Shown: piece by piece, positions 1 to 63,270 of the stretch
Numbering within the stretch: position 1 is the stretch's first letter
Layout of the letters: every line of letters begins with the position of its first letter
DNA from: Cyanobium sp. T1B-Tous
GTDB lineage: Bacteria > Cyanobacteriota > Cyanobacteriia > PCC-6307 > Cyanobiaceae
Assembly: GCF_024345475.1 (NCBI RefSeq)
Contig: NZ_JAGQBE010000007.1
Span: forward strand, 1 to 63,270
Direction: 5' to 3'
DNA length: 63,270 nucleotides
Notes under the pieces: generated by a model
Databases searched by the model: none
What the model saw: the letters and a program-made list of their open reading frames with translations, nothing else
Told to the model about the DNA's origin: nothing
Translations under genes and position numbers: made by a program

Positions 1-331
1 GACCACCGTTGTACAGCCACTCATCGAGGCTGGCGGCTTCCCAGATGGGGTAGAAGTGCAGGCCAATGGCGTTGCTGGAAGGCACAACAGCACCAGAGAT
101 GATGTTGTTGCCGTACATCAGGCTGCCGGCAACGGGCTCACGGATGCCGTCGATGTCGACGGGGGGAGCAGCGATGAAGGCAACGATGAAGCAGATGGTG
201 GCGGCCAGAAGGCAGGGGATCATCAGCACACCGAACCAGCCCACATACAGGCGGTTGTTGGTGGAGGTGACCCACTCGCAGAACTGGTTCCACGCAGAAG
301 CGCCTTGGCGCTGCTGGAGAGTGGTTGTCAT
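1..331 (-). CDS. psbA: Photosystem II reaction centre protein D1, N-terminal part (cut by window edge)
   Basis: D1 binds the primary donor, QB and the Mn4Ca cluster in the photosystem II core of the thylakoid membrane. Reading from the ATG at 331 gives 110 residues, beginning [20 protein letters not shown]. The first transmembrane helix (about 30-55) and the first lumenal loop with D59, D61 and E65 are visible. The gene runs off the left edge at codon 110, so residue 130, which separates D1 isoforms, cannot be read. It is divergent from the lipoprotein gene at 606. The family assignment is certain; which psbA copy this is cannot be told. Confidence 0.98.
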
Positions 332-505
332 GAGAACGAGAGAAGAGTGTTCCAGAGGAACGGGTATGGAGGGCGGTAAACCGCCAGGGCGAAAACCGCC
401 GGACGGAATCCCGTCGCTCGTAACTGTAACGGAAGATTGCGGCATTGGTGAGAGGAGTCTGGCCTGGGTGGCCCAGGGCTGCTGATGACTCCGATCAGCT
501 CCGCT
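332..505 (-). promoter_or_regulatory. psbA upstream region with putative -10 and leader stem-loop
   Basis: On the minus strand a TACAGT hexamer (rc of 423-428) lies about 92 nt before the psbA ATG and could serve as a -10 element. No good -35 was recognised. The transcribed leader would contain an inverted repeat, GGCGGT/ACCGCC with a 2-nt loop, at 372-385. There is no clear Shine-Dalgarno sequence before the ATG. This is inference from motif position only. Confidence 0.3.
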
Positions 506-605
506 GATGGGTGCTCTGCGGGTCAAGAGGACAAAAGAGGCGGCAATCCGTAGCCAGGGGCTCCTGACGCTGCTAGGAGTTGCCCTGCACAGGCCTTCCT
601 CCGGC

Positions 606-956
606 ATGGCACCGCCTTCCCTGCTTCACGCCCTGCCCATCCGTGGCGCCCTGGCGGCCTTGGCCGGCACCGCCCTCCTGATCACCGGCTGCCAACGGCA
701 GCCCTCCGCGGAGGTCCAGCGCCTGCAACAACGCCAGGAACAGCTGGAGCTGAAGATCCAGCAGCTGGAGCAAAAGCTCAACGCGGCGACTCCGGGGAAT
801 GGGGCTGACCCCGCCGGCAAGCCTCCGGCCGGAGCGATCAAGTCGCTCACCTACCGCAGTGGCACCGAGGACGATCGGCTGCGCATCTACTGGGCGGACG
901 GCAGCAAAACGGATCTGCCCTGCACCAAAGAGCAGTCCACGCTGGTGTGTGGTTGA
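606..956 (+). CDS. Small predicted lipoprotein with coiled coil
   Basis: 116 residues from the ATG at 606. The N-terminus is a lipoprotein signal ending in the lipobox LITGC, so the mature protein is probably anchored at a membrane facing the periplasm or lumen. After the cysteine comes a Gln/Glu/Leu-rich heptad segment (about residues 30-60) typical of a short coiled coil, then a compact domain of about 40 residues with two cysteines near the C-terminus that could form a disulfide. An upstream in-frame start at 507 exists, but it would bury the signal peptide. I do not recognise the family. Confidence 0.75.
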
Positions 957-1017
957 GCCCCCTTGACAGGCCCATGGGCCAGGGTTGAGCTGGTTCAACT
1001 CTTTGCCCTAGCGACCC

Positions 1018-1422
1018 ATGCCCGCCCGTTTGGCTTCTGCAGCTGCAGCCGCCCTCTGCTCGGGACTGCTGGCCGGAGGGGCTGGCGGTGGCATCACCCT
1101 GATGGCCCCCCAGGCAGCCCTGGCCCAGGAGGCTCCGGTTCCCTTCAGCGCCGTTCGAGCCCTCAACCTGGCGCGCAACACCGCCATCCAAACCAACGGC
1201 GGCCTGGCGGTCTACCGCCCAGCTCAGTGCATGTACGAAACCGCCAACGCGGGGAACCAGTGCCTGATCAGTTCCACCAGCGAGGGCTACCTGTTCCGGT
1301 TCCTCGGTGGAGCCCCGGGTTGGCAGCAACTCAACTTGGCCGCCACGGTGGAAACCGAAATCCGCATTTCCAGCGATGGCCGCACCGTGCTGGGCATCGA
1401 CTACAACGGCGCACCCCGCTGA
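1018..1422 (+). CDS. Exported protein of unknown function
   Basis: 134 residues. An Ala/Gly-rich signal peptide ends near ALAQEA (about residue 37), predicting export. The mature part contains two cysteines about 10 residues apart (QCMYET...NQC) and ends in a beta-rich stretch. The last 22 bp overlap the 3' end of the convergent gene on the other strand. I do not recognise a named domain; it resembles the many small conserved exported proteins of picocyanobacteria. Confidence 0.7.
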
Positions 1423-2366
1423 GCGAGCTGGGAGGCCAGATCGGTCAGGGCCTGCTGCCACTCGGGTAACACCGGCCAGCTTTCCCGACGGGTGAGGCTG
1501 AGGGCAATGCCCTTCTCGCCGTAGGCGGCTTCATTGACAAACACGGGCCAGGCCGGCTGATCCTCCAGTCCCGGCGGCGGAACGAAGCCGATGGGTTCCC
1601 CCCCGGGACCGCTGAACACGGGGTCCCCCGGTTGGAGCGGCCACCAGTCGCGATGCTGCAGCGCCGGGTGCAGACAGGCCGCCGGGGATCCATCGGGGCG
1701 GCGGGGCAGGTCGAGGCTGCACAGATGGCGGTGCACCAGCAGCTGGGGGGGCAAGCGCAGGTCTCCGGTCTGGGCCGCGGCCAGCACCGCGAGCGCCGCC
1801 TCTACCGCCAGCTGGGTCTGGCGGCAGATCTGGGCCGTGATCACCCCCTGGGGCACGGGCCCCACCTCAATCACCAGTCCGCAGGGCCAGCGCTCCACCA
1901 GAAACCCGGTCTGGACGGTGTCGGCCTCGTGCAGATAGATCGGCAGGCCCAGCCGCGCCTGCAGGCCCGCCGCCAGGGCCAGATCGGTGGGCCGCCGGCC
2001 GTAGATCACCAGGGAATTGCCCATGGCGCTGGTGGTGCTGTGCAGGTCCAGCGCCACCAGGCACGGGACATCGGCCTCGGGGCCATGGCGGGCCACCAGC
2101 TCCCGGGCGCGCTGCAGATCCGGCCCGGCCAAAGCGGGGTCGGCCAGCAGGGCCGGGGCAAAACAGCGGTTGAGATCCCGCTCGAGGTAACGGCGGTTCT
2201 GGGCGTAAGCAGCGGGGTTGCCCACCACCAGCTCCAACTCCAAACCGCAGCTGGCCAGGGCGCCTGGCTGCTGGGACCAGTGGTCCAGCAGCCAGGGGGC
2301 ATTGCGCTCGTTGCCGTGGGTGCCAGCCACCACGAGCACCCTGGCTGGCACAGGAGTCGAACGCAT
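1401..2366 (-). CDS. Aspartoacylase / succinylglutamate desuccinylase-family deacylase
   Basis: 321 residues. Zinc-dependent deacylase of the AstE/AspA family (M14-like fold), which removes an acyl group from an N-acyl amino acid such as N-acetylaspartate. The metal-binding HxxE sits early (GTHGNERN, residues about 14-21), the third ligand His is in LDLHSTTS, and RDLNR is the substrate-binding arginine region. The ATG at 2366 is chosen because the conserved first strand ([13 protein letters not shown]) begins eight residues later; the open frame continues upstream without family features. The real substrate in cyanobacteria is unproven. It is divergent from the GST gene, with 78 nt between starts. 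Confidence 0.85.
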
Positions 2367-2444
2367 CAGCGGGAGGGTCGCCGGCAGGCGCTGGATTTCA
2401 AGCCCAGCCTGACGCAGATTCAGAGCCTCGCCGCCTCCCCGTCC

Positions 2445-3449
2445 ATGGCCCCACCCGCTCCGCTGGTGCGCACCGCCCGCTCGCTCTGGCACTGGCAGTG
2501 GCAACAACTGATGGGTGGTCTGGGGCCGGCCGATGCGGAGGGCAATTACCGCCGCCCGGACGGGGCCTTCAGCGTGCTGCCCCCCCTGCCCGACGAGGCC
2601 GCCGCGGCCGATGGCCACGTGCTGATCGTGGGCCGCAGCTGCCCCTGGGCCCACCGAGCCTGGCTGGTGTGGAGCCTGCGGGGCCTCGGGGCCAGCATCA
2701 GCCTGGTGGTGGTGGACCCCGACCCGGCCGAGGGGCGCTGGCGCTTTGCGGAGGCCTTCGAGGGCTGCCACACCCTGATCGAGCTTTACCGGCGCTCGGG
2801 CGCCGATGCGGGGCAGCGGGCCACGGTGCCAGCCCTGTATTCCCGCCGCGAACGGCGCATCCTGGTGGGCGAGAGCGCCCGGCTGATCGAACTGCTCAAC
2901 CGCTGGCCCTCCCCCGACGCCCCCAACCTGGAACCAGCCCCCCAGCAGGAGGCCACCGACCAATGGCGGGACCGGCTACAGAGCAGCGTCAACGATGGGG
3001 TCTACCGCTGTGGCTTCGCCCGCACCCAGGCCGCCTACGACCGGGCCGAGGCCGCGCTGTTTGAGGCGCTGGGGGACGCCGACCGTGCCCTGGCGAGGGC
3101 GCCCTGGTTGAGCGGCCCCCAGCTGAGCCTGGCGGACGTGGTGCTGTTTCCCACCCTGATCCGGCTGGAGCTGGTGTACGCGCCGCTGTTCGGCTGCAGC
3201 CGCCTGCCCCTGTGGCAGCTGCCGGCCCTGTGGCGCTGGCGCCAGCGGTTCCACGCCCTGCCGGGTGTGGCGGCCACCTGTTGGCCGGAGGCCTGGCGCC
3301 GGGACTACTTCGGCGCCCTCTTCCCCCTCCATCCCTCGGGAATCGTTCCGGCGGGACCGCCCCTCGCCACACTGGTGGAAGGTCCACCCGCTCTGGGAGG
3401 GCCAGGGGAGACCCAACCGATGCCTGATCCGGGAAACAACGATGGCTGA
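2445..3449 (+). CDS. Glutathionyl-hydroquinone reductase-like glutathione S-transferase
   Basis: 334 residues. The motif SCPWAHRAW (Cys66) is the catalytic signature of the Xi-class / ECM4-YqjG family, which reduces glutathionyl-hydroquinones using glutathione in the cytoplasm. An N-terminal thioredoxin-like domain (about 55-150) is followed by an all-helical GST C-terminal domain (about 160-300). The start at ATG 2445 removes a long non-homologous upstream frame. The stop overlaps the start of the next gene by 8 nt, indicating translational coupling to the DUF2301 membrane protein. Confidence 0.85.
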
Positions 3450-4079
3450 TCCCGTGTTTGAAGGGGTCTACGGGCCCTTCACGATTGATGCCACCGACCG
3501 GCGCGAGGTGCTCGGGTACCGCCTGGGCCTCACCGCCGTGGCCGTGGGACAAGCGGGCCTGCTGCTGCAATGGCGCCAGTTCGGCCCCGGCCAGCTCTGG
3601 CCCTGGATGGTGGTGATGGCGGTGGGTCTGGGCCTGGCCCTGCGCTGGATCCACATCTACCTGGTGCCCCTGCACCGGGCCCTGCAGCTCTTCTGGCTGC
3701 TGGGCTGCGGGGGCGCCTTCGTGCTGGCGGCCCGGAGCGGCCCGGACGCCATGGTGGCGGCCCTGACCAACCAGCCCCTCTGGATCCTGGCCATCGGCCC
3801 CTTCTTCGCCGCCCTGGCGGGGGTGGGCTTCAAGGAGTTCTTCTGCTTCCGCCGTCCCGAGGCCATCGGGGTGACCCTGCTGCTGCCGATCGCCCTGCTC
3901 GGTTACCTGGGCGGCCTGCTGGACGGCACGGCCACCACCACCTTGCTGGCCCTGGAGAGCGCCCTGCTGCTGGTGCTATGCCTGCGCAAGTTCCCCATGC
4001 CCGCCGCAGCCGATGTGGGGGACAAAAGCGTGTTCGCCTACCTCAAAGCCCAGGCTGCCAACACCGAGGGAGCCGCACC

Positions 4080-4083
<4 letters not shown>
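3442..4083 (+). CDS. DUF2301-type integral membrane protein
   Basis: 213 residues with about six hydrophobic segments. The opening VYGPFTIDATDRREVLGYR followed by the helices fits the cyanobacterial/plastid DUF2301 family as I recall it; the function is unknown. Conserved features visible are the charged N-terminal stretch and a GFKEFFCFRRPE loop in the middle. It starts inside the stop of the GST gene, and its own stop overlaps the TTG start of the ABC-F gene (TTGA), so the three genes form a coupled operon. Confidence 0.75.
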
Positions 4084-5978
<1,895 letters not shown>

Positions 5979-5990
<12 letters not shown>

Positions 5991-6479
5991 GGGTGTGGCC
6001 ATCCCTGCGGCCGAGCGCCGGCGGCGGTGGGGGTGGGCCATCTCCAGGGGGGCTCCGGCGGTCACGCTCTGCCGCGGCGGCAGCCCACACACCGGACCCG
6101 CCGGTTCTGGCAGCAACCAGGGCTGCTGCCGCACCCGTCCCCCTTGGTTCTCCGCCTCCTTCATCGCGGTGGGTTTGTAGTCGTCCGCCGCCCGATGGGC
6201 CGCCATCTGGTCGCCCATGCGGCGCAGGTAGAGGTCTTGGCACCAGGTGATCTGGCAATGCTCATAGGCCTCGCAAGCGGCCTGGAGGGACGGGAAGCGC
6301 TGGCTGACCAGGCCACTGGGCGCGCATTGTTTCCAATCCAACACATCATCGAAGCTCAGATCGCGGCGCCACTGGCGCTGCTCCGACAGATAGCAGTGCT
6401 CTTCCGGACCGTTGATCCAGAACAGGCGGCCGTTCTCGTCCATGAAGTGGCGACCGCGCCGGTGCTTGATGCGTGCCAT
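5979..6479 (-). CDS. Conserved hypothetical protein
   Basis: 166 residues from the ATG at 6479. It is soluble, Arg/His-rich at both ends, with many Trp and Cys residues in the middle (for example EHCQITWCQDLYLRRMGDQ). No domain was recognised. The N-terminal about 120 residues look folded, while the tail (Pro/Arg-rich) looks disordered. It overlaps the 3' end of uup by 12 nt convergently. It is divergent from cp12, with 141 nt between starts. Confidence 0.6.
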
Positions 6480-6620
6480 GGAGATGCCCCAGCAATGCGC
6501 TTTTCCTGCTGCTAGCCACGGCGCTGCCGATCGGCAGCAGGCAACAGAAAGGCGCAAGGTCGGCCGGCGCCCGTAAGGTGGGCCGCGGTGAGTTCCGGCC
6601 TTAGCCAGCCGGTATCCGAA

Positions 6621-6839
6621 ATGAAGAGCATCGACGAGCACATCCAGAAGGACCAGAGCGAGATCGAGGCCGCCCGCGCCGCCGGCGATCTGGGCAAGGT
6701 GCGACACCTGGAGGAAGAGCTGCAGGGGCTCCAGGAGTTCAAGGAACACCATCCCGAGGACAGCCACGACCCCACCCCCCTCGAAGTGTTCTGCGACCTG
6801 AACCCCTCGGCCCCCGAGTGCCGGGTCTACGACGACTGA
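6621..6839 (+). CDS. cp12: CP12, regulator of GAPDH and phosphoribulokinase (N-terminal cysteines absent)
   Basis: 72 residues. CP12 is an intrinsically disordered linker that ties glyceraldehyde-3-phosphate dehydrogenase and phosphoribulokinase into an inactive complex in the dark. The C-terminal GAPDH-binding loop is intact: FCDLNPSAPECRVYDD with Cys58 and Cys67. The N-terminal cysteine pair and the AWD-VEEL core motif of plant and beta-cyanobacterial CP12 are missing, as is known for marine picocyanobacterial forms. The ATG at 6621 fits the usual length; an upstream in-frame start at 6588 is less likely. It is convergent with obgE. Confidence 0.93.
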   Translation: MKSIDEHIQKDQSEIEAARAAGDLGKVRHLEEELQGLQEFKEHHPEDSHDPTPLEVFCDLNPSAPECRVYDD

Positions 6840-6877
6840 GGGTCTCTCCAGGCCCCGATCTCGAGGGACCTGAGCCT

Positions 6878-7882
6878 TTAGGCAATGCCGAGCTGCTGCC
6901 ACACCGCGGCCAGCAGCTCCGGCAGATTTTTTGAGGCAGCCGCGGAGATCGCCAGAACGGGCTGTTCCCCCTGGGACTTCACCTGTTGGCGCACGATGTC
7001 CAGCGCGCTCTCCAGGGCAGCGGAATCGAGCAGTTCGATCTTGTTGAGCACCACCAACCGCGGCCGCTGATCGAGGCCGTGACCGTAGGCAGTGAGCTCC
7101 TGCTGCACCACCTGAAGGTCGGCCAGCACGTCCTCGGCACTGGCATCGATCAGGTGGATCAACAGGCGGGTGCGCTCGATGTGGCGCAGGAAGTCGTGGC
7201 CGAGCCCAGCCCCCTGGGCCGCCCCGGCAATCAGGCCTGGGATGTCAGCAAACACGGTGCCATCGCCACTGGGCCGGCGCACCACGCCGAGGTTGGGCAC
7301 CAGGGTGGTGAAGGGGTAATCGGCGATCTTGGGCCGGGCGGCTGACAGCACCGAAATCAAGGTGCTCTTGCCGGCGTTGGGCAGACCGATGATCCCCACC
7401 TCTGCCAACAGCTTGAGCTCCAGCTGCAGCAGCCACTCCTCACCCTCCTTGCCCTCGGTGCACTTCTCCGGCGCCCGGTTGCGGTTGCTCAGGTAATGGG
7501 CGTTGCCGAGGCCACCGCGGCCACCGAGGGCCACCAGAAGCTCATCCCCCGGGGCCGTGAGGTCGCCCAGCAAGATCGTGGTGCGAGCATCCCGGACCTC
7601 CGTGCCGCAGGGCACCTTGATCACCCGGTGATCGCCGCTGGCGCCGGTGCAGCGGTTGGGACCGCCCCGCCGGCCCTCCACCGCCGCAAACAGGCGTTTG
7701 TATTTGAAATCCAGCAGGGTCTGGAGGTTGGCGTCAGCCACCAGCAGCACGTCGCCGCCGCGGCCGCCATCGCCGCCGGAAGGGCCCCCAGCCGGCACGT
7801 ATTTCTCGCGGCGGAAAGCCACGATCCCATCGCCGCCACGGCCGGCCTTGACGGCGATGCGGGCCTGATCAATGAATTGCAT
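6878..7882 (-). CDS. obgE: GTPase Obg
   Basis: 334 residues. An essential ribosome-associated GTPase acting in late 50S assembly and stress signalling. The Gly-rich OBG domain is at about 1-158 ([30 protein letters not shown]). The G domain follows, with P-loop GLPNAGKST, switch region DYPFTTL, DIPGLI, NKIE and SAA motifs. There is no long C-terminal extension, as usual for cyanobacteria. The ATG at 7882 gives the canonical MQFIDQA start. It is divergent from the ABC ATPase gene, only 38 nt apart. Confidence 0.97.
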
Positions 7883-7920
7883 TGGGACAAACCTAGGATC
7901 GCGCCGTCTGAAGGCCCGTC

Positions 7921-9144
7921 TTGGCAGAGGTTCGCTTCCAGCAGGTCAGCAAGACCTACCCACCCCGCAGGGGCGGCGATCCTGTGGAGGTGCTGCAGCA
8001 GCTGGATCTGCAGATCCAGGACGGCGAATTCCTGGTGCTGGTGGGGCCCTCCGGCTGTGGCAAGAGCACCCTGCTGCGGCTGCTGGCGGGCCTGGAGCAG
8101 CCGAGCGGGGGGGAGATCTACGTCGGCAACCGGCCCGTGAGCCAGCTGCGGCCCGCCCAGCGGGACGTGGCCATGGTGTTCCAGAGCTACGCGCTCTACC
8201 CCCATCTCACCGTGGCCGGCAACATTGGCTTCGGCCTGCGCCGCAGCCGCAACCGCTCGGCCCTGCAGCAGCTCCAGGACAGCCTCCACCTGGCCAGCCG
8301 GCGGCTGCCCAGGCCCCTGCAGGTGCGCTCGCCGCGGGAGGAGCGCATCGCCGCACGCATCGCCGAGGTGGCCGAAACCCTCGAGCTCGATCACCTGCTG
8401 GACCGGCTGCCCAAGGAACTCTCCGGCGGCCAGAAGCAGCGGGTGGCCCTGGGCCGGGCCATCGCCCGGGCGCCGGCGGTGTTCCTGATGGATGAACCCC
8501 TCAGCAACCTCGACGCCAAGTTGCGCACCGGCACCCGCACCCAGATCGTCGAGCTGCAGCGGCGGTTGGGCACCACCACCCTCTACGTCACCCACGACCA
8601 AGTGGAAGCGATGACGATGGGGCACCGGATCGCCGTGCTCAACGCCGGCCGGTTGCAGCAGCTGGGCACGCCGATGGAGCTCTACCAGTGGCCCGCCAAC
8701 CTCTTCGTGGCCCAATTCATCGGCAGCCCGCCCATGAACCTGCTGCCGGTGCAGGCCCTGGGAGCCGGCCAGCTGCAGCTGGGCAGCCGCCGGCTCACGG
8801 TGGAGGGTGTGCTGGCCGAGGGGCTGGCCGCGCGCACGGGGCAGAGCCTCACCGGAGGCCTGCGGCCCGAGCACTTCCGCCTGGCCCCAGCCACCAACCG
8901 CAATCTGAAAGCCGAGGTGAGCCACAGCGAGGCCCTGGGCAACGAACAGCTGCTCACCTGCCGGTTGGCGGAGGGCGATCACCTGGTGCAGGTGCGGGTC
9001 GGCCCCGAAGAGATCCTGCCGCCCGGATCCACGGTGCACCTGGATATCGATCCCCGCGGCTGGCGACTGTTTGATGGGGCCGGCGAGGCCCTGCCCCTGC
9101 CGCCCCCGGCCGCTGGCCAGGAACCCCTGCTCCCTCGGCTCTGA
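7921..9144 (+). CDS. Sugar-type ABC transporter ATP-binding protein (MalK/UgpC/GgtA-like)
   Basis: 407 residues from a TTG at 7921. Walker [11 protein letters not shown] (41-50), Q-loop [12 protein letters not shown], signature LSGGQKQRV (168-176), Walker [16 protein letters not shown] and H-loop [13 protein letters not shown] are all present. The C-terminal TOBE/MOP-like regulatory domain (about 245-395, including GLRPEHF) places it among carbohydrate importers of the CUT1 type. Between the Q-loop and signature there is an extra Arg/Ser-rich stretch of about 30 residues (108-140), which I associate with the glucosylglycerol/osmolyte transporter ATPase GgtA. No permease or binding protein gene lies nearby, so partners must be encoded elsewhere. 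Confidence 0.85.
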
Positions 9145-9174
9145 TGGCGAGGGCATGACGTGGGCTCGACTGGC

Positions 9175-11649
9175 CTACTTCAGGTAGATCACGCTGCAGC
9201 CAGCACCGCCGTCGCCCTGCTCGGCGTCGCGTACCCGCTCCACGTAGGGAACGGTGGTGAGCCACTGGCGCAGGCCCCGCTTGAGCTTGCCGGTGCCGAT
9301 GCCGTGGATCACCCAGACGGGGCCATTGGCGGCGCGCAGCCGCTCCTCCACCGCCGCCTCGGCCTCATGCACCCGCAGGCCCCGCACATCCACCGTGTTG
9401 CGCTCGGTGCGCACGTCGGGACCGCGGCCCCCCAGGCCCCGCTGGCCCTTCACCTTCACCTGCACCTCCGGCGGCGTCGGCTTCTCCCCATGCAGCCCCT
9501 CGATGCCGGCCAGCTCCAGGGTGAGCCGCAGGACACCACAGCGGACGGTGAGTTCGCGGCCGTCGTCGGCCAGGGCCAGCACCTCCCCGGCCTTGCCCAG
9601 GGACAGCACCCGCACCCGATCGCCCACGGCGGGCATCCAACCGCGGTGCTCGCGCCGCTCCGGGGTGGGGCGGTGCTGCTGCTCGAGGCTCTTGAGGCGC
9701 TGGCCGGCCTGGCGGGCGGTTTCACCCAGCGCGGAGCTGCTGGCAAGGCCCCCATCCTGGCCCTGGCGCAACCGGCGGATGATCCGCTTGACCTCGTTCT
9801 GGCCCTGGCGGATCGAGCGCTCCAGCTGCTGGCGCCGCTGCTCCTGCAGCTCGGCGCTCTGCTGGGTCTGCTGCTGCCAGCGCAGCAGCAACTCCTCATG
9901 CAGCAGCTCGGTGCGGGCCAGCAAGGCGGCGGCCTCCTCAGCGGCCTCCTGCTGGCGCTGGCGCTGGTCTTCCAGGCCGGCGATCACCTGGTTCACCTCC
10001 CCTTCGCCCAGGGGCTCCAACTGGGAGGCCGCGAGCTCCAGCACCGGCTCCCCCAACCCCAAACGGCGGGCAATGGCGAGGGCATTGCTGCGGCCGGGGA
10101 TGCCCCACTGCAGGCGATAGGTGGGGGAGAGGGTGTCCACATCGAAGGCCACCGAGGCGTTCTCAAAGCGGGGATCGCTGTATTTGAGGGCCTTGAGCTC
10201 GCCGAAGTGGGTGGTGGCGATGGTGAGGCGGGCCCGATCGGCCAGATGCTTGAGCAGCGCCGTGGCCAGGGCTGAACCCTCCAGGGGATCGGTGCCGGCA
10301 CCCACCTCATCGAGCAACACCAGCGCAGCGCCAGGCCCTGGGCCCCCATCGGACGCCGGGTCCCCGTGATCCGGCAGGGCTTCGAGGATGCGGGCGATGC
10401 GGCGGATGTGGCCGCTGAAGGTGGAGAGGTTCTGCTGCAGGGATTGCTCATCGCCAATGTCGGCGAGCACCTGGGCGCACCAGGGCAGCCGTGGCGTGCC
10501 ACTGCAGGGCAGGAACAGCCCGGCCCGGGCCATCAGGGCCGCCAGGCCGACACTCTTGAGGGTGACGGTCTTGCCGCCGGTGTTGGGGCCCGTGATGGCC
10601 ACCACGCGCAGGTCGGGCCCCACCTGCAGGCTCACAGGCACCACCGCATGGCCGGCCTCACGCTTGTGCTGCCAGACCAGCAGCGGATGGCGCAGGTCGC
10701 GCAGCTCGAAGGGAGCCTCGGGCCCAGCCACCAGCTCGGGCCGCACCGCCCCCAGCCAGGCGCCGTAGCGGGCCCGGGCCAGGCCGGCATCGAGACGCCG
10801 CAACACCTGTTGGAGGCCCTCGAGGGCTTCCGCCTCCTCCCCCACCTGACCACTCAGGGCCGTCAGCACCTCCAGCTCCAGGTCCCGCTCCCGCCCCTCC
10901 AGCTCGCGGATGCGGTTGCCCAGGGCAATCACCGCCTGGGGTTCGATGAACACCGTTTGCCCGGATGCCGAACTGTCATGCACCAGCCCGGGCAGCTGGG
11001 CGGCGGCACCGGCCTTCACCGCCAGCACGGGCCGGCCATTGCGCTCGGAAATCACCGTGTCCTGCAGCATCGCCCCACAGCGACGCAGCAGCTCCTGCAG
11101 CCGCTCGCGACGATCGGCGCGCACGCCGAGCAACTGGCGCCTCAGCCCCTCCAGGGGCGGGCTGGCCCGATCGGCCACCCGGCCACCCTCCTCGAGGCAG
11201 AAGTGCAGGCGCTGCTCCAGCTCCGGCAGGGTGCGCAGGTCGGCCACCAGGGCCGAGCACACCGGCCGCAGCTCGGCATCATCGATCTGGCGCCGCAGCC
11301 GGCGGGCCGCTGCCAGGGTGCCGGCCAGGGCCAGCAGGTCTTCGCCGGCGGCGGTGCCGCCCTTGGCGCAGTGGGCCACCAACGCGGCGATATCAGCCAC
11401 CCCCTGAAAACTCAGCCCCCCCTCCAGCAGCCCATCGAGGCCCAGCAGCTCGGTGGTTTCAGCCAACAGGGCCTGGCTGGCCGCCAGGGAGTCGGGCAGC
11501 GGCAGGGCCTGGCAGGCGCGACGGCCCGGCGCGGTGCTGGCAAAGCTGGCCAGCTGCTCAGCCAGCCGGGGCCACTCCAGCAGCTCCAGCGCTTCCTGTT
11601 GAATCGGCGCCACTTGGAGGAGCGCTGCAGGGGTGGAGGGTGTGCTCAC
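9175..11649 (-). CDS. mutS2: MutS2 family ATPase / Smr endonuclease
   Basis: 824 residues. MutS2 lacks the mismatch-recognition domain of MutS; family members suppress recombination or act on collided ribosomes. Visible: core and clamp regions (1-310), ATPase with Walker A GPNTGGKT, LLDEVGAGTDP and the STFSGH helix, a long Gln/Glu/Arg coiled coil (about 510-620), a KOW-like VGDRVRVLSLGKAGEV segment, and a C-terminal Smr domain with HGIGTGKL. The usual LDLHG of Smr is VDVRG here. GTG at 11649 overlaps the stop of the VOC gene by 4 nt (GTGA). Confidence 0.95.
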   Translation of the reverse strand: MSTPSTPAALLQVAPIQQEALELLEWPRLAEQLASFASTAPGRRACQALPLPDSLAASQALLAETTELLGLDGLLEGGLSFQGVADIAALVAHCAKGGTAAGEDLLALAGTLAAARRLRRQIDDAELRPVCSALVADLRTLPELEQRLHFCLEEGGRVADRASPPLEGLRRQLLGVRADRRERLQELLRRCGAMLQDTVISERNGRPVLAVKAGAAAQLPGLVHDSSASGQTVFIEPQAVIALGNRIRELEGRERDLELEVLTALSGQVGEEAEALEGLQQVLRRLDAGLARARYGAWLGAVRPELVAGPEAPFELRDLRHPLLVWQHKREAGHAVVPVSLQVGPDLRVVAITGPNTGGKTVTLKSVGLAALMARAGLFLPCSGTPRLPWCAQVLADIGDEQSLQQNLSTFSGHIRRIARILEALPDHGDPASDGGPGPGAALVLLDEVGAGTDPLEGSALATALLKHLADRARLTIATTHFGELKALKYSDPRFENASVAFDVDTLSPTYRLQWGIPGRSNALAIARRLGLGEPVLELAASQLEPLGEGEVNQVIAGLEDQRQRQQEAAEEAAALLARTELLHEELLLRWQQQTQQSAELQEQRRQQLERSIRQGQNEVKRIIRRLRQGQDGGLASSSALGETARQAGQRLKSLEQQHRPTPERREHRGWMPAVGDRVRVLSLGKAGEVLALADDGRELTVRCGVLRLTLELAGIEGLHGEKPTPPEVQVKVKGQRGLGGRGPDVRTERNTVDVRGLRVHEAEAAVEERLRAANGPVWVIHGIGTGKLKRGLRQWLTTVPYVERVRDAEQGDGGAGCSVIYLK

Positions 11650-12035
11650 CCGGCCAGGTTGGAGGGGATACCGCCGGGGGGCTCATAGAGCATCTCCAGC
11701 CAGTTGCCTTCCGGATCCTGCAAATAAAAGCTGGCCGTGCCGTCGCGGTGATCGTGCACCGGGCCGCAGCTGCGACCGGCCGCCACCAGCTCGGCGTGGA
11801 CCGCATCCACCTCGGCCCGGTCGCGAAAATGGAAGGCAAAGTGGGGGCCGGCGGCCTTGTAAGCAGGACTGAGCAGGGCGATGCCGGTGCCGCCGCCGGG
11901 CCACTCGAGATAGGCCCAATCGGGGGCGTCCCAGGTCAGGGTCAGCCCCAGGCCCCGATAAAACGCCTTAGCGCGTTCCATATCCTGCACCCTCAGAGCC
12001 ACATGGCCGAGGCGATGGACGGGCGCTGCATCCAT
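11646..12035 (-). CDS. VOC (glyoxalase/bleomycin-resistance) superfamily protein
   Basis: 129 residues. Single VOC module pair: RLGHVALRVQDMERAKAFY opens the first beta-alpha-beta-beta-beta unit, and ASFYLQDPEGNWLEM closes the second; the metal-ligand type His and Glu positions are present. The exact reaction cannot be assigned. The ATG at 12035 leaves an 11-nt gap after the upstream gene. An alternative ATG at 12059 would add eight residues and overlap that gene. Its stop is coupled to mutS2. Confidence 0.8.
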   Translation of the reverse strand: MDAAPVHRLGHVALRVQDMERAKAFYRGLGLTLTWDAPDWAYLEWPGGGTGIALLSPAYKAAGPHFAFHFRDRAEVDAVHAELVAAGRSCGPVHDHRDGTASFYLQDPEGNWLEMLYEPPGGIPSNLAG

Positions 12036-12046
12036 ACCGGAACCAT

Positions 12047-13000
12047 TCACGGGTTCCATTCTGGTTGACGGCGCCGACGGTCGAGACGTTCTGCCAATCC
12101 AACCACCAAGAGCAACCAGGCCGTACCCGCCAGGGTGAGCAGGGTGTAGGTGGCTGGGGGCGCAGGAATCACAAAGGGCAGCAGGGCCAGGCCAAAGGCC
12201 GGAGGACAGCGGAGCTGCGATAACCGCAACAGCAAGGCCGTGGCCAGCATCGCCAGGAAGGAGGCCAGGGGCACCACCCCCAAGACCTGCACCAGGGCAA
12301 GGCCCGCCGCCGCCGCGCCACCGGTGACCACCAGCACGGCGAGGGGGCGGCCCAGCCAGGGGCAATGGTCGCGATCGGCCAGCATGTCCCAGGCGATCAC
12401 CAGCAGGGGCGGATAGAGCACCAGATGGGAGCCCAGCAGCTGCACCAACACCAGCGCTCCAGCGAGGAAGACGGCCAGGGGCCAGAGCCAGGGCAGGCGC
12501 CATGGTCCCGGCCGCGGTGACGCCGCAGGGGGGGCTGGCGTCGGGATGGGTGCCGTCGGAATGGCGGGAGCCAGGGAGGCGCGCAAAACCACCAGCAGGG
12601 CCAACCCTCCCGTGCCCGCGAGGATGGCCAAGGGGTACATCCAACTGGTGATTCCCAGGGCCAGCGGCAGGATCCCTGCCGAGATGGCCGGCACGATCGG
12701 CGAACGCAGGGCCCTGATCACCAGCAGACAGGTCGCCAGATCCAACACCACCGCCAGGGGGCCATAGGGCAACAGGCGGGTGATCAACACCCCCAGCAAC
12801 GCCGTCACGACGGGCGTGACGGCCAGCAACACGGGAGCACGGGCCCAGCGGCCTCCGGGATCGGCAAACACCACCGAGGCCAGGGCCCCCAGCTCTGGGA
12901 ACAACAGAAAACCCACGCCGGTGGCCCTGACCAGGGCCGTCATCAGGGCCAGGTACAGAGCCGCGGCCAGAACAGGCCCAACCCAAGGAACGGACTTCAA
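12047..13000 (-). CDS. Multi-pass membrane protein of unknown function (HPP-like topology)
   Basis: 317 residues from a TTG at 13000. About eight to ten hydrophobic helices lie in two halves separated by a Pro/Ala-rich linker near residue 160. Each half has a similar pattern (FPELGALASVVFADP in the first, YPPLLVIAWDMLADRDHCPW in the second), suggesting an internal duplication. The pattern recalls HPP-family membrane proteins, but I cannot confirm the family. It is the first gene of a chain with the VOC protein and mutS2. Confidence 0.6.
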   Translation of the reverse strand: MKSVPWVGPVLAAALYLALMTALVRATGVGFLLFPELGALASVVFADPGGRWARAPVLLAVTPVVTALLGVLITRLLPYGPLAVVLDLATCLLVIRALRSPIVPAISAGILPLALGITSWMYPLAILAGTGGLALLVVLRASLAPAIPTAPIPTPAPPAASPRPGPWRLPWLWPLAVFLAGALVLVQLLGSHLVLYPPLLVIAWDMLADRDHCPWLGRPLAVLVVTGGAAAAGLALVQVLGVVPLASFLAMLATALLLRLSQLRCPPAFGLALLPFVIPAPPATYTLLTLAGTAWLLLVVGLAERLDRRRRQPEWNP

Positions 13001-13018
13001 ATCAGGCCCGCCTTCCCA

Positions 13019-14020
13019 TCAGCCCTGGCGCAGCCAGGCGGCCGCATCACAGGCGTGATACGTGAGGATCAGATCGGCCCCAGCCCGCTTGAAGCAGAGC
13101 AGGGTTTCCAGCACCACGGCCCGCTCGTCGATCCAGCCCTTTTCTGCGGCGGCCTTCACCATCGCGTATTCGCCGCTGACGTTGTAGGCGGCAATCGGCA
13201 GCTCGGTTTCGCCACGCAGCCGATGAATGATGTCGAGGTAGGCCAGGCCGGGCTTCACCATGAGGATGTCGGCCCCTTCCTGCTCATCGAGCAGGGCCTC
13301 GGTGAGGGCTTCGCGGCCGTTGGCCGGATCCATCTGGTAGGTGCTCTTATCGCCGGGGATCGGCTTGCCGGCGGCAGCGCGGGGGGCTGAATCGAGGGCT
13401 TCGCGGAAGGGGCCGTAGTACGCGGAGGCGTACTTGGCGGTGTAGCTGATGATCCCCACATGCTCGAACCCCTCCTCATCGAGGGCTTCGCGGATGGCGC
13501 CGACGCGGCCGTCCATCATGTCGCTGGGGCCAATCAGATCAGCACCAGCGCGGGCCTGGGCCACGGCCTGGCGGCAGAGGATCGCCACGGTTTCGTCATT
13601 GAGCACCACCCCCTCACTGCTGACGATGCCGTCGTGGCCGTCGCAGGAGTAGGGATCGAGGGCCACGTCGGTCATGATCGCCATGCCGGGATGCGCCTCC
13701 TTGAGGTGGCGGATCGCCCGGGGGATCAGGCCGCCCTCGTTGAAGCATTCGGCGCCATCTTCGGTTTTGAGGCCATCGGCCACCTTGGGGAAGAGCACCA
13801 CGCAGCGGATGCCGAGATCCCAGGCCCGGCCCGCCTCCTGCACGAGTCCTTCCAGGCTCCAGCGCATGGCCCCGGGCATGGCCCCGATCGGCTCGTTGGT
13901 GGCGCCCTCATGCACAAAGAGCGGGTAGATGAAATCGGCCGCACTGAGGTGATGCTCCCGCACCATCGCCCGCAGGGCCGGGGTGCGGCGCAGACGGCGG
14001 GGACGGTAGGTGAGCTCCAT
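13019..14020 (-). CDS. hemB: Delta-aminolevulinic acid dehydratase (porphobilinogen synthase)
   Basis: 333 residues. Condenses two 5-aminolevulinate molecules to porphobilinogen, an early step of haem, chlorophyll and bilin synthesis. Active-site lysines lie in VKPGLAYLDI and in the YTAKYASAYYGPFR region. The metal site segment DVALDPYSCDGHDG has Asp in place of the cysteine-rich zinc motif of animals and E. coli, which is the magnesium-type site of plants and cyanobacteria. The ATG at 14020 gives the usual MELTYRPRRLRRT start; the open frame extends further upstream without homology. Confidence 0.97.
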   Translation of the reverse strand: MELTYRPRRLRRTPALRAMVREHHLSAADFIYPLFVHEGATNEPIGAMPGAMRWSLEGLVQEAGRAWDLGIRCVVLFPKVADGLKTEDGAECFNEGGLIPRAIRHLKEAHPGMAIMTDVALDPYSCDGHDGIVSSEGVVLNDETVAILCRQAVAQARAGADLIGPSDMMDGRVGAIREALDEEGFEHVGIISYTAKYASAYYGPFREALDSAPRAAAGKPIPGDKSTYQMDPANGREALTEALLDEQEGADILMVKPGLAYLDIIHRLRGETELPIAAYNVSGEYAMVKAAAEKGWIDERAVVLETLLCFKRAGADLILTYHACDAAAWLRQG

Positions 14021-14045
14021 GGCGGCGATCTGGCTGGGGCGGATC

Positions 14046-15029
14046 CTAGAGACGGGCCGCCTGGATCCATCCCGCACGGGGATCGGCACTGCGGGCAGCG
14101 CGCAGCTGCTCCAGCAGCCGCCGCTCCTCGGCACTGAGAGGCTCGGGCAGTTTGAGCACGGGCGTGAGGAGCAGATCGCCACGGCCGTCCTTGAGGGGCC
14201 AGCCCTTGCCCTTGAGCCGCAGGCTGCGGCCCAGGGTCATGCCCGGAGGCACCTGCACCGAGGCCTCGCCATCGGGCGTGGCCACCCGCACCTCGCCGCC
14301 GAGGGCCAGCTCATCAAGGCTGAGGGGCAGCTCGGCCCGCAGCTGGTCGCCGTCCAGCTTCCACACCGGATGCTCCTGCATCTGGAGGTTGAGGTAGAGA
14401 TCGCCGCGGCGACCGGTGCCGGGCTGCAGGTTGCCCTTGCCCTTGAGCCGCAGACGGCTGCCGTGCTTGACGCCGGGCGGGATCCGCACCTGCACCCGCT
14501 CCTCATTGACAGCCAGGGTGCGTTCCGAGCCGCGGAACGCATCGGCAAAGGACAGGCTGATGCTCACTTCGGCATCGAGATTGACCGGGCTGCTGCGGGC
14601 CCCACCCGGTACGCCACCCCCAAAGCCAGGACCGCCAAAGCCCCCGGGGAAGCCGGAGCCAAAACCAAATCCTCCCGGTGCCCCCCCGCTCGCCGGACCA
14701 CCGAAACGCCCGAGCAGGTCGTTGATGAAGTCGTCGAAGTTGCCGTAGCGACCGAAGTCAACGTCAACACCTGAGCCGCCGGGACCACCCCCCGCCTGGC
14801 TCCAGTACTGGCCGAATTGCTCGTAGCGCCGGCGTTTTTCGGGATCGGACAGCACCTCATAGGCCTCACTGACCTCCTTGAACTTGGCCTCAGCCCCCGC
14901 ATCTCCAGGATTCACATCCGGGTGGTATTGGCGCGCCAACTTCCGGAACGCTCGCTTGATCGTGTCGGCATCGGCGCCACGCTCCACGCCCAACACATTG
15001 AAGTAGTCGCGGTAGCCGTTCGCGCCCAT
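14046..15029 (-). CDS. DnaJ-type (CbpA-like, class II) co-chaperone
   Basis: 327 residues. N-terminal J domain (about 5-70) with the HPD motif (YHPDVNP) that stimulates DnaK ATPase. Then a Gly/Phe-rich linker (about 85-140), followed by two substrate-binding beta domains typical of DnaJ C-terminal regions ([19 protein letters not shown] and [18 protein letters not shown]). The Cys-rich zinc finger of class I DnaJ is absent. The ATG at 15029 ([15 protein letters not shown]) is preferred over 15044, because the J domain begins immediately. Confidence 0.93.
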
Positions 15030-15192
15030 CGACCTGGTGTCCACCGCCGTGCACCCAGTGTCTCAGCCCCTGGCACCGACCGCCGACGCCCGAAAGGGCG
15101 GAAGGCCGAACGCCTCCTCCTCCGGATTTGCCCACAGACCATGGGCCGCACCGCTCGCCAGGCCTAGCCTCAAAAGCCCCCAGCGTCTCCGG

Positions 15193-15639
15193 ATGGCCGC
15201 TCTCGGTTCCCTGCGTTCCAGCCTGTTGATCGGCCTGAGCACGGTGCTGCTCGGCTTCACGGCCACCGCCAGTGCGGGCAGCGGCGTCCAGGGCCTGGGC
15301 AGCTCCACCACCCCCAGCCTGGGCGAGGCCCTGGAGGCCTCCACCCCCGAACAGAAGGCCCTCAGTGCCCACCTGCGGGCCAAGGGCGCCATCTTCTACG
15401 GGGCCTGGTGGTGTCCGGCCTGCTTCCAACAGAAAAACCTGTTCGGCAAGGAGGGCGGCAACACCCTGCCCTACGTGGAGTGCGACAAGAGCGACGACGG
15501 CCGGGCCCGCTGCGTCGCCGCCAACATCCGCGCGTTCCCCACTTGGGACCTGGCGGGCAAGGAACGCCGCGAAGGTGTGCAGACCCTTGAGGAGCTCAAA
15601 ATCTGGAGTGGCTTCTCCTCAGCCCCGAAGCAACCCTGA
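15193..15639 (+). CDS. Exported thioredoxin-like protein, VKOR-associated Trx type
   Basis: 148 residues. An N-terminal hydrophobic signal/anchor (about 1-30) is followed by a thioredoxin-like domain with the CxxC motif in WWCPACFQQKNLFG and a second cysteine pair (VECDKSDDGRARC), ending in the cis-Pro-like FPTW. This is the Trx module that is fused to vitamin-K epoxide reductase in cyanobacteria and LTO1. Here it stands alone, so it probably shuttles electrons or disulfides in the lumen/periplasm with a VKOR encoded elsewhere. The start at ATG 15193 places the signal peptide at the N-terminus. Confidence 0.85.
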   Translation: MAALGSLRSSLLIGLSTVLLGFTATASAGSGVQGLGSSTTPSLGEALEASTPEQKALSAHLRAKGAIFYGAWWCPACFQQKNLFGKEGGNTLPYVECDKSDDGRARCVAANIRAFPTWDLAGKERREGVQTLEELKIWSGFSSAPKQP

Positions 15640-15650
15640 CCCCCAGCAAC

Positions 15651-15690
15651 CCTGACCCAAGCTGACCTGACCCAAGCTGACCTGAGCCAA
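15651..15690. repeat. Short tandem repeat, 15-bp unit
   Basis: The unit CCTGACCCAAGCTGA occurs at 15651-15665 and 15666-15680, with a partial third copy (CCTGAGCCAA) to 15690. It lies in the gap between two exported-protein genes. It probably arose by slippage; no function is visible. Confidence 0.7.
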
Positions 15691-15717
15691 CCCCCAGTGC
15701 CCGATCGACGCTTTCCC

Positions 15718-16176
15718 ATGGCCCGCTCCCAATCGATTTCGGCTCCCATCCCGTCGCCTCGCCTGAGCACGCCAAGCCTGACCAAGCCACGCCTGACCCC
15801 CGGCCTGGCCCCGTCGCTCCTGGTGGCCGTCCTGGCGTTTCTGAGCCAGGGGGCCCAGGCCCAAGGCCTGGCGCCCATGGTGGGGGCCAGTGCCATCCAG
15901 GGGACCCTCCAGGGCACTTCCACGCCGACTTACACGGGCGTGCTCGACAGGGCGCGCACCACGCTGGGCACGGCCACCAGTGCTCAGGCCGGAGGCGGTG
16001 CGGCCGCAGCCACCGGAGCGCCCACGGGCGGGTCTGACTCAGCAGCTCAGGCTGGGCCCAACCTGGCCAGTGGCGCCCCGAGCGGGGCCTCCGTGAATGG
16101 TCAACGGATCCCGCTCTGCTCCCACGGCGGCCCCTGCCAGGGGGCGATGCTGAGGGCCATGGGGCAACAGCCTTGA
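15718..16176 (+). CDS. Exported low-complexity protein of unknown function
   Basis: 152 residues from the ATG at 15718 (a GTG at 15697 would add seven). The Ser/Pro/Thr-rich N-terminus leads to a hydrophobic core and the cleavage-like site GAQAQG, so it is probably exported. The mature part is rich in Gly, Ala, Thr and Ser with no obvious fold until a short C-terminal motif with two cysteines, IPLCSHGGPCQGAMLR. No family was recognised. The composition makes disorder likely, so confidence in expression is moderate. Confidence 0.55.
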   Translation: MARSQSISAPIPSPRLSTPSLTKPRLTPGLAPSLLVAVLAFLSQGAQAQGLAPMVGASAIQGTLQGTSTPTYTGVLDRARTTLGTATSAQAGGGAAAATGAPTGGSDSAAQAGPNLASGAPSGASVNGQRIPLCSHGGPCQGAMLRAMGQQP

Positions 16177-16241
16177 TCCCAGGGGCTTGCAGCCCCCTCC
16201 AGGCGGCTTTAAGAGGGGTCTGGACCCTGCCACGTTGATCG

Positions 16242-16403
16242 GTGCTCGACATCACCACCCTGCGCAACGAGTGCATCCAGGTCTGCCTCGAAGCGGACGG
16301 CATCCGCTGCTGCTGCCTGGTGTCCTCGTACCACCTGGCGGAGTCGAAGCTCCCCCAGCTGAGGGCCGCCATCACGCGCCAGGCCACCGCCAGCCCAGCC
16401 TGA
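16242..16403 (+). CDS. Small Cys-rich ORF (53 residues)
   Basis: GTG at 16242 to TGA at 16403; the frame is closed by a TGA just 6 nt upstream of the GTG, so this is the first possible start. The peptide opens MLDITTLRNECIQVCLEADG and has a Cys triplet (IRCCCLVSS), then an amphipathic helix (AESKLPQLRAAIT). Five cysteines in 53 residues suggest metal binding or disulfides. No family was recognised. Confidence is moderate because short GC-rich frames are often open by chance. Confidence 0.5.
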   Translation: MLDITTLRNECIQVCLEADGIRCCCLVSSYHLAESKLPQLRAAITRQATASPA

Positions 16404-16706
16404 CCAGCCGATCAATGGCCTCAATCAGGCGGGACTTCACCCCTGGGACGATTCAGGCTGAAGCTTGCAGATGAAGCTTGCAGATCAAGCTTGAAGTGGT
16501 GGAGCGGATATTGGGCCTGGCTACCTAGACCCATCAACAGGGCCACATCAGATGGGATGACATTAAAATCTATCGATCTCTCAAGAGATATTGATTCGAA
16601 CTCATAGACCCAAAGACACCCAGCCTTGAACACCCATTCAAGGACTTTTAGAATTTTTCAACTGCAATCTCAACTTTGCGTCCAGAACGCCCTCTACCAC
16701 CCCGCC
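16404..16706. other. Intergenic region, lower GC, no gene seen
   Basis: About 303 bp without a supported gene. It is clearly richer in A and T than its surroundings. It contains a 13-bp direct repeat, GAAGCTTGCAGAT, at 16460-16472 and 16473-16485, followed by a related CAAGCTTGAAG. There is also a small inverted repeat ATCTCT/AGAGAT near 16575-16590 and a stronger stem-loop at 16624-16643. Promoters for the SemiSWEET-like gene are probably here, but none can be assigned with confidence. Confidence 0.6.
16624..16658 (+). terminator. Stem-loop followed by T-rich tract
   Basis: CCTTGAA (16624-16630), six-nt loop, TTCAAGG (16637-16643), then ACTTTTAGAATTTTT. The 7-bp stem and T-rich tail fit a weak intrinsic terminator for upstream transcription or a leader structure of the SemiSWEET-like gene that starts 49 nt later. 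Confidence 0.4.
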
Positions 16707-17051
16707 ATGAGCCAGCCATCATCCGCCATTGAAATCCTTGGCTACGTGGCCGCCTCCCTGACCACCTCAAGCTTCATTCCCCAGGCGATGAGAACGCTTA
16801 GCAGCAGCGATACCAGGGGGATTTCGCTCAGCATGTACACCTTGTTCACCAGTGGAATCGCCCTCTGGCTGATTTATGGAGCGCTGACAGGGAATGGCCC
16901 CCTCATCATCGCCAATGCGATCACCGTTGTACTCTCCGGGCTCATCCTGCAACGCAAGCTGGAGAATCATCGCGGGGACAATGGCGGCAGCCCCAACTCC
17001 GGCGATCGCAAGACGGGCGGCAAACGGAAGAGGATCAAGCTCAGAACCTAG
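16707..17051 (+). CDS. SemiSWEET / PQ-loop sugar transporter-like protein
   Basis: 114 residues. Three predicted membrane helices at about 5-28, 38-60 and 65-85. Helix 1 carries the PQ-loop signature (TTSSFIPQAMRTL) and helix 2 the pattern TSGIALWLIYG, as in bacterial SemiSWEETs, which dimerise to move mono- or disaccharides by facilitated diffusion. The Lys/Arg-rich tail after residue 88 is unusual. Base composition here is lower in GC than the flanks, suggesting recent acquisition. The ATG at 16707 puts MSQPSSAIEILGYVAA at the start. Confidence 0.82.
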   Translation: MSQPSSAIEILGYVAASLTTSSFIPQAMRTLSSSDTRGISLSMYTLFTSGIALWLIYGALTGNGPLIIANAITVVLSGLILQRKLENHRGDNGGSPNSGDRKTGGKRKRIKLRT

Positions 17052-17106
17052 CCAAATACTTAACCAGAGCTAACGAGAGCCCCTGGAATCACTTCGACAG
17101 CGAGCG

Positions 17107-17469
17107 CTAGGTGCCGACATAGGCCGGGATGATACTGAATAGAATGGCAAGCGCCAGAGCCGCCAAACAGTTTTCCAGGCTTCGCAATCCGGCAAACAAA
17201 TGATTGACATCATTGCCGCTCGTTTGGGTGATCCTATACAACTTTGAGCTGCTCAGGTAGAGGGCGTAGCAGGAGTAGCCAGCAGCAGCGAAAGAAGCCA
17301 CCCCAAACATGACCTCTTGCCAATTTTGGCCAGAAAAACTCGGAAGGCTAGACGCAGCCTTGAAAACAACGAGAGCAGCAATCGCCATGGCAGCGATTCT
17401 CTGCTTGGCCACAAGCTGCCGAAACTCGACATCTTGCTTTGGAGTGAATTCCAGCTGGGATTTTGACAT
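17107..17469 (-). CDS. Small membrane protein of unknown function
   Basis: 120 residues from the ATG at 17469. A polar N-terminus with Lys/Gln-rich residues is followed by three or four hydrophobic helices (about 27-45, 52-75, 95-118). No family was recognised. It is convergent with the SemiSWEET-like gene and shares its lower GC content, so both may belong to one acquired segment. Confidence 0.55.
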   Translation of the reverse strand: MSKSQLEFTPKQDVEFRQLVAKQRIAAMAIAALVVFKAASSLPSFSGQNWQEVMFGVASFAAAGYSCYALYLSSSKLYRITQTSGNDVNHLFAGLRSLENCLAALALAILFSIIPAYVGT

Positions 17470-17611
17470 CAAGCCAGTCTTGCCTTTGGGGCCAGCGTAG
17501 GCCGCCCAAGACAGGCTGGTTCAGCCTTGACCAGCCCTTTCCCAACCACGAACAATGCCCTCTACAGGGCCCCAGGCCCCCCAAGATGGATGAACCCATC
17601 CCCGGCAGACG

Positions 17612-18247
17612 GTGCTGCACTCCCCCGCCTGCGAACGCAACAAAGGACCAATCCTGGCGATGCTGCAGGACTGGCTCCCTGAGGGCGCCCAGGTGCTGGA
17701 GATCGGCTCAGGCAGTGGCCAGCATGCCGCGTTCTTCTGCGGGCAGGTGCCGGAGTTGGTCTGGCAGCCCAGCGAACGGGAGGGCGTCCTGGCGATGCTC
17801 CAGGCCCAGCTGGTGACCCCCAACCCAATCCCCCTGGCATTCGGTGCCCGGCTGCTCCCACCGATCCCGTTGGATGTCACCGAGGCTGGGCAGTGGCCCC
17901 ACCAGAGCTTCGACGCCGTGTTCACGGCCAACACCTGTCACATCATGCCGGCCCTGGCCCTGCCCCAGCTGCTGGCCGGTGCCGCCCGGGTGCTGGTGCC
18001 CGGCGGGCTGTTGCTGCTCTACGGCCCCTTTCACGACCGGGGCGTCCACACCGCCGCCAGCAACATCGCCTTCGACGAGCACCTCCGCAGCCTCGATCCG
18101 GCCATGGGTGTACGGGATGCGGTGGAGCTCCAGGAGCAGGGTGCCGCCCTGGGCCTCCAGCCGCTGGCTGATGTGGCGATGCCCGCCAACAACCGCACCC
18201 TGATCTTCCAGCAGGCGGCCTTGAACGCCAGCCGACTCCAGCCATGA
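17612..18247 (+). CDS. DUF938 SAM-dependent methyltransferase-like protein
   Basis: 211 residues from a GTG at 17612. The class I methyltransferase motif I is VLEIGSGSGQHAAFF, followed by the WQPSER segment typical of DUF938, motif II-like FDAVFTANTCHIM and post-motif GGLLLLYGPF. The substrate is unknown. Its stop overlaps the ATG of the pirin gene (ATGA), so the two are translationally coupled. Confidence 0.85.
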   Translation: MLHSPACERNKGPILAMLQDWLPEGAQVLEIGSGSGQHAAFFCGQVPELVWQPSEREGVLAMLQAQLVTPNPIPLAFGARLLPPIPLDVTEAGQWPHQSFDAVFTANTCHIMPALALPQLLAGAARVLVPGGLLLLYGPFHDRGVHTAASNIAFDEHLRSLDPAMGVRDAVELQEQGAALGLQPLADVAMPANNRTLIFQQAALNASRLQP

Positions 18248-18957
18248 CGCCCCAATCCACCCCTGCGGCCTCCGTGTTCCGCCCGGCCGCCGAGCGCTTC
18301 CACAGCCAGCTCGACTGGCTCGACAGCTGGCACTCCTTTTCCTTTGGCGGCCATCACGATCCCGCCTGGATGGGATTTGGGCCGTTGCGGGTGATCAACG
18401 ACGACACGATCGCCGCTGGCCGGGGCTTCGGCATGCACCCCCACCGCGACATGGAAATCATCACGGTGATGGTGGACGGCCAGCTCGAGCACCGCGATTC
18501 CATGGGCCACAGCGAGGTGCTGCGGGCCGGCGAGGTGCAGTGCATGGGCGCCGGCACCGGTTTGGTGCACAGCGAGGTGAATGGGGGCGAGCGGGCCTGC
18601 CGGCTGCTGCAGATCTGGATTGAACCCAGCCAAGTCGGCCTGTCCCCGACCTACGCCCAGAAGCCCTTCTCCATCGGGACTGACTGGACGCCGATCTTGG
18701 ATCCCGAGCAGGGCGGCGGCGCCCTGGCGATCCAGCGCCCTGTGCGGCTGTGGCGGGCCCAACCGGAGGCTGGCCAGAGCCTGCCCCTGGCGATCACGGC
18801 TGGACGTCAGGGCTGGATCCAGCTGATCAGCGGTGGTGGCCAGGCCGCAGGCCGCACCCTCGAACAGGGCGATGGGCTCGGGTTTGAAGCCGGCGCCCTG
18901 GACCACTTCACGGCAACCTCCGGCGGGGCCGACCTGCTGCTGTTCGAACTCCACTGA
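18244..18957 (+). CDS. Pirin-family bicupin (quercetinase-like)
   Basis: 237 residues. N-terminal cupin with the metal ligands in GFGMHPHRDMEIIT and VHSEVN, preceded by the conserved SWHSFSFGGHHDP opening; a second, degenerate cupin follows from about 130. Bacterial pirins such as YhhW oxidise quercetin in vitro, but their cellular role is uncertain. It is coupled to the DUF938 gene upstream and convergent with the tmRNA gene downstream. Confidence 0.92.
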   Translation: MTPQSTPAASVFRPAAERFHSQLDWLDSWHSFSFGGHHDPAWMGFGPLRVINDDTIAAGRGFGMHPHRDMEIITVMVDGQLEHRDSMGHSEVLRAGEVQCMGAGTGLVHSEVNGGERACRLLQIWIEPSQVGLSPTYAQKPFSIGTDWTPILDPEQGGGALAIQRPVRLWRAQPEAGQSLPLAITAGRQGWIQLISGGGQAAGRTLEQGDGLGFEAGALDHFTATSGGADLLLFELH

Positions 18958-19013
18958 ACGGCGGAGGGCCATCACGGTGGCTCCGCAGGGGCAAATCCGG
19001 CTGAACGGCCCAC

Positions 19014-19036
19014 TAAAAAGGCCCCTTCCAGGGCCC
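19014..19036 (-). terminator. Intrinsic terminator of ssrA
   Basis: On the minus strand the arms GGCCC and GGGCC (19035-19031 and 19024-19020) form a stem with a 6-nt loop, followed by a run of five T (19019-19015). It closes the tmRNA precursor and may also slow transcription from the convergent pirin gene. Confidence 0.65.
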
Positions 19037-19295
19037 ATGGGTCATTTGGGTGATAAGGCTGACCTCACCCCATCTCCCTTACAGGGTCAGGCAGCCACAG
19101 GGGCGGTCTGACGGGAGAAACGAACGATGTTGTTCGCTGTTACGGGTTCGCTCTTACCGAGCAGGCTTCAGTCACCCTCCTTATACCCCGTCGAAACCAT
19201 TGCAGCCCCGGGATGGGGGAATGGAGCTGAGCGGAATCGAACCGCTGTCCGAAGCACCGGTGTGAGCCACCTAGTCCGGCCGAAACCGGACTGGT
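19014..19295 (-). ncRNA. ssrA: Permuted two-piece transfer-messenger RNA (tmRNA)
   Basis: tmRNA rescues stalled ribosomes. On the minus strand the acceptor segment comes first (about 19295-19222), containing a hairpin (arms at 19292-19286 and 19279-19273), the T-arm GGTTCGATTCC and 3' end CAGCTCCA. A 12-nt spacer (19221-19210) follows, then the coding segment starting GGGGCTGCAATGGTTTCGAC at 19209. GGGGCUG pairs with CAGCUCC and gives the G3-U70 wobble that specifies alanine. The tag frame runs 19137-19087 and encodes ANNIVRFSRQTAPVAA then TGA. This acceptor-before-coding order is the permuted form known from alpha-cyanobacteria. The outer 5' boundary is approximate; CCA is not encoded. Confidence 0.95.
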
Positions 19296-19328
19296 TCATT
19301 GTGGCAGCAGGCACGGGCTGACGCAGGG

Positions 19329-20504
19329 GTGGGCATCACCGAACCAAACGCCAACCAGATCAGTGGCATCGCGGTGGTGCCACCGGGCCTCGAGGACGCC
19401 GCGGCGGCCGAGCTCACGGCCCTGGGCTGCCACGCCGTCTCACCCCTGCGCCGGGCCGTGCGCTTCCAGAGCGACCTGGCTGGCTACTACCGCCTGCACC
19501 TGCAGGCCCGGTTGCCCTTCCGCCTGCTGCGGGAGCTGGCCCAGTTTCCCTGCCGGGGCCGCGACGACCTCTACGACGGCGTGCAGCGCGCCGCCGACTG
19601 GGCCCGCTGGCTGCCCCCCGGCACCACCTTCCGGGTGGACGCCACCGGCACGGCACCCGGACTGAACCACAGCCACTACAGCGCCCTCCAAGTCAAAAAC
19701 GCCCTGGTGGATCTGCAGCGCCAGCAGTGGGGCGCCCGTTCCTCGGTCGACCTCGACGATCCGGACCTGGCCCTGCACCTCCACCTGGGCGGCGCCGGCA
19801 GCCGGGACGGCAGCACGGCCACCCTCAGCCTCGATGGCAGCGGCGGCAGCCTGCACCGCCGCGGCTACCGGGCCGCCATGGGCCTGGCGCCACTGAAGGA
19901 AAACCTCGCCGCCGGCCTGATCGCCCTCACCGGCTGGGATGGGCGCATGCCCCTGGCCGATCCCCTGTGCGGCTCCGGCACCCTGTTGATCGAGGCGGCC
20001 TGCCTGGCCCTGGGCAAGGCGCCGGGCCTCGGGCGCCCCTTCGCCCTGGAGCGCTGGCCCGACTTCGACCCCCAGCTCTGGCAGCAGGAGCGGGAGGCCG
20101 CCGCCGCCCTAGCCCTCCCGCCTGAATCCCCCCTGCCCCCGATCGTGGGGGTGGAGCAGGACGCCGGGATCCTGGAGCAGGCCCGCCACAACGCCAAGGC
20201 AGCCGGCGTCGCCGCGGCCCTCGATCTGCGCCAGGGCGACTGCCGCGACTTTGAGCCGCCGCCAGGCCCGGGGATCCTGGTGTGCAATCCCCCCTACGGC
20301 GAGCGCCTGGGCGAGCAGGGAGCCCTCGAGCCCCTCTACGCCGACCTGGGGCGGATGGTGAAGGAGCGCTGCAGCGGCTGGAGCCTGTGGCTGCTCAGCG
20401 GCAACCCCGAGCTCACCGGGGCCCTGAAGATGAAGGCCAGCCGCCGCATCCCGATCAGCAACGGCGGCATCGACTGCCGCTGGCTGCACTATGAAATCCG
20501 CTGA
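19329..20504 (+). CDS. THUMP-containing class I RNA methyltransferase (RlmL N-half / TrmN-like)
   Basis: 391 residues from a GTG at 19329. The N-terminal THUMP region (about 10-160) binds RNA. The methyltransferase domain starts with GYRAAMGLAPLKENLAAGL, followed by DPLCGSGTLLIEAA and the guanine-N2 methyltransferase catalytic motif NPPYGERLG. Family members modify guanosine N2 in 23S rRNA or tRNA. The start is uncertain: the open frame goes back to 19299, inside the divergent tmRNA gene. Confidence 0.88.
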   Translation: MGITEPNANQISGIAVVPPGLEDAAAAELTALGCHAVSPLRRAVRFQSDLAGYYRLHLQARLPFRLLRELAQFPCRGRDDLYDGVQRAADWARWLPPGTTFRVDATGTAPGLNHSHYSALQVKNALVDLQRQQWGARSSVDLDDPDLALHLHLGGAGSRDGSTATLSLDGSGGSLHRRGYRAAMGLAPLKENLAAGLIALTGWDGRMPLADPLCGSGTLLIEAACLALGKAPGLGRPFALERWPDFDPQLWQQEREAAAALALPPESPLPPIVGVEQDAGILEQARHNAKAAGVAAALDLRQGDCRDFEPPPGPGILVCNPPYGERLGEQGALEPLYADLGRMVKERCSGWSLWLLSGNPELTGALKMKASRRIPISNGGIDCRWLHYEIR

Positions 20505-21261
20505 CAGCCCCATGCTCATTCCCCTGGTGCTGGCTGGAATCCTGATGAGCCTGCCCGCGCAGGCCAACCCCAGCCAACCGATGGCCCGCTATTTCGGCAT
20601 GCGCCATGGCGAGAGCGTGCCGTCCTCCCAGCAACGGATCTGCAGCGCCATGGCCGCAGGGATCGATCCCCGCAACGGGCTCACGGAACGGGGTCGGCAG
20701 GAGGCCCAGGCGTCCAGCGATGCCTGGATTGCGGCCCATGGGGACACCATCCGCAGGGCCTGGCAGCAGGGTGGGCTGTGGATTGTTAGCTCGCCATTCA
20801 GCCGCAGCCGCGAAACGGCGGAGATCCTGGTGGAGCGGCTGCAGCACTGGCAACGCCAGCAGGGCCCAGCCCTGGCGATTCGCCTCGAAGCCGACCTGCG
20901 GGAGCGGGATTTCGGCCGCTTGGAAGGCCAGAGCCCGAGCGGCCCCCTCTACCGGCGCGTCTGGGACCAGGACGCCACCGATCCCAGCGGGACACCCTGG
21001 GGCGTGGAGAGCGCCGCCGCGGTGCAGCGGCGCGGCGCGGCCCTGATGGCCCGGCTGGAACGGGAGGCCGCGGCGAATCCAGACCGGGTCACGGTGCTGG
21101 TGTCCCACGGCGACACCCTGAAAATCCTGCAGACCAGCGCCCAGGGCCAGAGCGCCGCCGCCCATCAGGACCCCAGCCGGGTGAAGCCTTTCCAAACCGG
21201 AGAGATCCGGGCCCTGGTCTGGGCCCACCCACCGGCACCCGCCCCGGCTGCCGGGCCTTAG
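20491..21261 (+). CDS. Exported histidine phosphatase superfamily protein
   Basis: 256 residues. An N-terminal signal peptide ends near PAQANPSQ. The catalytic core of the phosphoglycerate-mutase-like fold is recognisable: RHGES (phosphohistidine His), PFSRSRETAEIL, the acid residue in LRERDFG and the second His in VSHGDTLKILQ. The export signal suggests a periplasmic phosphatase rather than a glycolytic mutase. It overlaps the methyltransferase gene by 14 nt; an ATG at 20512 would remove the overlap. Confidence 0.82.
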   Translation: MKSADSPMLIPLVLAGILMSLPAQANPSQPMARYFGMRHGESVPSSQQRICSAMAAGIDPRNGLTERGRQEAQASSDAWIAAHGDTIRRAWQQGGLWIVSSPFSRSRETAEILVERLQHWQRQQGPALAIRLEADLRERDFGRLEGQSPSGPLYRRVWDQDATDPSGTPWGVESAAAVQRRGAALMARLEREAAANPDRVTVLVSHGDTLKILQTSAQGQSAAAHQDPSRVKPFQTGEIRALVWAHPPAPAPAAGP

Positions 21262-21671
21262 CGGCCCAGCACCGCCTTGGTGGTTTTGCTCAGCCCGGAG
21301 ATGGTCTGGGGCAGGTAGGGCCCCTTGAGCAGCTGGCCGCCCACCCGCACGAACACCCCGGCCAGCACCAGATTCAAGGCGGCCACGGCCAGGGCGGCAT
21401 GGATCCAGCTCAGCCCCTGGGCCGCATGCAGCCACAGAAGCAGGGCCAGCTCGGCGCCGATCAGGGACAGGAGCAGCAGCGTCAGCCCGCCACTGAGCAG
21501 CAGGGCCCCGCTGATCAGGCGGCGCTTTTCCCGATCCACCTCCTGCAGGGCAATGCGCACGTGCAGGTCCATCACCGAGGTCATCAGGGCCCCAACCCGG
21601 CCGGCCGCCACCCGGGCCACACCGCTGCGCCGCTCCTCTGGGGGCTGGCCCGACCCGTTCGACTCCGTCAT
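21258..21671 (-). CDS. Holin-like (DUF1469/phage_holin_3_6 type) membrane protein
   Basis: 137 residues. A soluble N-terminus is followed by two hydrophobic helices at about 50-75 and 80-110 and a short basic tail. The arrangement (VALMTSVMDLHVRIALQEVDREKRRL before helix 1) matches the putative actinobacterial holin-X family; despite the name these are chromosomal proteins of unknown role, not phage lysis genes. It is paired with the DUF883-like gene upstream, with a 4-nt overlap. Confidence 0.7.
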   Translation of the reverse strand: MTESNGSGQPPEERRSGVARVAAGRVGALMTSVMDLHVRIALQEVDREKRRLISGALLLSGGLTLLLLSLIGAELALLLWLHAAQGLSWIHAALAVAALNLVLAGVFVRVGGQLLKGPYLPQTISGLSKTTKAVLGR

Positions 21672-22090
21672 GCCGAGCGCCGCCCCGAGGCCAGCAGCAG
21701 ACCCAGCACCACCCCCACGCCCGCGGCGATGCCGATCGCCATCAAGGGGCGCTCCCGCACCGGCTTCTCGATCCGGGGCCGCAGGCTGGCATTGAGCTCA
21801 TCGAGCAGGCTTTCCAGCTGGGCCTCGATGGGTGCCAGGTTGTCCGCCAGACGGCTGGTTTGGCCGCTGGCCACCTCCAGCAGCTCCCACAACTGGTCTT
21901 TCACCACAGCGGCGGTGCGGCCGGTCTGGCTGGCGATCACCTCCGCCACCTCATCGAAACTGCCCCGGGTGGCTTCCAGGGTCTGGCGGGCCACGGCGGG
22001 CCACTCCCGCTGGATGGTGGGGATCAGCGTCTCAAAGCGCTCACGGAAGCCCTCGGGGCTCGTGGCACGGGGAGGCGTTTCGGCGGTCAT
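21668..22090 (-). CDS. DUF883 (ElaB/YqjD)-like membrane-anchored protein
   Basis: 140 residues. A long amphipathic helical region (about 10-110) is followed by a single Gly/Ala-rich C-terminal membrane helix preceded by RPRIEKPVRERPLMAIGIAAG, the typical DUF883 end. E. coli relatives are ribosome-binding inner-membrane proteins. The pairing with a holin-like membrane protein is common in bacteria and suggests a shared envelope-stress role (inference). Confidence 0.7.
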   Translation of the reverse strand: MTAETPPRATSPEGFRERFETLIPTIQREWPAVARQTLEATRGSFDEVAEVIASQTGRTAAVVKDQLWELLEVASGQTSRLADNLAPIEAQLESLLDELNASLRPRIEKPVRERPLMAIGIAAGVGVVLGLLLASGRRSA

Positions 22091-22189
22091 GGGAGAAGGG
22101 GCGACAACGCAGCTCAGCCTTCAAGGTAAGGAGGGGGTTGAGCTTTCGAAACCCTCCGCTACATTTCTGCTGCTCGGCGCACGGGCCTG

Positions 22190-25100
22190 TTGGTTCACAT
22201 CAATCAGGTCGAGCTCACCCACTTCAAGTCCTTTGGCGGCTCGATCTCGATCCCGCTGGAAGAAGGCTTCACGGTGGTCACCGGCCCCAACGGCTCCGGC
22301 AAGAGCAACATCCTCGATGCCGTGTTGTTCTGCCTCGGGCTGGCCAGCAGCCGGGGCATGCGGGCCGACCGCCTGCCCGACCTAATCAACAGCGCCATGC
22401 TGCGCGAGGGCAAGGCCGCCGAAACCTCGGTGAGCGTGCGCTTCGACCTGACCGACTGGCAACCCGACGAGGCCGAGGCCGGCCTGGAGCCCCCCGAGGA
22501 GGGCCCCTGGATCCGCACAGGCCAGAAGGACTGGACCGTGAGCCGGCGGCTGCGGGTGGCGCCGGGGGGCACCTACGCCAGCAGCTTCAGTGCCGATGGC
22601 GTGCCCTGCAACCTGCAGCAGCTGCAGGGCCAGCTACGGCGCCTGCGGGTGGATCCGGAGGGCAGCAACGTGGTGATGCAGGGCGACGTGACCCGCATCG
22701 TCTCGATGAGTGCCCGCGACCGCCGCGGCATCATCGATGAGCTGGCCGGCGTGGCCCTGTTCGACAGCCGCATCGAGCAGACCCGCGGCAAACTCGACGA
22801 GGTGCAGGAGCGCCAGGAGCGCTGCAGCATCGTGCAGCAGGAGCTGCTCAGCTCCCGCCAGAAACTCGAACGGGACTGCGCCAAAGCGCGCACCTACCAG
22901 GATCTACGCCAGCGCCAGCACACCGGCCGACTGCAGGAACAGGTGCTGGCGTTCGAGGCGGCCCAGGCCAGCCAGGCAGCCCTGCTGCGCCGCCGCGAAG
23001 CCCTCACGGCCCAGCAGCTGGGCGAGCGCGAGGCGATCGCTGCCGGCGAGGAGGCGCTGACCGCCGCCACCACCGCCCTCGAGCAGCTCCAGGCCGAGGT
23101 GAAGGCCCTCGGCGAAGACCAGCTGATCGCCGTGCAGGCGGAGCTGGCGGGACTGGAGGCCAGTGGCCGCGAACTGGCCCGTCAGGCCGAAAAACACCAG
23201 CTCGACGCCGAAGCCCTGCAACGCCAGCGGCAGGAGCTGGCCCACAACCAGGGCGAGCTGCGGCGCCAGCAGGGGAGCCTGGAGAGCAGCTCCGACCAAG
23301 CGGCCCTGGAGGCCGCCGAGGAGGCCTGCCGCAACGGCGAAGCCGCCGTGGAGCTCTCCCGCCGCCGCCTCGGCGAGGTGGCTGGCCGCTCCGGCAGCTG
23401 GCTGGAGGAGCAACAGCAGCGCAGCCTCGCCCGCCAGCAGCTCACCGAGCAGCTGGGCCCCCTGGAGGCGGAACGCCAGCAACTGCAGGAACGGCTGCGG
23501 CAGCACCAGGAGCGGCTGGCGGAACTGCAGCAGGAGGAGCAGCAAGAGGGCCTCAGCCATCGCAGCGGCCAGCAGCAGTTGGAGGCCACTGAGAGCGCCT
23601 GGCAGCAGGTGCTGGAGGCCACCCGCCTGGAGCAACAACAGGCGCAGGAGCTGGCCGAAGCCCTGGCCCTGCAGCAGCGCACCCGCAGCCGGCTGGAGCA
23701 GGAGCAGACCCAGCTGGAGCGCGAGATCGCCCGGCTGGACAGCCGCCGCGAGACCCTGCAGGAAAGCCGCGGCACCGGCGCCCTGCGGGTGTTGCTCGAA
23801 GCTGGCCTCGACGGCATCCACGGCCCGGTGGCCCAGCTCGGCGAGGTGGAGGAGCGGGTGCGCCTGGCGCTGGAAGTGGCCGCCGGCGGGCGCCTGGGCC
23901 AGGTGGTGGTCGACGACGACCGCATTGCCGCCCGGGCCATCGAGCTGCTCAAAACCCGCCGGGCCGGGCGGCTCACCTTTCTGCCGCTCAACAAGATCCG
24001 GGGGGGAGCCGGCGGCGGCAGCGCCAGTTCCGGGGCGGCCCTGCAGCGGGGCGACGCCGGGGCCGGCGGAGCCGGTCGCATTGGCAAGGCGGTGGATCTG
24101 GTGCGCCACGAACCCGTCTATGCCGAGGTGTTCCGCTACGTCTTCGGCGACACCCTGGTGTTCGACACCCTGGCCAATGCCCGGCGTGAGCTTGGGCGCT
24201 GCCGGGCGGTGACCCTCGAGGGAGAACTGCTGGAAAAGAGCGGGGCGATGACCGGCGGCAGCCTGCAGCAACGCGGCAGCCAGCTCAGCTTCGGCCGCGC
24301 CCAGGAGGGGGATGAGGCCGCTCCCCTGCGGCAGCGGCTGCTGGAGCTGGGCGAGAGCCTGCTGGCCTGCCGCCGCAAGGAGGCCGAACTGGGCCAGCAA
24401 CTGGAAGCCCTGCGCCCCCAGCTGCTGGAGCACCAGCAACGGCAGGCTGCCCTGGAGGCCGAACGCAGCGCCGCCCAGCGGGCCCTGGCCCCCCAGCTGC
24501 AGCGCCAGCAACAACTGGGGGGCCGCCTGACCCAGCTGCAGGAGGCGCTGGGGACCGATCTGCAGCGCCAGCAGGAGCTGGAATCCTTGCTGGCCCCCCT
24601 CCAGCAGCAGCGGACGGCCCTGGAGCAGGCCGAGGCCGCCGTCCAGGCCTCGGGCGATTCCGCCCGCTGGCAGGGCCTGCAAAGTGAATTGGAAGCAGCC
24701 GATACGGCCCTGGCCGCCGCCCGGCACCAACGGGATGGGCTCCTGGCCGCCCGACGGGAGCGGGCCCTGGCCGCCGAGCGGCTGCGCAACCAGCTCGACG
24801 CCCTGGGCGCCGATGAGCAGCGCCTGGTGGCCGCCGTCCAGGCCCTGGTGGCGGAGCGGGCCCGCTGGAAGGAGCAGCAGCAGGCCGACCAGGAACGCCG
24901 CAGCAGCCTGGAAACCCAGCAGCAGGACCTGCAGACCCGCTTCGGCGAGCGGCGGCGGGCCCGCGATGCCGCCGAAGCCCAGCTGGCCGCCCAGCGCCAG
25001 GCCCTGCAGCAGAAGCAGTGGGAGGTGCAGCGGCTGGGCGAGGAGCTGGAGTCGCTGGCCGAACAACAGCGCGGCGATCAGCTGCGTCTGGCCCAACTCG

Positions 25101-25801
25101 AGCGGGAGCTGCCCGACCCCCTGCCGGAGATCCCCGAGGAGGTGCGGGAGGCGGGCCTGGAGGCCCTGCAGGCCGAGCTGCGCAGCCTGCAGGCACGGAT
25201 GGAGGCCCTCGAACCGGTGAACATGCTGGCCCTCGAGGAGCTCGAGCAGCTGGAAACCCGGCTGGCGGAACTGGCGGAGCGGCTGGAAGTGCTCAGCAAG
25301 GAGCGCGAAGAGCTGCTGCTGCGCATCGAAACCGTGGCCACCCTGCGCCAGGAGGCCTTCCTGGAAGCGTTCACGGCGGTGGACGGCCACTTCCGCACGA
25401 TTTTCGAGGGCCTCTCCGATGGCGAAGGCCACCTGCAGCTGGAAAACCCCGAAGCCCCCCTGGAGGGGGGCCTCACCCTGGTGGCCCATCCGAAGGGCAA
25501 GGCGGTGCGCCGGCTCAATGCGATGAGCGGTGGCGAGAAATCGCTGACGGCCCTCAGCTTCCTGTTTGCCCTGCAGCGGTTCCGGCCGTCGCCCTTCTAC
25601 GCCCTCGACGAAGTGGACAGCTTCCTCGATGGGGTCAACGTGGAGCGCCTTGCCGCCCTGATCGCCAGCCAGGCCGACCAGGCCCAGTTCATGGTGGTCA
25701 GTCACCGGCGCCCCATGATCGCCGCCGCCACCCGCACCATCGGCGTCACCCAGGCCCGGGGGGCCCACACCCAGGTGGTCGGTTTACCGCCCGCGGCCTG
25801 A
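22190..25801 (+). CDS. smc: Chromosome segregation protein SMC
   Basis: 1203 residues. SMC is the condensin ATPase. Walker A is TGPNGSGKSN (31-40). Long coiled coils run about 170-520 and 690-1030, separated by a hinge (about 530-650) containing a Gly-rich insertion (RGGAGGGSASSGAALQRG) not usual in SMC hinges. The C-terminal head carries the signature MSGGEKSLTALSFLFALQ and Walker B FYALDEVDSFLDG. TTG at 22190 is chosen because MVHINQVELTHFKSF is the expected start. A TACATT hexamer at 22160-22165 may be the -10 element. Confidence 0.96.
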   Translation: MVHINQVELTHFKSFGGSISIPLEEGFTVVTGPNGSGKSNILDAVLFCLGLASSRGMRADRLPDLINSAMLREGKAAETSVSVRFDLTDWQPDEAEAGLEPPEEGPWIRTGQKDWTVSRRLRVAPGGTYASSFSADGVPCNLQQLQGQLRRLRVDPEGSNVVMQGDVTRIVSMSARDRRGIIDELAGVALFDSRIEQTRGKLDEVQERQERCSIVQQELLSSRQKLERDCAKARTYQDLRQRQHTGRLQEQVLAFEAAQASQAALLRRREALTAQQLGEREAIAAGEEALTAATTALEQLQAEVKALGEDQLIAVQAELAGLEASGRELARQAEKHQLDAEALQRQRQELAHNQGELRRQQGSLESSSDQAALEAAEEACRNGEAAVELSRRRLGEVAGRSGSWLEEQQQRSLARQQLTEQLGPLEAERQQLQERLRQHQERLAELQQEEQQEGLSHRSGQQQLEATESAWQQVLEATRLEQQQAQELAEALALQQRTRSRLEQEQTQLEREIARLDSRRETLQESRGTGALRVLLEAGLDGIHGPVAQLGEVEERVRLALEVAAGGRLGQVVVDDDRIAARAIELLKTRRAGRLTFLPLNKIRGGAGGGSASSGAALQRGDAGAGGAGRIGKAVDLVRHEPVYAEVFRYVFGDTLVFDTLANARRELGRCRAVTLEGELLEKSGAMTGGSLQQRGSQLSFGRAQEGDEAAPLRQRLLELGESLLACRRKEAELGQQLEALRPQLLEHQQRQAALEAERSAAQRALAPQLQRQQQLGGRLTQLQEALGTDLQRQQELESLLAPLQQQRTALEQAEAAVQASGDSARWQGLQSELEAADTALAAARHQRDGLLAARRERALAAERLRNQLDALGADEQRLVAAVQALVAERARWKEQQQADQERRSSLETQQQDLQTRFGERRRARDAAEAQLAAQRQALQQKQWEVQRLGEELESLAEQQRGDQLRLAQLERELPDPLPEIPEEVREAGLEALQAELRSLQARMEALEPVNMLALEELEQLETRLAELAERLEVLSKEREELLLRIETVATLRQEAFLEAFTAVDGHFRTIFEGLSDGEGHLQLENPEAPLEGGLTLVAHPKGKAVRRLNAMSGGEKSLTALSFLFALQRFRPSPFYALDEVDSFLDGVNVERLAALIASQADQAQFMVVSHRRPMIAAATRTIGVTQARGAHTQVVGLPPAA

Positions 25802-25869
25802 GACACCCCTTCCCCGGCGGGCCAGGTGGGTCACAATGGGCCGACTGGGCCACGGACACGACCCGTTCT

Positions 25870-26943
25870 TTGACCTCCTCCATTCCCCCCTCTGCTGATC
25901 TCGGATCAGCCGCTGCCCCCAGTGATCGCCTCTGGTTGCGCTCCGAGCTGATGGGCACCCAGGTGATTACCCGTGACACCGGCCGGCGGCTGGGGGTCGT
26001 GGGCGAGGTGGTGGTGGATATCGACCGGCGTGAGGTGGTGGCCTTGGGGCTGCGCGACAACCCCCTGACCCGTTTTCTGCCCGGTCTGCCCCGCTGGATG
26101 CCCCTGGATCGGATCCGCCAAGTGGGCGATGTGATCCTGGTGGATTCGGTCGATTCCCTCGCCGAGGCCTTCAATCCGGACCGTTACAGCAAGGTGATCA
26201 ACTGCCAGGTGATCACCGAAGCAGGCGATCAGCTGGGGCGGGTGCTGGGGTTCAGCTTCGACATCGAAACCGGCGAACTGGCCACCCTGGTGATCGGTGC
26301 CCTGGGGGTGCCGCTGCTGGGCGAGGGCGTGCTGAGCACCTGGGAACTCACGGTCGAGGAGATCGTCAGCAGCGGTCCCGACCGGATCATCGTGTACGAA
26401 GGGGCCGAAGAGAAGCTCAAGCAACTGGGCTCGGGCCTGCTGGAAAAACTGGGGATCGGTGGGCCGAGCTGGGAGCAGGAGGAGCGGGAACGGTTCCGCA
26501 GTGGCATGGTGCCGGTGGAAAACCAATTGGCCGCTGGCCAGCCGGCGGTGCAGGAACAGCGCCGCATCCAGCCGGCCACCAGCCGGGCCTTTGAGCCCGA
26601 AGAAGAGCTTGATTACGTCGAGCTGGACGCCCAGCGCCAACGGGAACCGCTGCGCCAGCGCCGCTACCTCGACGAGGAGGAGTCCCGCTTCGAGCCATCG
26701 AGGTACGAACCATCTAGGTACGAGCCATCCGGGTATGAGGAGTCCGACTACCCGGAGAGCAGGGACGACGACGGCCGCTTCGGCAGCGCCCGGCGGCCCC
26801 TGGAACCCGAGCCCCGGCCGGTTGAGCGGCGGCCGCTAGAGGCCAGACAGCCGGAACGCCGCCCCGCACCCAGCCCCTACCGCGAGCCGCTGGATGTGGA
26901 TGCGGAAGACCTGCCCGGCAACGGCATCGACGACCCCTGGTGA
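25870..26943 (+). CDS. PRC-barrel domain protein with disordered tail
   Basis: 357 residues from a TTG at 25870. Two PRC-barrel modules: about 20-95 (SELMGTQVITRDTGRRLGVV) and about 100-175 (NCQVITEAGDQLGRVLGF). PRC barrels are beta folds found in RimM and in photosynthetic reaction centre subunit H; in cyanobacteria such proteins are of unknown role. The second half is charged and disordered, with the tandem repeat RYEPS near residues 275-290. The upstream open frame overlapping smc is a shadow. Confidence 0.82.
   Translation: MTSSIPPSADLGSAAAPSDRLWLRSELMGTQVITRDTGRRLGVVGEVVVDIDRREVVALGLRDNPLTRFLPGLPRWMPLDRIRQVGDVILVDSVDSLAEAFNPDRYSKVINCQVITEAGDQLGRVLGFSFDIETGELATLVIGALGVPLLGEGVLSTWELTVEEIVSSGPDRIIVYEGAEEKLKQLGSGLLEKLGIGGPSWEQEERERFRSGMVPVENQLAAGQPAVQEQRRIQPATSRAFEPEEELDYVELDAQRQREPLRQRRYLDEEESRFEPSRYEPSRYEPSGYEESDYPESRDDDGRFGSARRPLEPEPRPVERRPLEARQPERRPAPSPYREPLDVDAEDLPGNGIDDPW
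26689..26739. repeat. 15-bp tandem repeat coding for RYEPS units
   Basis: Three imperfect copies of a unit like AGGTACGAACCATCT lie inside the PRC-barrel gene and encode S-R-Y-E-P repeats. Probably a slippage-derived expansion in a disordered tail. Confidence 0.6.
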
Positions 26944-26953
26944 CTGCGGGCGC

Positions 26954-27397
26954 TCAGCGCTCCTTGAAGGCCAGTGAGGCCGAGTTGACGCAATGGCGCT
27001 GCCCGGTGGGCGCCGGACCGTCGTTGAACACATGCCCCAGGTGGGCATCGCAGTTGGCACAGCGGATCTCAGTGCGCACCATGCCGTGGGAGCTGTCGGT
27101 GTGGGTGCTGATCGCCCCGGATGTCACCCCATCCCAGAAGCTGGGCCAGCCGGTGCCGGAGTCGAATTTGGTGGCACTGCTGTACAGCTCGGCGTCACAG
27201 CAGATGCAGTGATACATCCCCGTGCCCTTGTGGTTCCAGTAGGCGCCGGTGAAGGCCCGCTCAGTGCCGCCCTGACGGGCGATCCGGAACTGGTCAGGGG
27301 TGAGCTTCTGGCGCCACTGCTCCTCTGAGGCCCCCCGAGCCAGGCCGCTGTCGAGCCCACAGGCCGAGGGGTCGGGAGAGCTGGTGGCGTCTGCCAT
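26954..27397 (-). CDS. msrB: Peptide-methionine (R)-S-oxide reductase MsrB
   Basis: 147 residues. Reduces methionine-R-sulfoxide in proteins, with thioredoxin as the reductant. Zinc-binding CxxC pairs are visible (CICC and CANC), the substrate pocket has GTGWPSFWD, and the catalytic Cys lies in RHCVNSASLAF at the C-terminus. The ATG at 27397 is chosen; about 30 variable residues precede the core. It is convergent with the PRC-barrel gene. Confidence 0.95.
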   Translation of the reverse strand: MADATSSPDPSACGLDSGLARGASEEQWRQKLTPDQFRIARQGGTERAFTGAYWNHKGTGMYHCICCDAELYSSATKFDSGTGWPSFWDGVTSGAISTHTDSSHGMVRTEIRCANCDAHLGHVFNDGPAPTGQRHCVNSASLAFKER

Positions 27398-27425
27398 CGG
27401 AACGATTGAAAACACTGGACCAACC

Positions 27426-28700
27426 CTAGGCACTCCGCCCAGGCGGCATCTGATCGGGGGGCAGCAGCTCCTGCACCAGGGTCGCCAGGCGGGCCACGGC
27501 CCCCGGCTGCCCCCGCAGGCTGCGCAGATCGGCCCGCATCCCCTCCAGGCGTTCAGGTGCGGCCAGCCAGTCGGCGGCCTCGGTGGCAATGCTCTCCGGC
27601 GTGATCGCCCCCACCCGCTCCGGCACCAGCAGACGGCCGGCGGCGATGTTGGGGGAGGCCAGCAAGCCCCGATGGCGCAGCCGCCAAAGGGTCAGCAGCA
27701 CCCCAAAGAACCAACGCAGCAGCGGCAGGCGCCCCACCAACCCGGCCAGGCCATCCCAGGCCTGCATCACATGCAAGTGCTGGGTGGGCACGAGCACGAG
27801 CATCGGCACCCCCAGGGCCGCCAACTCCGCCGTGTTGGCCCCCACCGTGGTGAGGGCCAGGGCGCATTGGCTGAGGGCGCTGTGCAGCGGGTTCTCGCGG
27901 GCCAGCTGGATGCGGGTGCCGGCCGGGGTCTCCAGCAGATCGCCAGCGAGCATCCGGGGCACACCGGCGCGGTAGGTGCGGGCAATCGGGTTGTCCGAGC
28001 CGGCCTGGGCAAGCAGTTCCTCCACGCTGGTGGTGGGCGCCACGGGCAGCAGGAAGCGGCAGCCCGGCCGCAGCGCCGCCAGGTGATCGGCCGTCTCCAG
28101 CAGAAAGGGCATGCCAACCCGCAGCTTCGCCCGCTTCGAGCCCGGCAGCAGGGCCACCCATTCCCCCTCGGGCAGCGGCGCATCGTTGCGGGCCATCTCC
28201 GACAGATCGGCCATCAGATCGCCCACCACCGTGCAGCGTTCTGCCCAGCGCGGCGCCAGGCGACCGGCCGCCAAGGGGCCCATCGCCGCGATCCGGTCGT
28301 TCCAGCGGGGCCAGCGGGCCACCCATTCGGCGTAGGTGAGGTGCCGGTAGCCCAGGCGTGCCGAGAGCAGCACCGTCCAGAACTGGTCGCCGCCCAGAAA
28401 CACCACCACCCCCTGCCGGCCCCAGGGGCCGAACCGCTGGGGCCGCAGCAGCAGCGACCAGAAACTCCGGGCCGGCACGATGCGCTCAAACAATCCCCAG
28501 GCCGCCGCGGCGCGGTGTTCCTGCCCCGTGCCGTTCGGGCAGGGCACCAGCACCAGCTGCAAGCTGACATCGGCATCGGGCACCGCCGGCCGCAGCGGCA
28601 TCAAGCGCTGCAGGCGAAGGGCCAGGGGACGCACCCAGGTGGAGAGCTCTCCCGGGCCATTGCTCACCAGCACGATCGAAACCGGTGGCAGGGGGGTCAC
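27426..28700 (-). CDS. Lipid-A-disaccharide synthase-related protein (cyanobacterial LpxB-like)
   Basis: 424 residues from a GTG at 28700. A GT-B fold glycosyltransferase-like protein: SNGPGELSTWVRPLA near the N-terminus, ALLPGSKRAK in the hinge of the second domain and the conserved LTTVGANTAELAALGVPMLVLVPTQHL donor site. It is longer and divergent from true LpxB, and I know it as a separate cyanobacterial group; the acceptor is unknown. It begins 52 nt after tRNA-Leu and may be co-transcribed with it. Confidence 0.8.
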   Translation of the reverse strand: MTPLPPVSIVLVSNGPGELSTWVRPLALRLQRLMPLRPAVPDADVSLQLVLVPCPNGTGQEHRAAAAWGLFERIVPARSFWSLLLRPQRFGPWGRQGVVVFLGGDQFWTVLLSARLGYRHLTYAEWVARWPRWNDRIAAMGPLAAGRLAPRWAERCTVVGDLMADLSEMARNDAPLPEGEWVALLPGSKRAKLRVGMPFLLETADHLAALRPGCRFLLPVAPTTSVEELLAQAGSDNPIARTYRAGVPRMLAGDLLETPAGTRIQLARENPLHSALSQCALALTTVGANTAELAALGVPMLVLVPTQHLHVMQAWDGLAGLVGRLPLLRWFFGVLLTLWRLRHRGLLASPNIAAGRLLVPERVGAITPESIATEAADWLAAPERLEGMRADLRSLRGQPGAVARLATLVQELLPPDQMPPGRSA

Positions 28701-28752
28701 CCTGGGAACCCGCTTCGGTTCAGGCAACGGCTGGCTGAAATGAAAAATGAAA

Positions 28753-28834
28753 TGCGGATGACGAGACTTGAACTCGTAAGGCCGAAGCCACACGCCCCTC
28801 AAACGTGCGTGTCTACCAATTCCACCACATCCGC
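28753..28834 (-). tRNA. tRNA-Leu (anticodon GAG)
   Basis: 82 nt on the minus strand. Acceptor stem GCGGATG/CATCCGC, D-arm GTGGAATTGGTAGACAC, anticodon loop TTGAGGG with GAG at 34-36, a class II variable arm (TGGCTTCGGCCTTA) and T-arm CGAGTTCAAGTCTCG. The discriminator is A; CCA is not encoded. It reads CUU/CUC leucine codons. Confidence 0.97.
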
Positions 28835-28927
28835 ATGGGAGGACGGTCCGCCTCAAGGGCGTTCCGGCGTGCAATATACCCATCGCCCTTCCCCCTCGCC
28901 CGTTGATGCCGGCGGGCTTGGGAAGCA

Positions 28928-28956
28928 CTGATACAGTCCGCTTTGGCCCGTATCAG
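28928..28956. promoter_or_regulatory. Inverted repeat and putative promoter before accC
   Basis: CTGATAC (28928-28934) and GTATCAG (28950-28956) form a perfect 7-bp inverted repeat with a 15-nt spacer. A TACAGT hexamer (28932-28937) overlaps the left arm and may be the -10 of accC, whose ATG is at 28971. It could be an operator or a leader structure. Confidence 0.4.
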
Positions 28957-28970
28957 CTGAGTCGCCGCGG

Positions 28971-30329
28971 ATGCCCATCGGCAAGTTGCTGATCGCCAAC
29001 CGTGGCGAAATTGCCCTGCGAATCCTGCGCACCTGCCGGGAGCTGGGGATCCCCACCGTGGCCGTCTACAGCACGGTGGACAAGAACGCCCTGCACGTGC
29101 AGCTGGCCGACGAAGCCGTGTGCGTGGGCGAGGCGCCCAGCAGCAAGAGCTACCTCAACATTCCCAACATCCTGGCGGCGGCCACCTCCCGGGGTGCCGA
29201 TGCCATCCACCCCGGCTACGGCTTTCTGGCCGAAAACGACCGCTTCGCCGAGATCTGCGCCGACCACGGCATCACCTTCGTGGGTCCCTCCCCGGAAGCC
29301 ATCCGCTCGATGGGGGACAAGTCGACGGCCAAGACCACCATGCAGACGGTGGGCGTGCCCACCATCCCCGGCAGTGAAGGCCTCCTGGATACCCCAGCAG
29401 AGGCCGCCCGCCTGGCGGAATCCATGGGCTATCCCGTGATGATCAAGGCCACCGCCGGCGGCGGTGGCCGCGGCATGCGCCTGGTGCCCGGCCCGGACCA
29501 GCTGGAGAGCCTGTTCAAGGCAGCCCAGGGGGAAGCGGAAGCGGCCTTCGGCAACCCCGGGCTGTACATGGAGAAATTCATCGACCGGCCTCGGCACGTG
29601 GAGGTGCAGGTGCTGGCCGATCGCCACGGCAACGTGGTGCACCTCGGGGAGCGCGACTGCTCGATCCAACGCCGCCACCAGAAGCTGCTGGAGGAAGCGC
29701 CCAGCGTGGCGATCAATGCCGACCTGCGCCGCCAGATGGGCGAAGCCGCCGTGGCCGCCGCCCGCACCATTGGCTACGAGGGCGCCGGCACCGTCGAGTT
29801 CCTGGTGGATCGCAGCGGCAAGTTCTATTTCATGGAAATGAACACCCGCATCCAGGTGGAGCACCCGGTCACCGAAATGGTCACCGGCGTCGACCTGATC
29901 GCCGAGCAGTTGCGGATTGCCGGAGGGGAGCCGATCTCGGTCACCCAGGACCAGATCAAGCTCTGCGGCCACGCCATCGAGGTGCGCATCAACGCCGAAG
30001 ACCCTCGCCAGAACTTCCGCCCCGCCCCCGGCAAGATCACCGGCTGGCTCCCCCCGGGCGGCCCGGGTGTGCGGGTCGACAGCCACGTCTACACGGGCTA
30101 CGAGATCCCGCCCTTCTACGACTCCCTGATCGGCAAGGTGATCGTGTGGGGCACCGACCGGCCCCATGCCCTGCGGCGCCTGCGGCGTGCCCTGTCGGAA
30201 TGTGCCGTCACCGGCATCCCCACCACCATCGACTTCCACCTGCAGCTGCTCGATCGGCCCGAATTCCAGGCCGGCGACGTGCACACCAAGTTCGTGGAGC
30301 AGGACATGCTGCCCCAGAAAACCCCCTGA
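28971..30329 (+). CDS. accC: Acetyl-CoA carboxylase biotin carboxylase subunit
   Basis: 452 residues. Carboxylates biotin on the carrier protein AccB with ATP and bicarbonate, the first step of fatty acid synthesis. N-terminal domain starts [16 protein letters not shown]. The ATP-grasp core has the Gly-rich loop [12 protein letters not shown] and metal-binding [16 protein letters not shown]. The C-terminal domain (about 330-450) completes the fold. Length and motifs match the family exactly. Confidence 0.98.
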
Positions 30330-30350
30330 GCCGCGAGCTCAGCGGGCCAA

Positions 30351-30695
30351 CTACCCCACCATCAGGCCCTGGGCCCGCAGCAACACCAGGGTGACCAGTC
30401 CCTGTTGGCCCACGAGCAGTTCGCGCACCAGGCTGAGCAGACCGACCCACACCACCGGCGTCACATCCACACCGCCGATGGGCTGGATCAGACGCCGGGT
30501 GGCCACCAGCAGCGGCTCGGTGGGGGCCCCGATCCAGCGCATCGCGCCCCGGCTCAGATCCACCTGGGGATACCAGGTGAGCACGATGCGAAACAGAAAC
30601 AGCAGGGTCCACAGCGCCAGGCCCAGCCCCAGCGCCAGGTTCAGCCCGGACAACAACGGCAGCCAGGACAGGGATTCGGAGGGCAGGGCCGTCAC
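30351..30695 (-). CDS. YggT-family membrane protein
   Basis: 114 residues. Two hydrophobic segments (about 18-45 and 80-105) flank the conserved loop WYPQVDLSRGAMRWIGAPTEPLL and RRLIQPIGGVDVTP, the YGGT signature shared with plastid Ycf19. Members are linked to membrane or nucleoid organisation in cyanobacteria and plastids. It is convergent with accC and divergent from psbX. Confidence 0.9.
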   Translation of the reverse strand: MTALPSESLSWLPLLSGLNLALGLGLALWTLLFLFRIVLTWYPQVDLSRGAMRWIGAPTEPLLVATRRLIQPIGGVDVTPVVWVGLLSLVRELLVGQQGLVTLVLLRAQGLMVG

Positions 30696-30785
30696 AAAGC
30701 TCTAAGCAGCTGGGAGTGCAGCGTAGGAAGCGGCCGCCACTGCCTAGGATTCCGCGACGCTTGACGCCTGAAAGCGGGCCCCGCC

Positions 30786-30908
30786 ATGACCCCTTCCCTC
30801 GCCAATTTCCTCAACAGCCTGGTGGCTGGTGCCGTGATCGTGGTGGTGCCCATCACCATCGCCCTGGTGCTGATCAGCCAGAACGATCGCCTCGATCGCC
30901 GCCTCTGA
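30786..30908 (+). CDS. psbX: Photosystem II protein PsbX
   Basis: 40 residues, one transmembrane helix (about 10-32) ending [15 protein letters not shown]. PsbX is a small subunit at the periphery of photosystem II near cytochrome b559, involved in quinone exchange. It is followed 56 nt later by ycf66, a gene order conserved in picocyanobacteria. A TAGGAT hexamer near 30744 could be its -10 element. Confidence 0.93.
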
Positions 30909-30930
30909 GCCCGGCTCTGGACCAGCTGCC

Positions 30931-30936
30931 TACACT
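30931..30936 (+). promoter_or_regulatory. Putative -10 element of ycf66
   Basis: TACACT lies 28 nt before the GTG of ycf66 in the short gap after psbX. It matches the TAnnnT pattern of cyanobacterial -10 boxes; no -35 was identified. Confidence 0.3.
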
Positions 30937-30964
30937 GGCGAAACGGTCCGACGGGTGAGTTTCC

Positions 30965-31900
30965 GTGGTTAACGCCAGCCTGAATTGGGCCAGCATCGTG
31001 GGCATCGTGCTGGCGGTGGGCGGTGCGCTGCTCTATTTCATGCGCAGCTTCAAGCCCGCCCTGGCCCGCGACTACGACGTCTTCTTTGCCGCCGTGGGTC
31101 TGCTCTGCGGCGGCATTCTGTTTTTTCAGGGTTGGCGCCTCGACCCGATTCTCCAGTTCGGCCAGTTCCTGTTGGCTGGCACCACGGTGTTTTTCGCCTA
31201 CGAGAGCGTGCGGCTGCGGGGCGTGACCACCGAACAGGCCAGGCGTTCGTCCTACTTCGATGACGACGAACCCATGCCAGCCCCGGGCCCCTACCGGCCC
31301 CGCATGGGTGGACGGGCCTGGGGCGAGAGCGACGTGGATCGCTTTGATGAACCCCAGCCCCTGCGCCGCCGCATCCCATCCCGCGAGGAAGAAGGCGACG
31401 ACGACTTCTACCGGGCCCGCCGGCCGAGCAGTCGGGCAGCCATTCCGGAACGGGCGGCGAGCCGGCGGCCGACCGAAGATGACTGGGCAGCCCAACCGGC
31501 GCCCGCCACGCCCGATCGCAGCCGCTACAGCCCCTCGGGCAGCAGCCCTAGCAGCCGCCCTGCGCCTGATTTCGGCGCCCGGCGCCGGGACCGGGACAGC
31601 GGCAGCGAACCGCGCCGCGGCAGCCGTCCTGTGGCCTCCAACGAGGGGATGCCGCGCTCCAGCCGGCGCCCCGCGGAAGGAGAGGCTTCCCCGGCTTCGG
31701 GGGCCCCACAACGGGGACCAGCGGGGATTCCTCAGGGAGCCCCCCTCAGCGGTGGGGCCAACTCCGCAGGGGGTCAGGCCCCTGGCCGGACCAACAGGCC
31801 GGCCGCCGGCGACATCAGCGATGCCGACTTCAGCCCGATCAAGCCCCCCTCCAGCCCCGGGCCCCGCCCACGGGACAACAGCTCGCGGTTCGACGACTGA
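30965..31900 (+). CDS. ycf66: Ycf66 family protein with long disordered tail
   Basis: 311 residues from a GTG at 30965. The N-terminal about 95 residues hold two or three hydrophobic helices (ASIVGIVLAVGGALLYFMRS, AAVGLLCGGILFF, FGQFLLAGTTVFFAYESV), the Ycf66 core known from cyanobacteria and moss plastids. The remaining two thirds are rich in Arg, Pro, Ser and Asp and look disordered. The function is not established; the neighbourhood with psbX suggests a thylakoid location. Confidence 0.88.
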   Translation: MVNASLNWASIVGIVLAVGGALLYFMRSFKPALARDYDVFFAAVGLLCGGILFFQGWRLDPILQFGQFLLAGTTVFFAYESVRLRGVTTEQARRSSYFDDDEPMPAPGPYRPRMGGRAWGESDVDRFDEPQPLRRRIPSREEEGDDDFYRARRPSSRAAIPERAASRRPTEDDWAAQPAPATPDRSRYSPSGSSPSSRPAPDFGARRRDRDSGSEPRRGSRPVASNEGMPRSSRRPAEGEASPASGAPQRGPAGIPQGAPLSGGANSAGGQAPGRTNRPAAGDISDADFSPIKPPSSPGPRPRDNSSRFDD

Positions 31901-31940
31901 ATCCCCCCTGACCAGGCCCTTCCGGATCCCGGCCCTGCTG

Positions 31941-32486
31941 GTGCCGGCTCTGCTGATGCCGGCTGTCGCGCTGCTGCTAGCCGGCTGCGGGGAGGGAGCC
32001 TGGCTCAACCGGCGCAGCGCCGGACCGACGGGTGGATTCCTGGAGGCCAACCGCCAGGATCCAGCCCTCAGCGGCCAGGGGCGCTTCCTGGCCTCGGTGG
32101 TGGAACGGAGCGGCCGCGCCACGCTGCTGCTGCAGGAGCAACCCGGCGGCACGGTGATCCGCCTGCGCCACTTCCAGGGCCACCAGCCCCACAGCTCCCC
32201 CTCCCTGAGCTGGACCGGCCGCTACGTGGCGGCCCTGGTGCAGCAGGGGGCGCAGCGGGTGGCCCTGATCGAAGATCGGGCCACCGGAGCCCTCCATCGC
32301 CTGCCGCTGCCCGCGGATCGCACCGCCGTACGCCTCAGCCTGGCGCCGGATGCCCGCCGGCTGGCCGTGCAAGTGGCCCAGCGAGGCCAGTGGCGTGTCC
32401 AGGCCTTTGACCTGACTGGCCTGCTGGAACCCGACCTCCCCGGCGGCATGGCCGTCCAGGGCGGCGGGCCCGGAGCCCCACCATGA
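31941..32486 (+). CDS. Lipoprotein with TolB-like beta-propeller repeats
   Basis: 181 residues from the first legal start, GTG 31941; the lipobox LLLAGC follows within 15 residues. An in-frame CTG at 31908 would give a fuller signal peptide with positive charges, so the true start is open. The mature part contains repeats of the SLSWTGRYVAALVQ and SLAPDARRLAVQVAQ kind, as in TolB/WD40-like propellers. It is the upstream member of a tandem pair and overlaps the next gene by 4 nt. Confidence 0.7.
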   Translation: MPALLMPAVALLLAGCGEGAWLNRRSAGPTGGFLEANRQDPALSGQGRFLASVVERSGRATLLLQEQPGGTVIRLRHFQGHQPHSSPSLSWTGRYVAALVQQGAQRVALIEDRATGALHRLPLPADRTAVRLSLAPDARRLAVQVAQRGQWRVQAFDLTGLLEPDLPGGMAVQGGGPGAPP

Positions 32487-32959
32487 AGAGGCTGCTGAGC
32501 GCCACACTCCTGGCAGGCCTGCTCAGCGGCTGCATGGGCTCCATGCCGCTGCCGATCGGACCGCTCAACCGCCAACTGGAGAGCCTGGGGGCCAACCGCG
32601 ACCCCTCCCTCAGCGGCCGCTGGCTGGCCCTGATCAGCGGCAAGGGCGGACGGGAGCAGGTGGTGCTGGTGGATCTGGAGCGTCAGCAGCCCCTACCCCT
32701 GCCAGGCCTCAACAGGGCTGATGCCCAGCCGGTGAGCGTCAGCGTGGATAGCGCGGGCGAGCGAATCGCCCTGGTGCGGCAACTGGAGGGGCGCACGGAA
32801 CTGGTGCTCTACCGGCGATCCCTCCAGAGCTTGCAGCCGATCGCCATGGTGCCGAGTGGGGTGCCCAGGCAGGTGCAGCTGCAGGCCGATGGTCGCCAGA
32901 TGGCCGTCCAGGTGAGTCGGGCCGGCCTCTGGCAAGTGGATCTGGTGCAGATCCCCTAG
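32483..32959 (+). CDS. Lipoprotein, paralogue of the preceding gene
   Basis: 158 residues. Signal MKRLLSATLLAGLLSGC has a clear lipobox. The following sequence DPSLSGRWLALISG and SVSVDSAGERIALVRQ, LQADGRQMAVQVSRAGLW repeats the same propeller-blade pattern as the gene before it, so the two arose by duplication. The ATG overlaps the stop of the preceding gene (ATGA). The last 4 nt overlap the convergent hli gene. Confidence 0.75.
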   Translation: MKRLLSATLLAGLLSGCMGSMPLPIGPLNRQLESLGANRDPSLSGRWLALISGKGGREQVVLVDLERQQPLPLPGLNRADAQPVSVSVDSAGERIALVRQLEGRTELVLYRRSLQSLQPIAMVPSGVPRQVQLQADGRQMAVQVSRAGLWQVDLVQIP

Positions 32960-33132
32960 GGCACCAGGCCAGCCCAGTGAAGGAAGGTGTCACCACTGAG
33001 GGCCTCGATCAGCAGCACGGCTGCAAAGCCCACCATGGCGAAACGGCCATTCACCCGTTCGGCATAACCGCTCCAGCCGAAGGCCGGCACATCACGGGTG
33101 GTGGCGCTGGTGGCGGGAGTCTCGTCAGGCAT
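32956..33132 (-). CDS. hli: High-light-inducible protein (Hlip/Scp)
   Basis: 58 residues. One transmembrane helix with the chlorophyll-binding motif ERVNGRFAMVGF, the hallmark of the Hlip/LHC superfamily. Hlips bind chlorophyll and carotenoid and protect photosystem II assembly under excess light. The ATG at 33132 lies 4 nt after the stop of the ABC transporter gene; an ATG at 33144 would overlap that stop by 8 nt. Either way the gene is co-transcribed with, and probably coupled to, the transporter. Confidence 0.92.
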   Translation of the reverse strand: MPDETPATSATTRDVPAFGWSGYAERVNGRFAMVGFAAVLLIEALSGDTFLHWAGLVP

Positions 33133-33136
33133 CACA

Positions 33137-35128
33137 TCAAGCATGGCGGCCAACGTCATAGCCGGCCGCGGGCAACAGGCGCCAGTTCCCCGTGCCATCG
33201 AGCTCCAGCACCGTGTCGTGGAAAGCGGTGAGGGTGGGCCTGTGGCCGACGCTCACGAAGGCCATCTCCCGCTCCGCCAGGAGGCCGTAGAGGTGGCGCT
33301 CGGTGGCCACGTCGAGGGCGCTGGTGGCCTCATCGAGAACCACAAACAGGGGCGAATTGAGCAGCAACCGGGCAAAAGCCAAGCGCTGTTGCTCCCCCAG
33401 GGAGAGCAGGCGCGGCCAGTCCTGGATGATGTCGAGATCGGGGTAGCGCTGCACCAGCTCGGGCAGCCGCACCTGCTCGAGCACATGCCGCAGTTGCTCA
33501 TCGCTGAAGCGATCGGGCTGGAGGGGGTAGCAGAGCTGCTCGCGCAGGCTGCCCAACAACATGTAGGGCTTCTGGGGGATGAACAGCAGCTCCCCTTCGC
33601 TGGGACGCTCCACCCGGCCGGCCGCCGGGGGCCACAGACCACTCACCATGCGCAGGAACGAGGTTTTTCCGCAACCCGACGGGCCCACCACCAGGAGCCG
33701 CTGGTGGCGATCCACTTCAAGGCTGAGATCGCGGATCAGGGTGCGCTGGGTGCGCGGCGGCACCAGGTCGACATGGCTCACCAGGATGGAGCCATCGGGG
33801 CGACCACCACTGGTGGCTGCGAGCTTGGCCTCCAGGGCCGCGGCCTCGAGACCGATCGAATCCACCTTGCCCTGGAATCCTTCCAGGCGGCTGATGGAGG
33901 CGGAGAAGGCGGCCAGCCGGTCGATGTTGTTGACGATGTAACTCACCGAAAACAGCACCTGGCTGAAGGCGATGCTGGCTTGACCAAACACGCCGAAATC
34001 CACTCCCTTGGCGAAGTAGATCGGCGCAATCACCAACCAGGGAAGGAAGCGAGAGAAATAATCGTAAGAACGCTGGATGACACTGATCAGTGCCTCCCAG
34101 ATGATCAGTCGGTCATAGTTGCGTATGGCACCGCCCAGCCGCCGCTCGGCCTCCTTCGCCTCCTGCTGCTCACCGCGGTAGAAGGCGATCGACTCGGCGT
34201 TGTCGCGGATGTGCACCAAGCCATAACGGAAATCAGCCTCGAGCTTGAGTTGCTGATAGTTCAGATTCACCAGCTTGCGACTGGCAAACACGATCAAAGC
34301 GGTGCCACCCACCGAGTAGGCCAGCAGCACCAAGGCCAGCTGGTCACTGATGGTCCACAGCACGATGATGAAGCTGACAAAGGTCAGCAGGGCCGAGATG
34401 ATCTCGACGGTGACGCTCAGACTCGTGCCGGTGAAGCTGGCAGCATCCTGGGAGATCCGCTGATCCGGGTTGTCGATCTCTTCGATCGATTCATCGTTTG
34501 GATTGAGAACGTAGTAAGCCCGATTCGATAGATACCGGGTGAGCAGGCGGCCACTCAGCCATTCACGCCACAACAGCCCAAGCTTGGGGATCAAATAACT
34601 CTGAATCGCCCGGATTGGCAGGGCCAGCACCAGGCAAAAAGCATAGATCGCAACAATCTTCCAGAAGTCCTCAACCTTGTAGGCCACCAAGGCATTTTCA
34701 ATGTTGCGGGCGATATAGCTAATTCCCACATTGATGCCGTTAATCACCAGAATCAACAGGGTGATCACCCCCATCAACAGCCAGGGCAACCAGCGCCCCT
34801 GGCGCAACTTGGCTCGGAAGGCCACAAAACAGACCAGGCCGGCAGCCAGCAGCACCATCACCAGCGGGCCGATCGGGCTGCGCCAGATCGCCGCCACCTG
34901 CTCAGGCACCCCGGGCAGAAAACGGCTGCGCAATTCGGGGATGAGAGCGCCGCTCAGGGCCAGCACCCCGGTGAGCAGGAGCAGCGTGCTGCCCACCACC
35001 ACCGCCAGCAACGCGGCCACCAGCACCAGAAACTGCCAGCCCCGGGTGTCATCCACCGGCAGGAAGTAGGGCTGGGCCAGGCGCTGCAGCTTGGCCAGCT
35101 GTTCGCGGAGGGCCTTGAAGGGGTTCAT
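33137..35128 (-). CDS. ABC transporter, fused permease-ATPase (SbmA/BacA/ABCD-like)
   Basis: 663 residues. N-terminal about 430 residues hold roughly six membrane helices of the ABC_membrane_2 type, with the EEIDNPDQRISQD motif (related to the EAA-like motif of peroxisomal ABCD and BacA proteins). The ATPase domain has Walker [11 protein letters not shown], signature LSLGEQQRLAFARL (a degenerate LSGGQ) and Walker B FVVLDEATSALD. Relatives import peptides or cobalamin-like compounds, or very long acyl chains. It is directly upstream of hli. Confidence 0.88.
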   Translation of the reverse strand: MNPFKALREQLAKLQRLAQPYFLPVDDTRGWQFLVLVAALLAVVVGSTLLLLTGVLALSGALIPELRSRFLPGVPEQVAAIWRSPIGPLVMVLLAAGLVCFVAFRAKLRQGRWLPWLLMGVITLLILVINGINVGISYIARNIENALVAYKVEDFWKIVAIYAFCLVLALPIRAIQSYLIPKLGLLWREWLSGRLLTRYLSNRAYYVLNPNDESIEEIDNPDQRISQDAASFTGTSLSVTVEIISALLTFVSFIIVLWTISDQLALVLLAYSVGGTALIVFASRKLVNLNYQQLKLEADFRYGLVHIRDNAESIAFYRGEQQEAKEAERRLGGAIRNYDRLIIWEALISVIQRSYDYFSRFLPWLVIAPIYFAKGVDFGVFGQASIAFSQVLFSVSYIVNNIDRLAAFSASISRLEGFQGKVDSIGLEAAALEAKLAATSGGRPDGSILVSHVDLVPPRTQRTLIRDLSLEVDRHQRLLVVGPSGCGKTSFLRMVSGLWPPAAGRVERPSEGELLFIPQKPYMLLGSLREQLCYPLQPDRFSDEQLRHVLEQVRLPELVQRYPDLDIIQDWPRLLSLGEQQRLAFARLLLNSPLFVVLDEATSALDVATERHLYGLLAEREMAFVSVGHRPTLTAFHDTVLELDGTGNWRLLPAAGYDVGRHA

Positions 35129-35167
35129 GGGGCGACTCGGATCAGGGCATTCTCGCTGGGCTGTTCC

Positions 35168-35530
35168 CTAGCCCGGGGGCCAGGCCAGCGGACGCCCACC
35201 AATCACATGCACATGCAGATGGAACACGGTCTGACCGGCTTCTGCTCCACTGTTGATCACGGTGCGGAAGGCCTCCAGCCCCTCCTGGCGCGCCACCCGG
35301 GCCGCCACCAGCAGCAGATGGCCGAGGAGATCCTGGTGCTGCTCGGTGGCGTCAGACAACTGGGCGATCGGCTGGCGCGGAATCACCAGCACATGCACCG
35401 GGGCCTGGGGAGCCACGTCGCGAAAGGCCAGACAGCGGTCATCGGCGTACACCTGATCACAGGGGATCTCCCCGCGGAGGATGCGTCCAAAAATGGTGTC
35501 TTGGCTCGCCGAATCAGGGGAGCTGGCCAT
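35168..35530 (-). CDS. HIT-family nucleotide phosphoramidase (HinT-like)
   Basis: 120 residues. The HIT motif HLHVHVIGGR supplies the catalytic histidines, preceded by DTIFGRILRGEIPCDQVY and HVLVIPRQPI, the usual core. Members hydrolyse aminoacyl- or nucleoside-phosphoramidates. The ATG at 35530 gives a normal length. It is divergent from comM, with 61 nt between starts. Confidence 0.94.
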   Translation of the reverse strand: MASSPDSASQDTIFGRILRGEIPCDQVYADDRCLAFRDVAPQAPVHVLVIPRQPIAQLSDATEQHQDLLGHLLLVAARVARQEGLEAFRTVINSGAEAGQTVFHLHVHVIGGRPLAWPPG

Positions 35531-35591
35531 TGCAGCGGAGAACTGGGGATGGGACAGGGGTGGCACTAACGCTGTAGTGGCCCAGGGCGTG

Positions 35592-37169
35592 ATGTTGGCA
35601 CGGTGCAAGACGGCGGCGCTGCAGGGCCTGGAGGCCCGGCCGGTGCTGGTGGAAGTGGATCTGGCCCCGGGGCTGCCCGGCCTACAGATGGTGGGACTGG
35701 CCGATGCGGCCGTGCAGGAGGCGCGGGAGCGGGTGCGCTCCGCCCTTCGCCACAGCGGCCTCAAGGTGCCGCTGACCCGGGTGGTGGTGAACCTGGCCCC
35801 GGCCGACCTGCGCAAGGAAGGACCAGCCTTCGATCTCCCCATTGCCCTGGGCCTGCTGGTGGCCAGTGGCCAGCTGGCTGGGGAGCGAAGCGATGGGGTG
35901 TGGAGCGCCGGGGAACTGGGACTCGATGGCGCCCTGAGGCCAATTCGGGGCGTGCTCGCCATCGCCATCGCCGCCCAGCGCCACGGCGCCCGCGCCCTGC
36001 TCGTGCCGGAGGGCAATGCCTGGGAAGCCGCCCTGGTGAGCGGGCTACGGGTGTGGGGCGTCCGCAACCTGGCCCTGGCGCTCTGGCATCTGGAACATCC
36101 CAACGCCGACGATCAGCCCCGGGCCGTCGCGTCAGCTCCCGTGTTGGCCCGTGCGGGCCAGGAAGCCCCGGATCTCACCGATGTGAAGGGACAGGCCCAC
36201 GGCCGGCGCGCCCTGGAGATCGCCGCCGCCGGGGGACACCACCTGCTGCTCTGCGGACCTCCCGGCAGCGGCAAAACGATGCTGGCTCGGCGCCTGGCGG
36301 GCCTGCTCCCGCCGCTGAACCCCGCTGAGGCCCTGGAACTGACGGCCCTCCATTCGGTGGCCGGACTGCTCGACAGCAGCCAGGGGCTGCTGCAGGAGCG
36401 CCCGTTTCGAAGCCCCCATCACAGCTGCTCCGGGCCAGCCCTGATTGGCGGTGGGAGCCAACCCCAGCCGGGGGAGCTGGCCCTGGCCCACCACGGCGTG
36501 CTCTTCCTCGATGAGCTCACAGAATTTCGCCGGGCCGTGCTCGACCAGCTGCGCCAACCACTGGAGGAGGGCGAGGTGTGGATCCACCGGGCCCGCCATC
36601 GCACGCGCTTCCCCTGCCGGATCATCCTGGCGGCCGCCACCAACCCCTGCCCCTGCGGCTGGTGGGGCGATCCGGAGCGCAGCTGCCGCTGCGGCGAAGG
36701 GCAACGGCGGCGCTACTGGGGGCGGTTATCGGGGCCCCTGCTGGATCGCATCGACCTCCAGGTGGTGATGCGGCGTCCCAGCAGTGCGGCCCTCACCGCC
36801 CCCTTCCGCAGCCAGCGATCCACTGGATGGACTGCACCAGCAGTCCAGGATGCCGGCCAGGCCAGCGAATCCACCGCGGTGGTGCGGCAGCGCGTCCAAC
36901 GGGCCCGCTCCCGCATGGCGGCCCGCAACCCAGCCGGCTGCAGCAACAGCCAGATCCCTGGAGGCCACCTGCAACAGGTGGTGCGGCTGGCGCCAGACGC
37001 CCTGGCCGTGTGGGAAGGAGCCCTGCAGCACAGGCAACTCAGCGCCAGGGCGGGGGAGCGGCTGCTGCGGGTCGCCCAGACCATCAGCGACCTCGGCGAT
37101 GAATTCGGCATCAGCGCCGGGGCCATCGCCGAAGCCCTCACCTACCGATCCTTTGACCAGCAGGGCTGA
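35592..37169 (+). CDS. comM: YifB/ComM-family Mg-chelatase-like AAA+ ATPase
   Basis: 525 residues. N-terminal ChlI-like/Lon-like domain (about 1-170) with VDLAPGLPGLQMVGLADAAV. The AAA+ core has Walker A CGPPGSGKT and Walker B GVLFLDEL, and the Cys-rich TNPCPCGWWGDPERSCRC loop of the family. The C-terminal domain follows. ComM is a DNA branch-migration helicase that helps integrate DNA during natural transformation, which fits competence-capable Synechococcus relatives. The ATG at 35592 is preferred over GTG 35589. Confidence 0.95.
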   Translation: MLARCKTAALQGLEARPVLVEVDLAPGLPGLQMVGLADAAVQEARERVRSALRHSGLKVPLTRVVVNLAPADLRKEGPAFDLPIALGLLVASGQLAGERSDGVWSAGELGLDGALRPIRGVLAIAIAAQRHGARALLVPEGNAWEAALVSGLRVWGVRNLALALWHLEHPNADDQPRAVASAPVLARAGQEAPDLTDVKGQAHGRRALEIAAAGGHHLLLCGPPGSGKTMLARRLAGLLPPLNPAEALELTALHSVAGLLDSSQGLLQERPFRSPHHSCSGPALIGGGSQPQPGELALAHHGVLFLDELTEFRRAVLDQLRQPLEEGEVWIHRARHRTRFPCRIILAAATNPCPCGWWGDPERSCRCGEGQRRRYWGRLSGPLLDRIDLQVVMRRPSSAALTAPFRSQRSTGWTAPAVQDAGQASESTAVVRQRVQRARSRMAARNPAGCSNSQIPGGHLQQVVRLAPDALAVWEGALQHRQLSARAGERLLRVAQTISDLGDEFGISAGAIAEALTYRSFDQQG

Positions 37170-37174
37170 TCAGG

Positions 37175-37207
37175 GGCGGTGATTCAGCGGCGGTGATCAG
37201 CGGCGGT
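37175..37207. repeat. Three tandem copies of a GGCGGTGATCAGC-like unit
   Basis: GGCGGT blocks start at 37175, 37189 and 37202, separated by GAT(T)CAGC. They lie just after comM and extend into the 3' end of the small minus-strand ORF. Likely slippage. Confidence 0.55.
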
Positions 37208-37379
37208 GCGGATGGTCGCGGTAGGGCTGAACACCCACGTTGGGGGGCAAGTTGGCCTGCTCCTCGCGGGGATTTCCGAAGGCATGGGCGAGGCTGTCGC
37301 CGATCCAGCCGGCAAAAGCCCGGAGGGCAGGCAGGGGAGCCCGCATCGGCATCGCAAGGACGTTGACCTGTGCAGCCAT
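37197..37379 (-). CDS. Small hypothetical protein (60 residues)
   Basis: ATG at 37379. N-terminal half is hydrophobic and weakly basic (MAAQVNVLAMPMRAPLPALR), the middle has AGWIGDSLAHAFGNPREEQ, and the tail is polar and ends YRDHPHRR. No family was recognised. It is downstream of rpsU on the same strand but separated from it by a strong stem-loop. A start at ATG 37352 is also possible. Confidence is moderate. Confidence 0.45.
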   Translation of the reverse strand: MAAQVNVLAMPMRAPLPALRAFAGWIGDSLAHAFGNPREEQANLPPNVGVQPYRDHPHRR

Positions 37380-37430
37380 GGTGGCGACCTCAGGGAGGAC
37401 CCTTCCAGCATGGAGACGCTTCAAACCCAT

Positions 37431-37456
37431 GGGAACAGGTAAAAGCACCTGTTCCC
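37431..37456. terminator. Strong stem-loop between rpsU and the small ORF
   Basis: GGGAACAGGT (37431-37440) and ACCTGTTCCC (37447-37456) form a perfect 10-bp stem with a 6-nt loop. On the minus strand it lies 28 nt after the rpsU stop. There is no T run, so it is either a Rho-independent terminator of the weak type or an RNA-stability element. Confidence 0.5.
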
Positions 37457-37483
37457 TTTGGCCTTGGGGAGAGCCCGCGGAGA

Positions 37484-37654
37484 TCAGCGGCGGCGGCGGC
37501 GCTGCTGGGCCTTGCGCTTGTACTTCTCGACGGGGGTCTCGTGGTGACGCAGGCGCTTGAGGTCGGCAAAGATGCCCGCCTTGGACACCTGGCGCTTGAA
37601 GCGGCGCAGGGCCGATTCAATTCCTTCGTTTTCGCCGACGGTGACCTGGGTCAT
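37484..37654 (-). CDS. rpsU: 30S ribosomal protein S21
   Basis: 56 residues: [20 protein letters not shown] at the start, then [21 protein letters not shown] and an Arg-rich tail. S21 helps the 30S subunit start translation at mRNA leaders. The length and sequence match the family fully. It stands alone between comM and the DUF3747 gene. Confidence 0.97.
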
Positions 37655-37741
37655 GAAGCGCTGGGCAGCTCTCAGAGTTGATCAATGTAGCAACTGCCTC
37701 AACGCACCCAGCCCTGAGCGTCGAGAGGCAGGACCCAGGGC

Positions 37742-38404
37742 CTATCGACGGGAGCTTGCGCTGGGCTGACCCAGAACCTGCGCGGGAACCTGAACTGGAA
37801 CGGCGGCGGGAACAGCAGACACGCCCTGCTGGCTTCCCGCCTCTGGCCAGTTATCCCGGTAGAGGTAGACATGGCCCAGGGAGCGGCCGCCGTAGGCCCG
37901 GCGCTTGAGCTGCCAGCCCGGCTCAAACACCAGCTGCAGGAAGTTGGTGCCCGGCCCCTGGGTGCGGGCCACGACCATTTCCGGCCCCGCTCCAGCCTTG
38001 GTGGGCACCGCGAGCAGCACGTTGTCGCCGCTTTGACGGAGCACGGTGAGGCGATAACTGGTGGCCAGATCGGCACCACCCACCCGCACCGAATAGCCGT
38101 TGGCATCGATGAAACGGCTGCAGATCCCGGTGAAATCAAAGCTGGCCAGCAGGGGCTCAACCGGCGCGGGAGCCCCGGGAGCCACCGCAAAGCAGGGCCG
38201 GGTGGGTTTCACCTGCTCGTAGATGTTGAGCTGAGCGCGGGTGCCATCCCCGATCGGGGCCGCCACCAAGACAAAGCGCTCCTGGCTGAGGTCCACGGCC
38301 TGGAACAGGGCACTGGCGCGGGCGGGAGTGACGGCTCCGGCCCCAAGAACCACCGCTGCCGTGGCCAAGGACAGGGAACGGAGGGTCAGATCTGGCACTC
38401 GCAT
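37742..38404 (-). CDS. DUF3747-type exported protein
   Basis: 220 residues. Signal peptide about 1-31 (cleavage near ARASALF). The mature domain FQAVDLSQERFVLVAAPIG, YEQVKPTRPCF, FTGICSRFIDANGYSVRVGG matches, as I recall, the cyanobacterial DUF3747 family of exported proteins; two cysteines may pair. The C-terminal 30 residues are Pro/Val-rich and probably disordered. The function is unknown. ATG 38404 is chosen over the GTG just before it. Confidence 0.78.
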   Translation of the reverse strand: MRVPDLTLRSLSLATAAVVLGAGAVTPARASALFQAVDLSQERFVLVAAPIGDGTRAQLNIYEQVKPTRPCFAVAPGAPAPVEPLLASFDFTGICSRFIDANGYSVRVGGADLATSYRLTVLRQSGDNVLLAVPTKAGAGPEMVVARTQGPGTNFLQLVFEPGWQLKRRAYGGRSLGHVYLYRDNWPEAGSQQGVSAVPAAVPVQVPAQVLGQPSASSRR

Positions 38405-38458
38405 CACAGCTTCCAGGAGATCGGTGAACGCAATCGTATGCAGGTCAGCCCGCCAGGG

Positions 38459-38650
38459 CTAGGCCGGCTTGTTGATCCGAATGGCGAGCAGCAGCGCCAC
38501 CACCGTGCCGGGCAGACTCAGCCCCAGGATCCAACCGGTGGCTTGCACCCCCAGGTCGGGCTCGCCATAGGACAGCTCAAAGACCGAGCCGGTGGCAGCG
38601 ATGCCCAGCAGACAGGCGAGGGCCAGAAAGAGGCCCGCCAACGGTTTCAT
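38459..38650 (-). CDS. Small two-helix membrane protein
   Basis: 63 residues from the ATG at 38650 (ATG 38656 adds two). Two hydrophobic helices, about 4-23 and 38-57, are joined by a polar loop SVFELSYGEPDLGVQATGW, ending INKPA. I have the impression this is a conserved cyanobacterial small protein, but I cannot name it. It follows def on the same strand, 16 nt away. Confidence 0.65.
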   Translation of the reverse strand: MKPLAGLFLALACLLGIAATGSVFELSYGEPDLGVQATGWILGLSLPGTVVALLLAIRINKPA

Positions 38651-38666
38651 CGGCATCGAACGGTTC

Positions 38667-39284
38667 TCAGCGAATGGATTGGACGTCGGCGCGCTTGAAG
38701 CCTTTCTCCTGCAGCCCCTCGTTGAGGCTCAGCTCATCGGTGACCCGATCGACGAACAACACCCCGTTGAGATGGTCCATCTCGTGTTGGATGCAGCGGG
38801 CCAGCAGACCATCGGCCTTGACCCGTTGGGGGCGGCCCATCTCGTCGCGGTAGGTGACCTCAACGGCAGCCGGACGCACCACATTGAGGTAGACGCCAGG
38901 GATGCTCAGGCAACCCTCCTCGTAGGTCTCGATGGCGGCTCCGAAGGAGCCGATCTCCGGGTTGATCAATACCATCGGAGGGGTGGCGGCATTCTCCGGA
39001 TCGAGGTCGATCACGAGCAGTTGCTTGTGCACCCCCACCTGGGGGGCGGCCAGGCCGATGCCCCGGGCGCTGTACATGCTGCGCAGCATGTCGCGGGCCA
39101 GGTCCCGCACGCTCTCATCCACCTTGCTGATGCGGCGGGCCGGGGTGCGCAACACCGCATCGCCCAGGGTGTGGATGGTGAGCGGAGGCTCGTCGAGCAC
39201 CTCCTTCGGCACCTGCACACCGCGGGTGGCCTGCACCGCAGAGCGAGCCATCTGGGCGAAGCTGCTGGCGGAACTGCGGGCCAA
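38667..39284 (-). CDS. def: Peptide deformylase
   Basis: 205 residues from a TTG at 39284; ATG 39251 would give 194. Removes the formyl group from nascent protein N-termini. All three family motifs are present: GIGLAAPQVG, EEGCLSIPG (metal-binding Cys) and QHEMDHLNG (metal-binding His and catalytic Glu). The TTG start is favoured because picocyanobacterial homologues, as I recall them, begin with a similar SFAQxARSA segment. It is divergent from the S9 peptidase gene, 54 nt apart. Confidence 0.94.
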   Translation of the reverse strand: MARSSASSFAQMARSAVQATRGVQVPKEVLDEPPLTIHTLGDAVLRTPARRISKVDESVRDLARDMLRSMYSARGIGLAAPQVGVHKQLLVIDLDPENAATPPMVLINPEIGSFGAAIETYEEGCLSIPGVYLNVVRPAAVEVTYRDEMGRPQRVKADGLLARCIQHEMDHLNGVLFVDRVTDELSLNEGLQEKGFKRADVQSIR

Positions 39285-39338
39285 CGGGATCGTGAAGAGA
39301 TTGAATTGGATTCTACGGCGGCCCGCCGGCGCCCCCGC

Positions 39339-41282
39339 GTGCACCCCACACCGTTGACCGCGCCCCCCCACGACGCCACCTCCGCCCCTCGGCTCCAGCC
39401 GCTGCCGGCAGCACTGGTGGTGGGACGCACGCCGAGCCTGAAAGAACCGCTGCTTCGCAACGGACGGCTGCTGTGGCTGGAGCAGCGTCCCCAGGAGCAG
39501 GGGCGCACCACGCTGATGCAGCAATCCGCCCAGGGGAGTGGGGCGGTGGAACTGACCCCCGCCCCCCGCAACCTGCGCAGCCGGGTGCACGAGTACGGCG
39601 GCGGCGTCTATGCCCTCGAGGGCAACGATCTGGTGTTTGTCGACGACGGCGACCGCTGCCTCTGGCACCTGGGCCTCGAACCCGGTGGGGGCCTGCCGCC
39701 CCACCCGCCGCGGCGCCTGACCGAACCCGGGCCACGGGCCTTCGCCGATGGGCTGATCGATGGCCCCCGCCGGCGCTGGATCGGCGTGATGGAGAGCGGG
39801 GGCCGCGACCAGCTGGTGGCGGTGCCCTTGGCGGGGGGAGAGCCCCAGCGGGTGCATCAGCCCACCGACTTCTGCGGCTACGCGGCCCTCAGCCCCGACG
39901 GGCGCCAGCTCGCCTGGGTGGAGTGGCAGCAGCCGTTGATGCCCTGGGACGGCAGCCAGCTCTGGCTGGCCGATGTCAACGCCGCAGGCGGCCTGGAGCG
40001 GGTGCGGCAGGTGGCTGGAACGGGCCGCCCGGAATCGGCAGGGCCCCCAACCAGAGCCATCTCGGTGTTTCAGCCGTTGTGGATCGGCCCGGAGCACCTG
40101 GTGGTCGCCAGTGATGCCTCGGGCTGGTGGAACCTGCAACGCCTCCACACCCGCTCCGGCCAGTGGCAGGCGCTGCTGCCCCTGCAGGCCGAATTCGCCA
40201 TGCCCCAGTGGGTGTACGGCATGCGCACCACCGCCTGGGACGGCCAGCAGCTGATCGCCGCGGCCTGCTGGGACGGGGTGTGGCAGCTGGGACGGGTGGA
40301 CCTCGCCGCCGATCGCGTGGGCACGCCAGCGGCCTGGCAGCCCCTGGAGCTGCCCTTCGACGACCTCGCCGCCCTGAGCGCGGAGGCGGGCCGGCTGGTG
40401 GCCGTGGCCAGCAGCCCCACGAGCGCAGAGGGACTGCTGGAGCTGGATCTCGCCAGCGGCACATGGCAGCACACACCCATGGCCTCCTGTCCCCTCGAGC
40501 CGGAGGCGATCAGCCGCCCCGAACCGCTCTGGTTCGGGGGCCATGGCGGGCAACGCACCCACGCCTGGTTCTATCCCCCGGCCGGTGGCGCCCACGGGGA
40601 GGCGCCCCTGCTGGTGAAAAGCCACAGTGGGCCCACCAGCATGGCCCGGCGGGGCCTGAGCCTGGCCATCCAGTTCTGGACCTCCCGCGGCTGGGGCGTG
40701 GTGGATGTGAACTACGGCGGCTCCACCGGTTTCGGCCGGGCCTACCGCGAGCGGCTGAACGGCCAGTGGGGTGTGGTGGACGTGGCCGATTGCGCCGCTG
40801 CTGCCCAGGCCGTGGTGGCCGCGGGGAAAGCCAGCCCGGCGCGCCTTGCCATCGAGGGGGGCAGCGCCGGCGGCTTCACCACCCTGGCGGCCCTCTGCTT
40901 CACGGACGTGTTCCGGGCCGGTGCCTGCCGCTATGGCGTGGCCGATCTCGGCTCCCTGGCCCAGGACACCCACCGCTTCGAAGCCCGCTATCTCGATGGG
41001 CTGGTGGGTCCCTGGCCCGTAGCAAAAGCCACCTACACGGACCGCTCCCCCCTGCAACATGCCGATCGCATCCGCTGTCCCGTGATCTTTTTCCAGGGCC
41101 TCGACGACCTGGTCGTGCCGCCCGAGCAGACCGATCGCATGGCGGCGGCCCTGAAGGCCAACGCCGTGCCCGTGGAGGTGCATCGGTTCCCCAACGAAGG
41201 CCATGGCTTCCGCAGCAGCACCTCCTTGATCCAGGTGCTCGAAGCCACCGAAGCGTTCTTCAGCAGGCATTTCGGCCTGTGA
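39339..41282 (+). CDS. S9-family prolyl oligopeptidase-like serine peptidase
   Basis: 647 residues from a GTG at 39339 (TTG 39354 is also possible). N-terminal beta-propeller (about 20-390) and C-terminal alpha/beta hydrolase domain. The catalytic Ser is in IEGGSAGGFT, the Asp in FQGLDDLVVPPEQ and the His in NEGHGF, the order of dipeptidyl/acylaminoacyl peptidases. The lack of an export signal suggests cytosolic peptide breakdown. Its stop overlaps the start of the glutamate symporter gene (GTGA). Confidence 0.92.
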   Translation: MHPTPLTAPPHDATSAPRLQPLPAALVVGRTPSLKEPLLRNGRLLWLEQRPQEQGRTTLMQQSAQGSGAVELTPAPRNLRSRVHEYGGGVYALEGNDLVFVDDGDRCLWHLGLEPGGGLPPHPPRRLTEPGPRAFADGLIDGPRRRWIGVMESGGRDQLVAVPLAGGEPQRVHQPTDFCGYAALSPDGRQLAWVEWQQPLMPWDGSQLWLADVNAAGGLERVRQVAGTGRPESAGPPTRAISVFQPLWIGPEHLVVASDASGWWNLQRLHTRSGQWQALLPLQAEFAMPQWVYGMRTTAWDGQQLIAAACWDGVWQLGRVDLAADRVGTPAAWQPLELPFDDLAALSAEAGRLVAVASSPTSAEGLLELDLASGTWQHTPMASCPLEPEAISRPEPLWFGGHGGQRTHAWFYPPAGGAHGEAPLLVKSHSGPTSMARRGLSLAIQFWTSRGWGVVDVNYGGSTGFGRAYRERLNGQWGVVDVADCAAAAQAVVAAGKASPARLAIEGGSAGGFTTLAALCFTDVFRAGACRYGVADLGSLAQDTHRFEARYLDGLVGPWPVAKATYTDRSPLQHADRIRCPVIFFQGLDDLVVPPEQTDRMAAALKANAVPVEVHRFPNEGHGFRSSTSLIQVLEATEAFFSRHFGL

Positions 41283-42652
41283 TCGCCACCCTTGAAGGCG
41301 ACCTGTTCCAAAGCCTTGGCTGGCTGGCCCTTGCCGTGGCCTGCCTCAGCCTGATCCTGGCGGTGGGACGCGCGATCGGCACCCGCCTGCAGCTGCGGCT
41401 CTGGGGCATCCCAGAAGCCCTGCTGGCCGGACTGCTGGGCCTGCTGCTGGCCCCGGGCGGGCCACTGCCGCTGCTGCCGCCCCAGGTGCTGCAGCTGTGG
41501 GCCGATCTGCCCCTGGTGCTGCTCACCCTGGTGTTCGGCTCGCTGTTGCTGGGCAAACCGCTGCCCAAGCTGGAGGGGCTCTGGCGACCGGTCTCCGGGC
41601 AGGTGTCCCTGGCCCTGGTGCTGGCCTTCGGCCAGTACGTGGTGGCCGGCCTGGCGGTGCTGCTGGTGCTGCAGCCCTGGCTGGGGGTGAGCCCGATCAT
41701 GGCCTGCCTGATTGAGGTGGCCTACGAGGGGGGCCACGGCTCAGCCGCGGCCATGGGGCCGAGCTATGCGGCCCTGGGCTTTCCCGGCGGCCAGGCCCTC
41801 GGCCTGGCCATGGCCACCGTGGGGCTGCTCTCCTCCACCCTGGTGGGCGGATTGGTGGTGGTGCTGGCCCGCAAGCGCGGCTGGCTGCTGGCGGATCGGT
41901 GTGCTCCAGCCAGCACCCCTGCCGGCGCCGAAGCGCCCGCACCCTCCCCCCCGGGCCCTGCCCCCGGCGCCGCAACCTGGGCGGTGAATCTGGCCCTGGC
42001 GGGCGTGGCCGTGCTGGTGGGCGTGGGCCTGCTGGCCGCCCTGCGCTGGCTCACGGGGGGGCTGGGTGACGGCGTCGCCCTGGTGGTCGACTCCCTGCCG
42101 GTGTTTCCGCTGGCGATCGTGGGCTCGCTGCTGGTGCGCCTGGTTCTGGAGCGCAGCGGCCAGGCCCACTGGGCCTCCGCTCCGGTGCAGAGCCAGATCG
42201 GCACCCTCTCGGCGGATCTGCTGATCACCGCCGCCACCGCCGGGCTGGATCTGGGCCTGCTGCGGGCCGACTGGCTGCCGCTCACGGTGCTGGCGGTGAG
42301 CGGCCTGGCCTGGAACCTGGGGGTCACCCTGCTGCTGGCCCCCCGGGTTCTGCCGGCGGACTGGTTTGAGCGGGCGGTGATTGAATTCGGCCAGGCCACC
42401 GGTGTGGCAGCCAGCGGCCTGCTGCTGCTGCGCATGGCCGACCCCGACGACCGCAGCGATGCGCTGCCGGCCTTCTCGATCAAACAACTGCTGCTGCAAC
42501 CCTTTCTGGCGGGCGGGGTGATCACCGTGGTGGCGCCCCTGGCGGTGGCGAGCTGGGGCTTACCCCTCTGGACCGCCGCCTGCCTGGCGGTTGTGGTGCT
42601 GGCAGGGAGTGCCGGGCTGCTGCTGGCCCGACTTCAGGCCCCCGCCCCGTAG
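41279..42652 (+). CDS. GltS-like sodium/glutamate symporter
   Basis: 457 residues from a GTG at 41279. About ten to twelve hydrophobic helices are split by a Pro/Ala-rich loop near residue 225. The first half contains IMACLIEVAYEGGHGSAAAMG, the second FGQATGVAASGLLLLRMADP, the two inverted-repeat pore motifs (GGHG and GxATG) of the ESS/GltS family. It is coupled to the peptidase gene, which fits uptake or retention of the peptide's amino acids (inference). Convergent with the aldolase gene, overlapping by 19 nt. Confidence 0.9.
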   Translation: MIATLEGDLFQSLGWLALAVACLSLILAVGRAIGTRLQLRLWGIPEALLAGLLGLLLAPGGPLPLLPPQVLQLWADLPLVLLTLVFGSLLLGKPLPKLEGLWRPVSGQVSLALVLAFGQYVVAGLAVLLVLQPWLGVSPIMACLIEVAYEGGHGSAAAMGPSYAALGFPGGQALGLAMATVGLLSSTLVGGLVVVLARKRGWLLADRCAPASTPAGAEAPAPSPPGPAPGAATWAVNLALAGVAVLVGVGLLAALRWLTGGLGDGVALVVDSLPVFPLAIVGSLLVRLVLERSGQAHWASAPVQSQIGTLSADLLITAATAGLDLGLLRADWLPLTVLAVSGLAWNLGVTLLLAPRVLPADWFERAVIEFGQATGVAASGLLLLRMADPDDRSDALPAFSIKQLLLQPFLAGGVITVVAPLAVASWGLPLWTAACLAVVVLAGSAGLLLARLQAPAP

Positions 42653-43314
42653 AGCAGGGTGCGGAACTGGTGATGAACGGCCGCCATCTGCTCGGGGCTG
42701 AGCAGGGGCGGCTCGCCCAGTTGCAGGGCCTGGAGATACATCTGGGCCAGGGTTTCCACCTCAATCGCAATGCGCAGGGCCTGGTCGAGGCTGGCCCCCA
42801 GGGCCACCTGGCCGTGCTGCCCCAGCAGGCAGGCCCGCCGATCCACCAGGGCCGCCACCGCCAGCGCGGACAGCTCCGCGGTGCCGAAGGTGGCATAGGG
42901 GGCGCAGCGGATGTCATCGCCGCCGGCGACAGCGGTCATGTAGTGGAAGGGGGGGATGGCGCGGCCATGGCAGGCCAGGGCCGTGGCGTGGATGGAATGG
43001 CAGTGGAGCACCGCCCCAATCTCCGGCCGGCCCGCCAGGATGTCCACATGGAGGCGCCACTCCGAGGAGGGACGCCTGGCGCCGTCATCCCGGGAGCCGC
43101 CAGCCAGATCCAAGGCCACCAGATCCTGCGGCTGCATCAGCTCGTAGGGCAGGGAACTGGGGGTGATCAGCAGACCCCCGGGGATCCGCACCGACAGATT
43201 GCCCGAGGTGCCCTGGTTGAGGCCCGAAGCATTCATGCGCCGGGCCACCGTCACCAGCTGTTGACGCAGCTCGGCTTCGGAGCCGGGGGCCAGGACAGGG
43301 GGGACGGCGGGCAA
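42634..43314 (-). CDS. Class II aldolase (FucA/MtnB/Ald2-like)
   Basis: 226 residues. Zinc-dependent aldolase of the adducin fold: catalytic Glu85 in PSSEWRLH, metal-binding His104 and His106 in LHCHSIHATAL and His167 in GQHGQV. Relatives cleave fuculose-, rhamnulose-, methylthioribulose- or deoxyribulose-1-phosphate to dihydroxyacetone phosphate plus an aldehyde. The third gene of a minus-strand cluster after mtnA and a kinase, it is best explained as the aldolase of a methylthioribose / 5-deoxyribose disposal shunt, though the substrate is inferred from context. Confidence 0.85.
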   Translation of the reverse strand: MPAVPPVLAPGSEAELRQQLVTVARRMNASGLNQGTSGNLSVRIPGGLLITPSSLPYELMQPQDLVALDLAGGSRDDGARRPSSEWRLHVDILAGRPEIGAVLHCHSIHATALACHGRAIPPFHYMTAVAGGDDIRCAPYATFGTAELSALAVAALVDRRACLLGQHGQVALGASLDQALRIAIEVETLAQMYLQALQLGEPPLLSPEQMAAVHHQFRTLLYGAGA

Positions 43315-43319
43315 GGGGT

Positions 43320-44471
43320 TCAGCGGCGCAGGGGGAAACCGGAGGGATCCGGCAAGGCGGCCCAGGCGTCGATTTCCAGGGCGTAGGCGGCATGCCGCTG
43401 GATCGCATCATCCATGAACAGGGCGGCCCGAATCGGGGTATCCGGCCCGCGGGAGAAGCCATGCATCGCCACGCCCGCCGTGATGCAGCGCAGGGCCGAC
43501 AGCTGCATGTCGTAGCGCGCCTCGCTCAGCGGGTAATCGCGCACGCCCCGGTTCACCAGCTCCTGGTGCCAGGCCAGCAGCAGGTCGTCATGGCGCCCCA
43601 ATCGCTGCGCCTGGGGCGTACTGCCGCCCACCAAAAACGCGATGTCGATCGCGGCCACACTGCGGCTCGCCCAGGACCAATCGATGATCACCGATTCGGG
43701 ATCCTCCACGGTGTGAGCGAACAGCAGATTGTCGGCGCGGAGGTCGCCATGCACGAGGGTCCAGGGTCGGTCTTCCATGGCTGCATCCACCGCACTGGTC
43801 TGTTCGAGAACGGCGCGGTACAGGTGGCAAACGTCGGGACCAAAACGCACGCCGTAGGTGGCAAAGAAATCCTCAACAATCTCGGCGTTGGGATTGGAGA
43901 ACCAGAACCCATGGTTGGGCAGCCAGTCATGCTGGTGCAACCCCGGATCCATCCAGAATTCAGCGTGGATGGCGGCCATGCGCTGGATCGAAGCCAGCGT
44001 TTCCTGGTAGCTGAGGCCGATCACCTGGTCGCCGGAGCGGAGGTGGGTGAGATCTTCCATCAGCAACCAGGACGGCTCACCGGCATGGGTGGCAAACACG
44101 GCCGGCTGGTGATTGCTGAGCCGGGGGGTGCAATGGGTGTACACCCCGACCTCCCGCCCGAAGGCATTGTTCAGACGGCTGAACGCATTGAAATCCTGAT
44201 CGGATGTTTCACTTTTGAGGATCACGCTGGCAGGGCCAGCACCAGGGGGATCACAGCTCAATTCCAGTCGCCAGGTGGTGGATTGAAATCCCCTGGCTTC
44301 ACCCAGCAGCTTGGCCTCCAAGCTCTTCACCGTGGTTCCGAGAACCTCCCCAATCCAGTCGGGTTCGGGCTGCTTGACCACAGGGTCGGTCATGGGGGCC
44401 TGCATCGGTTCGGTCATGGGGTGATCAAGCGCCTCATCCGATGAGGCCTCGCGGTGGGACTTCCAATCCAT
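43320..44471 (-). CDS. APH/choline-kinase-fold phosphotransferase
   Basis: 383 residues. A protein-kinase-like fold of the aminoglycoside phosphotransferase group: lysine in SVILKSE (86), hinge LLMEDL, catalytic loop LVHGDLRADNLL (His241, Asp243, Asn248) and metal-binding VIIDWSW (Asp264). It is not an orthodox methylthioribose kinase MtnK by length and motif detail, but shares the fold. The position between mtnA and an aldolase suggests that it phosphorylates the sugar that MtnA isomerises. ATG 44471 is chosen; ATG 44417 would drop 18 residues. Confidence 0.8.
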   Translation of the reverse strand: MDWKSHREASSDEALDHPMTEPMQAPMTDPVVKQPEPDWIGEVLGTTVKSLEAKLLGEARGFQSTTWRLELSCDPPGAGPASVILKSETSDQDFNAFSRLNNAFGREVGVYTHCTPRLSNHQPAVFATHAGEPSWLLMEDLTHLRSGDQVIGLSYQETLASIQRMAAIHAEFWMDPGLHQHDWLPNHGFWFSNPNAEIVEDFFATYGVRFGPDVCHLYRAVLEQTSAVDAAMEDRPWTLVHGDLRADNLLFAHTVEDPESVIIDWSWASRSVAAIDIAFLVGGSTPQAQRLGRHDDLLLAWHQELVNRGVRDYPLSEARYDMQLSALRCITAGVAMHGFSRGPDTPIRAALFMDDAIQRHAAYALEIDAWAALPDPSGFPLRR

Positions 44472-44497
44472 GGACGTCAGCGAACACCGCTGCTGCC

Positions 44498-45625
44498 TTA
44501 CGCATCATGGTCATAGAGCTGCCGCAAGCCTGCCTCCGATGCCTGGGCCACCCCCCGCTCGGTGATCAGGGCCGTCACCAGCCGGGCCGGGGTGACATCG
44601 AACGCGGGGTTGAAGCCGGGGCTGCCGTCGGGGCTGAGCTGCACCGTGGCGAGCTGCCCCTCGACGGAGCCGCCGCCCCCGCCGCCCAGCAGCCGCCCCT
44701 GGATGGCCGTCACCTCCTCGGCGCTGCGGGCTTCGATCGGGATCTCGGCCACACCGTCATCGATCGTCCAATCGATCGTGGAGGCCGGCAGGGCCACATA
44801 AAAGGGCACCCCGTTGTCGTGGGCCGCCAGGGCCTTGAGATAGGTGCCGATCTTGTTGCACACATCGCCGCGGCGGGTGGTGCGGTCGGTGCCCACGATC
44901 ACCGCATCCACCTGGCCGTGCTGCATCAGGTGGCCGCCGGCGTTGTCGACGATCACGGTGTGGGGCACACCCTCCTGACCCAGCTCAAAGGCCGTCAGTG
45001 AGGCGCCCTGGTTGCGGGGGCGGGTCTCATCCACCCACACGTGGATGGGAAGCCCGGCGCGGTGGGCCTTGTAAATGGGGGCGAGGGCCGTGCCCCAATC
45101 CACCGTGGCCAACCAGCCGGCATTGCAGTGGGTGAGCACATGGAGCGTGGCGCCGGGCCTGGCCGCCGCCAGCTGCTGGAAGATCGCCAGCCCGTGGTCG
45201 CCGATGGCCTCGCACATGGCGACGTCCTCATCGGCGATCGCCGCAGCCTCCGCCTTGGCCGCCTCGGCCCGCTCAGCCGGCGGCAGCGGCTGCACCTTGG
45301 CCTGCACCCGCTCCAGGGCCCAGCGCAGGTTGATCGCCGTCGGCCGGGTGGCATTGAGTTGCGCAAAGGCCGCCTCCAGGGAGGCGTCACCCGGATCGGC
45401 CTGCAGGGCCAGCATCAGCCCGTAGGCCCCGGTCACGCCGATCAGCGGGGCGCCGCGCACCACCATCGTGCGGATCGCCTCGGCGGCCTGGTCGCAACTG
45501 GCCAGGGTGCGCGTGGCAAAGCGATGGGGCAGCAAGGTCTGATCGATCACCCCGATCGCGTGGGAGCCCGAACGGCCATCCGACTCCAGCCAGATCGTGC
45601 GCCAGGACTTGCCGTCGATGTTCAT
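44498..45625 (-). CDS. mtnA: S-methyl-5-thioribose-1-phosphate isomerase (or DrdI-like paralogue)
   Basis: 375 residues. Converts methylthioribose-1-phosphate to methylthioribulose-1-phosphate; paralogues do the same with 5-deoxyribose-1-phosphate. Key motifs: [16 protein letters not shown] (54-69), catalytic Cys167 in LTHCNAG, NNA-like DNAGG and catalytic Asp247 in [12 protein letters not shown]. It is slightly longer than the usual 350, with a Gly-rich insertion (LLGGGGGGS) near 314. It is the first gene of the cluster; the kinase follows 26 nt later. Divergent from amt. Confidence 0.94.
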
Positions 45626-45680
45626 GAAGGATCCCGCGCAACGGTGATCCGGTGATCATCCCTGGGGAAGGGTCAACCCC

Positions 45681-45725
45681 TGTGGGAGAGCAACAGATCC
45701 CCTCAAATGTGTGATCCGATACAAA
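45681..45725 (+). promoter_or_regulatory. Candidate NtcA boxes upstream of amt
   Basis: Two NtcA-like palindromes: TGT-N9-ACA at 45681-45695 and GTG-N8-TAC inside TGT-N10-ACA at 45708-45723, one mismatch from the consensus GTA-N8-TAC. A TACAAA hexamer at 45720-45725, 24 nt after the first box, could be the -10 of a class II NtcA-activated promoter. The gene downstream is an ammonium transporter, a classical NtcA target. Confidence 0.5.
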
Positions 45726-45784
45726 ACAGCGCCCCGGGGCAGCAGGAAGGTTCGTTTTGAACACTGGAGAGGCCCAACCCCTTC

Positions 45785-47236
45785 ATGGCCCAAGTCCCTA
45801 TCGCTCGCGGCGGTCCCACCCCGCTGGCTGTCTTTGATCGATTCCGCACCGAGGTGCTCGCCAAGGTTCAGGAGCCTGAACTGAAGCGGTACGCCGTGAT
45901 GCTGCTCGCCTTCGGTGCTGGCCTGCTGCCGCTGATGGCCGGGTCTGCCAAGGCTGCCTTGGCCAAGGTGCCCACGGACGGTGCCGACACCCTGCTGATG
46001 CTGATGGGTTCAGCCCTGGTGCTCCTGATGACACCGGGCCTGGCGTTCTTCTACGGCGGCTTCACCCGCGCCAAGAACGTGCTCAACACGATGATGATGA
46101 GCTTCTTCCTGATGGGGCTCATCGGGGTGGTGTGGGTGGTGCTCGGCTACTCCCTCTCCTTCGACACCGGTTTCGGCAGTCCCTTCATTGGTGGCCTCGG
46201 CCAGATGTGGCTCAACGGTGTGGGCGGTGAGCTGGGTGACGGTCCGCTGGCAGATGGATTTGCCATCTCGGCGTCCTCGTTCGCCCTCTTCCAGGGCATG
46301 TTCGCGATCATCACCCCCGCCCTGATTTCCGGCGCCCTGGTGGAGCGGATCAACTTCAAGGCCTGGTTCTGGTTTGCCCTGCTCTGGAGCCTGTTCATCT
46401 ACTGCCCCATGTGCAAGATGGTGTGGGGCGGGGGCTACATCGGTCCCTTCGGTGAAATCGGCGCCATCGACTTCGCCGGCGGCACCGTGGTGCACATCGC
46501 CGCCGGTGTGGCCGCGCTGGTGGCCACCGCCATCGTGGGCCCCCGCAGCAGCTGGCCCGAGAACAAGCGTCCTCCCCACAACGTGCCCTTCATCCTGTTG
46601 GGCGCCGGTCTGCTCTGGTTCGGCTGGTTTGGTTTCAACGGCGCCAGCTACTTCGCCGCCAAGGGAGCTGGCCTCTCCTTCCTCACCACCACCCTGTCGG
46701 CGTCCACAGCCCTGCTCACCTGGTGCCTGATTGACTGGTTCCGCGATGGCAAACCCACCGCCGTGGGCGCTGCCACCGGTGCGGTGGCCGGCCTGGTGGG
46801 CATCACCCCTGCCGCCGGCTTTGTCTACATGCCCCAGGCGCTGATCATCGGCGCAGCCACCGCCATCGCCTGCTACATCGCCGTTCAGGTGAAGGCGGCC
46901 ATCAACTTTGATGACTCCCTCGATGCCTACGCCGTCCACGGTGTGGGTGGCACGGTGGGAGCCCTGCTCACCGGCGCCCTGGCCATCCCGGCCCTGGTGC
47001 CAGCCGACTACTTCCCCAAGTCGGCGGAGATCCTGGCCAGCGGCGGCAACACCGCCCTGTTCATCGCCCACGTCAAGGCCGTGCTGATCAGCTACGGCTT
47101 TGTGGGAATCGGCACCGCGATCATCCTCTGGATCGTCGGCGCCCTGGTGGGCCTGCGGGTCACCCCCGACCAGGAAGAACGCGGCCTCGACTTCGTCGCC
47201 CATGGCGAAGAGGCCTACGACCCCATGACCTATTGA
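45785..47236 (+). CDS. amt: Ammonium transporter (Amt family)
   Basis: 483 residues. Trimeric channel for ammonium uptake in the plasma membrane. After an N-terminal segment with a signal-like helix, about eleven membrane helices follow. Hallmarks are DTLLMLMGSALVLLMTPGLAFFYGG, the pore histidines in VHIAAGVAAL and YAVHGVGGTVGAL, and FGWFGFNGAS. A GGAG-type ribosome binding site lies about 14 nt before the ATG. It is followed 10 nt later by a PII gene, an arrangement typical of glnK-amtB units. Confidence 0.97.
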   Translation: MAQVPIARGGPTPLAVFDRFRTEVLAKVQEPELKRYAVMLLAFGAGLLPLMAGSAKAALAKVPTDGADTLLMLMGSALVLLMTPGLAFFYGGFTRAKNVLNTMMMSFFLMGLIGVVWVVLGYSLSFDTGFGSPFIGGLGQMWLNGVGGELGDGPLADGFAISASSFALFQGMFAIITPALISGALVERINFKAWFWFALLWSLFIYCPMCKMVWGGGYIGPFGEIGAIDFAGGTVVHIAAGVAALVATAIVGPRSSWPENKRPPHNVPFILLGAGLLWFGWFGFNGASYFAAKGAGLSFLTTTLSASTALLTWCLIDWFRDGKPTAVGAATGAVAGLVGITPAAGFVYMPQALIIGAATAIACYIAVQVKAAINFDDSLDAYAVHGVGGTVGALLTGALAIPALVPADYFPKSAEILASGGNTALFIAHVKAVLISYGFVGIGTAIILWIVGALVGLRVTPDQEERGLDFVAHGEEAYDPMTY

Positions 47237-47246
47237 GCCGCCAGCC

Positions 47247-47585
47247 ATGAAACAGATCACTGCTGTCATCCGCCCAGCCAAGGTGGATGCTGTCAAAACC
47301 GCCCTCGTGGCCATCGACGTGGTGGGCATGACCATCAACGATGTGCGCGGCTTCGGCCGCCAGAAAGGCCAGGTGGAGCGCTACCGCGGCAACGCCTTCA
47401 CGGTGGACTTCCTGCCGAAGGTGCGCATCACCGCCGTCGTGGCTGACGACAAGGTGGAAGCGGCCATCACCGCCATCTCCGAGGCGGCCCGAACCGGTGA
47501 GATCGGCGACGGCAAGATCTTCGTGAGTGCGGTCGAAACCGCCATTCGCATCCGCACCGGCGAACGCGGCGACGCCGCCCTCTGA
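47247..47585 (+). CDS. PII-family signal protein with altered T-loop (GlnK-like)
   Basis: 112 residues. PII proteins read ATP/ADP and 2-oxoglutarate and control Amt and other targets. The fold and nucleotide motifs are normal (MTINDVRGFGRQKGQVERYRG near 28-48, GEIGDGKIFV, RTGERGDAAL). The T-loop tip reads YRGNAFTVDF: residue 49 is Asn, not Ser, and residue 51 is Phe, not Tyr, so neither the cyanobacterial phosphorylation site nor the proteobacterial uridylylation site exists. The position right behind amt suggests a dedicated transporter-blocking PII, distinct from the main GlnB. Confidence 0.93.
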   Translation: MKQITAVIRPAKVDAVKTALVAIDVVGMTINDVRGFGRQKGQVERYRGNAFTVDFLPKVRITAVVADDKVEAAITAISEAARTGEIGDGKIFVSAVETAIRIRTGERGDAAL

Positions 47586-47593
47586 GGGCCACG

Positions 47594-47616
47594 AGCCCCC
47601 CATCCGGGGGGCTTTT
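47594..47616 (+). terminator. Intrinsic terminator of the amt-PII unit
   Basis: AGCCCCCC (47594-47601) and GGGGGGCT (47606-47613) form an 8-bp stem with a 4-nt loop, followed by TTT. It lies 9 nt after the PII stop. Confidence 0.75.
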
Positions 47617-47667
47617 GCTTCGCGGAGCCAACAGGCGAGTGAACGGGGAGGAGTGAGCGGGGAGGAC

Positions 47668-48207
47668 TCAAATGGGCCGATAGCCAAACCAATCCGGCAC
47701 CTGGCTCGGGTTGAGGCCCTCGGGGTGGGGCTCCAGCTGCACGTGCCAGCGCTCACCGCCCAGCAACTCCAACTGCTCGATCGCCAGACAATCGTCCACC
47801 GCGCAGAGGTCGTCCTTGTGCTGGTGCAAGGCGCCCTGCAGCCACTGGCGCTTGGCCGCTGCCTTGGCCGCCTGGGGCGAGCGGGCCACCACCAGGCCGA
47901 AGTGGTGCAACTCGGCCAGGCAGTCGGGGCGGTAGGCGCCCAGGTTCACAAACCAGAGCCGCTCGGGCCGGGGCGCGGACGGCTCGCGCCCGAGGCGCAC
48001 CGCCCAGCCATCCACCGCCCGCACCGCCAGGTAGGCATCCAGGTGCAAACCCTGACGCGTCCCGAACCACTGGCACCGCAGCTCCGGGATCACCGCCTCG
48101 ATCGTGGCGCCGGCCACAAAGCGCACGTCATGGAGTTCGACGTGGCAGCCCGGTGCACGGCCACCCAGCACCACCAGAAACAGACTTGGGCTTAGGGCTT
48201 GGACCAA
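47668..48207 (-). CDS. DUF1543 domain protein
   Basis: 179 residues from a TTG at 48207; the frame also has an ATG at 48246 which would overlap the divergent methyltransferase start. Begins SLFLVVLGGRAPGCHVELHD, then VRFVAGATIEAVIPELRCQWFG, the pattern I recall for DUF1543; a second similar half follows (ERLWFVNLGAYRPDCLAELHHFGLVVA), so it is likely a two-repeat fold. The function is unknown. Confidence 0.78.
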   Translation of the reverse strand: MVQALSPSLFLVVLGGRAPGCHVELHDVRFVAGATIEAVIPELRCQWFGTRQGLHLDAYLAVRAVDGWAVRLGREPSAPRPERLWFVNLGAYRPDCLAELHHFGLVVARSPQAAKAAAKRQWLQGALHQHKDDLCAVDDCLAIEQLELLGGERWHVQLEPHPEGLNPSQVPDWFGYRPI

Positions 48208-48244
48208 CCTGGGCTGAGCAGAATGAACAGGTTGCCGAGCGCCC

Positions 48245-48955
48245 ATGGACTTCTTTGAAAACCAATGGAGCACCTATAAAACAATCGTGCAACACGACTT
48301 CATGCACCATCGGGCCCTGGTTGGGGCGGTGGAGCAGGTTCTGAAGCACTACTGCGATGGGGCCCCGGCTGGGCACCGCCCCCACTTTGTCGACCTGGGC
48401 TGTGGCGATGCCGACCCCCTGGCGGCCGTTCTACGGGACCTCCCCCTCGGTTCGCTCCTGGGTCTGGATCAGGCCTCCTCCGTCCTGCCTCTGGCTGCCC
48501 AAGCCCTGGGGGAGGTGCCCTATCCCTGTGACTGGATTCAGGGTGAGCTGCTGGAGTGGGCCACAGCGGCAACGCCACACACCAATCCGGTTGACATCCT
48601 CTATTCCTCCTTCGCCATCCACCACCTGGATGGGGAGAGCCAAGAGGCCTTCCTGGCAGGGGTTCGCAAGAAGATCAATCCCAAAGGCATGTTTCTCTGG
48701 GCGGACATTTTTCGGGAACCCGGTGAATCGGTGGACGACTTTCGACTGCGCTACACCCAACGGATGAGCGACCACTGGGGGGGTGCCCTCCAGCCGCAGC
48801 AACTGGCCGAGGCCTGCTTCCATGTGAGTCATTACGACCTGCCCGCGGACCGAGCCACCATCGGCACCACAGCCCTCAAGCAGGGCTGGGCCCTGTCCTG
48901 GATCTGGGCTGGACCCGACCAGGCCGAAGCGCTGGCGGTGCTCACGCCGGCCTAG
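48245..48955 (+). CDS. Class I SAM-dependent methyltransferase
   Basis: 236 residues. Motif I VDLGCGDADPLAAVL (about 48-62), acidic loop LLGLDQASS, motif IV VDILYSSFAIHHLDGES and motif VI-like INPKGMFLWADIF match small-molecule methyltransferases of the methyltransf_12/25 type. The substrate is unknown. The ATG at 48245 is supported by MDFFENQWSTYKTIVQHDFM, a common N-terminal helix in this group. Confidence 0.82.
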   Translation: MDFFENQWSTYKTIVQHDFMHHRALVGAVEQVLKHYCDGAPAGHRPHFVDLGCGDADPLAAVLRDLPLGSLLGLDQASSVLPLAAQALGEVPYPCDWIQGELLEWATAATPHTNPVDILYSSFAIHHLDGESQEAFLAGVRKKINPKGMFLWADIFREPGESVDDFRLRYTQRMSDHWGGALQPQQLAEACFHVSHYDLPADRATIGTTALKQGWALSWIWAGPDQAEALAVLTPA

Positions 48956-50254
48956 CTAGCTGTGCTCGCGCAGGAAGGTGATCGTGCCCTCCAGCTCCTC
49001 GGCGAAGCGGTCGATCTCGGCGGGGCTGGTGGTGAAACTGAGGCTGGCGCGGGCTGAGCCGGGGATGCCGTAGAGGCGATGCAGGGGCTGGGTGCAGTGA
49101 TGGCCACTACGGATGCAGATGCCGGCCGAATCGAGCAGCGCCGCAATGTCGTTGGCATGCAGACCATCCACCGTGAAGGCGGCCAAGGCGCCCCGATCGG
49201 GCTGTTGCTCCGGAGTGGGGCCGAGGATTCGCACGCCCTCGATCGCCCGCAGGCGATCAAACAACTGGCGGGTGAGCACCTGCTCCCAGGCATGGATGCG
49301 CTCGAGGCCCAGGGCGTTGAGGTAGTCGAGGGCGGCACCCATGCCGATCGCCTCGCCGATGGCCGGCGTCCCCGCTTCGAATTTGTGGGGCAGCTCGGCC
49401 CAGCTGCTGTGATCCAAGTAGACGTCCTGGATCATCTCGCCGCCACCCAGGAAGGGGGGCATGGCCTCGAGCAGGGCCTCCCGGGCCCAGAGGAAGCCCA
49501 TGCCGGTGGGCCCGCACAGCTTGTGGGAACTGCCCACGAGGAAGTCAGCGCCAAGGGTGGTCACATCCACCGGCAGGTGGGCCAGGCTCTGACAGGCATC
49601 CACCAGCAGCAGGGCCCCGGCGGCATGGGCCAGGGGAGCGATCTGGGCGATCGGGTTGAGGCAGCCGAGGGTGTTGCTCACCTGCACCAGGCTCACCAAC
49701 TTGGTGCGCTCCGAGAGTTGGCGCCGCAGGTCATCGCCATCGAGCTCACCGGTGTCGGTGAGGCCCACATGGCGCAACACGCAGCCGGTACGGGCCGCCA
49801 GCAGCTGCCAGGGCACCAGGTTGGAGTGGTGCTCCATCACCGTGAGCAGCACCTCGTCGCCGGGGCGCAGGTTGGCCTCACCCCAGCTGCGGGCCACCAG
49901 ATTGATCGCCTCGCTGGCGTTGCGGGTGAACACGATCTCCCGCGGACTGGCCGCCCCCACGAAGGCGGCAGTCTTGGCCCGGGCCCCTTCAAACCCCTCG
50001 GTGGCGCGGGCGCTGAGCTGGTGGGCGCCGCGATGCACGTTGGCGTTGTCGTGGTCGTAGTAGTGCTGCAGGGCCGCCAGCACCTGGCGGGGCTTCTGGC
50101 TGGTGGCGGCGTGATCCAGGTAGATCAGGGGCTGACCCAGGCAGGCCGTCTGGGCCAGCAGGGGGAAATCGGCCCGGGTGAGGGCGGCAAGATCGGGCGC
50201 CGCGGCCACGGCATCGGCTCCGGGGGTGGGCGGGGAGGCGGCGGTCATGGTCAT
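48956..50254 (-). CDS. sufS: Cysteine desulfurase SufS
   Basis: 432 residues. A PLP enzyme that takes sulfur from cysteine for Fe-S cluster assembly. The PLP lysine is in VGSSHKLCGPTGMGFLW, the active-site Cys in SGHHCTQPL and the cofactor His in VMEHHSN. A variable N-terminus of about 25 residues precedes the fold. It is the last gene of the suf operon; its ATG overlaps the sufD stop by 4 nt. Confidence 0.97.
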   Translation of the reverse strand: MTMTAASPPTPGADAVAAAPDLAALTRADFPLLAQTACLGQPLIYLDHAATSQKPRQVLAALQHYYDHDNANVHRGAHQLSARATEGFEGARAKTAAFVGAASPREIVFTRNASEAINLVARSWGEANLRPGDEVLLTVMEHHSNLVPWQLLAARTGCVLRHVGLTDTGELDGDDLRRQLSERTKLVSLVQVSNTLGCLNPIAQIAPLAHAAGALLLVDACQSLAHLPVDVTTLGADFLVGSSHKLCGPTGMGFLWAREALLEAMPPFLGGGEMIQDVYLDHSSWAELPHKFEAGTPAIGEAIGMGAALDYLNALGLERIHAWEQVLTRQLFDRLRAIEGVRILGPTPEQQPDRGALAAFTVDGLHANDIAALLDSAGICIRSGHHCTQPLHRLYGIPGSARASLSFTTSPAEIDRFAEELEGTITFLREHS

Positions 50255-51363
50255 GGGCGCTCCGGCAGCAGCAGCTGCAGGGGATGGCAGGCCGCAGCGC
50301 CCGCCGGCAACTCCCGCAGCACCTCCTCGCAGTAGCCGCGCAGCAGCAACTTGGAGGCCTGGTCAGCCCCGATGCCCCGGCTCTGCAGATAGAACAGTTC
50401 GTTCTGTTGCAGACGGCTCACGGTGGCCCCGTGGGCGCATTTCACATCGTCCGCCACGATTTCCAGCTCGGGCTTGGTGTCCACCCGGGCGCGCTCCGAG
50501 AGCAGCAAGCTGCGGCTGAGCTGGGCGGCGTTGGTCTGCTGCGCCTGCCGGGGCACCCGCACCGCCCCGTTGAACACACTGCGGCCGGCGCCATCGGCCA
50601 CCACTTTGTGGAGCTGGTCGAGCTCGCCCTCGGGGCCCCCGAAGCTCACCTGGCTGTGGGTATCCGCCAGTTCCTGGCCATCCACCAGCTGCAGGGCCCG
50701 CAGACGGGTTTGGGCGGCCCCCTCGATCTGACACACCCGGGGTTCCAGCCGGCTGAGTCCCCAGCCCCCCACGGCCGTGGTGAGCTTCAGCTCACTGGCA
50801 GGGGCCTGGCTGATCGCCAGGTGGCTGAGCAGGCTGGCGCGGGCATCACCGGCGGCCAGCACGCCGAGGTTGAGGCGGGCGCCACGGGCCAGCTGGGCCA
50901 GGGTCACCAGGCTGGTGGCATTGGCTCCCCGGGAGGAGTGGTGCAGCAACAGCTCCAGGCTGGCCCCCTCCTCCAGCACCAGCAGCAGCTGCAGCGCCAG
51001 CAGCCCGGGGCCGTCGCCGGCATCGAGCTGGAGCTGGAGGGGGCCGGCGGCTCCGCTCACCCGCAGCGCCAGGCCATGGGGCGACGCACCCTGGTTGAGC
51101 CGCACCGTCCAGGCGGCCGCACTCCCGGTGGCCTGCAGGGTCTGATCACGAAGGGTTGGGACCTCGGCCCCAGCCAGACGGGTCACGCCGGCGGGAAGAA
51201 CGACATGGGCCAAGGGGTCGGAGCCACCCCAGAACTGGGGGGCAACGGCCTGCAGGGCCGCCAGGTCGGTGAAGCGCCAATCCTCCTGACGGCGTCCGGG
51301 CAGGGGCTCCCCCGCCAGAGCGGCCAACCACTCAGCGGTTGCCGGCAACGCGACAGCTGGCAT
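50251..51363 (-). CDS. sufD: Fe-S cluster assembly protein SufD
   Basis: 370 residues. Scaffold partner of SufB and SufC. The C-terminal beta-helix carries LEIVADDVKCAHGATVSRL and the invariant LFYLQSRGI region. The N-terminal part is poorly conserved, as usual (RRQEDWRFTDLAAL is the recognisable start motif). The start codon overlaps the sufC stop by 1 nt. Confidence 0.95.
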   Translation of the reverse strand: MPAVALPATAEWLAALAGEPLPGRRQEDWRFTDLAALQAVAPQFWGGSDPLAHVVLPAGVTRLAGAEVPTLRDQTLQATGSAAAWTVRLNQGASPHGLALRVSGAAGPLQLQLDAGDGPGLLALQLLLVLEEGASLELLLHHSSRGANATSLVTLAQLARGARLNLGVLAAGDARASLLSHLAISQAPASELKLTTAVGGWGLSRLEPRVCQIEGAAQTRLRALQLVDGQELADTHSQVSFGGPEGELDQLHKVVADGAGRSVFNGAVRVPRQAQQTNAAQLSRSLLLSERARVDTKPELEIVADDVKCAHGATVSRLQQNELFYLQSRGIGADQASKLLLRGYCEEVLRELPAGAAACHPLQLLLPERP

Positions 51364-52178
51364 CAGGCCACCTCCACCGGTTCGCGCTCACCGGTGGCCT
51401 CGAGGTTGGCCAACTCCTGATCCACCCAGTCGTAGCCGGTGCGCTCCAGCTCCAGGGCCAGCTCCTTGCCACCGGTGCGCAGGATCCGGCCCGCGGCCAT
51501 CACGTGCACGTAGTCGGGGGTGATCAGATCCAGCAGGCGCTGGTAGTGGGTGATCAGCAGGGTGGCGTTGTCGGGACCCGCCAACTGGCTGACCCCGTCG
51601 GCCACAATCCGCAGCGCATCGATATCGAGGCCGGAATCGGTCTCGTCGAGGATGGCCACCAGGGGCTCGAGCAGCGCCATCTGCAGAATCTCGTTGCGCT
51701 TCTTCTCGCCGCCGGAGAAGCCTTCATTGACGCTCCGCTCCAGAAAGGCGGGATCCATCTGCACCACCTTGAGCCGCTCCCGCACCAGATCCTCAAAGGC
51801 AAAGGTGTCGAGTTCGTCCTCACCCCGCTCAGCCCGGCGGGCATTGGTGGCCACCCGCAGAAACTCCAGGTTGCTCACCCCGGGAATCTCCACCGGGTAC
51901 TGAAACCCCAGGAACAGGCCGATGCGGGCCCGTTGCTCCGGGTCGAGCTCCAGCAGGTCAGCCCCCCGGTAGGTCACCGATCCCGCCGTGACGGTGTACG
52001 CGGGATGGCCCGCCAGCACCTTGGAGAGGGTGCTTTTGCCACTGCCGTTGCGGCCCATCACCGCATGGATTTCACCGGCACGCAGGGTCAGGTTGACGCC
52101 TTTGAGAATCGGCTGGTCCTCCACACGGGCGTGGAGATCCCGGATCTCAAGCAGCAGGGGGGCGTCGGGACGGATCAC
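51363..52178 (-). CDS. sufC: Fe-S cluster assembly ATPase SufC
   Basis: 271 residues from a GTG at 52178. A soluble ABC ATPase of the SufBCD scaffold: Walker [12 protein letters not shown]-loop [10 protein letters not shown], signature [11 protein letters not shown], Walker [16 protein letters not shown] and H-loop ITHYQRLL. It begins 47 nt after sufB. Confidence 0.97.
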
Positions 52179-52225
52179 GGAGGGCAGTCAGAGGAAACAA
52201 CAGAACACAGATGGGAACCGGGACG

Positions 52226-53665
52226 TCAGCCCACGGATCCCTCGAGCTTGAGGGCCAGCAACTTGTCGGCCTCGGCGGCGAACTCCATCGGCAGCTGGTT
52301 GAAGACGTCGCGGCAGAAGCCACTGACCATCATCGACACCGCCTCTTCAAAGCCAATGCCCCGAGTCTGGAGATAGAAGAGCTGGTCGGCGGAGATGCGG
52401 CAGGTGCTGGCCTCATGCTCCACCGCCGCATCGGGCTGCTGGGAGCGAATGTAGGGATAGGTGTTGGCCGCAGCCTGGTCGCCGATCAACATCGAATCGC
52501 ACTGGCTGTAGTTCTTGGCACCCACAGCCTTGGGACCGATCTGAACCAGGCCGCGGTAACTGTTGGAGGAATGGCCTGCGCTGATCCCCTTGCTCACGAT
52601 CGTGGAGCGGGTGCGGGGGCCCACGTGGATCATCTTGGTGCCCGTGTCGGCCTGCTGGCGGTTGTTGGTGAGGGCCACGGAATAGAACTCACCCACGGAA
52701 TCGGCCCCCTGCAGAACGCAGCTGGGATATTTCCAGGTGATCGCCGAACCGGTTTCCACCTGGGTCCAGCTGATGCGGCTGCGGTCGCCGCGGCACTGGC
52801 CGCGCTTGGTCACAAAGTTGTAGATCCCGCCGACACCATTTTCATCGCCGGCATACCAATTCTGCACCGTGGAGTATTTGATGGACGCGTCGTCCAACAC
52901 CACCAGTTCCACCACGGCCGCATGCAGCTGGTTGGTGTCAAACATCGGCGCCGTACACCCTTCCAGGTAGCTCACGGACGCCCCCTCTTCGGCCACGATC
53001 AAGGTGCGCTCAAACTGACCCGTATCCGCCGAGTTAATGCGGAAGTAGGTGGAAAGCTCCATCGGGCACTCCACGCCCTTGGGAATGAAGACAAACGAGC
53101 CGTCACTGAAAACGGCCGAGTTGAGCGCAGCGAAGTAGTTGTCGTTGCTGGGGACAACCGTGCCCAAATACTGCTCAATCAGATCGGGGTGCTCCTTCAC
53201 CGCTTCGCTGATGGAGCAGAAAATGACCCCATGCTCGGCCAGCTTTTCCCTGTAGGTGGTGGCAATCGAAACGCTGTCAAACACCGCATCGACGGCCACA
53301 TTGGAGAGGCGCTTCTGCTCGCTGAGCGGGATTCCCAGCTTTTCAAAAGTTTCCAGCAGCTTGGGATCCACCTCGTCGAGGCTGGCTTTTTTCTCCTGCT
53401 GCTTGGGCGCCGCGTAATAGATGATGTTCTGGTAATCGATCCCCGGATACCCCAGGGCCGCCCAGTTGGGCTCGTCCATCTGCAGCCACTGGCGGTAGGC
53501 CCGCAGGCGGAAGGCCAACAAAAAGTCGGGCTCGTCCTTTTTCGAGGAGATCAATCGCACCACGTCCTCACTGAGGCCCTTGGCGATCTTTTCGGTTTCG
53601 ATGTCGGTAACGAAGCCGTGCTTATACGGCTGCGAAACCAGATCGCCAACGGTTGCGGTGCTCAT
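52226..53665 (-). CDS. sufB: Fe-S cluster assembly scaffold SufB
   Basis: 479 residues, the usual length. The beta-helix core includes [46 protein letters not shown], and [21 protein letters not shown], with Cys/His residues used in nascent cluster formation. It starts at ATG 53665 ([18 protein letters not shown]), 14 nt after the stop of ftrC. Confidence 0.97.
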
Positions 53666-53679
53666 CGCGGTCAGCCGAC

Positions 53680-54033
53680 TCAGCCGGCAGTAAGGGCTTT
53701 CACGTCATCCAGGGAAATCGTCTGCTGCTCCCCACGGAATGGGTTGTCTTCCGTGAGGAAGAGCATGCAGTGGCACTCCTTGCGCTCCCGCATCGGCACG
53801 CAGGGGCAGTTCCAGAACGCCTGGGACACCTCGGCCTCCTTGTCTTCGTAGTGACGGCAAGGGCACAGGGCGCCACCGAGCTCGTCCTTGTGCTTGGCCA
53901 GACCGGCCAGCACCACGGCCGTGACTCCGGGATCGCTGCAGAAATAGGTGCCGGTGCGCTGGGCGTAGGTCTCGGCGAACTTGCGGATCACCTCCAGGCT
54001 GTCGGAGGTCGGGCTGGCCGCGGCGTCGGACAT
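53680..54033 (-). CDS. ftrC: Ferredoxin-thioredoxin reductase catalytic chain
   Basis: 117 residues. Transfers electrons from photosynthetic ferredoxin to thioredoxin by a [4Fe-4S] cluster plus a disulfide. The full cysteine pattern CPC-x16-CPC-x8-CHC is present, with CPCRHYEDK and [14 protein letters not shown]. It is the first gene of the suf operon and lies next to the SufR operator, so its expression is probably tied to Fe-S status (inference). Confidence 0.96.
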
Positions 54034-54088
54034 GGCTCGAAGGGGGTGGTGATCGGAACGCGAAGAGACCCTGGTGCGGAAGGGCCTA

Positions 54089-54114
54089 GTTACGAAACAC
54101 GAGCGTTTCGTTAC
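54089..54114. promoter_or_regulatory. Putative SufR operator between ftrC-suf and sufR
   Basis: GTTACGAAAC (54089-54098) and GTTTCGTTAC (54105-54114) form an inverted repeat with a 6-nt spacer and one mismatch between the arms. The core AAC-N6-GTT agrees with the CAAC-N6-GTTG type of SufR site. It lies 56 nt from the ftrC start and about 80 nt before the sufR start, placed to control both. Confidence 0.65.
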
Positions 54115-54192
54115 CTTGACGAGCCTAGGGCACGGGCCCGGGCACTGGCGTCAGCCCATCCCCAACCACCGTGGGGACGTGGCATCGTGTGG

Positions 54193-54879
54193 ATGTCGGC
54201 GACTGCCATGGGCGCCATCCCCCAGATGTCTCATCCGCCAGCCGAATCGGCGCCCACCAGGGAGGCAGCCCTCACCGTGCTGTTGCGCCAGGGCGAAGCC
54301 ACTGCGGGCGAGCTGGCCGACCACCTCACGGTGTCGGTGCAGGTGATGCGCCGTCACTTGCGCAGTTTGGAAGATGACGGTCTGGTGGAAGCCAGCCCAG
54401 CCCAGGAAGGCCCGGGGCGGCCCAGCAACCGCTGGCGCCTCACCATCAAGGGACAAGGACACTTTCCCGATGGCAGCGACCATTTCGCCCTCGGCCTGCT
54501 GCAGTCGATGGCCGGCAACCTGCCGGCAGAAACCCTGCAGAAGCTGCTGGAACAGCAGGCCCTGCAGCAGGCCACCGTCTACCGCGGGCGGATCGGCGAT
54601 GGACCGCTCGCCCAACGGCTGGATCGGCTCGTGGAGCTGCGCCGTCAGGAGGGCTACGTGGCGGAGTGCAGCCCGGATCCCGACCACGACCAGGCCTGGG
54701 TGATCAGTGAATTTCACTGCTCCGTGATGCGCATTGCCGAACAGTTCCCCTGCGTCTGCGACCAGGAGTTGCAGCTGATCCGCCACACCTTTCCCGACTG
54801 CCAGGTGGACCGGGTGCATTGGCGGCTGGAGAAGGGCCACTCCTGCGGTTTCCGCCTGATCCCCAGCTGTGACGGCTGA
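54193..54879 (+). CDS. sufR: Fe-S biogenesis transcriptional repressor SufR
   Basis: 228 residues from ATG 54193 (ATG 54208 or 54226 also possible). A DeoR-like winged helix-turn-helix at about 17-75 (ATAGELADHLTVSVQVMRRH) is followed by an effector domain. The C-terminal cysteines follow C-x12-C-x13-C-x14-C, exactly the SufR [4Fe-4S] ligand spacing. It represses suf genes when clusters are sufficient and probably itself through the shared operator. Confidence 0.96.
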   Translation: MSATAMGAIPQMSHPPAESAPTREAALTVLLRQGEATAGELADHLTVSVQVMRRHLRSLEDDGLVEASPAQEGPGRPSNRWRLTIKGQGHFPDGSDHFALGLLQSMAGNLPAETLQKLLEQQALQQATVYRGRIGDGPLAQRLDRLVELRRQEGYVAECSPDPDHDQAWVISEFHCSVMRIAEQFPCVCDQELQLIRHTFPDCQVDRVHWRLEKGHSCGFRLIPSCDG

Positions 54880-55300
54880 GGTTCCAGCCAGCACGGGCGA
54901 GGGCCCGCTGAGCCCGGCCGAACTGGCCGAGCTGGAATCGACCCTGCTGCCAGGCCTCGAGCGCCACCACCTGCGCTTGCTGGCCCACGGCTTGCGCACC
55001 CTCCAGGCCATCGCCACCGCCGACACCACCGACGACGACGGCCCACGGCCCCAGAGCGGGGCCCTGCCCACCCTCGATGCCATCCGCGCCTGGACGGCGC
55101 ACCAGCCTTCGATCGCCACCGACACGGCCTTCATCGAGGCCCTCAGCGGCCAACTGCAGGCCACCGGCTTTCAACTGGCCCAGCTGGCCGCGGAGCTGGA
55201 TCGCCCTCCCCTCAGCCTGGAATTGGGCGACCTCACCGCCTGGGCCACCCGGGAGGCGAACCAACGCCTCAGCCAGCCCCCGCCTGGGGCCAGCCCCTAG
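54869..55300 (+). CDS. Hypothetical protein coupled to sufR
   Basis: 143 residues from a GTG at 54869, overlapping the sufR stop by 11 nt. Leu/Ala-rich and probably all-helical, with no membrane segment and no cysteine. No domain was recognised. The overlap suggests co-expression with sufR, so a role in Fe-S homeostasis is possible but unsupported. It is convergent with the EamA gene (4-nt overlap). Confidence 0.65.
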   Translation: MTAEVPASTGEGPLSPAELAELESTLLPGLERHHLRLLAHGLRTLQAIATADTTDDDGPRPQSGALPTLDAIRAWTAHQPSIATDTAFIEALSGQLQATGFQLAQLAAELDRPPLSLELGDLTAWATREANQRLSQPPPGASP

Positions 55301-56178
55301 GACAGCGCCACCAGCACCACCCCCGCCAGGGCCAGCAGGGCCGCCCCAACGCCCAGCGCTCCAGGCCGGTCTCCCTCCAGGGGGGCCAGCGGCACCGCCA
55401 TCACGGGCGCGGTGGCCAGCAGGGCCACCGCCAGCCCGCCAGGCAAGGAGGCCAGGGCAAGCTGCTGCAAGCCGATGCCCGCCGTGGTGCCCAGCAGGGT
55501 GGCCACCAGCACCAGGGGCCAGCGCCTGGTGTTCGGCCGGGGCCGCGGCCGGCGCAGGTGGCCCCAGAGGCGCCCCGTCAGCGGCAACAACACCAGGGTG
55601 GCCGCCGCCAGCCGCAGGGTGGAGGCCAGCCACGGATCCAGGGCCGAAGCCCGTAGGGCGGCGCGGGCCAGGAGGGCGCCGGCACCCCCACACCCCAGGG
55701 CCGCCAGGGCCAGCACCACCCCCAGCCGCAGCTCCGCCACTCCCCCTGGCGAGCGATCGGGACGCTGCAGGGCCACCAGCAGCACCGCCAGGCTGATCAG
55801 GCCGATGCCCAGCCACTGCTGCGGCCCGGGCACCTCCGCCAGCAGCAGGCTGCCCGCCGCCGCCGTCACGGCCGGCCCCCCGGCGTCAAAGGTGAGGGTG
55901 CGGCGGGTGCCCAACCGGCGCAGGGCAGCGAAATAGAAGCTGTCGCCCAGGGCGATGCCCAGCACCCCACTGAGCAGCAGCAACAGGGTGGGCCCCGCCG
56001 GCAGGGAAGCGGCAGCCCCAACCAGCAGGGGCAGCTGCAGGGTCAGGGCAATCAGATTTTTGAGCAGGTTGAGCTCGGCCGGGCCCAGCGAGGTGGGCAG
56101 GCGGCGCCAGAGGCTGCTGCTCACCGTCCAGCAGAGGGCGGCGAGCAGGGCCGCCGCCACGCCGATCGCCACCACCAC
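55297..56178 (-). CDS. EamA/DMT-superfamily transporter
   Basis: 293 residues from a GTG at 56178. Ten hydrophobic helices in two EamA repeats (about 5-135 and 150-290), with GDSFYFAALRRLGTRRTLTF in the first half and TTAGIGLQQLALASLPGGLAVALL in the second. Members export metabolites or amino acids; the substrate is unknown. Divergent from cpcS, with 44 nt between starts. Confidence 0.88.
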   Translation of the reverse strand: MVVAIGVAAALLAALCWTVSSSLWRRLPTSLGPAELNLLKNLIALTLQLPLLVGAAASLPAGPTLLLLLSGVLGIALGDSFYFAALRRLGTRRTLTFDAGGPAVTAAAGSLLLAEVPGPQQWLGIGLISLAVLLVALQRPDRSPGGVAELRLGVVLALAALGCGGAGALLARAALRASALDPWLASTLRLAAATLVLLPLTGRLWGHLRRPRPRPNTRRWPLVLVATLLGTTAGIGLQQLALASLPGGLAVALLATAPVMAVPLAPLEGDRPGALGVGAALLALAGVVLVALS

Positions 56179-56222
56179 TCCGCACCACGCCTTGCGATCA
56201 TCACGGCAACAACCGCGCCCCC

Positions 56223-56840
56223 GTGAGCGACACCCGTTCCGCGTCGATCCCCGATGCCCTCAGCTTCTTTCAACTGAGCTGCGGCCGCTGGCGCTCCCAG
56301 CGCAGCAGCCACCACCTGCTGCACCGGCGCGCTGAAGCGGGGGGCTCCTTCATCGAGGTGGTGGAACTGGACGCCCACGACCCCCGTCTGATCGCCATCG
56401 CCGAACTGCACGGCGAAGACCCCGGCCGTCTTGTGGGCGGCTGCCGGGTCACCTGGAACGCCTCGATGGCCTGGGACAAGGCCGGGGAAGCCCACGAGGG
56501 GGAGAGCGTGTTCGGCCTGATCCCCACCGATGAACGGGGTCGGGCAGGCCTGTTGCTGCGCGATCGGGGCTATGCCGAAACGGCTCCCGTGGCCGGGCAC
56601 TTCGCCATGGATGGGCGGGATGGCCTGCTGCTCACCACCAGCTACGAAACGATGAACAGCCTGGAGCGATTCAGCTTCGCCGGGCCGGATGTGCGGCTGC
56701 GCACCAGCACCGTGGAGGGCCTCTCCAACACGGCCTCGTTCTGCGTGGAAACCCGGGTGCTGGACGTGCCTGGCCCGGCCGCAGCCAGGGCAGCCGAAGA
56801 GCCCGCGGCGGGGGGCACGCTGTCGCCGCTGGGTTGGTGA
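56223..56840 (+). CDS. cpcS: Phycobiliprotein lyase, CpcS/CpeS type
   Basis: 205 residues from a GTG at 56223. S-type lyases attach phycocyanobilin to Cys-84-type sites of phycobiliproteins. Visible family motifs: FFQLSCGRWRSQRSSHHLLHRR, VGGCRVTWNASMAWD and TTSYETMNSLERFSFAGPDVRLRTSTVEG, with the conserved WRSQRSSH in the first strand. The lipocalin-like beta barrel is followed by a Pro/Ala tail. It precedes the phycobilisome linker cpcG by 91 nt. Confidence 0.9.
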   Translation: MSDTRSASIPDALSFFQLSCGRWRSQRSSHHLLHRRAEAGGSFIEVVELDAHDPRLIAIAELHGEDPGRLVGGCRVTWNASMAWDKAGEAHEGESVFGLIPTDERGRAGLLLRDRGYAETAPVAGHFAMDGRDGLLLTTSYETMNSLERFSFAGPDVRLRTSTVEGLSNTASFCVETRVLDVPGPAAARAAEEPAAGGTLSPLGW

Positions 56841-56900
56841 CGAACGTTACGGACTGTGAGCCCTGCCTGAGGCGGCCGAACCCAGGCCCAGCCGCACTTC

Positions 56901-56906
56901 TACCAT
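56901..56906 (+). promoter_or_regulatory. Putative -10 element of cpcG
   Basis: TACCAT lies 25 nt before the GTG start of cpcG. The match to TAnnnT is fair; no -35 was identified. Confidence 0.25.
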
Positions 56907-56931
56907 CTGCAACGACGGATGCTGATGTCGT

Positions 56932-57696
56932 GTGGCCCTGCCCCTCCTGAAGTACGCGCCCACTACCAACAACTCGCGGGTCAACCCGCTGAGGGTGGGC
57001 TCGGATGAGGACCCGAAAGCCATGTCCATGGACAAGGCCATGGACCGCGAAAACCAGAAGTTCGTGATTGAAGCGGCCTACCGCCAGATCTTCTTCCACG
57101 CCTTCAAGGTCGACCGCGACCGCAGTCTGGAGTCGCAGCTACGCAATGGTCAGATCACGGTGCGGGATTTCATCCGCTCGCTGTGCCTGTCGGATACCTT
57201 TAATCGCAGCTTTTACAACCTCAACAGCAACTACCGGGTAGTCCGCCACCTGGTGGAGAAGCTGCTGGGTCGCACCACCCACGGCAAATCCGAAGAGATC
57301 GCCTGGTCGGCCGTGCTGATGACCCGCGGCGTCCGCGGCATGGTGGACGACATCCTCGACAGCCAGGAATACCTGGAAGCCTTCGGCTACGACACGGTTC
57401 CCTATCACCGCAACCGGGTGGTGGGCTCCCGGGACCTGGGCGAGACCCCGTTCAACATCACCAGCCCCCGCTACGAGGCCTACTACCGCGGCATCCTGGG
57501 CTTCCCCCAGGTGGTGTACACCGGTGGTGCCGCCAAGAGCATTCCGGCCCGGTCCCGCCAGCGCCGTGGTGGCTTCCCCGAGGACTATCTGCCCTGGGTG
57601 CGCAACCTGCCGGCCATGCGCAGCCAAGGTGGCGCCTCCGGCAACACCAGCATGGATTACCTCTCCAAGGTGCCCTACCGCAGCATCGGCCGCTGA
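56932..57696 (+). CDS. cpcG: Phycobilisome rod-core linker polypeptide CpcG
   Basis: 254 residues from a GTG at 56932. CpcG joins phycocyanin rods to the allophycocyanin core. The linker (PBS_linker_poly) domain spans about 20-180, with ENQKFVIEAAYRQIFFHAFK, ESQLRNGQITVRDFIRSL and the RNRVVGSRDLGETPFNI segment. The C-terminal region ends in KVPYRSIGR. A strong terminator follows directly. Confidence 0.97.
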   Translation: MALPLLKYAPTTNNSRVNPLRVGSDEDPKAMSMDKAMDRENQKFVIEAAYRQIFFHAFKVDRDRSLESQLRNGQITVRDFIRSLCLSDTFNRSFYNLNSNYRVVRHLVEKLLGRTTHGKSEEIAWSAVLMTRGVRGMVDDILDSQEYLEAFGYDTVPYHRNRVVGSRDLGETPFNITSPRYEAYYRGILGFPQVVYTGGAAKSIPARSRQRRGGFPEDYLPWVRNLPAMRSQGGASGNTSMDYLSKVPYRSIGR

Positions 57697-57719
57697 GGCC
57701 TTGCGGCAGCAGCAGTTCA

Positions 57720-57742
57720 GGCGGCCCCAGGGCCGCCTTTTT
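57720..57742 (+). terminator. Intrinsic terminator after cpcG
   Basis: GGCGGCCC (57720-57727) and GGGCCGCC (57730-57737) form a long GC stem followed by TTTTT (57738-57742), 24 nt after the cpcG stop. Confidence 0.85.
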
Positions 57743-57849
57743 CATGGCCGCCAGGGCGCCCCAGCGGTCAGTGGATGCTGACGGCTGGCGGCAAAGCCGA
57801 CCGGGGATGGGAAAGTCATTCACACTGATCCCAAAAGAAATCTGTCGCT

Positions 57850-58920
57850 GTGACCCAGGCCCTCACCTCCTTGGCCCGCATGACCCTGCGGCAGCTCCGC
57901 CAGGTCGCCAGTGACCTGGGGGTGAGCCTGTACAGCCGCAAATCCAAGGACGAATTGCTGGAGGCCATCAACCAGCGGCAGGACGACACGCCCCGGAGCC
58001 TCAAGGCGATTGAGGCCGAGCTCCCCCCTGCTCCCCGGCCCAGTTTGGCCCACACCAATGTGGTGTTCCTGCCCCGCGACCCCCAGTGGGCCTACGTGTT
58101 CTGGGAAATCTCCGAAGCCGACCGGGCCCAGGCCCTGGCCTCCGGTGCCTCCCAGCTGTGCCTGCGGGTGGCCGATGTGACCGGTCTGGCCGGAGGCTCC
58201 GCCCACCCCCACACCCTGCAGGAAGTGGTGGTGGATAGCTATGCCACCGAGTGGTACCTGCCGGTGCCCCTGAGCGACCGCGACTACCGGGTGGAATTGG
58301 GCTACCGCAAGGGATCCGGCGGCGGCTGGATTTCCCTGGCCTTCTCGTCGGTGGCCCGGGTGCCCGCCCTGCACCCCAGCGAACAGATCCTCGATCAGTT
58401 CGTGCCCTTCTCGCTGGACACCGCTCCCTCCACCCTGCCCACGCCGATGGAAGCGGCCGATTCCGGCCTGCACGAGCGCCTCTACCAAACTGCAACGGCC
58501 CGCTGGCGCCGTTTGGGTCGTGGTTCCGAGGCCTTCCACGAGTTGGAAGAGGCTGGGATCGACACCAGCGAACTGAACGCCTCCGGCGCCGGCCTCTGGG
58601 CCAGTGGCCGCAACGAGTCGGGCCGGGGTGGCGTGGCCGCCCGGCAGCGCTCCTTCTGGCTGGTGGCTGACGCCGAGCTGATCGTTTACGGCGCCACCGA
58701 TCCGGCGGCGCGCCTCACCATCGGCGGCGAAGAGGTGCCCCTCTCCGCCGACGGCACCTTCCGGGTGCAGGTGCCCTTCCGCGACGGCCAGCAGCTCTAT
58801 CCGATCGAAGCCGTGGCGGCCGATGGCGAGCAGAAGCGCAACATCACCCTGGAGTTCAGCCGCTCCACCCCGGAAGACAACAGCAACCCCGCCGACAAGG
58901 CGGTGAACGAGTGGTTCTGA
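57850..58920 (+). CDS. DUF4912 protein with N-terminal Rho_N/SAP-like motif
   Basis: 356 residues from a GTG at 57850. The N-terminal helical module (MTLRQLRQVASDLGVSLYSRKSK, about 11-40) resembles the Rho_N/SAP nucleic-acid-binding motif. The DUF4912 domain follows (about 65-190: VVFLPRDPQWAYVFWEIS, RDYRVELGY). A C-terminal beta domain resembling a second copy lies at about 270-345 (ADAELIVYGATDPAARLTIGG). The function is unknown. It is followed after 8 nt by a small membrane protein. Confidence 0.82.
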   Translation: MTQALTSLARMTLRQLRQVASDLGVSLYSRKSKDELLEAINQRQDDTPRSLKAIEAELPPAPRPSLAHTNVVFLPRDPQWAYVFWEISEADRAQALASGASQLCLRVADVTGLAGGSAHPHTLQEVVVDSYATEWYLPVPLSDRDYRVELGYRKGSGGGWISLAFSSVARVPALHPSEQILDQFVPFSLDTAPSTLPTPMEAADSGLHERLYQTATARWRRLGRGSEAFHELEEAGIDTSELNASGAGLWASGRNESGRGGVAARQRSFWLVADAELIVYGATDPAARLTIGGEEVPLSADGTFRVQVPFRDGQQLYPIEAVAADGEQKRNITLEFSRSTPEDNSNPADKAVNEWF

Positions 58921-58928
58921 ACCGCACC

Positions 58929-59111
58929 ATGGATCTGAAACGCACCGCCGTAGCCCTCACCCCCATGGCTGGGGCCCTGGCCTTTCCCCTGATCGTGCCG
59001 GTGGTGCTGATGCGCCTTGGTCTGCCAGCGGCCATGCTCAGCGCCGTGCTCATCGGCACCGCCTGGTTTGTCGTGATGCTGCGCAGCGCCGAAATGCCCG
59101 GCCACCACTGA
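58929..59111 (+). CDS. Small two-helix membrane protein
   Basis: 60 residues. Hydrophobic helices at about 8-28 and 35-52 with a short basic N-terminus (MDLKRTAVAL). The name is unknown; the 8-nt spacing after the DUF4912 gene suggests one operon. Confidence 0.7.
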   Translation: MDLKRTAVALTPMAGALAFPLIVPVVLMRLGLPAAMLSAVLIGTAWFVVMLRSAEMPGHH

Positions 59112-59143
59112 TTCAGCCAGGCCCCGGCCGAGCACCTGTGGGA

Positions 59144-59168
59144 ACCCTGAAGGGCGCCGCTTCAGGGT
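59144..59168. terminator. Stem-loop between the small membrane protein and the PLD-like gene
   Basis: ACCCTGAAG (59144-59152) and CTTCAGGGT (59160-59168) form a perfect 9-bp stem with a 7-nt loop (GGCGCCG). No T run follows. It could act as a terminator of the DUF4912 operon or as an RNA-stability element. Confidence 0.45.
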
Positions 59169-59237
59169 CCTATCGGCAACCTTCACCCCCGCCGGGCCGC
59201 CCCTGGGCCGTTCGGCTGGTGCGCCCTGCTGGCTGCG

Positions 59238-60557
59238 GTGATCAGTGGCTGCAGTGCTGAGGCCCAGCTGCTGGGCCAGCCCGCCCGGCCCAAGCCGCTG
59301 CCCGAGGGCATCGAGCTGGCCTTCAATCACCGCGAAACCAGCCGCTACCGCAGCCCCATCAGCGGCCAGTGGCGCCAGGGCGACGACCTGGAGGCCTTCG
59401 TGTTGGCGAGCATCCGCGCGGCCCGGCGGGAAATCCTGGTGGCGGTGCAGGAGCTGTCGCTGCCGCAGGTGGCCGAAGCCCTGGCGGCGCGGCACCGCGA
59501 GGGGCTGACGGTGAAGGTGGTGCTGGAAAACACCTACAGCACCCCCTGGAGCCAGGAGCACCCGGCCGATCTGGTGCCCCATCAGCGCACCCGCCATGAA
59601 CAGCTCAAGGCCCTGGGCTGGGGGGATGCGGTGGCGATCCTGCAACGGGCCGGCGTGCCCGTGATCGACGACACCGCCGACGGCAGCGCGGGCAGTGGCC
59701 TGATGCACCACAAATTCATGGTGGTCGACCGGGCGGTAGTGGTAACCGGCTCGGCCAATTTCACGCCCTCCTGCATCCACGGCGATCCCGGCGCCGAGCG
59801 CAGCCGCGGCAACGTGAACCACCTACTGCGGCTACGCAGCCACGAGCTAGCCGGCGCCTTTGCCGCCGAATTCGAGCGCATGTGGGGCGATGGGCCCGGT
59901 GGGCTGACTGACAGCCGCTTCGGGCTGGGCAAGGGCGGCGGCGGCCCCCAGCAGCTGATGGTGGGGGCAACACCCGTGACGCTGGTGTTCGCGCCCCATC
60001 GCCGCAGCGATCCCCACCAGGGGCTGCGGCTGCTGGAGGAGCTGCTGTCGAGCAGCCGCAAACACCTGGACATGGCCCTGTTCGTGCTGTCGGAGCAGCG
60101 GCTGGCCGATGCCATGGCCCACCTGCAGGAGCAAGGGGTGACCATCCGGCTGCTGGCCGATCCCGGCTTCGCCAACCGGGCCTTCAGCGAGGTGCTCGAC
60201 CTGCTCGGCACCCAGCTGCCCGATCACCGCTGCGGCCTGGAGGCGGCGAACCGCCCCTGGCAGCGCCCCCTCGATGGGGTGGGCACACCGCGGCTGGCCA
60301 GTGGCGACAAGCTCCACCACAAAGTGGCTGTGATCGACCACCGCACCGTGATCACCGGCTCCTTCAACTGGAGCCCCTCGGCCGCCCATCAGAACGACGA
60401 AACCCTGCTCGTGTTCGACTCCCCCCTGCTCGCCGCGCACTTCACCGCCGAAATCGACCGGCTCTGGAAGGGGGCCGAGCTGGGCATCACCGAGCGGCTG
60501 GCCCGCAAGCAGGAGCGGCAGCGGAACCGGTGCGGCAGTGGGGTGCAACGCAGGTGA
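59238..60557 (+). CDS. Phospholipase D-like protein with lipobox-like N-terminus
   Basis: 439 residues from GTG 59238. Two HKD motifs characterise the PLD superfamily: HHKFMVVDRAVVVTGSANFTP (about 156-176) and HHKVAVIDHRTVITGSFNWSP (about 358-378), each with the conserved GS(x)N. The N-terminus has the lipobox-like VISGC, but the upstream hydrophobic stretch in the same frame lacks a legal start codon after the TGA at 59148, so the signal peptide may be truncated or begin at a non-standard codon. The lipid or nucleic acid substrate is unknown. Confidence 0.82.
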   Translation: MISGCSAEAQLLGQPARPKPLPEGIELAFNHRETSRYRSPISGQWRQGDDLEAFVLASIRAARREILVAVQELSLPQVAEALAARHREGLTVKVVLENTYSTPWSQEHPADLVPHQRTRHEQLKALGWGDAVAILQRAGVPVIDDTADGSAGSGLMHHKFMVVDRAVVVTGSANFTPSCIHGDPGAERSRGNVNHLLRLRSHELAGAFAAEFERMWGDGPGGLTDSRFGLGKGGGGPQQLMVGATPVTLVFAPHRRSDPHQGLRLLEELLSSSRKHLDMALFVLSEQRLADAMAHLQEQGVTIRLLADPGFANRAFSEVLDLLGTQLPDHRCGLEAANRPWQRPLDGVGTPRLASGDKLHHKVAVIDHRTVITGSFNWSPSAAHQNDETLLVFDSPLLAAHFTAEIDRLWKGAELGITERLARKQERQRNRCGSGVQRR

Positions 60558-60672
60558 GAGGCGAAGGGGATGGGCACACCAACCACCACCAGTAGGCCAT
60601 GTGAAAACCCTGAACACCACATCTGGTGATCTGCCCCTACGATCCGGCGGTGCGGACGGGTCAGCGACACCG

Positions 60673-61050
60673 ATGAAAACCCTGGTGAAGACCAGCAGCC
60701 TGATGAAGTCGCTGGCTGGCTCCCTGATCCTCCCGGCGGAGGACACCACCCCCGCCGCGCCGGTGGTGTACACCACAGCCATCCGCTGCGAGGGCAGCCT
60801 CAGCGAATCCCTCGCCGGCATCAGCCTCCTGGCCAACCAGCTCGGCTTCACCCACGCCCCGGAAACCCTCTACGCCGCCGACGGCCAGAGCGCCGCTTTC
60901 CACGCCGACCATGGCGCCCGCGCCGTGAGCCTGGCGGTGGAGTGCAACCCCCGCCAGCAGACCGTTTCCCTGGCGGTGAGCGGGCTCGACCACCAGGACG
61001 CCTTCGACACCTTCCACCAGGTGTCGAGCACCTTGTTCGGCGACTGCTGA
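60673..61050 (+). CDS. Hypothetical protein
   Basis: 125 residues from ATG 60673. Mixed alpha/beta composition with a Pro/Thr linker near 20-35 and two cysteines (RCEG and VECNP); it ends GDC. No signal peptide and no recognised domain. A TACGAT hexamer near 60637 could be a promoter -10. Confidence 0.55.
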   Translation: MKTLVKTSSLMKSLAGSLILPAEDTTPAAPVVYTTAIRCEGSLSESLAGISLLANQLGFTHAPETLYAADGQSAAFHADHGARAVSLAVECNPRQQTVSLAVSGLDHQDAFDTFHQVSSTLFGDC

Positions 61051-61111
61051 TCGGCAGCAGTCATCCAGGCGGGCCACCCCTACGCTGGGGCCTCCCCTCA
61101 GTGCTGTGGCC

Positions 61112-61378
61112 ATGGTCAGTGGAACGGAGCGTGCCTCGGATGCCCCACCGGCCTCCCGCAACACGTCGGCCACCCTGGATGCCATCCAGCTGATGCTGCG
61201 GGATCTGCACACCCGGCACGACGAAATCCGCCACCGCGCCGCCTTCCGCGGCTGCACCAAGGAGCTGCTGGCCGTGCAACAGGAGCTGGTGGAGTATCTC
61301 CTGGCCAAGAAAAGCCAGCTGATGGGGCATGTGGATCCGGTGAGCGGCGGCACGCGCAACTACAACTCCTTCGTTTGA
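61112..61378 (+). CDS. Hypothetical small helical protein
   Basis: 88 residues from ATG 61112 (GTG 61106 adds two). Helical, with the stretch LDAIQLMLRDLHTRHDEIRHRAA and a later KELLAVQQELVEYLLAKKSQL suggesting a coiled-coil hairpin. No family was recognised. Its stop overlaps the TTG start of the FAD monooxygenase (TTGA), so the two are coupled. Confidence 0.6.
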   Translation: MVSGTERASDAPPASRNTSATLDAIQLMLRDLHTRHDEIRHRAAFRGCTKELLAVQQELVEYLLAKKSQLMGHVDPVSGGTRNYNSFV

Positions 61379-62601
61379 GTGAGCCGCTGAACCCGGCCCC
61401 CAGGGTCGTGGTGGTGGGCGCCGGGCCGGCCGGTGCCTGCCTCGCCCTGCTGCTGGCCCGCGCCGGTGTGGCCGTCACCCTGGTGGAGGCCAGCACCAGC
61501 CTGCAACGCCAATTTCGCGGCGAAGCCCTGATGCCCTCGGGCCTGGAGGCCCTGGCCGCCATGGGGCTCAGCCACCTGCTGGCCGCCCTGCCCCAGCGGG
61601 CGCTCCAGGGCTGGCGCTTCGTGGTCAACGGCCGCCATCTGTTCACCGCCCGCGAACCCCTCGGCGGGGATCCCCAGCGGCCCTGCACCCTGGTGAGTCA
61701 GCCGGCCCTGCTGGAGGCCCTGCTGAAGCAGGCGTCCACCTCTCCCTGCTTCGCCCTGGAGCGGGGCCAGCCCGTGGTCGACCTGCTCTGGCGGGATGGT
61801 CGCGTGGCGGGTGTGCAGCTGCGCGGCGGGCACCAGCTCGAGGCCGACCTGGTGATCGGCGGCGATGGCCGCTCCTCCCTGCTGCGCCAGAAGGCCGCCC
61901 TGGAGTTGGAGGGAGCCCCCAGTGCCATCGATCTGCTCTGGTTCCAGCTGGCCTGCCCCGAACCCACGCCCCTGGACGGCTGCTTCACCACCCTGGTGGG
62001 CGCCGCAGGGGTGTTCAGCGCCTTCGAAAGCGCCGCCGGAGGCCTGCAAATCGGCTGGGTGCTGGCGAAGGGTGCCCCCGTGCCGGCCCTCGCCAGCGAC
62101 GGCTGGCTCGAGCGAATGGCCAGCCTGTGCCCACCCGAGCTGGCGGCCTGGCTGCGGCAGGGGCATGCCGGCCTCAGTGGCCCCACCCGCCTGGCGGTGC
62201 AGGTGGGGCTGGCGGCGCCGTGGTGGCGGCCGGGCCTGCTGCTGCTCGGGGATGCGGCCCACCCGATGAGTCCGGTGCGGGCCCAGGGGATCAACATGGC
62301 CCTGCGCGATGCCTGGGTGGCCAGCGTGCACCTGGTGCCCCTGCTCCGCAGCGGGGCCACCGGAGCCGCCCTCGATCGGGGGCTGGCCGCCATCGCGGCG
62401 GAGCGGCAACCGGAAATCGCCGCGCTGCAGCACCTCCAGGCCGCCGAGGCCAGCCGGGGCGAGCTGCTGCGCGATCAGGCCTGGCTCCGCTGTGGCCTGG
62501 CCCTGGCCGCCCCGATCGTGGGGCCTGCGGTCGCCGCCCACTGGATCCACCAGCAGCAGCCGCTGCGCCAGGGGCTGGCGACGCTGCCGGCCCCGCCATG
62601 A
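61375..62601 (+). CDS. FAD-dependent monooxygenase (PHBH/ubiquinone-hydroxylase fold)
   Basis: 408 residues from a TTG at 61375. Rossmann GxGxxG in VVVGAGPAGACLALLLARAG, DG motif VIGGDGRSSLLR and GD motif LLGDAAHPMSPVRAQGINMALRDA mark the aromatic/quinone hydroxylase group (UbiH, PHBH, UbiF). The substrate cannot be given; in cyanobacteria such enzymes act on quinones or carotenoid-like molecules. It is coupled to the preceding small gene. Confidence 0.88.
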   Translation: MSEPLNPAPRVVVVGAGPAGACLALLLARAGVAVTLVEASTSLQRQFRGEALMPSGLEALAAMGLSHLLAALPQRALQGWRFVVNGRHLFTAREPLGGDPQRPCTLVSQPALLEALLKQASTSPCFALERGQPVVDLLWRDGRVAGVQLRGGHQLEADLVIGGDGRSSLLRQKAALELEGAPSAIDLLWFQLACPEPTPLDGCFTTLVGAAGVFSAFESAAGGLQIGWVLAKGAPVPALASDGWLERMASLCPPELAAWLRQGHAGLSGPTRLAVQVGLAAPWWRPGLLLLGDAAHPMSPVRAQGINMALRDAWVASVHLVPLLRSGATGAALDRGLAAIAAERQPEIAALQHLQAAEASRGELLRDQAWLRCGLALAAPIVGPAVAAHWIHQQQPLRQGLATLPAPP

Positions 62602-62623
62602 TGGGGGCCGCCCCGCTCACACC

Positions 62624-63082
62624 ATGGCTCCCCACCAGCTCCATCCCGCCACCGGTTTTGGCCTGGCCCCAGCCTTTGGCCGTGTGCTCAGCCTGGGACT
62701 GATGGTCGGCCTGGCCGCCCCCCTGCAGGCCGCCCCCCAGGATCCGCCCTACCCCTCGATGGAGCAGCTGCGCGACATCCAGCTCAACACCTTCATCTGC
62801 GGCCGGGAGAACACGGCCGAAAGTTGCGACAAGGCACGCACCATGGCCGATCCGCTGATGGACCATCCCCGCCTGGGGGCCAGCTGCAAGGACGCCATCT
62901 GGGCGATCCGGGAACGGGCCAAACCGGCGCCCACCAACACCTATGAGCGCCGCGAAGCCCTCAACCGGGCCGGTCAGGACGTGATGCCCTTCTGCAAACA
63001 GCAGACCCGCACGGTGGCCCCCAGCAAGGACAAGGACAAACCCCAACAGAAAAAGGGCTTCGGCCTGATTCAGGGCTCGTGA
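62624..63082 (+). CDS. Exported protein of unknown function
   Basis: 152 residues from ATG 62624. Signal peptide about 1-38 with cleavage near PLQAAPQ. The mature part has three regularly spaced cysteines (FICGRENTAESC and GASCKDAIW) and a fourth in MPFCKQQ, consistent with disulfides in the periplasm or lumen. The C-terminus is Lys-rich. No family was recognised. Confidence 0.65.
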   Translation: MAPHQLHPATGFGLAPAFGRVLSLGLMVGLAAPLQAAPQDPPYPSMEQLRDIQLNTFICGRENTAESCDKARTMADPLMDHPRLGASCKDAIWAIRERAKPAPTNTYERREALNRAGQDVMPFCKQQTRTVAPSKDKDKPQQKKGFGLIQGS

Positions 63083-63090
63083 GCTGAGCC

Positions 63091-63270
63091 CTAGGGAGTC
63101 GGCTTCGCCTGGATGAGATCGAGCACCCGGTGGGCGGTGGCATCCATGAACGCCATCGACCACCCCGTCTGCACCACCGCCTGATCGGCCAGGGCGCAGA
63201 GCCCACTGCGCTGGCCCGCGGCCTCGCAGCTGGACGACAGCCCCAGCAAGGCATTGGTGAGCTTGCCGCG
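63091..63270 (-). CDS. C-terminal part of an unidentified protein (cut by window edge)
   Basis: 60 codons of an open minus-strand frame reaching the right edge, ending TAG at 63091. It reads LTNALLGLSSSCEAAGQRSG near the visible start and VVQTGWSMAFMDATAHRVLD further on. Two cysteines and no hydrophobic helix. Too little is present to name it. Confidence 0.5.
   Translation of the reverse strand, partial: RGKLTNALLGLSSSCEAAGQRSGLCALADQAVVQTGWSMAFMDATAHRVLDLIQAKPTP

Follow-up and report, generated by a model that had tools for sequence, protein, structure and literature searches.

A conserved isomerase–aldolase gene pair in Cyanobium, a candidate MtnP-type DHAP shunt with a probable bystander kinase

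Introduction

Do three adjacent genes of Cyanobium sp. T1B-Tous, for an isomerase, a kinase and an aldolase, make up a single pathway? Cells need an outlet for two by-products of the cofactor SAM: 5'-deoxyadenosine, because it inhibits radical SAM enzymes, and methylthioadenosine, because it contains reduced sulfur. The genes lie in the window, which is the whole stretch of 63,270 nucleotides that was analysed.

44498..45625, minus strand: mtnA, S-methyl-5-thioribose-1-phosphate isomerase of the aldolase-linked type, 375 aa
43320..44471, minus strand: kinase, an EcKL/APH-superfamily phosphotransferase matching PF02958, 383 aa
42634..43314, minus strand: FucA-like class II aldolase (PF00596) with a proposed DrdA/Ald2-like role, 226 aa, TTG start

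Gaps of 26 nt (mtnA–kinase) and 5 nt (kinase–aldolase) separate the genes. The initial annotation had described this layout, and strand, gaps and open reading frame coordinates agree. The residues that it named are also in place: Cys167 and Asp247 in MtnA, and Glu85, His104, His106 and His167 in the aldolase. The kinase, credited with all catalytic residues, carries Lys86, Glu107, the His241-Gly-Asp243 loop, Asn248 and Asp264. These are invariant in a 28-sequence alignment (A2) whose members all match PF02958 at E ≤0.001. The first ~27 residues of the kinase are absent from most homologues in alignment A1, and residues 1–30 have pLDDT <50 in the predicted structure. The annotated start may therefore be too early and the mtnA–kinase gap wider than 26 nt.

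Results

The kinase is probably a lineage-specific insertion

The annotation had read the trio as one unit, a candidate methylthioribose/5-deoxyribose disposal shunt with the kinase in place of MtnK. On this reading the kinase phosphorylates methylthioribose or 5-deoxyribose. That sugar could, for instance, be 5-deoxyribose, taken up after release from other cyanobacteria or formed within the cell through a phosphatase; S. elongatus both produces and excretes it (PMC8102628). The position of the kinase, between mtnA and the aldolase with short gaps, speaks for such a role. This position is shared by few relatives, however. The kinase lies between the two genes in 2 of 16 genus genomes, the window strain and one near relative, and in each of them the gene is intact and the catalytic residues are kept. 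Twelve of the 16 have the mtnA–aldolase pair with no kinase match between, and the kinase-containing arrangement occurs in none of the nine other kinase-bearing family genomes examined. In other genomes the kinase sits at different loci, and mtnA or the aldolase is found in the flanks of a single one of 32 named kinase loci. The custom gene finder missed the kinase at several loci and the aldolase or mtnA at a few others; the kinase contexts given here were therefore taken from tblastn positions, and gene neighbours were named from their translations without a family search. The three genes are thus not conserved together, an outcome that the annotation itself had named as one that would refute its reading. 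The GC3 of the kinase gene is 0.779, and only 3 of the 60 called window genes have a lower value.

Family models place the kinase in PF02958 (EcKL, APH superfamily; 61.6 bits against a gathering cut-off of 22). The MtnK model TIGR01767 is absent from its four family-model matches at E 0.1, and at E 0.001 it finds nothing in any of the 16 genus genomes. Where E. coli MtnK has the motifs HGDLHSGS and DPEF, the kinase reads HGDLRADN and DWSW. Sequence matches to MTR kinase are weak (blastp E 0.009, profile E 0.0092). A structure predicted from 28 sequences (pLDDT 85.6), which superseded an 11-sequence model (pLDDT 65.6), has MTR kinase among its best matches (Z 20.1, rmsd 4.1 over 307 residues). 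This match would fit an MtnK-like role, but choline kinase (Z 19.9) and homoserine kinase (Z 19.6) rank level with it. The predicted fold is the general APH/choline-kinase fold and is uninformative on substrate. Given its family models, motifs and gene context, we reject an identity of the kinase with MtnK. Residues 21–81 of the kinase also match CFA/I fimbrial subunit chains in the PDB (best E 4.3e-7), which we take as chance.

A kinase is also not needed, since MtnP makes the sugar 1-phosphate directly. The window genome encodes MtnP on another contig (G000:C79; TIGR01694, 319.5 bits against a cut-off of 274.85), and it is one of 137 among the 151 family genomes with an MtnP match over cut-off. 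MtnN, which would release the free sugar, has no match in any of the 16 genus genomes. Given MtnP, the lack of MtnN, the membership of the kinase in other families and the unconserved trio, a stand-in for MtnK is very improbable. Very probably the kinase gene is a bystander rather than a pathway member. It probably inserted between the genes for MtnA and the aldolase in this lineage alone, an event that we infer from the gene contexts. It serves as a warning that an operon-like trio is an unsafe basis for a pathway when its conservation is not checked.

mtnA and the aldolase form a conserved unit

The remaining two genes were followed through 151 family genomes. The aldolase was counted at ≥50 bits. 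Weaker matches, the only ones in 22 of 78 genomes, were taken to be other class II aldolases and set aside. Partial mtnA matches in G093 and G109 were scored as present, and two weak extra matches (G016, G068) were dropped. mtnA is present in 53 of the 56 aldolase-bearing genomes (Fisher p 1.8e-10, in a test that ignores relatedness). The two genes are ≤230 nt apart in 22 of the 56, spread over ten genera as read off the results table, and 40 of the 56 have mtnA on the contig and strand of the aldolase. Counting against the shunt reading, 13 of the 53 genomes with both have them on different contigs or strands, and 5 more have them 7–117 kb apart. mtnA and the FucA-like aldolase are a conserved unit. 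This part of the annotated shunt is borne out by linkage and co-occurrence, while the role given to the kinase is not.

MtnA matches TIGR00512 at 420.6 bits (cut-off 279), and it is the sole IF-2B family match in the whole genome. With the MtnA from the mtnK-mtnA-aldolase cluster of E. coli S88 it shares 59.8% identity and scores 451 bits, versus 217–249 bits against three MtnAs that adjoin MtnB in other family members. Most inner nodes of the MtnA tree are poorly supported, so these scores were used to judge the type. Of the three second-type sequences in the tree, two are matched stretches rather than complete genes. The E. coli and second-type sequences fall inside the picocyanobacterial set, a placement that we take as long-branch noise.

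The annotation had reported no mtnB, mtnC or mtnD. This holds within the window but not for the genome, which encodes a fused MtnB-MtnC protein and has a match to MtnD, both outside the window, so a shunt without full Met salvage fails for this organism. Its Met-salvage locus has no isomerase gene, unlike those of G068, G075 and G102, and MtnA is probably common to Met salvage and the DHAP shunt. Thirty family genomes, the window genome included, have the aldolase and MtnB together. Another 34 of the 151, which count against the shunt reading, have mtnA and MtnB without a strong aldolase match, five of them (G019, G068, G075, G102 and G142) with a second-type mtnA (~49% identity). A scan by eye gives at least 21 genomes in which the gene for MtnP stands head-to-head with mtnA, and the aldolase is elsewhere in 13 of these.

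The aldolase and its possible substrates

The aldolase matches PF00596 at 181.8 bits. All 34 picocyanobacterial sequences in the alignment keep Glu85, His104, His106, His167 and Tyr125, a count that includes the window's own sequence and enters genome G087 twice. Tyr222 is constant in this alignment. Position 220, where the alignment is gapped, is Leu, Ile, Met or Ala in picocyanobacteria versus Tyr in both E. coli enzymes.

Could this enzyme be a genuine aldolase of fuculose phosphate or of another sugar phosphate, linked to mtnA for a reason other than a shunt? Its nearest solved structure is E. coli FucA, at 190.9 bits versus 144 for PDB 6btd, which we take to be B. thuringiensis DrdA. It is also 45.8% identical to E. 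coli FucA and 42.0% to E. coli S88 Ald2. Being no closer to Ald2 than to FucA, its sequence does not prove the substrate. The tree is silent on the choice as well, since the two E. coli enzymes group together (support 95). Against a fuculose enzyme, the score on the FucA equivalog TIGR01086 is 201.8 bits, under the cut-off of 400.25, although the E. coli S88 cluster aldolase misses this cut-off too (317.6 bits). The presence of mtnA in nearly all aldolase genomes (53/56) also argues against it, and we consider this alternative unlikely.

A second methylthioribulose-phosphate dehydratase, replacing MtnB inside Met salvage, would fit the shared superfamily of the aldolase and MtnB. It would also fit the 23 of 151 family genomes that have mtnA and the aldolase and no MtnB over cut-off. 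However, the aldolase scores 70 bits on the MtnB equivalog TIGR03328, under its cut-off of 137.05. The invariant Tyr125 is Ala in the same genome's MtnB, and 30 genomes, this one among them, carry both proteins. A dehydratase is most improbable. We propose a DrdA/Ald2-like role, in which the aldolase would cleave 5-deoxyribulose 1-phosphate or methylthioribulose 1-phosphate.

Discussion

We consider it likely that the genes for MtnA and the aldolase are an operon that serves an MtnP-type DHAP shunt, with MtnA also feeding Met salvage and the kinase not a step. The genes, their families, their linkage and the genome content are observed; specificities, co-transcription and flux are our extrapolation. 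MtnP would phosphorolyse methylthioadenosine and 5'-deoxyadenosine to a sugar 1-phosphate, which MtnA would convert to the ribulose 1-phosphate form. Cleavage of this product by the aldolase would then yield dihydroxyacetone phosphate together with either methylthioacetaldehyde or acetaldehyde. MtnA would also supply canonical Met salvage through the MtnB-MtnC fusion and MtnD encoded elsewhere. The aldolase would then lie at a branch point, where it would most plausibly take 5-deoxyribose phosphate and any excess of methylthioribose phosphate. A wandering EcKL-type phosphotransferase would have landed in the operon in the window strain's lineage.

An MtnP-type DHAP shunt is described in Rhodopseudomonas palustris and Rhodospirillum rubrum (PMC5893883, PMC10986504), and that of MtnP, MtnA and Ald2 was demonstrated genetically in R. 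palustris (PMC5893883). It resembles the putative shunt of the window genome in its phosphorylase, MtnA and class II aldolase, in having no kinase, and in loci that may be split. The window genome differs in having mtnA beside the aldolase and mtnP elsewhere, Met-salvage genes as well, and an unrelated kinase gene between. The drdK-drdI-drdA cluster of B. thuringiensis, for 5-deoxyribose disposal (PMC6079011), likewise has an isomerase and a FucA-like aldolase in one cluster. In contrast, the window kinase lacks a match to MtnK models and is no conserved member of the cluster. With the cluster of E. coli S88 (L155) the locus shares the order of isomerase then aldolase and a similar MtnA, but the kinase there is MtnK, and the two aldolases are 42.0% identical. 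The locus is probably best read as the known MtnP-type DHAP shunt.

In Synechococcus sp. WH7805, an isomerase gene is clustered with drdA and none is in the Met-salvage cluster (PMC6079011). Our literature search returned no paper on the DHAP shunt with cyanobacteria or DrdA with picocyanobacteria, yet PMC6079011 names this strain. S. elongatus MtnP acts on 5'-deoxyadenosine (PMC8102628). That 2021 study of selected cyanobacteria reports no Ald2 homologue in the strains examined. In Prochlorococcus, the MTA phosphorylase has been assigned to the recycling of deoxyribonucleotides by other authors (PMC11698098), which counts against the shunt reading.

With a strong aldolase match in 56 of 151 genomes, the outlet is testable in this family. 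That the aldolase replaces canonical Met salvage in many picocyanobacteria is a tentative proposal, to which we give slightly less than an even chance. Gene absence is weak evidence in incomplete genomes. Eight of the 23 MtnB-less genomes are ≥90% complete, and one of the 23 (G093) has an mtnA fragment only. G049, G072, G089, G114 and G135 are single-contig, 99% complete and MtnB-less, and all five have MtnP. If the proposal is true, MtnB-less genomes would turn methylthioadenosine into dihydroxyacetone phosphate and methylthioacetaldehyde, a possible methanethiol source. Methylthioribose 1-phosphate, proposed as a dead end in Prochlorococcus outside one clade (PMC10654061), would then be no dead end, at least where a lineage has all three genes. 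The aldolase loci inspected in a subset of relatives have a GC content of 32–41%, and the low-GC, small genomes among the aldolase carriers suggest Prochlorococcus-like members.

Pairing of mtnA and the aldolase

The trio consists of three adjacent genes on the minus strand:

44498–45625, minus strand: mtnA (TIGR00512, 420.6 bits, above the curated cut-off)
43320–44471, minus strand: kinase (EcKL, 61.6 bits, cut-off 22; APH, 30.2 bits, cut-off 23.2)
42634–43314, minus strand: class II aldolase (PF00596, 181.8 bits)

ORFs confirm the order and the gaps of 26 and 5 nt, and the catalytic residues listed in the initial annotation are present in the proteins. The mtnA product is the genome's sole IF-2B family match.

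Across 151 genomes of the family, 56 have a strong aldolase match, 96 have mtnA and 53 have both (Fisher p = 1.8e-10, kinship ignored). When MtnB above cut-off is scored as a further mark, 30 genomes carry all three, 23 carry mtnA and aldolase without MtnB, and 34 carry mtnA and MtnB without a strong aldolase match. Single marks occur for mtnA (9), aldolase (3) and MtnB (4), and 48 genomes have none. The nine with mtnA only are G058, G069, G071, G090, G103, G121, G132, G134 and G150; mtnP adjoins mtnA in six of them.

mtnA and the aldolase share contig and strand in 40 of the 56 aldolase genomes, and lie within 230 nt of each other in 22 of the 56, spanning 10 genera. Five of the 40 pairs are 7–117 kb apart; in 13 genomes the genes are on separate contigs or strands. 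Insertions at the junction are recurrent, with the kinase one among several, because different genes separate the pair elsewhere: a DUF1643-like gene, an oxidoreductase, an HtpX-like protease and a methyltransferase (read from translations). Transposase- or recombinase-like genes part the pair at L097 (G006, a member of the 16-genome genus set, where a transposase-like gene lies within the 7.3 kb between them) and L108 (G133), and the junction thus appears prone to rearrangement. A zinc-alcohol-dehydrogenase-like gene (read from translation) lies between the two on the opposite strand at L102 and L103 (G061, G138), and one gene off mtnA at L113 (G076). Its product could be a reductase of the aldehyde product.

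Supply of the sugar phosphate

A gene for MtnP is present in the genome (319.5 bits, cut-off 274.85), and 137 of the 151 family genomes score above cut-off for it. MtnP would give the 1-phosphate directly, with no kinase step. At E 0.001 none of the 16 genomes of the genus gave a match to MtnN or MtnK. The search thus turned up no nucleosidase path to free methylthioribose or 5-deoxyribose there, and no standard kinase either. The initial annotation had the kinase act on the free sugar. A possible loophole for that model, were the window's genome able to do the same, comes from S. elongatus, where the available text of PMC8102628 describes conversion of 5-deoxyribose 1-phosphate into free 5-deoxyribose.

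The MtnP route has gene order behind it. MtnP–MtnA and MtnA–aldolase are each recurrent neighbour pairs, because mtnP stands head-to-head with mtnA, 193–744 nt apart, in at least 21 genomes, 13 of which have the aldolase elsewhere. Counting against a shunt role, the Prochlorococcus phosphorylase is assigned to deoxyribonucleotide recycling in the part of PMC11698098 available.

MtnP, MtnA and the aldolase Ald2 make up an established route, according to excerpts of PMC5893883 and PMC10986504. The kind of pathway is therefore already known, and one instance from the picocyanobacterial group is in print. On cyanobacteria, the accessible portions of PMC8102628 give an Ald2 homologue as absent from the strains of that study, and those of PMC10654061 propose that methylthioribose 1-phosphate is a dead end for Prochlorococcus except in one clade. 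The distribution of aldolase and mtnA in the family bears on both reports.

Identity of the aldolase

The aldolase falls below the cut-off of all 25 NCBIfam models listed, of 29 matched, FucA included. The aldolase of the E. coli S88 cluster, annotated as L-fuculose-phosphate aldolase, is likewise under the FucA equivalog cut-off, but it passes the broader PRK08087 (365.6, cut-off 264), which the window aldolase fails (220.9). FucA-type metal and catalytic residues, Tyr125 and Ser84 are present in 34 of 34 aligned picocyanobacterial aldolases, a set that includes the window sequence and has G087 entered twice. Tyr125 we take from FucA work to be important for catalysis. At the positions aligned with Tyr125 and Ser84, the MtnB of the window's genome carries Ala. 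Position 220 is Tyr in the E. coli enzymes, whereas the picocyanobacterial aldolases have Leu, Ile, Met or Ala there and a constant Tyr222. Since the window aldolase is nearly equally close to E. coli FucA (45.8% identity) and Ald2 (42.0%; FucA versus Ald2, 58.2%), we infer its substrate from context.

Methionine salvage and a probably shared MtnA

No mtnB, mtnC or mtnD had been seen initially. This stands for the window but not for the genome, which has an ARD/MtnD match (contig C58, 102.6 bits) and a 477-aa MtnB–MtnC fusion (contig C84, locus L082, 4246–5679; TIGR03328 196.2 and TIGR01691 226.8 bits, both above cut-off). Arabidopsis DEP1 is a comparable aldolase–phosphatase fusion, as described in the available text of PMC6079011.

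A second, diverged type of MtnA adjoins MtnB in G068 (L158), G075 (L156) and G102 (L157). In G068 its gene is flanked by an fpg-like gene and mtnB–mtnC. In the window's genome no gene separates the fpg-like gene from mtnB–mtnC, and this empty isomerase slot suggests replacement by the aldolase-linked MtnA. The window MtnA scores 451 bits against MtnA of the E. coli S88 cluster and 217–249 bits against the second type. The slot and these scores together indicate that the aldolase-linked MtnA probably feeds both methionine salvage and the shunt. Synechococcus WH7805 is similar: a section of PMC6079011 reports a methionine-salvage cluster without an isomerase gene, and the isomerase clustered with drdA.

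The kinase

Against E. coli S88 MtnK the kinase gave no match with phmmer, a 45-residue stretch with blastp (E 0.009) and 58 columns with hhalign (probability 8.9, E 0.0037). MtnK has the motifs HGDLHSGS and DPEF; the window kinase has HGDLRADN and DWSW. Its predicted structure (pLDDT 85.6) resembles methylthioribose (MTR) kinases (Z 20.1, rmsd 4.1, 307 residues), tied with choline kinase (Z 19.9) and homoserine kinase (Z 19.6). A profile search of PDB sequences placed MTR kinase (E 0.0092) behind eight other sequences. Taken together, these comparisons of sequence and modelled fold do not single out a substrate.

The trio, read initially as one shunt, does not hold together across genomes. 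Of the 16 genus genomes, two were seen to have the kinase placed between the mtnA gene and that of the aldolase: the window's own and G003 (a match to Cyanobium sp. FACHB-13342). In 12 the aldolase comes after mtnA and no kinase match separates them. Five of the 16 lack a kinase match; two of these, G001 and G009, retain the mtnA–aldolase pair and are 99% complete. In G013 the mtnA locus stops at a contig edge and the kinase is on a different contig. Family-wide, 10 of 151 genomes match the kinase, and by coordinates it is away from mtnA in the nine other than the window's.

Its surroundings vary. By names read from translations, it is flanked by ftsH-like and clpP-like genes in G007, G008, G014 and G015; in G076 an aroQ-like gene is close by, and in G010 and G013 the genes nearby are for cytochrome and ferredoxin. 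Among 32 named kinase loci, with flanks of up to 6 kb (less at contig ends), mtnA or the aldolase appears in one, that of FACHB-13342. The kinase has a GC3 of 0.779; the 60 called window genes average 0.854 (sd 0.041), and three of them are lower than the kinase. From the varied loci, the rarity beside mtnA and the GC3, we conclude that the kinase is a lineage-specific neighbour of the pair and one that wanders between loci.

L027 (G038) is a kinase remnant interrupted by stop codons, and in G002 pieces of the kinase fall on two contigs (L024 and L029). At L126, a MAG record titled Bifidobacterium breve (CALPNT020000081.1) has a psbA-like gene as well as the kinase of cyanobacterial type, and is probably mislabelled.
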